From Propionibacteriales bacterium (GTDB lineage: Bacteria > Actinomycetota > Actinomycetes > Propionibacteriales > Nocardioidaceae), in the NCBI GenBank assembly GCA_009379735.1, contig WHTB01000017.1, forward strand, positions 1-32,258: a stretch of 32,258 nucleotides of DNA. The letters are read 5' to 3'. Below are positions 1 to 32,258 of this stretch, in pieces. Below the pieces are notes generated by a model. That model searched no databases and had not been told where the DNA came from. It saw only the letters and a program-made list of their open reading frames with translations. How positions within the stretch are numbered: position 1 is the first letter of the stretch; each line of letters starts with the position of its first letter. A program made the translations under genes and the position numbers.

Positions 1-6
1 CTGAGT

Positions 7-53
7 GTGACGTTTTCGACGCGACACGCTGGCGTGTCTGTCGAAAACGTCAC
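7..53. repeat. Long two-part palindrome downstream of menG
   Basis: Perfect 14-bp arms at 7-20 and 40-53 enclose a second inverted repeat (GACACGC at 23-29, GCGTGTC at 32-38) with a two-base loop. The inner module and part of the outer arm recur at 19001-19067. It lies 42 bases beyond the menG stop and has no T-run after either arm, so if it ends transcription it is not a textbook intrinsic terminator. The bases outside the 14-bp arms, which pair in the other copy, do not pair here. Confidence 0.8.
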
Positions 54-94
54 GGTCACCGGAGGGAGCGGCCGGGCCCGCCGGCGGGACGGGG

Positions 95-787
95 TCAGGG
101 GCGGGTGGCGCGGTGCAGGGCGACGATGCCGCCGGACAGGTTGCGCCAGGCCACCGCCGACCAGCCCGCCTCACGGACCCAGCCGGCCAGCGCGGCCTGG
201 TCGGGCCAGGCCCGGATCGACTCGGCCAGGTAGACGTACGCCTCGGGGTTGGACGACACGAACCGGGCGATCGGCGGCAGCGCCCGCATCAGGTACTCGA
301 CGTAGACCGTGCGGAACGGCGCCCAGGTCGGATGGCTGAACTCGCACACCACCAGCCGGCCACCCGGCCGGGTGACGCGCAGCATCTCGGCCAGCGCCAG
401 CCGTGACTCGACCACGTTGCGCAGGCCGAACGAGATCGTGACGGCGTCGAAGGTCGCGTCCGCGAACGGCAGCCGGGTCGCGTCGCCGGCCGTGAACCCG
501 AGCCCCGGCCGGAGCCGCTTGCCGACCCGCAGCATGCCCTGCGAGAAGTCGCACGGCACGACCTCGGCACCCGCCCGGGCGAACGGCAGGCTCGACGTAC
601 CCGTACCCGCGGCGAGGTCGAGGACCCGGTCGCCGGGCCCGGCGTCGACCGCCGTCAGGACCTCGGTGCGCCAGCGCCGGTCCTGGCCGAGCGACAGCAC
701 GTCGTTGGTGAGGTCGTAGCGCTCGGCGACCTGGTCGAACATCGCCGCGACCTCCCGGGGCTGCTTGTCGAGGTCGGCGCGGCTCAC
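95..787 (-). CDS. menG: Demethylmenaquinone methyltransferase MenG/UbiE
   Basis: The 230-residue protein is a class I SAM-dependent methyltransferase. In this family the enzyme methylates demethylmenaquinone, the last step of menaquinone synthesis. The N-terminus carries the UbiE/MenG signature [20 protein letters not shown] (residues 17-36). The SAM-binding glycine loop is DLAAGTGT at 57-64, followed by the acidic CDFSQG segment. The start is GTG. Length fits the family (about 230-250). It is transcribed away from menF, and five menaquinone genes follow within 8 kb, which supports the MenG role over a ubiquinone role. Confidence 0.93.
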
Positions 788-833
788 CCGCCCACCCTCG
801 CACGCCGATGCGCGCCCAGCGGTTACCGGGTCG

Positions 834-839
834 TACGCT
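834..839 (+). promoter_or_regulatory. Candidate -10 box for a leaderless menF transcript
   Basis: TACGCT matches the actinobacterial TANNNT -10 form and ends 8 bases before the GTG of menF. Transcription would then start at or next to the start codon. No Shine-Dalgarno sequence precedes the GTG, which agrees with a leaderless mRNA. No clear -35 is visible. Confidence 0.35.
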
Positions 840-847
840 ATCGGACC

Positions 848-2113
848 GTGACCACTGTCGCCGCAGGCCGCCCCCAGCCGACACCGCTCGTCGCACGCAC
901 GGTGGCGATCCCCGACCCCGGACCGCTCGTACGGCTACTGCCGCAGCAGGACCCGGTCGCCTGGGTACGCCGCGGCGCGGGGCTCGTCGGCTGGGGCCAG
1001 GCCGCCCGGATCGAGACCACCGGTGCGTCCCGGTTCACCGCCGCCGACGACTGGTGGTGCTCGCTCGCGGCGACTGCCGTCGTGCGGGACGAGGTCGACC
1101 TGCCCGGCTCCGGGCTGGTGGCGTTCGGGTCGTTCGCGTTCGCCGACGAGCCGGGGACGTCGAGCCTCGTTGTACCCGAGGTCGTTGTCGGCCGGCGGGT
1201 CGAGAGCGGCGGCGAGCACTGGTGGGTCACGACCATCGGCCCGTCGCTGTCCGCCCCTCCGGCGCTGCGCACCACCGAGCCGCCCGCCGCGCCCGAGGTC
1301 GTGTTCAGCGACGGCGCGCTGACCGGCACCGAGTGGGAGACGGTCGTCGCCGACGCCGTCCGCCGGATCGAGTCCGGCAGCATCGACAAGGTGGTGCTGG
1401 CCCGTGACCTGGTGGCGCAGTGCGCGGCCGACGTGGACATCCGGTGGCCGCTGCGGCGCCTGATCGAGCAGTACCCGACCTGCTGGACGTTCCACGTGGC
1501 CGGGATGCTCGGCGCGACACCCGAGATGCTGGTGCGGCGCGAGCGCGGCCTGGTGACGTCCCGGGTGCTGGCCGGCACGATCCGCCGCACCGGCGACGAC
1601 GAGCACGATCTCGCCCTGGCCGGCTCGCTGGCCCGCTCCAGCAAGGACCTCGAGGAGCACGAGTACGCCGTCCGGTCGGTGGCCGAGGTGCTGGGCCAGC
1701 ACTGCACCGGGATGAATGTGCCCGAGTCGCCGTTCGTGCTGCACCTGCCGAACGTCATGCATCTGGCGACCGACGTGACCGGGGTGGTCGGCGCCGGGGA
1801 CTCGACCACGTCGCTCGGGCTGGCCGCGGCCCTGCACCCGACCGCGGCGGTCGGCGGCACGCCCACGGCGTCGGCGGTCGACCTGATCGCGGAGATCGAG
1901 GGGATGGACCGTGGACGGTACGCCGGCCCGGTCGGCTGGATCGACGCCGCCGGCGACGGCGAGTGGGGCATCGCGCTGCGCTCGGCGGACGTACGCGGGG
2001 ACCGGGTGCGGCTGTTCGCCGGCTGCGGCATCGTCGCCGGTTCGGATCCCGAGGCCGAGCTCGCCGAGTCACAGGCCAAGTTCGTCCCGGTCCGCGACGC
2101 CCTCGGCCGCTGA
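848..2113 (+). CDS. menF: Isochorismate synthase (MenF/EntC type)
   Basis: This 421-residue protein belongs to the chorismate-utilising enzyme family and should convert chorismate to isochorismate, the first committed step of menaquinone synthesis. The C-terminal two thirds hold the family signatures: [54 protein letters not shown] and [18 protein letters not shown]. The start is GTG, with a possible -10 box just upstream and no ribosome-binding site. It converges on menD, whose product uses isochorismate. An EntC role in siderophore synthesis is possible by sequence alone, but the men neighbours favour MenF. Confidence 0.9.
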
Positions 2114-2115
2114 CC

Positions 2116-2159
2116 TTGTCAGACGGTTTCGACCGTACGTAGTCGAATCTGTCTGACAA
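2116..2159. terminator. Hairpin between convergent menF and menD
   Basis: The arms TTGTCAGAC (2116-2124) and GTCTGACAA (2151-2159) pair perfectly. An inner TTCGAC/GTCGAA pair follows after a mismatched GGT/TCT step, leaving an 8-base loop. It begins two bases after the menF stop and ends just before the menD stop. There is no T-run, so bidirectional termination is inferred from position. Confidence 0.6.
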
Positions 2160-2166
2160 CCCGGGC

Positions 2167-3828
2167 TCAGTCGGCGCGGAGCCGGGCGTCGAGGTCGCGG
2201 CGGCCGGTGCGGTCGACCGGCACCTCAAGCACCTCGATCCCCTCGGCGGGACGGGCCAGCGACGCGAGCAGCGTCTCCGGGTCGTCGATCAGCTGGTACG
2301 GCGTGCCGGTGGCTGTGCAGAGGCCGGCCAGGTCGACCTGGTGCGGGGTGCCGAACACCCGCTCGAACACCGCGGCGTGCTCCGGAGCACCCTGCTCGAG
2401 CAGCCCGAAGATGCTGCCGCCGCCGTCGTTGGCCACGACGATGGTGAGGTCGGGACGGGGCTCGTCCGGCCCGACCACCAGCCCGCCCACGTCGTGCAGG
2501 AAGGTCAGGTCGCCGAGGTAGGCGATCGCGCGCGCCGAGTCGCGGCGGGCCAGCGCGGCCCCGATCGCCGTCGACACGGTGCCGTCGATCCCGGACAGCC
2601 CGCGGTTGGCGATCACCTTGCGGCGTTCACCCACCGGGTACGGCGCGGCCATCAGGTCGAGGTCGCGGATCGGGTTCGACGACCCGACCACCAGCAGACC
2701 CGCCGCCGGTAGCCCGGCACTGACCAGGGCGGCGACGTCGTACGGCGTGAGCCCGGGCTCACTCGCCAGCACGGCGTCGACGGCCTTTGACGCGGCGCGG
2801 TCGGCCGCCTGCCAGCCGGCCAGCCAACCGGGATCCGCCGCTGCGGCGGCCCGAGCGGACCTGATCACGCGGGACGCGGCGTGACCGGCGTCCGGCCAGA
2901 CGGCGCCGGACCGGGCCACCACGACCACCTCGACGTCGGCCCGGGCGAGCAGCCGGGCGACCGGCCGTGACAACGTCGGATGGCCGTACACCACGACGCG
3001 TTCGACCTGGGCCGCCAGGTCGCCGTCGAGCAGCAGCCGGTAGCAGCGCAGCGCGTTGCCGCCAGTGCGAGCGCCCGATGTCGGCTCCGCGAGCAGTGGC
3101 CAGCCGGCCGACTCGGCCAGCAGCCGGGCCGGCGGACCGGCGTCGTCACCAGCGACCACGACCGTGCGCGGCCCGGCCGCGAGGATGGTCGGCTCGGCCC
3201 GGGACGGCGGCTCGACCGCGGTCCAGGCTCGGCCGTCGGGTCGGCCGTCGAGCGGCTCGACCCAGTCGTCCCCGTCGTCGGGCACCAGCGGGTCGACCAG
3301 CTGCACGTTGAGGTGCACCGGCCCGGGGTGCCCGGTGCGCGCGCCGGTCGCCGCCGCCAGCGCCTGCGCCGTGACCCGCCGCCACGACCGCACCTGCCCG
3401 GGCTCCCGGGTCGGGCGCAACGCGTCGCTGGACAGCCGCACGAAGCCGCCGAAGAGGTGCACCTGGTCGGTCGTCTGGTTCGCACCCGTCGCTCGCAGCT
3501 CGGCCGGCCGGTCGGCGCTGACCACGACCAGCGGTACGCCGGCGTGCGACGCCTCCATGACCGCGGGCATCAGGTTGCCGACCGCCGTACCCGAGGTCGT
3601 CACGACCGCCGCGGGCGCACCGCCCGTCTTGGCCAGGCCGAGGGCGAGGAACCCGGCGGTGCGCTCGTCGATCCGTACGTGCAGCCGCAGTCGTCCGTCC
3701 CGATCGGCGGAATGCAGCGCGAACGCCAGCGGCGCCGATCGCGACCCGGGCGCGAGCACCACCTCGCGCACGCCGCCGCGCACCAGCTCGTCGACCAGCA
3801 CCCGCGCCAACGCCGTCGATGGGTTCAC
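2167..3828 (-). CDS. menD: SEPHCHC synthase MenD
   Basis: The 553-residue thiamine-diphosphate enzyme should add 2-oxoglutarate-derived succinic semialdehyde to isochorismate. The N-terminal ThDP pyrimidine domain has LAPGSRSAPLAFAL (25-38) and the conserved glutamate in RIDERTAGFLALGLAK (E55). The C-terminal pyrophosphate domain has GDLTFLHDVGGL and NDGGGSIF, which bind ThDP and Mg2+. The open frame extends further upstream, but homology begins at MNPSTALARVLVDELVRGG. A GTG there overlaps the menC stop as GTGA, so this start was chosen and coupling with menC is likely. Confidence 0.93.
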   Translation of the reverse strand: MNPSTALARVLVDELVRGGVREVVLAPGSRSAPLAFALHSADRDGRLRLHVRIDERTAGFLALGLAKTGGAPAAVVTTSGTAVGNLMPAVMEASHAGVPLVVVSADRPAELRATGANQTTDQVHLFGGFVRLSSDALRPTREPGQVRSWRRVTAQALAAATGARTGHPGPVHLNVQLVDPLVPDDGDDWVEPLDGRPDGRAWTAVEPPSRAEPTILAAGPRTVVVAGDDAGPPARLLAESAGWPLLAEPTSGARTGGNALRCYRLLLDGDLAAQVERVVVYGHPTLSRPVARLLARADVEVVVVARSGAVWPDAGHAASRVIRSARAAAAADPGWLAGWQAADRAASKAVDAVLASEPGLTPYDVAALVSAGLPAAGLLVVGSSNPIRDLDLMAAPYPVGERRKVIANRGLSGIDGTVSTAIGAALARRDSARAIAYLGDLTFLHDVGGLVVGPDEPRPDLTIVVANDGGGSIFGLLEQGAPEHAAVFERVFGTPHQVDLAGLCTATGTPYQLIDDPETLLASLARPAEGIEVLEVPVDRTGRRDLDARLRAD

Positions 3829-4772
3829 GACACCCGATCCTGCCCGATCAGCGCGCGTACGGCGGCGAGACGCTGCTCCCACCGGGCCCGCGTGATCACG
3901 TCGGCGCGGGCCAGCCCGGCGCCCGGCGCCGGGCGGCGTACGGGCAGCATCCCGTCGATCGGGAGCAGCGGTTCGTCCACCACGTCCTGCTCCAGCATCG
4001 AAACCGTGGCCAACCCGCAGGCGTACGGCAGCTCGGGGAGCGCCGCCGCCAGCGCCACCCCGGCCGCGATGCCGACCGACGACTCCAACGCACTCGACAC
4101 GACGACCGGCAGCCCGATCTGGTCCGCGATCCGCAGGCACGCCCGTACCCCGCCGAGCGGCTGCACCTTCAGCACCGCGATGTCGGCCGCGTCGAGCGCC
4201 ACCACCCGCAGCGGGTCGTCGGCCCGCCGGATCGACTCGTCGGCGGCCACGGGTACGTCGATCCGGCGCCGCACCTCGGCCAGCTCCTCCACCGTCGCGC
4301 ACGGCTGCTCGACGTACTCCAGGTCGAACGACCGCATCGCGCGCACCGCCTCGACTGCCTGGTCGACGGTCCAGGCCCCGTTGACGTCGATGCGGACGCG
4401 CCCGTCCCGGCCGATCGCATCGCGGACCGCCTCGACCCGGGCGAGGTCGTCGGCGAGGCGTTGGCCGCGCTCGGCGACCTTGACCTTCGCGGTCGTGCAG
4501 CCACCCGACGCGCGTACGATCTCGGCCGCGCGTCCGGGACCTACCGCCGGCACGGTGCAGTTGACCGGAACCAGGTCGCGGACCGGGTCCGGCCAGCCGA
4601 CATCGGCTGCCTCCATGGCGGCGCGTAGCCAGGGCAGCGAGGTCGGCCCGTCGTAGTCCCAGAACGGGCTGAACTCGCCCCAACCGGCAGCACCCTCGAG
4701 GAGCATCCCCTCGCGCACGGTGATCCCGCGGAACCGCGTCCGCATCCCCGTGGCGTAGACGATCTCGGTCAC
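3825..4772 (-). CDS. menC: o-Succinylbenzoate synthase MenC
   Basis: This is a 315-residue enolase-superfamily enzyme that dehydrates SHCHC to o-succinylbenzoate. The expected catalytic set is visible: the KxK pair K97/K99 in TAKVKVAERG, the metal ligands D129 (DVNGAW), E155 (EYVEQP) and D178 (AADES), and the second lysine K202 (VLKVQP). The GTG start overlaps the menE stop as GTGA, and its own stop overlaps the menD start in the same way. The frame is open a long way upstream, but that part is a shadow of menE. The length is typical of the short actinobacterial MenC. Confidence 0.92.
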   Translation of the reverse strand: MTEIVYATGMRTRFRGITVREGMLLEGAAGWGEFSPFWDYDGPTSLPWLRAAMEAADVGWPDPVRDLVPVNCTVPAVGPGRAAEIVRASGGCTTAKVKVAERGQRLADDLARVEAVRDAIGRDGRVRIDVNGAWTVDQAVEAVRAMRSFDLEYVEQPCATVEELAEVRRRIDVPVAADESIRRADDPLRVVALDAADIAVLKVQPLGGVRACLRIADQIGLPVVVSSALESSVGIAAGVALAAALPELPYACGLATVSMLEQDVVDEPLLPIDGMLPVRRPAPGAGLARADVITRARWEQRLAAVRALIGQDRVS

Positions 4773-5800
4773 AGCATCGCCCGCAGCGCAGCCCGGTCGA
4801 CCTTGCCCGACTCGAGCATCGGCAGGGTGGGTACGACGACCAGCTGGCGCGGCGCCCACGCCCGAGGAAGTGTCACCGAGACGAAGTCGCGCAACGCATC
4901 GAGGCCTACTTTTTCCCGTACTGCAACGAAAGCGACCACCCGGCTCCCCCACTCCTGGTCGTCGGCGCCGAGCACCGCGGCCTCGCCGACGGCCGGGTGC
5001 TCGCGCAGCCGCTGCTCGACGGCCGGCAGGGGTACGTTGACGCCGCCGGAAACCACCACCTCGTCGGCCCGGCCCAGCACCACGAGTCGCCCGTCGTCGT
5101 CCAGCCGTCCGAGGTCGGGCGTGCGGAGCTGGCCGTCGACCAGCGTCTCGGCGGTCAGCTCGGGCTGGGCGCGGTAGCCGTCGAACAGCACCGGCCCGAG
5201 CAGGTGGATCCGGCCGGTGCTGTCGAGCCGCACGCCCACGCCGTCCAGCGGCACGCCGTCGTACACGCAGCCGCCGCAGGTCTCGCTCATGCCGTACGTC
5301 GTGACGACGCGGACACCGGCGGCCCGGGCGTCGGTGAGGAGCGCGGGGCTGGCGGCCGCCCCGCCCAGGAGTACGGCGTCGAAGACGGTCAGCGCCGACC
5401 TGGCCCCCGGGTCCGCGAGCAGCCGGACCAGCTGGGTCGGCACCAGCGAGACGTAGCGGCGACCCCCGCCGGTCATCGCGTCGACGGCCGCGACGAACGT
5501 CTCGTGCTCGTCGGCGACGACCGGGTCGGTCCCTCCGACGACCGAGCGGAGCAGGACCTGGGCGCCGGCGACGTAGTGCGCCGGCAGCGCCAGCAGCCAC
5601 TGGCCGGGACCGCCGATCCGGGCCAGCGTCGCGCGCGCCGAGGCGAGCATGGCCCGGCGGGAGAGCACGACGTCCTTCGGCCGGCCGGTCGACCCGGACG
5701 TACGCACGACCAACGGGAGCGGCTGCGCCGCTCGTACCCAGTCGACCAGCGCCGCATGCACCGCGTGCGGCGGGCCGGCGAGCGGGTCGAGGGACGTCAC
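4769..5800 (-). CDS. menE: o-Succinylbenzoate-CoA ligase MenE (short form)
   Basis: This 343-residue ANL-family adenylate-forming enzyme should activate o-succinylbenzoate to its CoA thioester. The P-loop is RTSGSTGRPK (33-42), followed by TTYGMSETCGG and the hinge motif LVVLGRADEVVVSGGVNV. The C-terminal catalytic lysine lies in ESGKVDRAAL. It is about 100 residues shorter than E. coli or Bacillus MenE because the N-terminal subdomain is reduced; from memory this is usual in actinobacteria. The start is uncertain. GTG at 5800 is chosen because a TAGCCT -10 box sits just upstream; TTG at 5809 would add three residues. Neither has a clear ribosome-binding site. It heads menE-menC-menD. Confidence 0.88.
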   Translation of the reverse strand: MTSLDPLAGPPHAVHAALVDWVRAAQPLPLVVRTSGSTGRPKDVVLSRRAMLASARATLARIGGPGQWLLALPAHYVAGAQVLLRSVVGGTDPVVADEHETFVAAVDAMTGGGRRYVSLVPTQLVRLLADPGARSALTVFDAVLLGGAAASPALLTDARAAGVRVVTTYGMSETCGGCVYDGVPLDGVGVRLDSTGRIHLLGPVLFDGYRAQPELTAETLVDGQLRTPDLGRLDDDGRLVVLGRADEVVVSGGVNVPLPAVEQRLREHPAVGEAAVLGADDQEWGSRVVAFVAVREKVGLDALRDFVSVTLPRAWAPRQLVVVPTLPMLESGKVDRAALRAML

Positions 5801-5808
5801 GGACGACA

Positions 5809-5814
5809 AGGCTA
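5809..5814 (-). promoter_or_regulatory. Candidate -10 box for menECD
   Basis: Read on the minus strand the bases are TAGCCT, ending 8 bases before the GTG at 5800. This is the same arrangement as at menF and the PLDc_N gene and would give a leaderless menE transcript. No good -35 is seen. If real, menECD need not depend on read-through from the upstream toxin-immunity genes. Confidence 0.3.
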
Positions 5815-5847
5815 GGTGCTGGTCGCGGGCGACTTGTCAGTGCGCCG

Positions 5848-6400
5848 TCATGGTGTCGGTGACCGGGAGCCCTTGGGTGGGTTTGCGTCGCGGATCCACG
5901 ACGGGATCCACTCGTACGAGAGGCCGTCGAAGGTGGGGACGTCGATCCAGTGGTCGGAGACGTCGACCTCCTTGTAGTCGGTGACGGTGGTATTCCCAGT
6001 GTGACTGTCGTCGAGGTGGTGACTGACGATCCCGTCCTGCTGGTAGTAGATGGTCTCGATCAGGTCGGCGTCGCGGGGGTCCGCTTTGGCCCCGGCCGGG
6101 TACTGCCAGCGCTTCAAGGTGGAGAGGAACAACTGCTGGTCGGAGACCTTGCGGAAGCTGAACTCGAACAGCCGCCGGCCATCGTCGTCGACGAAACAGA
6201 TCCCGAGGTGGTCGTTCTCCCACACCACCTCGAGGAACGCGTCCGGCAGCTGCGGGTCACCGAAACACCACGGTGTAGTAGTCGACGTTCCTTCCGACCC
6301 GGGCGGCGGCGTCGCGGGCACGCACCTTGTCCTTGCTCATCACCTCGATCGGCTTACGCAGCCGTGCGTTCCAGAGGTGGCAGTACGTGGTCTCAGCCAT
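5848..6400 (-). pseudogene. Immunity-like paralogue, copy 1, broken by a one-base frameshift
   Basis: The ATG at 6400 opens a frame nearly identical to copy 2 (6416-6967). It stops after 47 residues, at TGA 6259-6257, directly after YYTVVF. An A-run of three at 6263-6265, where copy 2 has two, shifts the frame. Removing one base restores a 183-residue protein, exactly as long as copy 2 and about four fifths identical. The remainder, from GDPQLPDAFLEVVWEN to the C-terminus, is intact in the next frame down to 5848. The lack of other lesions suggests a recent mutation, a phase-variable state or a sequencing error. The function is unrecognised; immunity is inferred from position. Confidence 0.8.
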
Positions 6401-6415
6401 GTCGTCTGCCGACGG

Positions 6416-6967
6416 TCACGATGTCGGTGACCGGGAGCCCTTCGGCCGGGGAGAATCGCGGATCCACTCCGGGATCCATTCGAAGGTCAGGTCGTCGAAG
6501 GCGGGGACGTCGATCCAGTGGTCGGAGACGTCGACCTCCTTGTAGTCGGTGATGGTGGTCCTGCCGGTCTGACTGTCGTCGAGGTGATGGCTCACAATCC
6601 CTTCTTGCTCGTAGTACAGGGTTTCGATCAGCTCGGCGTCGCGGTAGTCCGCTCTGGCTCCGGCGGGGTACTGCCAGCGGCCGATCTCGGTGAGGAACAT
6701 CTGCTGGGCGGAGACCTTGCGGAAACCGAACTCGATGAGCCGGCGGCCGTCGTCGTCGACGAACCACACCGCGAGGAAGTCGTTCTCCCACACCACCTCG
6801 AGGAACGCGTCCGGCAGCTGCGGGTCACCGAACACGATCGTGTAGTAGTCGACGTTCTTACCGGCCCGGGCGGCGGCGTCACGGGCTCGCGCCTTGTCCT
6901 CGCTGACCACGTCGATCGGCTTACGTAGCCGTGCGTTCCACTTGAGGCAGTACGTCGTCTCAGCCAT
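6416..6967 (-). CDS. Immunity-like protein of unknown family, copy 2 (intact)
   Basis: This 183-residue soluble acidic protein has no signal peptide or membrane segment. I do not recognise a named family. Landmarks are MAETTYCLKWNARLRKPI at the start, FGDPQLPDAFLEVVWEND, FVDDDGRRLIEFGFRKV, GRWQYPAGA, SHHLDDSQTG and tryptophan-rich SDHWIDVPAFDDLTFEWIPEWI near the end. The ATG overlaps the stop of the upstream putative toxin by 8 bases, so the two are translationally coupled, as is usual for toxin-immunity pairs. A second copy follows 15 bases downstream, as in duplicated immunity loci. Base composition is visibly less GC-rich than the men genes around it. The immunity role is inferred. Confidence 0.75.
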   Translation of the reverse strand: MAETTYCLKWNARLRKPIDVVSEDKARARDAAARAGKNVDYYTIVFGDPQLPDAFLEVVWENDFLAVWFVDDDGRRLIEFGFRKVSAQQMFLTEIGRWQYPAGARADYRDAELIETLYYEQEGIVSHHLDDSQTGRTTITDYKEVDVSDHWIDVPAFDDLTFEWIPEWIRDSPRPKGSRSPTS

Positions 6968-7721
6968 CGGTGTACCTGGTGCCTTCGGTGTCGCGGATCT
7001 GGATATCCAGCTCATTCGCCCTGTTCAGCACGGAGTCCGGGATCGGCCGGTCCTGCACCGGAACCTTGAGGATGACCAGACCGATCGTCGGCCTACCGAT
7101 CAGGTTTGGGCACACCGAACGGTTCCGCGGGGTGTCAGCGATGATCTTACCGGCGGAGTACTTGCGGTCGATGCTGCTCAGGTACCCCTTCGCCGTCTCG
7201 TCACTGATCGCCGCCAGCTGGGACATCTTGCGCTCGACGATCTCCCTTCGATGAACGTAGGAGTCCATGATCTTCCCGGTGACCAGCCGGATCTCGTTCA
7301 AGACGTAGTTCTTGCCGTCCTCCCGGTTGAACCTGATCCCATCGACAATGCGCTCCCACACGACGGGAGGGAAGCCGGGCGGTCGCGACGGCAGACGGTC
7401 GCCGGACTCGGCCCTTCGGCTACCGGTGGTACGCGCTGGGAGGGTGGCGTGGTGCGTGCCGTCGACCATCGACTGCGCCCAGCCATGTCCCTTCGCCCGA
7501 GCCAGCGCGGCCTGATGCGCCGCCTCCTCGCAGGCACGGGCCGCGGCATCGAGCTGCAGCGCCGCCGCCCGCGCGTCCGGGCTGGTGGGTGCCGACTCGG
7601 CCAGCCAGGCCGCCTGCTGCCGACACCAGCCTGCCGTCCGCTGCAGGTGCGCCACCACACCGGGCACCTGGTCGAGGCAATCGACCAGCCCCTGCGCGAC
7701 CCGCTGCAGCTCCGACGGCAC
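6960..7721 (-). CDS. Putative polymorphic toxin: helical N-terminus plus nuclease-like C-terminus
   Basis: This 253-residue protein has two parts. Residues 1-85 are Ala/Gln-rich and predicted helical (LQRTAGWCRQQAAWLAES), somewhat like WXG-type secretion leaders. A linker (90-118) leads to a compact C-terminal module starting FPPVVWERI. That module contains E143 (NEIRLVTG), D153 (KIMDSY) and E163-R-K165, compatible with a PD-(D/E)xK nuclease core. It ends LKVPVQDRPIPDSVLNRANELDIQIRDTEG, a pattern I recall from C-terminal toxin modules. The GTG start has GAAGGGA upstream. Two immunity-like genes follow immediately. No signal peptide is seen, so a type VII-like export route is only a guess. Confidence 0.6.
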   Translation of the reverse strand: MPSELQRVAQGLVDCLDQVPGVVAHLQRTAGWCRQQAAWLAESAPTSPDARAAALQLDAAARACEEAAHQAALARAKGHGWAQSMVDGTHHATLPARTTGSRRAESGDRLPSRPPGFPPVVWERIVDGIRFNREDGKNYVLNEIRLVTGKIMDSYVHRREIVERKMSQLAAISDETAKGYLSSIDRKYSAGKIIADTPRNRSVCPNLIGRPTIGLVILKVPVQDRPIPDSVLNRANELDIQIRDTEGTRYTDG

Positions 7722-7844
7722 CCGACCGTCCCTTCACCCGACGTCACCAACCGACACCACTGTGTCACGCTGAGCCGTCTCACCGTGCCGTTCGACTCGA
7801 CCTCCTCGCCGACGGCCGACCGAGCGCTGCCAGACTTGCCCGTC

Positions 7845-8720
7845 ATGGCCACCATTGCCCATTGGGTCGAAGGCGCTCGCCCACGCACACTTCCGGCGGC
7901 CATCTCCCCGGTCGTCGCTGGCTCCGGGGCGGCGTACTACGCCGACGGTTTCGTTGCCTGGAAGGCATTGCTGGCCCTGGTCGTGGCGTTGTCGCTGCAG
8001 GTCGCGGTCAACTACGCCAACGACTACTCCGACGGGTTACGCGGCACGGACGACGACCGGGTCGGCCCGCAGCGGCTGGTCGGGTCGGGCGCCGCAGCGG
8101 CGTCGGCGGTGAAGGCCGCCGCGTTCGCGTCGTTCGGCGTGGCCGCGCTGTGTGGACTGGTCCTGGCGGCGACGACCGCCTGGTGGCTGGTCGCCGTCGG
8201 CGCGGTGGCGATGCTGGCCGCCTGGTACTACACCGGCGGGTCGGCGCCGTACGGCTACCGCGGCCTCGGCGAGGTCAGCGTGTTCGTGTTCTTCGGCTTG
8301 GTTGCCGTCGTCGGCACGACGTACGTGCAGACCGAGACAGTGACCGGGATGAGTGTCCCGATCGGCGTGGCGGTCGGCGCGCTCGCCTGCGCGATCCTGG
8401 TCGCGAACAATCTGCGCGACGCGCCCACCGACGAGGCGGCGGGCAAGCAGACGCTGGCCGTGGTGATGGGCGACCAGAACACCCGGGTGTTCTACCTCGG
8501 GCTGCTGGCGGTGGGATTCCTGGTGCTGTTCGGGATCGGGTGGACGCAGACCCGGTGGGCGTTCCTCGGTCTGCTCGCCGCGCCGCTGGCTGGCCTCGCC
8601 GCCCAGCCGGTCCGCGACGACGTCACCGGGCCGGGACTGGTCCGCACCCTCAAGCTGACCGGGATCTGTGAGCTGGTGTACGCCGTCGGCCTGACGGCCG
8701 GCCTGGTCATCGCCGCCTGA
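7845..8720 (+). CDS. menA: 1,4-Dihydroxy-2-naphthoate polyprenyltransferase MenA
   Basis: This 291-residue integral membrane UbiA-family prenyltransferase should attach the isoprenoid tail to dihydroxynaphthoate. The first aspartate-rich motif is NDYSDGLRGTDDD (59-71). The second, in LVANNLRDAPTDEAAGKQTLAVVMGD, is also present. About eight or nine hydrophobic segments cover the rest. The ATG is followed by the typical opening IAHWVEGARPRTLPAAISPV. The frame runs far upstream, but that part is a shadow of the toxin gene. It is divergent from the toxin gene and converges on cds1 across a 28-bp-arm palindrome. Confidence 0.94.
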   Translation: MATIAHWVEGARPRTLPAAISPVVAGSGAAYYADGFVAWKALLALVVALSLQVAVNYANDYSDGLRGTDDDRVGPQRLVGSGAAAASAVKAAAFASFGVAALCGLVLAATTAWWLVAVGAVAMLAAWYYTGGSAPYGYRGLGEVSVFVFFGLVAVVGTTYVQTETVTGMSVPIGVAVGALACAILVANNLRDAPTDEAAGKQTLAVVMGDQNTRVFYLGLLAVGFLVLFGIGWTQTRWAFLGLLAAPLAGLAAQPVRDDVTGPGLVRTLKLTGICELVYAVGLTAGLVIAA

Positions 8721-8781
8721 CAGCACTGCCGACCCGTCCCATTGGCGCGACGACCCGTAGTGGGTGACATTGCTCCAGATC

Positions 8782-8844
8782 TTTTCTGGTACGGGGGCGC
8801 CCCGTTCCAATAGGTCTGGAACGGGGCGCCCCCGTACCAGAAAA
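8782..8844. terminator. 28-bp-arm perfect palindrome between convergent menA and cds1
   Basis: The arms 8782-8809 and 8817-8844 are perfectly complementary around a 7-base loop. Each arm also contains its own palindrome, GGGGCGCCCC. The base of the stem is TTTT paired with AAAA. Because each transcript meets the T-run first and leaves through the A-run, it lacks the 3' U-tract of an intrinsic terminator in either direction. Its position between two gene ends favours a transcript-end function. Confidence 0.75.
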
Positions 8845-8868
8845 AGAGGTTGGACCAGGCCCGCCCAG

Positions 8869-9984
8869 TCAGGTCGGCTCGTGCCACTCGCCGGTCGCGG
8901 CGAACTGCTCCAGGGTCTTCGTGTACGGCCCGATGTCGAGCCCGGCGGCGGCCAGCCACGCGTCGTCGTAGTAGGTGTGGGCGTACCGCTCCCCGCCGTC
9001 ACACAGCAGTGTCACCACGCTGCCGGACTGTCCGGCCGCACACATCTCGGCGACCAGCCGCAGCGCCCCCCACAGGTTCGTGCCGGTCGAGCCACCCACC
9101 AGCCGCCCGGTCAGCGTCGACGCCCACCGCATCGCCGCCATCGAGGCGGCATCGGGTACGGCGATCATCCGGTCCACGATCGTCGGCACGAAGCTGGGCT
9201 CCACCCGCGGCCGGCCGATGCCCTCGATCCGCGAACTCGTACCCGAGGTGGCGGACACGTCTCCGGAGATCCAGGACGGGAAGAACGCGGAGTTCTCCGG
9301 GTCGACGACGCAGACCCGGGTGTCGAGCCGTTGGAAGCGCACGTACCGGCCGATCGTCGCGCTGGTGCCGCCGGTGCCGGCTCCGACGACCACCCAGGCG
9401 GGCACCGGATGCGCCTCGTGCGCCATCTGCTCGAACACGGACTCCGCGATGTTGTTGTTGCCCCGCCAGTCCGTCGCCCGCTCGGCGTAGGTGAACTGGT
9501 CCATGAAGTGGCCGCCGGACTCGTCGGCCAGCCGGCGCGACTCGTCGTAGATCGTCGCCGGGTCGTCGACCAGGTGGCAGCGCGCGCCGTAGTACTCGAT
9601 CAGCTCGACCTTCTCCCGGCTGGTCGAGCGCGGCATCACGGCGACGAACGGCAGGCCCAGCAATCGGGCGAAGTAGGCCTCGCTGACCGCGGTCGACCCC
9701 GACGACGCCTCGATCACGGTGGTGCCCTCGCCGATCCAGCCGTTGCACAGCGCGTACAGGAACAGCGAGCGCGCCAGCCGGTGCTTCAGGCTGCCGGTCG
9801 GGTGCACCGACTCGTCCTTGAGGTACAGGTCGACGCCCCACTCGACCGGCAGTGGGAACACGTGCAGGTGGGTGTCGGCGCTGCGGTTCGCGTCGGCGTC
9901 GACCTTGCGGATCGCCTCGTTGACCCAGGTACGGGTTTCGGGCCGGCCGCGGTCGACGTCCTGACATCGCGGCTCAGGACCCAT
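8869..9984 (-). CDS. cds1: PLP-dependent L-cysteine desulfhydrase, Cds1-like
   Basis: This 371-residue fold-type II PLP enzyme belongs to the cysteine synthase superfamily. The Schiff-base lysine is K67 in [38 protein letters not shown] should grip the substrate carboxylate, and [15 protein letters not shown] the PLP phosphate. From memory this arrangement closely resembles M. tuberculosis Rv3684 (Cds1), reported to release H2S from cysteine. A cysteine synthase or cystathionine synthase role cannot be excluded by sequence alone. The ATG start overlaps the end of the upstream DUF4229 gene by 11 bases. Sulfide production next to menaquinone and cytochrome genes would fit redox physiology (inference). 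Confidence 0.8.
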
Positions 9985-10249
9985 CGCCGTCGTCCTCCTT
10001 GCGGCGGGCGGACTCGAATCCTTCGCGGACGCGGTCCGCTCGGGCCGCCACCGACGCCGCCAGCTCGTCGCGGAGCCGACGCAGGAGTACGAGCGCGAGC
10101 ACCGCCGACACCGCCAGCGCGATCAGCGCGGTCCACAGCGCCGTCACGACGGTCCGGTCGAGCCACACCGTCGCGACCAGCCAGACCGCCAACCAGCAGA
10201 CGGCGAACAGCACGAGGCGGGCCGTGGTGTAGAGCAGGAACGGCTTCAC
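9974..10249 (-). CDS. Small two-helix membrane protein, DUF4229-like
   Basis: This 91-residue protein has a GTG start. It has two hydrophobic segments (about residues 5-27 and 33-55), then a charged, probably cytoplasmic tail ([33 protein letters not shown]). The opening [20 protein letters not shown] is typical of the actinobacterial DUF4229 family as I remember it. Function is unknown. It overlaps cds1 by 11 bases and follows the dehydratase by 16 bases, so all three are probably cotranscribed. Confidence 0.75.
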
Positions 10250-10265
10250 AGCAGATCAGCGTAGG

Positions 10266-11222
10266 TCAGCCGGCCAGCACCGAGGCCATCAGGGCAGGGT
10301 CGACGTTGCCGCCGGACAGCACAGCGACCGTACGCCCGGCCGGCAGCCGTTCGCGGTGCTCCAAGTAGCCCGCCACCGCGGTCGCGCCGCTCGGCTCGGC
10401 GACCAGCCGGGAGCCCAGCGCCAGCTCGCGCATCGCCGCCCGGATACCGTCCTCCGAGACGGTCACCACGTCGTCGACGTACTCCCGGATGTGCTGCCAG
10501 GCCAGCTCACCGACCGGACTGACCCGCAGCCCGTCGGCGATAGTGCGGTACGTCTGCTCGACCGGCCAGGTCACCCGCTCCCCGGACCAGAAGCTCTCGG
10601 CCAGGTCGCCCGCCAGCTCGGGCTCGACCGCAATCACGTGGGCGGTGGGGCACAGCGCCTTGACCGCCACCGCGACACCGGAGATGAGCCCGCCGCCGCT
10701 CACCGGGACGAGCACGGCGGCGACATCGGGCAGGTCCTCGGCGATCTCCAGGCCGAGCGTGCCCTGGCCGGCGATCACCGCGGGGTCGTCGTACGGCGGC
10801 ACGAGCACCGCGCCGCGCTCGGCAGCGACCTGCTCGGCGGCCGAGTCGCGCTCGGCCGGCGAGACGATGATCACCTCGGCGCCGAGGGCCCTGGTCGCGT
10901 CGACCTTGACGGCCGGCGCCGCTTCGGGCATCACCACCGTGACGGCGACACCGGCCGCCCGACCGGCCCAGGCGAGCGCGCGGGCGTGGTTCCCGGACGA
11001 GTGCGTCACGACCCCGCGGGCCCGCTGCTCGTCGGTGAGCAGTGCGACGGCGTTGCTGGCTCCGCGGATCTTGAAGACGCCGATCGGTTGCAGCGACTCG
11101 GCCTTCACCCACAACGGCAGGGCGTCGTCGGCCCAGGGGCACGAGAGCAGGGGCGTCCGGGTGACCAGGCCGTCGATCCTGCGGGCAGCCGCCCGGACGT
11201 CATTAATCGTGACCAATCGCAT
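10266..11222 (-). CDS. Threonine/serine dehydratase-like PLP enzyme
   Basis: This 318-residue fold-type II PLP enzyme has the lysine K51 in SLQPIGVFKIRGASNAV, the carboxylate loop THSSGNHARALAWAGRAAGV and the phosphate loop VPVSGGGLISGVA. The C-terminal LSGGNVDPALM is characteristic of threonine ammonia-lyase and serine racemase/dehydratase. There is no C-terminal ACT domain, so it resembles the catabolic, non-isoleucine-regulated type. The exact substrate (threonine, serine, or racemase activity) cannot be settled by sequence. It is divergent from the PLDc_N gene with only 35 bases between the starts, and leads the dehydratase-DUF4229-cds1 group. Confidence 0.8.
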   Translation of the reverse strand: MRLVTINDVRAAARRIDGLVTRTPLLSCPWADDALPLWVKAESLQPIGVFKIRGASNAVALLTDEQRARGVVTHSSGNHARALAWAGRAAGVAVTVVMPEAAPAVKVDATRALGAEVIIVSPAERDSAAEQVAAERGAVLVPPYDDPAVIAGQGTLGLEIAEDLPDVAAVLVPVSGGGLISGVAVAVKALCPTAHVIAVEPELAGDLAESFWSGERVTWPVEQTYRTIADGLRVSPVGELAWQHIREYVDDVVTVSEDGIRAAMRELALGSRLVAEPSGATAVAGYLEHRERLPAGRTVAVLSGGNVDPALMASVLAG

Positions 11223-11245
11223 GCAGACATTCTGCTGGCACGACC

Positions 11246-11251
11246 TACTCT
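11246..11251 (+). promoter_or_regulatory. -10 box of a predicted leaderless transcript
   Basis: TACTCT ends 6 bases before the ATG at 11258, placing the transcription start on the A of the start codon. The 35-base divergent gap must also hold the start region of the dehydratase gene. No ribosome-binding site precedes the ATG, which supports a leaderless mRNA. Confidence 0.45.
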
Positions 11252-11257
11252 TGTCAG

Positions 11258-11542
11258 ATGGGTAAAGCTCTGCTCGTGGTCGTACCCGTGGTGCTGGCGA
11301 TCTACTGCCTGATCCAGGTGCTGCAGGCCCGCCATGGCGTACGCGGCCTCCCCCGCTGGGCCTGGGCTGTGCTGATCATCATGGTGCCGCTCGTCGGCGC
11401 GATCGCGTGGCTCGTGCTCGGCCGGCCACAACGGGGCCGCCCGCCGCAACGGCCGCAACGCCGGACCATCGCCCCCGACGACGACCCCGACTTCCTCCGC
11501 GGCCTCGACTACCGGCAGCCCCGCGACCCCACCGACGACTGA
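11258..11542 (+). CDS. Small membrane protein with PLDc_N-like domain
   Basis: This 94-residue protein has two hydrophobic helices (about 3-22 and 33-54) separated by a short basic loop. The segment LPRWAWAVLIIMVPLVGAIAWLVLGRP is the hallmark of the phospholipase D nuclease N-terminal (PLDc_N) family, which is a membrane anchor without catalytic residues. The hydrophilic tail has proline-, arginine- and aspartate-rich parts. Function is unknown. The stop codon sits inside a hairpin shared with the stop of the convergent ccsB. Confidence 0.8.
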   Translation: MGKALLVVVPVVLAIYCLIQVLQARHGVRGLPRWAWAVLIIMVPLVGAIAWLVLGRPQRGRPPQRPQRRTIAPDDDPDFLRGLDYRQPRDPTDD

Positions 11543-11553
11543 CGGAGCGTCAG
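11539..11553. terminator. Short hairpin containing both convergent stop codons
   Basis: CTGACG (11539-11544) and CGTCAG (11548-11553) flank a GAG loop. The TGA of the PLDc_N gene (11540-11542) lies in one arm and the ccsB stop (11552-11550) in the other. Only 7 bases separate the two coding regions. With a 6-bp stem and no T-run it is weak as a terminator. Confidence 0.4.
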
Positions 11554-12512
11554 CCGACGCCGCCGTAGGAGTGCAGACCGCTGGCGAACAGGTTGATGCC
11601 GACGTAGTTGAACAGGAAGGTCAGGAACGCCGCCAACGCCAGGTAGGCCGCCTTCCGGCCCTGCCAGCCGGCGGTCGCCCGGGCATGGAGGTACGCCGCG
11701 TAGACGACCCAGGTGATGAACGCCCAGACCTCCTTGGGATCCCAGCCCCAGTAGCGGCCCCAGGCGTGCTCCGCCCAGATCGGGCCCGCCACCAAGACGC
11801 CGAACGTCCACAGCGGGAACGCGAACGCATGCACCCGGAACGCCACCCGGTCGAGGAACGCCGCCGCCGGCATCCGGCCCACCACACCGCCGAGGGCGCC
11901 GCCCCGCTCGGCCCGCTCCCGGACCAGGTAGAGCACCGAGACGAAGGCACCGACGGCGAATGCACCACCCGCGACCGCCGCCGCGGCGACGTGGATGACG
12001 AGCCAGTACGAGTGCAGCGCAGGCACCAGCGGTCCGGGCGCGACGTACAGGGCCGGGACCAGCATCGAGGCCGCGAGTACGACGGCCACGAAGGCCGTCA
12101 CCAGCAGGCCGAGCCAGCGCAGCTTGAACAGCCGGACCGCGACCAGGTAGGCACCGGTCACCGCCAGCGCGCCGGTGGTGTTGAACTCGAACATGTTGCC
12201 CCACGGGACCCGCTCGGCCGCAGCCGCGCGGGCCACCACGCCGACTAGGTGGATGACGAACGCCAGGCCGGTCAGCGAGAGGCCGATCCGGCCGACCACC
12301 TCGAAACGCGGCTCGGCCGGGGGCGCCGTGACGTCCGGCGACGGCGGCACTGCTGCCCCGGCGCCGACCAGCTCACGCCGGCGCTCGACCGGCGGTTCGA
12401 CCTGCCGGGCGAACGCCCACTCAGCCACATGGGCGACCAGCGCCAGCACGTACACCACGGTCGCCGACGCGAACGCGAGGTTGGACAGCGAGCCCCACTC
12501 GGTCATGGTCAC
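11550..12512 (-). CDS. ccsB: Cytochrome c biogenesis protein CcsB/ResC (CcsA family)
   Basis: This 320-residue polytopic membrane protein of System II cytochrome c maturation, together with ResB, exports haem and ligates it to apocytochrome c. The tryptophan-rich haem-binding WWD segment WAEHAWGRYWGWDPKEVWAF lies at about residues 245-264. Histidines are in the flanking helices (LHSYWLVIHV, and HARATAGW after the WWD). About eight membrane helices are visible, with a proline-rich cytoplasmic loop near 40-68. The GTG start overlaps the resB stop as GTGA; an ATG two codons later is also possible. It is the last gene of the hemL operon. Confidence 0.93.
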   Translation of the reverse strand: MTMTEWGSLSNLAFASATVVYVLALVAHVAEWAFARQVEPPVERRRELVGAGAAVPPSPDVTAPPAEPRFEVVGRIGLSLTGLAFVIHLVGVVARAAAAERVPWGNMFEFNTTGALAVTGAYLVAVRLFKLRWLGLLVTAFVAVVLAASMLVPALYVAPGPLVPALHSYWLVIHVAAAAVAGGAFAVGAFVSVLYLVRERAERGGALGGVVGRMPAAAFLDRVAFRVHAFAFPLWTFGVLVAGPIWAEHAWGRYWGWDPKEVWAFITWVVYAAYLHARATAGWQGRKAAYLALAAFLTFLFNYVGINLFASGLHSYGGVG

Positions 12513-14089
12513 GACGACTCCTCCTGCTCGGGCTGATCCTTCGCGGGCCTACCGATCGCCGCCACTAGGTCGTCGAGACCGGACGCGAGGTCACCCCCGG
12601 ACACCCGGTCGAGGCCGGCCGCCTCGACCACGGTACGCCCGTCCGGTCCGGCCCCGGCCACCCGGACCCAGGTGCGCCGCGGCCTGATGTAAAGCGACGT
12701 GACCATGCCGGCCAGGCCGAGCAGCACACCGGCCAGCGCGACGGTCTTGCCGGGGGTGTGGCTGACCTGCAGCTGCACGGCGCGGTTCAGGCCGGCGAAC
12801 GTAACCGACCCCGCACCGCCAGGGAGTTGCTTGGTCTGCCCGGGCTCCAGCAGCAGCCGGAACGGCTCACCGTCCTCCTCCAGCTGCGTCAGCCCGTCCT
12901 TGTCGAGTACGTAGACCGACTGCGGCCGGCCGTCGTCCATGCCGAGGTCGCCGGTGAACCCGGTGAGCACGAGCGCCGGCCGCAACGCGTCGGGGAACGT
13001 CGAGTGCGGGCCACGCTCGGGCGTGATCGCGAACGTCGGCAGGAAGAAACCCTCGAAGCCGATCTGGGTCGGCTGCGCGTCGGGCACCTTCACCACGCCG
13101 AACGACGTGTTGGACGAGTCCTGCGGCAAGAACGGCACCGGCCCGCTGAACGCCACGTCCCCGTTGCCGTCCCGCACCGTGACCTCGGGCGCATATCCGT
13201 TGCCCACCAGGAAGACCGACGTGCCGCCGATCTCCAGCGGCTGGTTGACGGCGAGTGCCTTGCTCCGCGGCTCCGCCCCCGGCTCGGTCAGGTAGTTGAG
13301 CGTGGCGTCGAACGACCGGGCGGCGCCGCGCTGCTCGTCACCCATCTCGTAGGTCGCCTCGAACTGCTCGAGGGTGAGCGAGAACGGCACCAGGTCGTCG
13401 ATGTCGTACAGCGCGCCCGGCTTGAACTCGTCGTACTGCGTGAGGGTGTTGGAGAACCCCTGCCCCTCGGCGAGGTAGGCACCGCCCTTGAAGCCGAACA
13501 GGGCGCCGTACGCCACCCCGGCGAGGACGACGAGCACCGACAGGTGGAACACCAGGTTGCCGGCCTCCCGGTAGCGACCGCGCTCCGCGGCGAGCACGAC
13601 CCGACCCGAGTCGTCGGCATAGCGACGTACCCGGAACCGGGACCGACGCAGCGCCCGCTCGGCATCGGCGGCGAGATCGTCGACGGCAGCGGCCGAGCTC
13701 CACGTACGGTGCTCCGGCAGCCGGGCGAGGTTGCGCGGCGCCGGCGGCGGCTGTGCCCGGAAGCTGCGCCAGTACTGCCGGGTGCGCGGGATGATGCAGC
13801 CGACGAGCGACAGCATCAGGAGTACGTAGACCGCGCCGAACCACACCGAGGTGTAGACGGTGAACAGGCCCAGCCGGTCGTACCACTCCCCGAGCGTCGG
13901 GTTGGCCTCGCGGAAGGCGAACACCTCACTCGGGCTCACCGCCTGCTGCGGGATCAGCGAGCCCGGGATCGCCGCCATCGCCAGCAGGAAGAGCAGGATC
14001 AGCGCGGTGCGCATCGACGTCAGCCGACGCCAGGCCCAGCGACCGAGCTCGAGCGGCGACAGCGCGGACGCCCCGGCCTGCTTGTCCAT
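12509..14089 (-). CDS. resB: Cytochrome c biogenesis protein ResB
   Basis: The 526-residue membrane protein partners CcsB in the System II haem lyase. Helices near the N-terminus include SMRTALILLFLLAMAAIPGSLIPQ and YTSVWFGAVYVLLMLSLVGCIIPRTRQYWRS, typical of ResB. A third, LVFHLSVLVVLAGVAYGALFGFKGG, leads into a large extracytoplasmic domain of about 250 residues. A last helix (VALAGVLLGLAGMVTSLYIRPRRTWVRV) precedes a cytoplasmic tail. The ATG forms TGATG with the ccdA stop; a GTG one codon earlier is also possible. The long open frame upstream of this start is a shadow of ccdA. Confidence 0.93.
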   Translation of the reverse strand: MDKQAGASALSPLELGRWAWRRLTSMRTALILLFLLAMAAIPGSLIPQQAVSPSEVFAFREANPTLGEWYDRLGLFTVYTSVWFGAVYVLLMLSLVGCIIPRTRQYWRSFRAQPPPAPRNLARLPEHRTWSSAAAVDDLAADAERALRRSRFRVRRYADDSGRVVLAAERGRYREAGNLVFHLSVLVVLAGVAYGALFGFKGGAYLAEGQGFSNTLTQYDEFKPGALYDIDDLVPFSLTLEQFEATYEMGDEQRGAARSFDATLNYLTEPGAEPRSKALAVNQPLEIGGTSVFLVGNGYAPEVTVRDGNGDVAFSGPVPFLPQDSSNTSFGVVKVPDAQPTQIGFEGFFLPTFAITPERGPHSTFPDALRPALVLTGFTGDLGMDDGRPQSVYVLDKDGLTQLEEDGEPFRLLLEPGQTKQLPGGAGSVTFAGLNRAVQLQVSHTPGKTVALAGVLLGLAGMVTSLYIRPRRTWVRVAGAGPDGRTVVEAAGLDRVSGGDLASGLDDLVAAIGRPAKDQPEQEESS

Positions 14090-14847
14090 CACACCACCGT
14101 CGAGAAGTTGGTCGTCCACCCGAGCATCTCCGCGACCAGCCGGTCCCACCAGCCGGTGACCAGCAGCACGCCGACGGCGATCAGCATGACCCCGCCGACC
14201 CGGGTCACCCACTGCTGATGGCGGCGCACGACGCCGACGGCACCGAGCATCTTGCGGAACGCCAACGCAGCAAGGACGAACGGCAGGCCCAGGCCGAGGC
14301 AGTAGACGAACGTGAGGAACGCACCGCGACCGGCGGACGCCTCGTTGGCGCTGAGCGTGAGCACGGCCCCGAGGGTGGGGCCGATGCACGGAGTCCAACC
14401 CACGCCGAACAGCACGCCGAGCATCGGCGCCGCGGCCACGCCGACCGCGGGCACCCGGTGGAAGCGCACGTCCCGCTGCAGCAACGGCACCATGCCGAGG
14501 AACGCGATCCCGAGCACGATCGTGACGCCGCCCAAGATGCGGGTGATCGTCTGCTGGTGCTCGAGGAGCAGGTCGCCGAGTGCCCCGAACAGCGCGCCGT
14601 ACGACACGAACACCGCGCTGAACCCGAGCACGAACAGCACCGACCCGAGCAGCATCCGGCCCCGCGCCCGGGCGGACTGCTGAGCCTGCAGGTCGGCACC
14701 GGACAGCCCGGTCATGTAAGACACGTAGCCCGGGAGCAGCGGCAGCACGCAGGGCGACAGGAACGACACCAACCCGGCGAGCAGGGCGATCGGCACCGCC
14801 AGCAGGAGCGTGCCGTCGGTGACGGACTCGTGCAGCCAGTCGGTCAT
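14089..14847 (-). CDS. ccdA: Thiol-disulfide transporter CcdA
   Basis: This 252-residue six-helix membrane protein of the CcdA/DsbD family passes reducing equivalents from cytoplasmic thioredoxin to the extracytoplasmic ResA, keeping apocytochrome c thiols reduced. The two redox cysteines are visible in the family contexts SFLSPCVLPLLPGYVSY (C33) and GVGWTPCIGPTLGAV (C154). The start ATG overlaps the resA stop as ATGA. Confidence 0.95.
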   Translation of the reverse strand: MTDWLHESVTDGTLLLAVPIALLAGLVSFLSPCVLPLLPGYVSYMTGLSGADLQAQQSARARGRMLLGSVLFVLGFSAVFVSYGALFGALGDLLLEHQQTITRILGGVTIVLGIAFLGMVPLLQRDVRFHRVPAVGVAAAPMLGVLFGVGWTPCIGPTLGAVLTLSANEASAGRGAFLTFVYCLGLGLPFVLAALAFRKMLGAVGVVRRHQQWVTRVGGVMLIAVGVLLVTGWWDRLVAEMLGWTTNFSTVV

Positions 14848-15425
14848 GCGGCGCCACCCCGTACGTCCTCGACGATGCCGACCAGGGTCGACCGGGTCAC
14901 CTCGCCCGACACCAACGCGGCGACCCGTCCGTCGCCGTCGACCACGATCGTGCTGGGGATACTCACCGCGCGCGGCTCGAGGCCGAGCAGGGTGGAGCTG
15001 TCCGGGTCGTAGATGCTGGGGTAGGCGATCTCGTACCGGCGCTCGAACGCCCGCGCCCGGTCCTGCTGACCGTGGTCCTTGACGTTGATGCCGATGAACT
15101 GCACGCCGTCACCGGCCAGCTCCGCCGCGGCGGCCTTCAGCTCCGGGGCCTCGGATCGGCACGGGCCGCACCACGAGCCCCAGACGTTGAGCACGACCAC
15201 CTGCCCGGCGAAGTCGGACAGCGCGACCGGCTCGTCGTCGAGCGACGTCCCGCTGATCTGCGGCGCGGCCTTCCGGTCTCCGGCCGGCACGATCTGGACC
15301 GTACCCGCGCCGGACACGAACCCCTCGGCGCCGCCCCGGGTCTGGCTGCACCCGGTGACCGACCCAGCGCCCGCGGTGGCCACCAGCGTGACCGCCGCGA
15401 CCGCGGCGAGGGCTCGGCCTGACAT
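14844..15425 (-). CDS. resA: Thioredoxin-like lipoprotein ResA/TlpA
   Basis: This 193-residue extracytoplasmic thioredoxin-fold protein reduces the CXXCH cysteines of apocytochrome c. It has an N-terminal signal with a lipobox ending at C26 (GSVTGC), so it is predicted to be membrane anchored by lipid. The active site is WGSWCGPCRSEAPEL (C86, C89), followed by the cis-proline context SIPSTIVVDGDGRV. It sits 6 bases after the histidine phosphatase gene and overlaps ccdA by ATGA. Confidence 0.94.
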   Translation of the reverse strand: MSGRALAAVAAVTLVATAGAGSVTGCSQTRGGAEGFVSGAGTVQIVPAGDRKAAPQISGTSLDDEPVALSDFAGQVVVLNVWGSWCGPCRSEAPELKAAAAELAGDGVQFIGINVKDHGQQDRARAFERRYEIAYPSIYDPDSSTLLGLEPRAVSIPSTIVVDGDGRVAALVSGEVTRSTLVGIVEDVRGGAA

Positions 15426-15431
15426 GGCTGG

Positions 15432-16118
15432 TCAGGCTCCCGCGCTGAACGACTTGCCGCGGACCGGGAGCAGGTCGGCGGCCGGCTCCGAGTACGCGAC
15501 GGAGACGATCTCGTCGGCGATGTAGGTGAACGACGTAAGGCTGGCCAGGCTGCACTGCCGCCGCCGCGGGTCGTGCAGGAAGGCGCGACCCTCGACCGCC
15601 GACCGCACGATCCAGATCGGCAGCTGGTGGGAGACGACGAGCGCCTCGTGACCTCGGGCGGCGTCGCGCGCGTCGCTCATCGCCGCCAGCATCCGCGGCA
15701 CGATCTGCCGATACGGCTCACCCCACGACGGCCGCCACGGGTTGCGCAGGTGCCACCACGACGCCGGCCGGCGCAGCGCGCCGTCACCGACACCGAACGC
15801 CTTGCCCTCGAAGTAGTTGCCGGCCTCGATCACCCGGCGGTCCGTGACGATGTCCAGACCGAGCGCCTCGCCGCTCGGCCGCGCCGTCTCCTGCGCCCGG
15901 TCCAGCGGCGACGCCACCAGGTGGGTGATGTCGCGGTCGCGCACGGTCTCGGCGACCCGTTCGGCCATCACCTTGCCCAGCTCGGACAGGTGGTAGTCGG
16001 GCAGCCGCCCGTAGAGGACCCCGTCGGGGTTGTGCACCTCACCGTGCCTCAGCAGGTGGACGACGGTCGCGCGCCCGTTCGTCGCCGGGCCGGCGGGTCG
16101 GTCGTCGTGCGTGCTCAT
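15432..16118 (-). CDS. Histidine phosphatase family protein (phosphoglycerate mutase-like)
   Basis: This 228-residue protein has the histidine phosphatase signature [20 protein letters not shown] (RHG at 24-26), a second conserved segment [19 protein letters not shown] and the distal histidine motif [12 protein letters not shown]. It is not the glycolytic enzyme by context. It lies between hemL (ATGA overlap) and resA (6-base gap), the order seen in mycobacteria (Rv0525 position, from memory). The substrate is unknown. Linkage suggests a role in haem or cytochrome c physiology, but nothing in the sequence proves it. Confidence 0.88.
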
Positions 16119-17461
16119 CCAGGTCCCTCGTCGTCGGGTCGAGCGGCGGCGGCGGCCGCGGCGGCGTGCGGGACCGCCTCGGCGATGCGGTCGAGCGCAG
16201 CGTCGTCGTGTGCAGCGCTGACGAACCACGCCTCGAACGCGCTCGGCGGCAGGTAGACACCGTGCGCCAGCATCGCGTGGAAGAACGCCCGGAAGCGGTG
16301 CTGGGCCTGCCGTTGCGCGCCGTCGAAGTCGCGTACGGACGTGGCTGCCTCGTCTCCGTCCTTTACGAAGAAGACACTGAAGAGGTTCCCGGCGGCCTGC
16401 ACGACATGCGGAACCGCGGCCTCGGTGAGCGCCTTCCCGACCAGCTGCTGGACCTGTGCGGCGGCGGAGTCGACCCGGCGGTAGACGTCGGCGGTCGCCA
16501 GCCGAAGCGTGGTGAGGCCGGCGGTGACGGCGACCGGGTTCCCCGACAACGTGCCCGCCTGGTAGACCGGTCCGTCGGGCGCCAGCTGCGCCATCAGTTC
16601 GGTACGGCCGCCGAACGCCGCGGCCGGGAAGCCGCCGCCCATCACCTTGCCGAACGTCATCAGGTCGGGCCGCCAGCCGTCACCGTCGAGGCCGTGGTAG
16701 CCGCTGCGGCTGACCCGGAACCCGGTCATCACCTCGTCGCTGACCATCAGTACGCCGTGTGCGGCGCAGGTCTCGGCGAGGAACCGGTTGAACCCGGCCT
16801 CCGGGGTGACCACGCCCATGTTGCCTGGCGCGGCCTCGGTGATCAGGCAGGCGATCCGGTCGCCGTGCTCGGCGAACGCGGCGGAGACCGCGGCCCGGTC
16901 GTTGTACGGGAGGACCAGGGTGGCCGCCGTCGCCGCCGCGGGCACCCCCGGGGTACCGGGCAGCCCGAACGTGACCACTCCGGACCCGGCCGCCGCGAGC
17001 AGGGAGTCGACGTGCCCGTGGTAGCAGCCGGCGAACTTCACCACGAGGTCGCGGCCGGTGACCCCACGGGCCAGCCGGATGGCCGACATCGTCGCCTCGG
17101 TGCCGGAGGACACCAACCGGACCGAGTCGACCGGCGTACGGTCGACGATCTCCTCGGCCAGCTCGACCTCGGGCCGGGTGGGCGCGCCGTACGACGTGCC
17201 GGCGCCGACCGCGCTCCGCACCGCGGCGACCACGTCGGGGTGTGCGTGCCCGAGCAGCATCGGTCCCCACGAGCAGACCAGGTCGACGTACTCCCGACCG
17301 TCGGCGTCGACCAGGAACGGGCCGCGCGCCGACGCGATGAAGCGCGGTGTGCCGCCGACCGCACCGAACGCGCGAACCGGTGAGTTGACCCCACCCGGCG
17401 TCACCGCGCGAGCGCGGTCGAACAGCTGCTGGGAGTGCGGCGCGTCGGCGGGGTACGGCAT
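16115..17461 (-). CDS. hemL: Glutamate-1-semialdehyde 2,1-aminomutase HemL
   Basis: This 448-residue class III PLP aminotransferase makes 5-aminolevulinate from glutamate-1-semialdehyde, the step after HemA. The signature [19 protein letters not shown] is at 21-39. PLP contacts include [15 protein letters not shown], and the Schiff-base lysine is K272 in [14 protein letters not shown]. The ATG at 17461 was chosen because homology starts at about residue 10. An in-frame ATG at 17500 would add 13 non-conserved residues. The gene starts a six-gene operon running through ccsB, tying haem supply to cytochrome c assembly. A three-codon open frame (ATG at 17472) ends in the hemL start as TGATG. Confidence 0.95.
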
Positions 17462-17595
17462 CACCGAGCCATTGTCGCCTGCACGGCCGGCTGGCTCCAC
17501 CCGGGGTCACGGTGGCCTACGCGGCGTCTGTAAACGTCTGTGACACTCGGTGTGCAAGATGGGTCACATCCGGATAGACCGCGTCATGACCCTCG

Positions 17596-17623
17596 CGTAA
17601 CCTCGTTTCCTGAGTGTCGTTGA
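17596..17623 (+). promoter_or_regulatory. Predicted SigBldN-type promoter of the lytic transglycosylase gene
   Basis: CGTAAC (17596-17601) and CGTTGA (17618-17623) are separated by exactly 16 bases. As I recall it, the reported Streptomyces SigBldN consensus is CGTAAC-N16-CGTTGA. The expected start is near 17630, leaving an untranslated leader of about 53 bases before the ATG at 17683. A BldN-like sigma gene lies in this window at 30438. An overlapping TAGACC-N17-TAACCT could act as a housekeeping promoter. Confidence 0.65.
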
Positions 17624-17635
17624 CCAGGCACGAGG
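17601..17635. repeat. Inverted repeat overlapping the SigBldN-type promoter
   Basis: CCTCGT (17601-17606) pairs with ACGAGG (17630-17635), and CCTG (17609-17612) with CAGG (17625-17628). It spans the spacer and -10 of the predicted promoter, so it could be an operator on DNA rather than an RNA hairpin. Confidence 0.4.
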
Positions 17636-17682
17636 GATGAACCGTGCGAAACGGACACGTGGAGTAACCGGAGGGAACGTAG

Positions 17683-18978
17683 ATGGGACAGGGACGCCGA
17701 CGGCGCACGCCGCGCTGGCGAAAGGCGACGGCGCTGCTGCCGCTCGTACTGCTGTCCGGAGCGTGGTCCGCCAACGCCGCCTCCGACCGGACCCCCGAGA
17801 CCGAGCAGGACTCGGGCGCTCCCGGCGTGCCGACCGTGCCGGCCGAGATCTTCGACGAGCCCGCCAGCGTCGCGCTGCCGGAGGGCACCGGCAAGCCCGG
17901 GTCGGCGACCAGCCTCGCGTACACGCCGTTCGACGGCTCCCGCGGTTCGGCTGCTGGTCCGGCCGTCGCCGGCAACGGCATCCCCACCTCCGCCCTGCTC
18001 GCCTACCAGCGGGCCGCCGACATCCTCAACCAGGCCGACCCGGCCTGCCACCTCGACTGGTCGCTGGTCGCCGCGATCGGCCGGGTCGAGTCCGACCACG
18101 GCCGCTACGCCGGCAACGCGCTGAACGAGGACGGCCGGGCGGTGCCCGGTATCTACGGCGTACCCCTGACCGGCGCCGGCAACCTCGCCCGGATCACCGA
18201 CACCGACGGCGGCGCGTTCGACCGCGACGTCTCGTACGACCGCGCGGTCGGCCCGATGCAGTTCATCCCGGGCACCTGGAGGCTGGTCGGCGTCGACTCC
18301 GACCTCGACGGCAAGAAGGACCCGCAAGACATCGACGACGCGGCGACGGCGACGGCGGTCTACCTGTGTGCAGGTGCCGGCGACCTGTCCACCGAGGCCG
18401 GCCAGCGCGCCGCGGTGCTGCGTTACAACCACAGCCAGAGCTATGTCGACCTGGTGCTCTCGATCGCCAAGGCGTACGCCGGCGGCAACTACGCGCCGGT
18501 GCCGAACGGCACCCCGACCACGACCACGCTGACCCTCGCCAAGCCCGCCGCGAAGGCCAAGCCGGCCAAGGCCAAGTCCAGCAAGACCGGTAAGAAGAGC
18601 GGCGCGGCCACGACCAAGCCCGACAACCGTTCCAGCGAGCCGAGCACCGGCGGCGGATCGAGTGAGCCGAGCACCGGTGGTGGTGGCAGCAGTGGCGGGT
18701 CCAACGACGACGGCTCGACCGCGACGCCGGCGCCCCAGGCTCCCGAGCCGGTCAAGAAGGTCGTTGAGAAGCTCGAGACCGTCGCAGAGGCGACCGCGTT
18801 CTGCGCCAAGGAGCTGCAGGGCAAGACCGGCGTCACCCAGAAGATGATCGACGCGTGCGGCGCCGAGCTGGTCGGCAAGACCGTCGCGGAGGCGACCAGC
18901 CTGCTCAGCGGTTCGCTCAAGGACGTCCTCGGGCGACTCGGGCTCAGCGACCTGCTCTGCCTCGGCATCCTCTGCTGA
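17683..18978 (+). CDS. Secreted lytic murein transglycosylase
   Basis: This 431-residue exported protein has a basic N-terminus and a hydrophobic signal (LLPLVLLSGAWSANA, cleavage near 32). The transglycosylase domain spans about 100-270, with catalytic glutamate E136 in LVAAIGRVESDHGRYAG and the conserved GPMQFIPGTW (190-199). A Lys/Ala then Ser/Gly-rich linker (about 280-345) leads to a C-terminal segment of about 80 residues, which has several cysteines and ends DLLCLGILC. I do not recognise that segment. The ATG has GGAGGGAAC upstream. The upstream region carries an exact match to a SigBldN-type promoter, so expression is likely tied to cell-wall or developmental control. It stands alone between divergent hemL and convergent hemB. 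Confidence 0.88.
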   Translation: MGQGRRRRTPRWRKATALLPLVLLSGAWSANAASDRTPETEQDSGAPGVPTVPAEIFDEPASVALPEGTGKPGSATSLAYTPFDGSRGSAAGPAVAGNGIPTSALLAYQRAADILNQADPACHLDWSLVAAIGRVESDHGRYAGNALNEDGRAVPGIYGVPLTGAGNLARITDTDGGAFDRDVSYDRAVGPMQFIPGTWRLVGVDSDLDGKKDPQDIDDAATATAVYLCAGAGDLSTEAGQRAAVLRYNHSQSYVDLVLSIAKAYAGGNYAPVPNGTPTTTTLTLAKPAAKAKPAKAKSSKTGKKSGAATTKPDNRSSEPSTGGGSSEPSTGGGGSSGGSNDDGSTATPAPQAPEPVKKVVEKLETVAEATAFCAKELQGKTGVTQKMIDACGAELVGKTVAEATSLLSGSLKDVLGRLGLSDLLCLGILC

Positions 18979-19000
18979 CCGCCCTGCTGACCCGTCCCCT

Positions 19001-19067
19001 CCCGATGAGTGTGACGACTTCGACGCGACACGCCGGCGTGTCTGTCGAAGTCGTCACACTCATCGGG
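19001..19067. repeat. 24-bp-arm palindrome between the transglycosylase gene and hemB
   Basis: The arms 19001-19024 and 19044-19067 are perfectly complementary over 24 bases. They enclose GACACGC (19027-19033) and GCGTGTC (19036-19042). The central 31 bases match those at 15-45 except at one base, and differences in the outer arm are compensated. It lies between two convergent genes, 22 bases after one stop and 12 before the other. No T-run follows. Confidence 0.85.
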
Positions 19068-19079
19068 TCGGGGTCAGCG

Positions 19080-20054
19080 TCAGCGGATCAGGTGGGCGGC
19101 CTCGGTGGCCCAGTAGGTCAGCACCACGGACGCGCCGGCCCGCCGGACTGACGTCAGCACCTCCACGATCGCGGCCTCGCGGTTGATCCAGCCGTTCGCG
19201 GCGGCGGCCTCCACCATGGAGTACTCGCCGGAGATGTTGTACGCACCGACCGGCACGTCGACGTTGGCCCGGACCGCCGCGACCAGGTCGAGATAGCCCA
19301 TCGCCGGCTTCACCATCACCAGGTCAGCACCCTCCTCGACGTCGAGGCGCGCCTCACGGACCGCCTCGACGGCGTTGGCCGGGTCCTGCTGGTAGGTCCG
19401 CCGGTCGCCCTCCAGCGAGGAGGCGACCGCCTCCCGGAACGGGCCGTAGAACGCCGAGGCGTACTTCGCTGCGTACGCGAAGATGCCGGTGTCGGTGTGG
19501 CCGGCGGCGTCGAGCACCGACCGGACGTGCCCGACCTGGCCGTCCATCATGCCGCTCGGGCCGAGCAGGTGCGCACCCGCCTCGGCCTGCGCGACGGCCA
19601 TCCGGCCGTACACCTCGAGCGTCGCGTCGTTGTCGACCCGGCCGTCGGGCGTGAGTACGCCGCAGTGCCCATGGTCGGTGAACTCGTCGAGGCACAGGTC
19701 GGCCATCAGCACAGTGGCATCGCCGACCTCGGCGACGAGCTCGCGGAGCGCGACGTTGAGGATGCCGTCAGGGTCGACGCCACCGGAGCCGGTCGCATCC
19801 TTGGCCAGCGGCACGCCGTACAGCATCAGCCCGCTGACGCCGGCCGCCACAGCCTCGACCGCGGCCTTGCGCAACGAGTCGCTGGTGTGCTGGACGACGC
19901 CCGGCATGCTGACGATCGGCACCGGCTCGGACGCACCCTCGCGGACGAACATCGGCAGCACCAGATGGCGCGGCTCGACACTCGTCTCGGCGACCAGCCG
20001 GCGCATCGCCGGAGTCGTACGCAGGCGGCGCGGCCGCTGCGCGGGGTAGCCCAT
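19080..20054 (-). CDS. hemB: Delta-aminolevulinic acid dehydratase HemB (porphobilinogen synthase)
   Basis: This 324-residue enzyme condenses two 5-aminolevulinates to porphobilinogen. The Schiff-base lysines are K197 ([17 protein letters not shown]) and K249 ([13 protein letters not shown]). The metal-site segment is the cysteine-rich type, [15 protein letters not shown] (C121, C131), which points to zinc. The ATG at 20054 is preceded by GAGAGGA, which selects it over the longer open frame. It follows cobA/hemD by 20 bases and is the last gene of the rex-hem operon here. Confidence 0.95.
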
Positions 20055-20074
20055 GTCGGGAGGTCCTCTCCGGC

Positions 20075-21886
20075 TCAGGTCGCCTTGCGGCGGGCGCCGT
20101 TGCGACGCTCCGAGGGCCGGGTGACCGGCTCGCCCGCGTCGATCATCGACAGTCGACGGGCCGCCCCGAACTCGGCGAGCGCGTCGGTCAGGTCCTCGAT
20201 CGACGGCGACGGGGCCATCACGTCGACCCGCAGGCCGTGCTCCTCGGCGGTCTTGACCGTCGCCGGACCGATGCACGCGATCACCGTCGACGCATGCGGC
20301 TTGCCGGCGATGCCGACCAGGTTGCGCACCGTCGACGAGGACGTGAAGACGACGGCGTCGAACTTGCCGGTCTTGATCGCCTCGCGGGTCGGCGCCGGCG
20401 GCGGGGCCGCGCGCACCGTGCGGTAGGCGGTGACGTCGTCACATTCCCACCCGAGCTCGTGCAGACCGGCCACCAGCGTCTCGGTGGCGATGTCGGCACG
20501 CGGCAGGAACACCCGGTTGATCGGGTCGAGGACCTCGTCGAACGGCGGCCATTCCTCGAGCAGCCCGCGGGCGGACTGCTCACCGGACGGCACCAGGTCG
20601 GCGCGGATCCCCCACGCTGCAACGGCTTCTGCGGTCTTGTCGCCGACCGCCGCGATCTTCAGACCGCTGAACGCGCGAGCGTCGAGACCGTACTCGTCGA
20701 ACTTCTCGCGCACCGCCTTGACCGCGTTGACGGACGTGAACGCGATCCATTCGTACCGGCCCTCAACCAGTCCGCGGATCGCCTTGTCCATCTGCTGCGG
20801 GTTGCGCGGCGGCTCGACCGAGATGGTCGGAACCTCCTCCGGCACGCCACCGTGCTCGCGGAGCCGGATCGACAACGACGCGGCCTGCTCCTTGGTGCGC
20901 GGCACCAGCACCCGCCAGCCGAACAGCGGCTTGGTCTCGAACCACGACAGCGTCGCCCGCAGGTCGACGACATCGCCGACCACGGTGACCGCCGGCGGCT
21001 TCACCTTGGCTGCCCTGGCGTCCGCGGCGATGCCCGCGAGCGTCGACACCACCGTGTGCTGCGACGTGGTCGTGCCGACGCTCGTCATCGCCACCGGCGT
21101 CTCCGGAGACCGGCCGGCCAGCACCAGGTGCTCGGCGACCTCGCGGATCGACCCGACCGCCGACAGCAGCACCAGGGTCTGGTCGCTGCCATAGCGCGAC
21201 CAGTCGATCTTGCTCTCCGCGACGTTGACGACGGCCACCTCACGCCGGGTGCGCGTGGTCAGCGGAACGCCGGCGTACGCGGCGACACCGGTGACCGCCG
21301 AGACGCCCGGCACGATCTCGAAGCCGACGCCCGCCTTGACACACGCCTGGGCCTCCTCCGGCCCGGTGGCGTACAGCCACGGGTCGCCGGTGAGCAGGCG
21401 TACGACATGGGCGGCACCCTTCGCGGCGCGTACGACGACCTTGCCGCGAGAGGCGTGGGTCAGCGGCTGGCCGTCCTCACCGAACCCGCCGTCGACCACC
21501 TCGCCGGTGAAGTCGGGCCGCACAGTGCGCAGCAGGTCGGCATGCGCGGCGGACTCGGTCACGACCACGTCGGCGTCCCGGATGACCTCCAGTGCCCGCA
21601 GCGTGAGCAGGTCGGGGTCGCCGGGACCCGTGCCGACGAACGAGACGAATCCCAACGGCCTGGCCGGTTTGGCCGCCGGCCCCTTCTTCGCCGTGGCCGG
21701 CTTGCGAGTCGTCGACGCCGTGGTCCGCGCCGATGACGTCGTGGTGGTCTTCGCGGAGGTCGTCTTGCGGGCGTGCGCGCTCTGCACCGACGCCCGGCTC
21801 TTGCGGGTCGACGTGCTCGACGTGGTGGTCGTGGTCCTGCTCGTCACTACGCTCTTCTTCTTTCTGGCTGGCCGTGGGGCGGTCAT
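20075..21886 (-). CDS. hemD: Bifunctional uroporphyrinogen-III C-methyltransferase / uroporphyrinogen-III synthase
   Basis: This 603-residue fusion has a SAM-dependent methyltransferase (CobA/SUMT) domain at about 79-320: [58 protein letters not shown]. It is followed by a HemD domain at about 335-590, with [38 protein letters not shown] and [13 protein letters not shown]. HemD closes hydroxymethylbilane to uroporphyrinogen III; the SUMT part would divert it to sirohaem or cobalamin. Residues 1-77 form a basic low-complexity tail with about 20 Thr, 19 Lys/Arg and no acidic residue. The start ATG overlaps the hemC stop as ATGA, which fixes the start and keeps the tail in the protein. Confidence 0.92.
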
Positions 21887-22830
21887 GGCACTCGCTCCCC
21901 GACAAGGGCGGCGGCACCTTCGGCGAGCATCTCCTTGGCCAGGCTGCGGCCGAGGTCTGCTGCGTGGGTCACCACACCTGTCGTGGACATCCTGATCAGC
22001 TGCGTCCCGTCGACTGCTGCGACGACGGCACGGAGCCAGATTTCCTCGCCTTGGTCCCCTAATGCAACTTCGGCGAGTGCGCCGACCGGTGCTGAACACC
22101 CGGCCTCGAGGGTTTCGAGGAGGCTGCGCTCGGCGCTGACCGCTGCTCGCGACGCCGGGTCGTCGAGCGCGGTACGGAGCAACGCGGCCAGGTCGACGTC
22201 GTCGCGGCGGCACTCGACGGCGAGCGCACCCTGGCCGGGAGCCGGGAGCATCTGCAACGGGTCGAGGTTCTCGGTGATCTCGTCCAGCCGGCCGAGCCGG
22301 CTGAGCCCGGCGCGGGCCAGCACGACGCCGTCCACCTCGCCGGACGTGACGCGCCCGATGCGGGTGTCGACGTTGCCGCGCACCGGCACCACGTCGAGCC
22401 CGAGGCCGAGCGCGTGCAGCTGGGCGGCCCGGCGCGGTGAGCCGGTGCCTACCCGCGATCCCACCGGCAGCTCGCCGAGGGTGAGGCCGTCGCGGGCCAC
22501 CAGGACGTCGCGGGCGTCGGCCCGGGTCGGCACCGCCGCCAGGGTGAGACCGTCGGCGGCGCCGGTGGGCAGGTCTTTCAGCGAATGCACCGCGATGTCG
22601 ACGCGGCCCGCCAGCAGTGCGTCACGCAGGGCGCCGACGAACACGCCCACGCCCCCGAACTCGGTGAGCGGCCGCGTGTCGACGTCGCCGGTCGTGGTGA
22701 TCTCGACCAGCTCGGCCGGACGCCCGGTGGCGGCGGTGAGCTGGTCGGCGACCAGCTGCGACTGGGCCGTCGCCAGCCTACTGGCCCGGGTGCCGACGCG
22801 CAGCGGGACGCCGGTGGACTGCTGGGTCAC
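21883..22830 (-). CDS. hemC: Hydroxymethylbilane synthase HemC (porphobilinogen deaminase)
   Basis: This 315-residue enzyme polymerises four porphobilinogens. The opening RVGTRASRLATAQSQLVADQL is classic, VHSLKDLPT (81-89) carries the catalytic aspartate, and GTGSPRRAAQL and PVRGNVDTR bind the chain. The dipyrromethane cofactor would be on C245 in LEAGCSAPVGA. The GTG start overlaps the hemA stop as GTGA, and the stop overlaps cobA/hemD as ATGA. Confidence 0.96.
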   Translation of the reverse strand: MTQQSTGVPLRVGTRASRLATAQSQLVADQLTAATGRPAELVEITTTGDVDTRPLTEFGGVGVFVGALRDALLAGRVDIAVHSLKDLPTGAADGLTLAAVPTRADARDVLVARDGLTLGELPVGSRVGTGSPRRAAQLHALGLGLDVVPVRGNVDTRIGRVTSGEVDGVVLARAGLSRLGRLDEITENLDPLQMLPAPGQGALAVECRRDDVDLAALLRTALDDPASRAAVSAERSLLETLEAGCSAPVGALAEVALGDQGEEIWLRAVVAAVDGTQLIRMSTTGVVTHAADLGRSLAKEMLAEGAAALVGERVP

Positions 22831-24128
22831 TCGCCCTCCCCGGTCGCCTGGGTCGGTGCGTCGATACGGGTGACGGCGTTGACCGCGTCCGGGTCGAGCG
22901 CGAACAGCTCGGCCAGCGCATCGGCGTACGACACGGCCGACGGCTTGCTGGCCAGCTCCTTGATCCGCACCGTCGGTGAGTGCAGCAGCTTGTCGGCGAC
23001 CCGGCGGACGGTCTGCTCGACCTCGGAGCGGGTGACCGGGTCGAGCTCGGGCAGCCGGCCGGTCAGTCGTTGCAGCTCGGCGTCCACCACGTTGGTGGCG
23101 AGGCTGCGCAGCGCGACCACGGTCGGCGTCACCTGCGCCGCCCGCCGCGCGGCGGCGTACGCCACGACTTCGTCGGCGACGATCTGGCGTACGGCCTCGA
23201 CGTCGACCGCACCCTCGTCCGAGCTCAGCCGCTCGGCCAGGTCGGCGAGCGACACCAGGTGGACATTCGGCAGCTCGGCGACTTCCGGGTCGACGTCGTG
23301 CGGCAGCGCCAGGTCGACGACGGTGAGCGGGTGGTCGGGGTCGCGCAGGGCGAGCGCCTCGCGATGGACCATGAGGTGGGTGGAACCGGTGCAGCTGATC
23401 ACGACGTCGGCTGCAGCGATCTCGGTGGGCAGGGCGGTCAGCGGCACCGCGACGCCGCCGGACGCGCCCGCGAGCCGTGCGCCGCGCTCCGGTGTGCGGT
23501 TGGCGACCACGACCCGCCCGGCGCCCCGCCGTACGGACGTTGCCGCCGCGAGACCGGCCATCGACCCGGCTCCGACCACGAGGACGCGGCGGCCGGTGAC
23601 GTCACCCTCCACCTGGTCGAGGGCGACCGACACCAGCGACTGCCCGGCGCGGTCGATATCGGTCTCGGCATGAGCCCGCTTGCCAACGCGCAACGCCTGC
23701 TGGAACACCACGTTGAGGGCGCTCGACAGCGAGCCGCTGTCCTGGCCCCGGCGCAGCGCCTCGCGCACCTGGCCGAGGATCTGCGCCTCGCCGACGACCA
23801 TCGAGTCGAGGCCGGCGGCGACGGCGTACAGGTGCGCGACCGCACCTTCGTCGTAGTGGACGTACAGGTGGGGTGTGACCTCGAGCCGCGACTCACCGGC
23901 GCGCGCCGCGAGCGACTCCGACAGCGCCTCGACGCTGCCGTGGAAGCGGTCGACCTCCGCGTAGACCTCGACCCGGTTGCAGGTCGAGATCACGGCCACC
24001 TCACTGACGTACGCACACTCGCTGACGTCGGACACCAGCTTCGTGATGCCGTCGGCGTCGAGCGCAACCCGCTCCAGCACCGACACCGGTGCCGAGCGAT
24101 GGGACACACCCACGACGAGAACGCTCAC
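22827..24128 (-). CDS. hemA: Glutamyl-tRNA reductase HemA
   Basis: This 433-residue enzyme reduces glutamyl-tRNA to glutamate-1-semialdehyde, the entry step of C5-pathway haem synthesis. The N-terminus VVGVSHRSAPVSVLERVALD is typical. The active-site cysteine is C50 in VISTCNRVEVYAEV. HYDEGAVAHLYAVAAGLDSMVVGEAQILGQV and the NADP Rossmann loop LVVGAGSMAGLAA follow. The GTG start overlaps the rex stop as GTGA, so translation is likely coupled to rex. With hemL elsewhere in the window, the first two steps sit in separate operons. Confidence 0.96.
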   Translation of the reverse strand: MSVLVVGVSHRSAPVSVLERVALDADGITKLVSDVSECAYVSEVAVISTCNRVEVYAEVDRFHGSVEALSESLAARAGESRLEVTPHLYVHYDEGAVAHLYAVAAGLDSMVVGEAQILGQVREALRRGQDSGSLSSALNVVFQQALRVGKRAHAETDIDRAGQSLVSVALDQVEGDVTGRRVLVVGAGSMAGLAAATSVRRGAGRVVVANRTPERGARLAGASGGVAVPLTALPTEIAAADVVISCTGSTHLMVHREALALRDPDHPLTVVDLALPHDVDPEVAELPNVHLVSLADLAERLSSDEGAVDVEAVRQIVADEVVAYAAARRAAQVTPTVVALRSLATNVVDAELQRLTGRLPELDPVTRSEVEQTVRRVADKLLHSPTVRIKELASKPSAVSYADALAELFALDPDAVNAVTRIDAPTQATGEGE

Positions 24129-24874
24129 GCGGTGTCCACCTCCAGCGCCTCGACGCCGTCCTCGAGTGCAGCGGCGGCCGCGCCACCGGCGGCCAGTGCC
24201 TTGCGCTGCTCGTGGTAGGCGAGGATCTGCAGCTCGATGGACAGGTCGACCTTGCGGACGTCGACGCCGTCGGGGACTGACAGCACCGCGGCGGCGAAGT
24301 TGAGGATGCTGGTGACGCCCGCCGCGACCAGGTCGTCACACACCTGCTGGGCGGCTCCGGCCGGGGTGGCGATGACGCCGATGGCGACGCGGTGCTCGTC
24401 GATGATCTGCTGCAGTGTGGCGTACGCCTCGATCTGCAGGTCGCCGACGGTCTCGCCCACCCGCTTCGGGTCGGTGTCGACGAGCGACACGACCCGGAAC
24501 CCGCGGGACGCGAAGCCCGAGTAGTTGGCCAGCGCGTGACCGAGGTTGCCGATCCCGACGATCACGACCGGCCAGTCTTGGGTCAGGCCGATCTCGCGGG
24601 CGATCTGGTAGCGGAGGTACTCGACGTCGTATCCGACGCCCCTGGTGCCGTACGACCCGAGGTAGGACAGGTCCTTGCGCAGCTTGGCGGAGTTGACGCC
24701 CGCCGACGTCGCGAGGTCCTCACTTGACGCCGTCGCGATCCCCCGCTCCGACAGCGCCGTGAGCGTGCGCAGGTAGAGCGGCAGCCGGGCGACCGTCGCC
24801 TCGGGGATGCCGCGCTCGACGCGGTCCTCCCGGGCGCCGTTACGCCGGCTGCGCGATGGGGTCGAAGACGTCAC
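24125..24874 (-). CDS. rex: Redox-sensing transcriptional repressor Rex
   Basis: This 249-residue regulator senses the NADH/NAD+ ratio. The winged-helix domain spans about 24-95 (PEATVARLPLYLRTLTALSE, then VNSAKLRKDLSYLGSYGTRGVGYDVEYL), which is diagnostic of Rex. The Rossmann domain starts WPVVIVGIGNLGHALANY (GxGxxG 107-112), with LVDTDPKRVG after it. GTG at 24874 was chosen because AGGAG lies four bases upstream; the longer frame to 25006 crosses the promoter. It leads rex-hemA-hemC-hemD-hemB, like the rex-hem operon of Streptomyces, and an operator-like site overlaps its promoter. The C-terminus ends in an alanine-rich tail. Confidence 0.94.
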   Translation of the reverse strand: MTSSTPSRSRRNGAREDRVERGIPEATVARLPLYLRTLTALSERGIATASSEDLATSAGVNSAKLRKDLSYLGSYGTRGVGYDVEYLRYQIAREIGLTQDWPVVIVGIGNLGHALANYSGFASRGFRVVSLVDTDPKRVGETVGDLQIEAYATLQQIIDEHRVAIGVIATPAGAAQQVCDDLVAAGVTSILNFAAAVLSVPDGVDVRKVDLSIELQILAYHEQRKALAAGGAAAAALEDGVEALEVDTA

Positions 24875-24939
24875 TGTGCTCCTGGCACCGCACACCGGGA
24901 CGGACTCGGCGATCGGGCCTACGAGGTGGCGGTGAACCC

Positions 24940-24968
24940 ACTCTAGGAGTTTGTGAACGTGAGAACAA
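24940..24968 (-). promoter_or_regulatory. rex-hem promoter with overlapping Rex operator
   Basis: Read on the minus strand, the -35 is TTGTTC (24968-24963), the spacer is 17 bases and the -10 is TAGAGT (24945-24940). The site 24951-24968 resembles the Rex consensus TTGTGAA-N4-TTCACAA. One half-site is perfect (plus-strand TTGTGAA at 24951-24957); the other matches 4 of 7. It covers the -35 and most of the spacer, so bound Rex would block polymerase. The leader is about 60 bases. Confidence 0.7.
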
Positions 24969-25013
24969 AATCGATGCGAGCCGTGAGACAGGCCCGGGTG
25001 AGCCACCTCACGA

Positions 25014-25044
25014 TTGACGTTCCGACCCGACCTCGGAGTACCTT
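25014..25044 (+). promoter_or_regulatory. Promoter of efeO-efeB
   Basis: TTGACG (25014-25019) and TACCTT (25039-25044) resemble -35 and -10 boxes with a 19-base spacer, which is longer than the optimum. The predicted start, near 25051, lies inside the iron box that overlaps the end of the -10. Confidence 0.5.
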
Positions 25045-25061
25045 AGGCTCGCCTAACCTAA
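25043..25061. promoter_or_regulatory. IdeR/DtxR-type iron box
   Basis: The 19-bp site TTAGGCTCGCCTAACCTAA has the right half CTAACCTAA perfect against the IdeR/DmdR palindrome, and a left half with two departures from symmetry. It overlaps the -10 end and predicted start of the efeO promoter, the usual place for an iron-dependent repressor, and ends 23 bases before the ATG. Confidence 0.8.
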
Positions 25062-25084
25062 CCTAGCCGTGAGAGGTCCCGCCG

Positions 25085-26032
25085 ATGTCCCGACGCCGCA
25101 GCTCCCGCCGCTTCTGGCCCCGTGGCGGGTCGCTCACCCTCGCCACCGTGCTCGCCCTCGGGTTGACCGCGTGCGCCGACGACGGCTCGGACACCGTGGA
25201 CGGCTCTGGCTCTGGCTCTGGCTCTGGCTCGGGCAGCGGTTCCGGCTCGGGCAGCCTGGCTGACGCCGACCTCGGCCAGACGAGCGACGACCCGCTGGTG
25301 CGCAAGGCGGTCACCGAGTACACGTCGTACGTCAACGACGAGGTCGACGCCCTGGTCGCGGCCACCACGAAGTTCACCGACGCGGTCCGGGCCGGCGACG
25401 TCGAGCGGGCCAAGGCCCTGTACGCCCCGAGTCGCTGGCACTGGGAGACCATCGAGCCCATCGCCGGTCTGATCGAGGACGTGGACGGTGCAGTAGACGC
25501 CCGCGTGGACGACTTCGCCGGCGTTGACGACCCCGATTTCACCGGCTGGCACCGGATCGAGCACCTGCTGTGGGAGAAGGGTGACGTGCGGGCCGCCGCC
25601 GGCTTCGCCGACCGGCTCGACGCAGACCTGAAGCGGCTCGACCAGGAGATCGGGTCGCTGGAGATTCCGCCCGGAGCCGTAGCACTCGGCTCGGCCGAGC
25701 TGGTCGAGGAGGTCAGCGAGGGGAAGATCACCGGCGAGGAGGACCGCTACTCCCACACCGACCTGTGGGACATCGCTGCCAACGTCGAGGGAGCCAAGCA
25801 GGTGTACGAGACGCTGCGCCCGGCGACCACCCAGGCCGACGCCGACCTGGTCGCCAACATCGACGCCCACTTCGCCGACATCGACGCCGCGCTCGAGCCG
25901 TACCGATCGGGCTCTGGGTGGAAGTCGTACGACACACTCGCCGCTCCTCAGCGGGCCACGCTGCAGGCAGAGTTCGCGGCACTCGCCGAGCAGCTCGCGA
26001 CCGTTCCCGGCACGCTCGGGCTGTCGACCTGA
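25085..26032 (+). CDS. efeO: EfeO/EfeM-type iron-uptake lipoprotein (imelysin, M75 fold)
   Basis: This 315-residue predicted lipoprotein has the lipobox LTAC with C30, then an 18-residue (Gly-Ser)9 linker at 40-57. The M75/imelysin domain follows, with RWHWETIEPIAGLIEDVD and the metal-binding HxxE motif in FTGWHRIEHLLWE (H156, E159). The C-terminal part includes YSHTDLWDIAANVEGA. It lacks the N-terminal cupredoxin domain of E. coli EfeO and so resembles the shorter EfeM form. It probably binds ferric or ferrous iron outside the membrane. efeB follows 4 bases later. An iron box overlaps the promoter. Confidence 0.9.
   Translation: MSRRRSSRRFWPRGGSLTLATVLALGLTACADDGSDTVDGSGSGSGSGSGSGSGSGSLADADLGQTSDDPLVRKAVTEYTSYVNDEVDALVAATTKFTDAVRAGDVERAKALYAPSRWHWETIEPIAGLIEDVDGAVDARVDDFAGVDDPDFTGWHRIEHLLWEKGDVRAAAGFADRLDADLKRLDQEIGSLEIPPGAVALGSAELVEEVSEGKITGEEDRYSHTDLWDIAANVEGAKQVYETLRPATTQADADLVANIDAHFADIDAALEPYRSGSGWKSYDTLAAPQRATLQAEFAALAEQLATVPGTLGLST
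25202..25231 (+). repeat. Tandem 6-base repeat in the EfeO linker
   Basis: GGCTCT occurs four times in a row (25202-25225), followed by a fifth unit GGCTCG. It encodes part of the (Gly-Ser)9 linker after the lipobox cysteine. Gains or losses of units would keep frame and only change the tether length. Confidence 0.9.
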
Positions 26033-26036
26033 TCCG

Positions 26037-27260
26037 ATGAGACGTCGCACGCTGATCGGTGGCGCGGTCGGAGCCGGGGCCGCAGCTGGGCTCGGGGTCG
26101 GTCTCGCAGCCGGATCCGACGGCTCGCCGGACCGTCGGCACCGTCCGCGCGGGTTCCATGGACGCACCCAGCCGGGGGTCGCCGAGGGCACCCGCTCGTT
26201 CGTGGCGCTCGCTGCGTTCCAGGTCGTCGCCGCCGACCGCGGCGAGCTCGCCGACACGCTCCGCGCCCTGACCGTCGAGGCTGCCCGGCTCGTCGACGGC
26301 GAGGGGTACGACGCGTCCGACTCTCGACTCCCGCCTCGAGACACCGGAGTCGTCGAGCCGGCCGAGACCCGTGGGACGTCGGTGACGGTGTCCGTCGGCG
26401 CGTCGCTGTTCGACGACCGGTATGGACTCGCCGACCGGGTGCCGGCCGAGCTGGTCGAGATGCCGTTCCTCGCCAACGACCGCCTCGACCCGGCCTGGAC
26501 GCATGCCGACCTGCTCGTCCAGGTCGCCGCAGACCGACCAGACCTACTGCATCACGCGCTGCGCCAGCTGGCCCGGTCCACCCGCGAAGGGCTGGCCCTG
26601 CGTTGGACGCTCGACGGCTTTGCCCGGCAGGACACCGCGGAGCGGGCCGGCCGCACCGACAACCGCAACCTGCTCGGCTTCAAGGACGGCACCGCCAACC
26701 TCGCCCCACGAGACACCGCCGAGATGAACCGCTTTGTCTGGCTCGATGACGACAGCGACGCCGGCGCCGAGCCCGCCTGGACGGCGAACGGCAGCTACCA
26801 GGTAGTGCGGCTGATCCGGCTTCTGGTGGAGCGCTGGGACCGGGTCGCCCTGGAGCGGCAGGAGCAGATCATCGGCCGCCGCAAGGACAGCGGCGCGCCA
26901 CTCGGCGGGGATGACGAGGCCGACGCACCGGACTTCGCTCGCGACCCCGACAGCACGACGACTCCGGCCGACGCCCACATCCGGTTGGCTCGTCCCCGAA
27001 CCAAGTCGACCGAGCACCAGCGGATGCTCCGCAAGGGTTTCAACTTCGCCAACGGATCCGACCGCGCCGGGATGCTCGACGAGGGGCTCGCGTTCGTGTC
27101 GTACCAACGCAGCCTGTCGACGTTCCTGTCGGTGCAAGAGCGGATGAAGGGCGAGCTGTTGGAGGAGTACACGCTGCCGTTCGGCGGAGGCTTCTTCTTC
27201 GTCCTGCCCGGTGTACGCGACGGCGACGACTGGCTCGGCCGCGGGCTCCTGGAGGCCTGA
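26037..27260 (+). CDS. efeB: Dyp-type haem peroxidase EfeB (Tat-exported)
   Basis: This 407-residue protein starts MRRRTLIGGAVGAGAAAG, a twin-arginine-like signal. The DyP catalytic aspartate is D217 in LLGFKDGTANL. The proximal haem histidine is H314 (AHIRLARPR), and the distal arginine R332 lies 18 residues later, the same spacing as in E. coli EfeB (H329/R347, from memory). FNFANG and the C-terminal GGGFFFVLPGV are also typical. It follows efeO by 4 bases and should be controlled by the same iron box. EfeB works with EfeO in iron uptake. No efeU permease gene lies in this window. Confidence 0.93.
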   Translation: MRRRTLIGGAVGAGAAAGLGVGLAAGSDGSPDRRHRPRGFHGRTQPGVAEGTRSFVALAAFQVVAADRGELADTLRALTVEAARLVDGEGYDASDSRLPPRDTGVVEPAETRGTSVTVSVGASLFDDRYGLADRVPAELVEMPFLANDRLDPAWTHADLLVQVAADRPDLLHHALRQLARSTREGLALRWTLDGFARQDTAERAGRTDNRNLLGFKDGTANLAPRDTAEMNRFVWLDDDSDAGAEPAWTANGSYQVVRLIRLLVERWDRVALERQEQIIGRRKDSGAPLGGDDEADAPDFARDPDSTTTPADAHIRLARPRTKSTEHQRMLRKGFNFANGSDRAGMLDEGLAFVSYQRSLSTFLSVQERMKGELLEEYTLPFGGGFFFVLPGVRDGDDWLGRGLLEA

Positions 27261-27299
27261 GGCCGCAGACTGCACGGGTCCACTGATGCCGACGGCTCG

Positions 27300-27354
27300 A
27301 AGTGAACGAAATTGCTGCCACCAGCGCGTCTGCTGACCGCCATTTCGTTCACTT
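27300..27354. terminator. Inverted repeat between convergent efeB and glutaredoxin genes
   Basis: The arms AAGTGAACGAAAT (27300-27312) and ATTTCGTTCACTT (27342-27354) match over 13 bases. A smaller CAGC/GCTG pair (27322-27325, 27332-27335) lies inside the 29-base loop. No T-run follows, so transcription termination is inferred from position. Confidence 0.6.
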
Positions 27355-27374
27355 GGTCGCGAGCAACGCGCAGG

Positions 27375-27620
27375 TCAGCGGGTGAGCGCGGCCCGCAGCC
27401 GGGTTGGGTCGACCCGCCAGAAGTCGTGCGGGGCGCCGTCGACCAGGATCACCGGGATCTGCTCCCAGTACTGAGCGTGCAGGTGCTCGTCGGCGGTGAT
27501 GTCGACCTCCTGCCAGCCGACGCCGAGCTCGGCGCACACCCGCTCGATCACCACCTGGGCGTCGTCGCAGAGATGGCAGCCGGGACGGGAGTAGAGGACG
27601 ACGCGGGCCTCGGCCGTCAC
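27375..27620 (-). CDS. Glutaredoxin-like thiol protein
   Basis: This 81-residue thioredoxin-fold protein has the redox pair in YSRPGCHLCDDAQ (C15, C18) and the cis-proline segment EQIPVILVDG. It belongs to the small glutaredoxin-like family (DUF836 type) found beside haem genes in actinobacteria (Rv0508 position in mycobacteria, from memory). The GTG start overlaps the acyl-CoA ligase stop as GTGA, so it is cotranscribed with the ligase. The efe genes separate it from rex. Confidence 0.88.
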   Translation of the reverse strand: MTAEARVVLYSRPGCHLCDDAQVVIERVCAELGVGWQEVDITADEHLHAQYWEQIPVILVDGAPHDFWRVDPTRLRAALTR

Positions 27621-29236
27621 GCCAACCCCATCGCGCGCCGCTGCTCGGTCGCCCGGAGGCGGCCCTTCGCGACCTTGCCGGTGACCGACCGCGGGAGCTC
27701 GGTGACGACGTGCAGGTCCCGCGGCTGCTTGAACCTGGCCAGCCGACGGTCACAGTGCGCCCGGACCTGCTCGGCCACCCGCGCGTCGTCCAGCCCCTGG
27801 TGCGGCTCCGTGACGACGTACGCCACGACCGCCTCGCCGGTCTCGGGGTCGGGCACACCGATGACCGCGGCCTCGACCACGCCGTCGACCTCGGCGAGTA
27901 CGTCCTCGATCTCCGAGGGGTACACGTTGAAGCCGGACACGATCACGATCTCCTTCAACCGGTCGACCAGGAACAGGTCGCCGTCGGCGTCGAGGTATCC
28001 CACGTCTCCGGTGGCGTACCAGCCGTCGGCGTCAGGACCCTCGCCGGCATCGGGCCAGTACCCGTCGAACAGGTTGCCGCCACGAACCCATACCTCGCCG
28101 GCGTCCGCGCCCTCCACCTCATGGCCCTCGTCGAGGACGCGCAGCTCGACGCCGGGCAGTGCCTTGCCGACCGACCCCGGCTTCGGCTCGGTCGACATCA
28201 GAGTCGACGTCACGGCGGGGGCCGCTTCGGTGAGGCCGTAGCCCTGGTGCACCTGCACACCGGCGGCGGTCTCGAACCGGCGGACGTCCTCCGGCGTCAT
28301 CGGCCCGGCCCCGGTCACGACGAGTCGCACCGAGGTCAACCGCCCGGCCACGTCGGACAGCTCCGCCCAGGCGCCGAGCACCGGTGGGGCGACCGGCACG
28401 ATGGTGGCCCCCTCGCGCTGCACCAGCGCCAGCGTCCCCTCGGCGTCGAACCGGGCCTGGATGAGCAGCCGGGCGCCCTGCCTGAGCACCTGACCGAGCA
28501 CGCCGTTCAGCCCGTAGACATGGAACAGCGGGAGTACGCCGAGGACGACGTCGTCGGGCCCCATCGCCTCGGTCGTCGTCGCAGCGGCCTGCTCGATGTT
28601 GGTCAGCAGCGCGAGGTGGGACAGCATGGCGGCCCGCGGGCGTCCGCTGGTGCCCGAGGTGTAGAGGAGTACGGCCAGCGCATGCGGGTCCTGCGGGGCC
28701 ACCGCGGCCATCGGATCCGCGGCCAGCAGCGCGTCGTAGCCCTGCTCGTCCGGAACCGTCGCGGCATCGACGACGACGACCGCCGGCACGACCGTACGCG
28801 CGCGCAGCTGTTCGTCGGCGCCCGCCAGCGCGTCGGCCAGCCCGCCGACCGCTCCACGGACCGCTGCGGCGGTGTCGCTCTCACAGATCACGACCCGCGC
28901 CCCGCTGTCGGCGAGGACCCGCACGACCTCGCCGGTGGGCGACGTGGGGTTGAGGGGTACGGCGACCAGGCCGGCGCGCAGGATCCCCAGGTAACAGCTC
29001 ACGAACTCCACCCGGTTGGTCAGCGACACCGCGACGCGGTAGCCGGCGACCAGGCCGAGCTGGACCAGGCCGGCCGCCACCCGGTCGGCCTCGGCGTCGA
29101 GCTCGGACCAGGTGAGGCTGCGGCGGCCGTCGGACACCGCGCTGGCGTCGCCGCGCACGCCCGCCTGCTCACGCAGCAGGTCGGCGACGTTGGCGACGGT
29201 GGGGCGGATCACCGTCGCGCCGTCTGGAGGCTCCAC
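27617..29236 (-). CDS. Long-chain fatty acid-CoA ligase-like AMP-binding enzyme
   Basis: This ANL-family adenylating enzyme is about 539 residues long. The P-loop is LLYTSGTSGRPRAAMLSH, with Arg instead of the usual Lys. HQGYGLTEAAPAV binds the adenylate, and YATGDVGYLDADGDLFLVDRLKEIVIVSGFNVYPSEIED forms the hinge. The catalytic lysine is in RSVTGKVAKGRLR. The best match is an acyl-CoA synthetase; the chain length it uses cannot be read. The start is uncertain: GTG at 29236 is used, but GTG at 29257 and 29212 are alternatives without clear ribosome-binding sites. It is coupled to the glutaredoxin-like gene downstream. Confidence 0.85.
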   Translation of the reverse strand: MEPPDGATVIRPTVANVADLLREQAGVRGDASAVSDGRRSLTWSELDAEADRVAAGLVQLGLVAGYRVAVSLTNRVEFVSCYLGILRAGLVAVPLNPTSPTGEVVRVLADSGARVVICESDTAAAVRGAVGGLADALAGADEQLRARTVVPAVVVVDAATVPDEQGYDALLAADPMAAVAPQDPHALAVLLYTSGTSGRPRAAMLSHLALLTNIEQAAATTTEAMGPDDVVLGVLPLFHVYGLNGVLGQVLRQGARLLIQARFDAEGTLALVQREGATIVPVAPPVLGAWAELSDVAGRLTSVRLVVTGAGPMTPEDVRRFETAAGVQVHQGYGLTEAAPAVTSTLMSTEPKPGSVGKALPGVELRVLDEGHEVEGADAGEVWVRGGNLFDGYWPDAGEGPDADGWYATGDVGYLDADGDLFLVDRLKEIVIVSGFNVYPSEIEDVLAEVDGVVEAAVIGVPDPETGEAVVAYVVTEPHQGLDDARVAEQVRAHCDRRLARFKQPRDLHVVTELPRSVTGKVAKGRLRATEQRRAMGLA

Positions 29237-29361
29237 GCCGGGAGTCTTGCAGATCACCACGAGGGGCCAACCGGGGGTGGCGCCGCCGGTGGCGCGGCAG
29301 CTGTCCGCACGGCCGACGCAGACCCGGCCACGGCTCGCCGAATCGTGGATAGGCTCGCCGC

Positions 29362-30246
29362 ATGCCTCGCCGCTACCGCTACATCCCGCCGACCAACCTG
29401 CGGTCACGGTCGGTGCTGGCCGGAGAGGCGTCGGCTGCCGCAGCCGAGGTCGAGAGCGCTCTGAGTACGCCTCCGGACCCGACAGCGGCTGCCTTCTTCG
29501 ACGTCGACAACACGGTGATGCAAGGCGCGTCGGTCTTCCATCTCGCCAAGGGCCTGCACAAGCGGCACTTCTTCACCACCAGGGACATCGCCGCCGCGGC
29601 GTGGCAGCAGGCGTACTTCCGCATCGTCGGCGTCGAGGACCCGGAGCATGTCGCGTCGGCCCGGGAGAAGGCGCTGTCGTTCATCGCCGGCCACCGGGTC
29701 GAGGAGCTCGAGTCAGTCGGACAGGAGATCTTCGACGAGGCGATGGCGCACCGGATCTGGCCGGGCACCCGCGCCCTCGCCCAGATGCACCTCGACCAAG
29801 GGCAGCGGGTGTGGCTGGTCACCGCGGCGCCGATCGAGATCGCCCGCATCATCGTGTCGCGCCTCGGCCTCACCGGGGCGTTGGGCACCGTGGCCGAGCA
29901 TCACGACGGGGTCTACACCGGCCGGCTCGTCGGCGACCTGTTGCACGGCCCGGCCAAGGCCGAGGCGGTGAAGGCGCTGGCCGCTCGGGAAGGCATCGAC
30001 CTGGACCGCTCGTCGGCGTACTCCGACTCGTTCAACGACCTGCCCCTGCTGTCGCTGGTCGGCGACCCGTGTGCGATCAACCCCGACCCGAAGCTGCGGG
30101 AGCACGCGAGAGCGGCCGGCTGGCGCATCAGGGACTACCGCACCGGCCGGAAAGCGGCCAGGCTTGGGCTGTTCGCTGCCGGGTCCGCAGGGGCGCTGGT
30201 CGGCGCAGTCGCGGCCGGGGTGGCGATCCGGCGCCGCGTCGGCTGA
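29362..30246 (+). CDS. HAD-IB family phosphatase (SerB1-like)
   Basis: This 294-residue haloacid dehalogenase-superfamily protein has motif I FFDVDNTVM (D47, D49), motif II LVTAAP, a lysine in GPAKAEAVK and motif IV YSDSFNDLPLL. The pattern fits the HAD-IB/SerB-like subfamily (Rv0505c in mycobacteria, from memory). It has a variable N-terminus (RYRYIPPTNLRSRSVLAGEAS) and a C-terminal hydrophobic helix (LGLFAAGSAGALVGAVAAGVAI) followed by RRR, so it is probably membrane-tethered. The substrate is unknown; phosphoserine is not assured. It is divergent from the acyl-CoA ligase and lies just upstream of the sigma factor gene. Confidence 0.85.
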   Translation: MPRRYRYIPPTNLRSRSVLAGEASAAAAEVESALSTPPDPTAAAFFDVDNTVMQGASVFHLAKGLHKRHFFTTRDIAAAAWQQAYFRIVGVEDPEHVASAREKALSFIAGHRVEELESVGQEIFDEAMAHRIWPGTRALAQMHLDQGQRVWLVTAAPIEIARIIVSRLGLTGALGTVAEHHDGVYTGRLVGDLLHGPAKAEAVKALAAREGIDLDRSSAYSDSFNDLPLLSLVGDPCAINPDPKLREHARAAGWRIRDYRTGRKAARLGLFAAGSAGALVGAVAAGVAIRRRVG

Positions 30247-30358
30247 AACAAAATGTTACGAGGTGTAACCAAACATGCCCATACGGTGGCGTAAACCGGC
30301 GCCAGTAGGAAAGAATGGGACGAGACCAGAGACACGGTAACCGCAAGTTACTCACGGG

Positions 30359-30387
30359 TTCACAAAGTCCACCTGAGGCCCTACCAT
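30359..30387 (+). promoter_or_regulatory. Housekeeping-type promoter of the ECF sigma gene
   Basis: TTCACA (30359-30364) and TACCAT (30382-30387) are separated by 17 bases, close to the SigA/HrdB-type consensus. The predicted start, near 30394, gives a leader of about 44 bases that is almost entirely two small hairpins plus the ribosome-binding site. Confidence 0.55.
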
Positions 30388-30395
30388 CGTGACGT

Positions 30396-30426
30396 CTGCT
30401 TGGGAGGCAGCCCGGCGAAAGCCGGG
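30396..30426 (+). promoter_or_regulatory. Two leader hairpins before the sigma gene
   Basis: CTGC (30396-30399) can pair with GCAG (30407-30410). Directly after, CCCGGC (30411-30416) pairs with GCCGGG (30421-30426) around a GAAA tetraloop of the stable GNRA class. The second stem ends beside the ribosome-binding site GGGAGGGAG, so it may modulate translation. I do not recognise a known riboswitch. Confidence 0.5.
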
Positions 30427-30437
30427 GAGGGAGAGCG

Positions 30438-31217
30438 ATGCATTACGTCGACCACACCGGGGGCGCCGGGCTCGTGGCGCTGCGCCGGGCGGTCCTGGAG
30501 ATCGCTGGGCTGTTCGAGCCCGCGGTCGCCGTGGCCGGTGTCGACGGTTCGGTCGCCTCCGTACCCACCGGCCAGTGGCTCACGACCGACAGCGCAGGCA
30601 CGACCAGCACGGTCGGTTCAGCCGGCGGCCGGTCAAACAATGGGCAGCGACCTGAGTCGACCGACCCGGAGACCGAGCGGCTCGTCGCGCTCGTCGACCT
30701 GGCGCGAGCCGGCGACAGCGAGGCGTTCGGCCAGCTGTACGACCACTACGTGAGCTCGGTCTACCGGTTCCTGTACTACCGAGTCGGGTCGCACGCGCTC
30801 GCCGAGGACCTGACCAGCGAGACGTTCTTCCGGGCCCTGCGCAGCATGGCGTCGTTCAAGTGGCAGGGGCGCGACTTCGGCGCCTGGCTGATGACCATCG
30901 GGCGCAACCTGGTCGCCGACCACTACAAGTCGGGTCGTCAGCGCCTCGAGATCACCACCGACGACATGGGCGACCACGACCTGGCGCAGGCCGGGCCCGA
31001 GGACGACGTGATCGCCGGGCTGACCAACGAGGTCCTGCTCGGCGGCCTGCGCGAGCTCGCCCAGGAGCAGCAGGACTGCCTGGTGCTCCGGTTCCTGCAA
31101 GGCATGTCGATCTCCGAGACCGCGGCGATCCTCCAGCGCACCGAGGGTGCCGTCAAGCAGTTGCAGCTGCGGGCCGTACGCAACCTCGCCAAGCTGCTCC
31201 CGGAAGGACTGCGCTGA
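30438..31217 (+). CDS. bldN: BldN-like ECF sigma factor with long N-terminal extension
   Basis: This 259-residue protein has sigma region 2 at about 90-165 (AGDSEAFGQLYDHYVSSVYRF, then AEDLTSETFFRAL, FGAWLMTIGRNLVADHYKS). Region 4 is at about 200-255 (LAQEQQDCLVLRFLQGMSISETAAILQRTEGAVKQLQLRAVRNL). Residues 1-78 precede region 2 and are not sigma-like. In Streptomyces, SigBldN is made as a pro-protein with a cleaved extension of similar length (from memory). The ATG has GGGAGGGAGAG upstream. A candidate anti-sigma gene follows, as rsbN follows bldN, and two promoters in this window resemble the SigBldN consensus. Assignment to the BldN subgroup rests on these together. Confidence 0.85.
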   Translation: MHYVDHTGGAGLVALRRAVLEIAGLFEPAVAVAGVDGSVASVPTGQWLTTDSAGTTSTVGSAGGRSNNGQRPESTDPETERLVALVDLARAGDSEAFGQLYDHYVSSVYRFLYYRVGSHALAEDLTSETFFRALRSMASFKWQGRDFGAWLMTIGRNLVADHYKSGRQRLEITTDDMGDHDLAQAGPEDDVIAGLTNEVLLGGLRELAQEQQDCLVLRFLQGMSISETAAILQRTEGAVKQLQLRAVRNLAKLLPEGLR

Positions 31218-31257
31218 TGGCCGCGCGAGTAAGTCGTCCCGGTATGTCCTTACCGTG

Positions 31258-31286
31258 CGTAACCTCCTATCGGTCTCCGTCGTTGA
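31258..31286 (+). promoter_or_regulatory. Predicted SigBldN-type promoter of the candidate anti-sigma gene
   Basis: CGTAAC (31258-31263) and CGTTGA (31281-31286) are separated by 17 bases, one more than the remembered consensus spacing. They sit in the gap between the sigma gene and the next gene, 49 bases before its GTG. In Streptomyces rsbN is reported to be transcribed by SigBldN, so feedback control is a natural reading. Confidence 0.6.
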
Positions 31287-31335
31287 GGGGGCAGATCGGG
31301 TGCCGCAGCCAGGTGGCCCCGGCGGGTGATCCCTT

Positions 31336-32258
31336 GTGAACAGGATTCGTACGATGGCCGACCACCTCTCGTCACGGCGCCGTGCCGAGGAGTTCGCGCG
31401 CGCCGTCGACGGGCTGCGGACGACCGGCGACCCGGTCATCGACCCGCTGGTCGAGCTGGCCTCGAGCCTCCGCTCGGTGCCCGAGGTCGAGCCGACGACA
31501 CAGTTCCGGGACAATCTGCGCTCCGGTCTGCTCGAGGCGGCCCGGACCGAGCTGCACGTCCCAGAGCAGCGCGCGCCAGTCCACCGCGGGACGCCGGTCC
31601 GCTCCGTTCGGCAGCGCCGACGCTTGGTGGCCGTCGCCTCCGCGCTAGTGGTCACCGGGGGCCTCTCCGGCGTCGCCGCCGCCAGCCAGCAGTCGCTTCC
31701 GGGCGAGGTGCTGTACCCGGTCAAGCGTGGCTTCGAGCGGGCCCAGGTCGAGCTGGCGACCAGCGAGCGGGCCGAGGCCGGCCGGCTGCTGGCGCAGGCC
31801 AGCACTCGGCTCGACGAGGTCGAGAGCCTGGTGGCCAGCGGCAGCGACGACGCCCAGGTTCGCGGGGCCGTGTCGGAGACGCTCCGTGACTTCTCCGCCA
31901 GCGCCGGGCGCGGTGGCGAGCTGCTGGTCAACACGTACGACTCCAGCGGCAGCTCTGCCGACCTGCTGCAGGTGCGCAGGTTCACCACTGCCGCGGCCGA
32001 CCAGCTGACCGAGCTGGCCCACCAGGTCCCCGGCGATGCCCGCGGCGCCTGGGAGGAGGCGGCCGACGTCGTCGACGCCCTCGACCGGATGGCGGTCGCC
32101 GCGTGCCCGCACTGCACGCCCGGCGTACCGCCGCTCGATCTCGACCTCAACCTGATGTCGCTGCGCCAGGCCACCGACGGTCTGCCGATGCCCGACAGCG
32201 CATCGCCCGACGGTGCGCTCGCCACCCGGGCGCTGCCCCACCTCCCGTCCGGCGACGA
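31336..32258 (+). CDS. Membrane protein with DUF5667-like region, candidate RsbN-type anti-sigma factor (partial)
   Basis: The frame is open from GTG at 31336 to the window edge without a stop, at least 307 residues. The GTG is preceded by GGTGATCC, complementary to the 3' end of 16S rRNA; ATG at 31354 is an alternative. Residues 1-95 are cytoplasmic and charged (SRRRAEEFARAVDGL, TTQFRDNLRSGLLEAARTEL), as expected for a sigma-binding domain. A single helix lies at about 97-116 (LVAVASALVVTGGLSGVAA). LPGEVLYPVKRGFERAQVELA, typical of DUF5667, follows, then helical segments and a CPHC pair. Position after the sigma gene supports an anti-sigma role; binding is inferred. Confidence 0.78.
   Translation, partial: MNRIRTMADHLSSRRRAEEFARAVDGLRTTGDPVIDPLVELASSLRSVPEVEPTTQFRDNLRSGLLEAARTELHVPEQRAPVHRGTPVRSVRQRRRLVAVASALVVTGGLSGVAAASQQSLPGEVLYPVKRGFERAQVELATSERAEAGRLLAQASTRLDEVESLVASGSDDAQVRGAVSETLRDFSASAGRGGELLVNTYDSSGSSADLLQVRRFTTAAADQLTELAHQVPGDARGAWEEAADVVDALDRMAVAACPHCTPGVPPLDLDLNLMSLRQATDGLPMPDSASPDGALATRALPHLPSGD

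Follow-up and report, generated by a model that had tools for sequence, protein, structure and literature searches.

A probable SigBldN-type promoter, conserved together with its sigma factor, precedes a cell-wall lytic transglycosylase gene in Nocardioidaceae

Results

The sequence CGTAAC-N16-CGTTGA at positions 17596–17623 of the window, by which we mean the whole 32,258-nucleotide stretch of DNA analyzed here, is very probably a working SigBldN promoter of a wall-cutting transglycosylase, and as such would belong to a regulon for envelope remodeling. A preliminary description of this DNA had placed the motif 59 bases ahead of the transglycosylase ATG and had matched it to the SigBldN consensus. 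Both the coordinates and the consensus were found to be correct, the published motif being the same CGTAAC-N16-CGTTGA, known in that study from the bldM promoter only (PMC2375139). The boxes lie on the + strand around a 16-base spacer (17602–17617), which is an exact instance of the 16- or 17-base arrangement that identifies a SigBldN promoter, and the 59 bases between CGTTGA and the ATG at 17683 include a GGAGGG ribosome-binding site (17670–17675). Transcription is predicted to start near position 17630. Two further properties that mark such a promoter were also found: the genome encodes a BldN-type sigma factor, and the motif is lost where the sigma factor is lost. Coordinates are collected in Table 1.

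Table 1. Positions of the putative promoter elements and of the genes around them in the window
Feature	Position	Strand	Basis
hemL, divergent from the transglycosylase gene, conserved neighbor	16115..17500	-	TIGR00713 over cut-off; synteny
-35 element CGTAAC, transglycosylase promoter	17596..17601	+	Exact match to published SigBldN motif; conserved ahead of orthologues
-10 element CGTTGA	17618..17623	+	16 bases 3' of the -35 element
Secreted lytic transglycosylase, MltB/Slt35 type, 431 residues, catalytic residue probably Glu136	17683..18978	+	Pfam SLT_2, invariant Glu136, fold match
hemB, conserved downstream neighbor	19080..20276	-	Porphobilinogen synthase family over cut-off; synteny
BldN-type ECF sigma factor, N-terminal extension of ~80 residues	30438..31217	+	Best NCBIfam TIGR02952; best solved relative 6dxo SigBldN
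Second SigBldN-type promoter, CGTAAC-N17-CGTTGA	31258..31286	+	Exact; same place in 77/80 family sigma loci
rsbN-like anti-sigma gene, DUF5667, one hydrophobic segment	31336..32258, continues past window end	+	Position after sigma gene; PF18915 44.8 bits

Exact matches to the motif with spacers of 15–17 bases were counted and compared with the number expected from the base composition of the window. Two were found in the window, far above the 0.003 expected; the second, between the sigma gene and the rsbN-like gene, does not appear in the preliminary description. The genome-wide search suggested there returned four exact sites in the 4.5 Mb of the same genome versus 0.46 expected, while a reversed control pattern gave no exact match in that genome. 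Across 39 genomes, this one included, 65 exact sites were detected versus 11 for the control pattern.

The product of the gene downstream of the promoter has a signal-peptide-like N-terminus and scores 39.2 bits against Pfam SLT_2, over the curated cut-off of 24.3. Glu136, which lies in the ES motif of the sequence RVESDHG, was invariant in two alignments and is probably the catalytic residue. An AlphaFold model was confident for residues ∼101–270 and also for a small helical domain at the C-terminus. Among solved structures it comes nearest to SltB2, Slt35, and SltB3, the top matches to SltB2 and Slt35 placing it with the lysozyme-like folds; the TM-scores are low (0.23–0.36) because a good part of the model is disordered and the solved proteins carry other domains. 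The narrower NCBIfam cut-offs for MltB and MltB_2 were not reached (30.4 versus 248.45 and 25.4 versus 281.4 bits, respectively), so the protein is referred to here as MltB-like rather than filed as MltB. It thus resembles the MltB/Slt35 and SltB transglycosylases in its SLT_2 domain, invariant Glu, and fold match, but differs from them in these sub-cut-off scores, in its disordered linker, and in its small C-terminal helical domain, which has two conserved cysteines. We infer that the enzyme cuts peptidoglycan. Just 3' of its gene, a long inverted repeat was observed at 19004–19066 (CCCGATGAGTGTGACGACTTCGAC ... GTCGAAGTCGTCACACTCATCGGG), which is probably a terminator or a repeat element.

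A sigma gene of the matching type had been reported ∼13 kb away in the window, and the gene at that location is indeed BldN-type. Its product scores 183.9 bits against NCBIfam TIGR02952 (BldN), with the next family at 96.3; this is below the equivalog cut-off of 206.45, hence the term BldN-type. Among solved structures it best matches the SigBldN chain of 6dxo (E = 3.9e-53, next match 2.9e-14), and a conserved GL-ALR motif is found within its N-terminal extension. The gene directly 3' of the sigma gene has a SigBldN-type promoter of its own, as does rsbN of Streptomyces venezuelae, which has its own SigBldN-dependent promoter (PMC4255298). No sequence match was detected between its product and the RsbN of 6dxo, RsbN being described as highly divergent (PMC4255298). 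The sub-cut-off sigma score and the missing match to solved RsbN both count against reading the site as a SigBldN promoter. On the other hand, the motif (at most two mismatches) lies near the end of the sigma gene in nearly all Nocardioidaceae sigma loci, and 75 of the 77 positive loci have a 17-base spacer. Of 27 further genomes, 23 also have it at the rsbN position, among them Kribbella, Dermatophilaceae, Blastococcus, and Streptomyces amritsarensis. This recurrence links motif and sigma factor without reliance on the preliminary description.

A second BldN-like ECF sigma gene, 59% identical to the one in the window, was observed elsewhere in the genome (contig C224, 5992–6594, minus strand); it may be a real paralogue or contamination of the 483-contig assembly. 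That the promoter is real but used chiefly by some other or further sigma factor, such as this one, is nonetheless improbable: nearly all other family genomes, including nearly all with the motif, encode just one BldN-type sigma factor, the presence of the motif tracks that sigma gene even at an unlinked ATPase gene (see below), and the C224 copy could itself be a contaminant.

The preliminary description had staked the promoter on the motif being kept ahead of transglycosylase orthologues, and it is kept. In sigma-bearing Nocardioidaceae genomes, the motif with at most two mismatches precedes 72 of the 87 best-matching transglycosylase genes (16 exact, 39 with one mismatch, 17 with two), a count that, like the other family counts, is drawn from related genomes and so from non-independent samples, a relatedness for which the p values are uncorrected. 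It was found in 11 of the 16 genera examined, mostly 70–130 bases upstream of the estimated start. By comparison, it was detected ahead of 0 of 11 transglycosylase genes in family genomes without the sigma factor and ahead of 0 of 20 transglycosylase paralogues, recent duplicates included. The 15 genes without a clear motif despite the presence of the sigma factor, which include five whole genera, speak against a SigBldN promoter; several of them have a weaker version. Dinucleotide shuffles came within one mismatch of the motif in 0.3% of cases and within two in 2.7%. Pairwise identity between promoters was 0.87–0.90 in the boxes and 0.37–0.39 in the spacer, and because the boxes were the criterion by which sites were picked, significance is judged by the shuffle rate rather than by the ratio of these identities. 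In a phylogenetic tree the orthologues form one clade (support 0.965) that contains no sigma-less genome of the sample. Among genomes at least 95% complete, 70 have the sigma factor and a clade member, 6 the sigma factor only, none a clade member only, and 14 neither, some weak matches in these counts having been assigned by score rather than by tree.

Two variations were seen in this survey. In one locus (L097, ∼2178–3146), a tandem second transglycosylase gene lies beside the orthologue, and this copy has no promoter motif. In one genus (e.g. L094, L112, L118), the -35 element reads CGTGAC at the transglycosylase gene, CATAAC at rsbN, and CGTAAC at the ATPase gene. A genus-wide shift of sigma specificity was rejected because the ATPase promoter of the same genus retains CGTAAC; the pattern is instead one of promoter-by-promoter drift.

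MtrA boxes contain GTAAC repeats, and this response regulator controls wall hydrolases in other actinobacteria, so CGTAAC could be half of an MtrA box and the envelope theme a sign of MtrA control. A GTAAC-N5-7-GTAAC direct repeat was present in only 1 of 87 upstream regions, however, and the partner box TCGTTG at 16–17 bases has the geometry of a promoter and vanishes with the sigma factor. The MtrA explanation accordingly has the very slimmest of chances.

In family genomes the transglycosylase and sigma genes are usually 10–14 kb apart, so that their joint loss, taken alone, could be linkage and a single event. A motif without function, kept by chance or by its linkage to the sigma gene, is nevertheless highly improbable. 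The boxes are retained (identity ∼0.9) where the spacers have diverged (∼0.4), the paralogues and shuffles described above behave otherwise than the orthologues, and the motif is found beyond this synteny as well. Seven Dermatophilaceae/Intrasporangiaceae genomes (Pedococcus, Phycicoccus, Terrabacter, and MAGs) have it at a related transglycosylase gene that is not in the hem locus, and the sigma factor is present in all seven; two Knoellia species with proteins of the same clade have neither sigma factor nor motif. The Dermatophilaceae proteins form a clade of their own, apart from the Nocardioidaceae–Kribbella orthologues, which means that the link between sigma factor and transglycosylase either dates back very far or arose on two occasions. 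In Nocardioides insulae, the orthologue is kept between hemL and hemB, and sigma factor and motif are both absent. The chance or linkage explanation is further weakened by a promoter on another contig (L002:1501–2700; C190, from 28032), which precedes a Mce/MlaF-type ATPase gene followed by an MlaE permease gene. Its motif was found in 55 of 58 sigma-bearing genomes from several families and in 0 of 12 sigma-less genomes, the latter spanning at least three separate lineages (Mumia, an Aeromicrobium group, and Knoellia).

Of the four exact sites in the genome, the fourth is located between guaA and a gene for a GMC oxidoreductase (L001:1501–1650; C147, from 21399). Hairpins follow the motif of this region in 13 family genomes; most have CUCCCUCC-like loops, and the final hairpin looks like a terminator. 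The orientation is flipped in two of the 13. For three examples, none of 200 shuffles folded as well (z -3.6 to -4.5), and in the last hairpin 7 of 11 pairs show two-sided, pair-keeping changes. Assignment to the Rfam 6C family (RF01066) was rejected, with 28 bits versus a gathering score of 47 in one genome and no match in another. The RNA is like 6C RNA in having hairpins with C-rich loops, and unlike it in adjoining guaA and in having a SigBldN-type promoter. The motif beside guaA was absent from four sigma-less genomes, but also from several sigma-bearing ones. This candidate small RNA is probably a SigBldN target.

Discussion

The distribution of the motif suggests a model in which the BldN-type sigma factor, once freed from the RsbN-like membrane anti-sigma factor, presumably in response to a signal, would become active and transcribe the transglycosylase gene from ∼17630, the enzyme then cutting peptidoglycan. 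It would also transcribe its own anti-sigma gene from the promoter at 31258–31286, creating negative feedback, drive the Mce/MlaF-type lipid-transport ATPase operon elsewhere in the genome, and probably drive the C-rich-loop RNA as well. The joint output would be remodeling of the wall and of the envelope lipids. SigBldN would then be an envelope-remodeling regulator in Nocardioidaceae, where chaplins are nearly absent.

That the sigma factor controls wall remodeling had been suggested at the outset, and the suggestion has gained support from the conservation of the motif at the transglycosylase gene, from its disappearance with the sigma factor, and from the chaplin survey. A Streptomyces-type regulon in which the sigma factor controls chaplins presupposes chaplin genes, and none (PF03777) was found in the genome; of the 121 genomes of the family, 5 have them, and these 5 belong to a single genus. 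Chaplins being the main known targets, wall remodeling without a chaplin program is a reasonable reading. In the one genus that has them, repeated chaplin domains are arranged in single long frames of 310–751 codons (L306–L309), whereas Streptomyces chaplins are short.

Some Nocardioidaceae and Kribbella are mycelial, which would suit a reading in which the promoter depends on SigBldN but the gene serves development (aerial growth, sporulation) rather than general wall remodeling. Motif and sigma factor are nevertheless both present in Dermatophilaceae that grow as rods or cocci, such as Pedococcus and Terrabacter, and 116 of the 121 family genomes are without chaplins. A developmental role for the gene is therefore unlikely, even though SigBldN is a developmental sigma factor in Streptomyces (PMC4255298).

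Envelope remodeling as the role of the sigma factor, if correct, would matter for how BldN is viewed, since it has so far been regarded as a sigma factor of development, linked to aerial hyphae and to complex morphology. Nocardioidaceae and Dermatophilaceae are largely non-sporulating. In the present data, BldN-type sigma factors occur widely in these two groups, whereas convincing bldN orthologues were found only in complex genera according to Chater and Chandra (PMC4255298). Conserved wall and lipid targets in chaplin-less relatives point to a testable second, and perhaps older, role of BldN, and offer a case of one sigma factor's regulon differing between lineages, with candidate direct targets that can be named: two promoters in one 32 kb window, the ATPase operon, and the RNA. 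More tentatively, and as a possibility that we do not favor outright, SigBldN may at root be an envelope-remodeling sigma factor of non-sporulating actinobacteria, acting on the transglycosylase, the Mce/MlaF transporter, the anti-sigma factor, and the C-rich-loop RNA, with control of chaplins and rodlins being a retargeting of this earlier circuit on the Streptomyces side.

The closest known system is SigBldN–RsbN of Streptomyces, whose targets are bldM, the chaplins, the rodlins, and rsbN (Bibb 2000 and 2012, reviewed in PMC4255298). The system described here is like it in the sigma family, in the motif CGTAAC-N16/17-CGTTGA, and in the adjoining anti-sigma gene with such a promoter of its own. 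Unlike the Streptomyces regulon, it occurs in a genome without chaplins, and its promoter is found on a transglycosylase gene, a Mce/MlaF ATPase gene, and a candidate RNA. In the genus of S. amritsarensis, the motif was found upstream of 0 of 22 transglycosylase homologues, which may not be strict orthologues and represent 22 of 30 loci. Since the motif at the rsbN position is common to both sides, and chaplins and the transglycosylase motif are not, the two systems have promoter and anti-sigma arrangement in common but differ in their targets. A transglycosylase may already figure among the BldN targets predicted in Streptomyces by SIGffRid. As for Streptomyces SigE, its sigma family, promoter, and partner proteins all differ from those of SigBldN. 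The likeness to its envelope-stress regulon is at most one in the kind of targets, SigE also being an ECF sigma factor that governs cell-envelope genes (PMC6767563).
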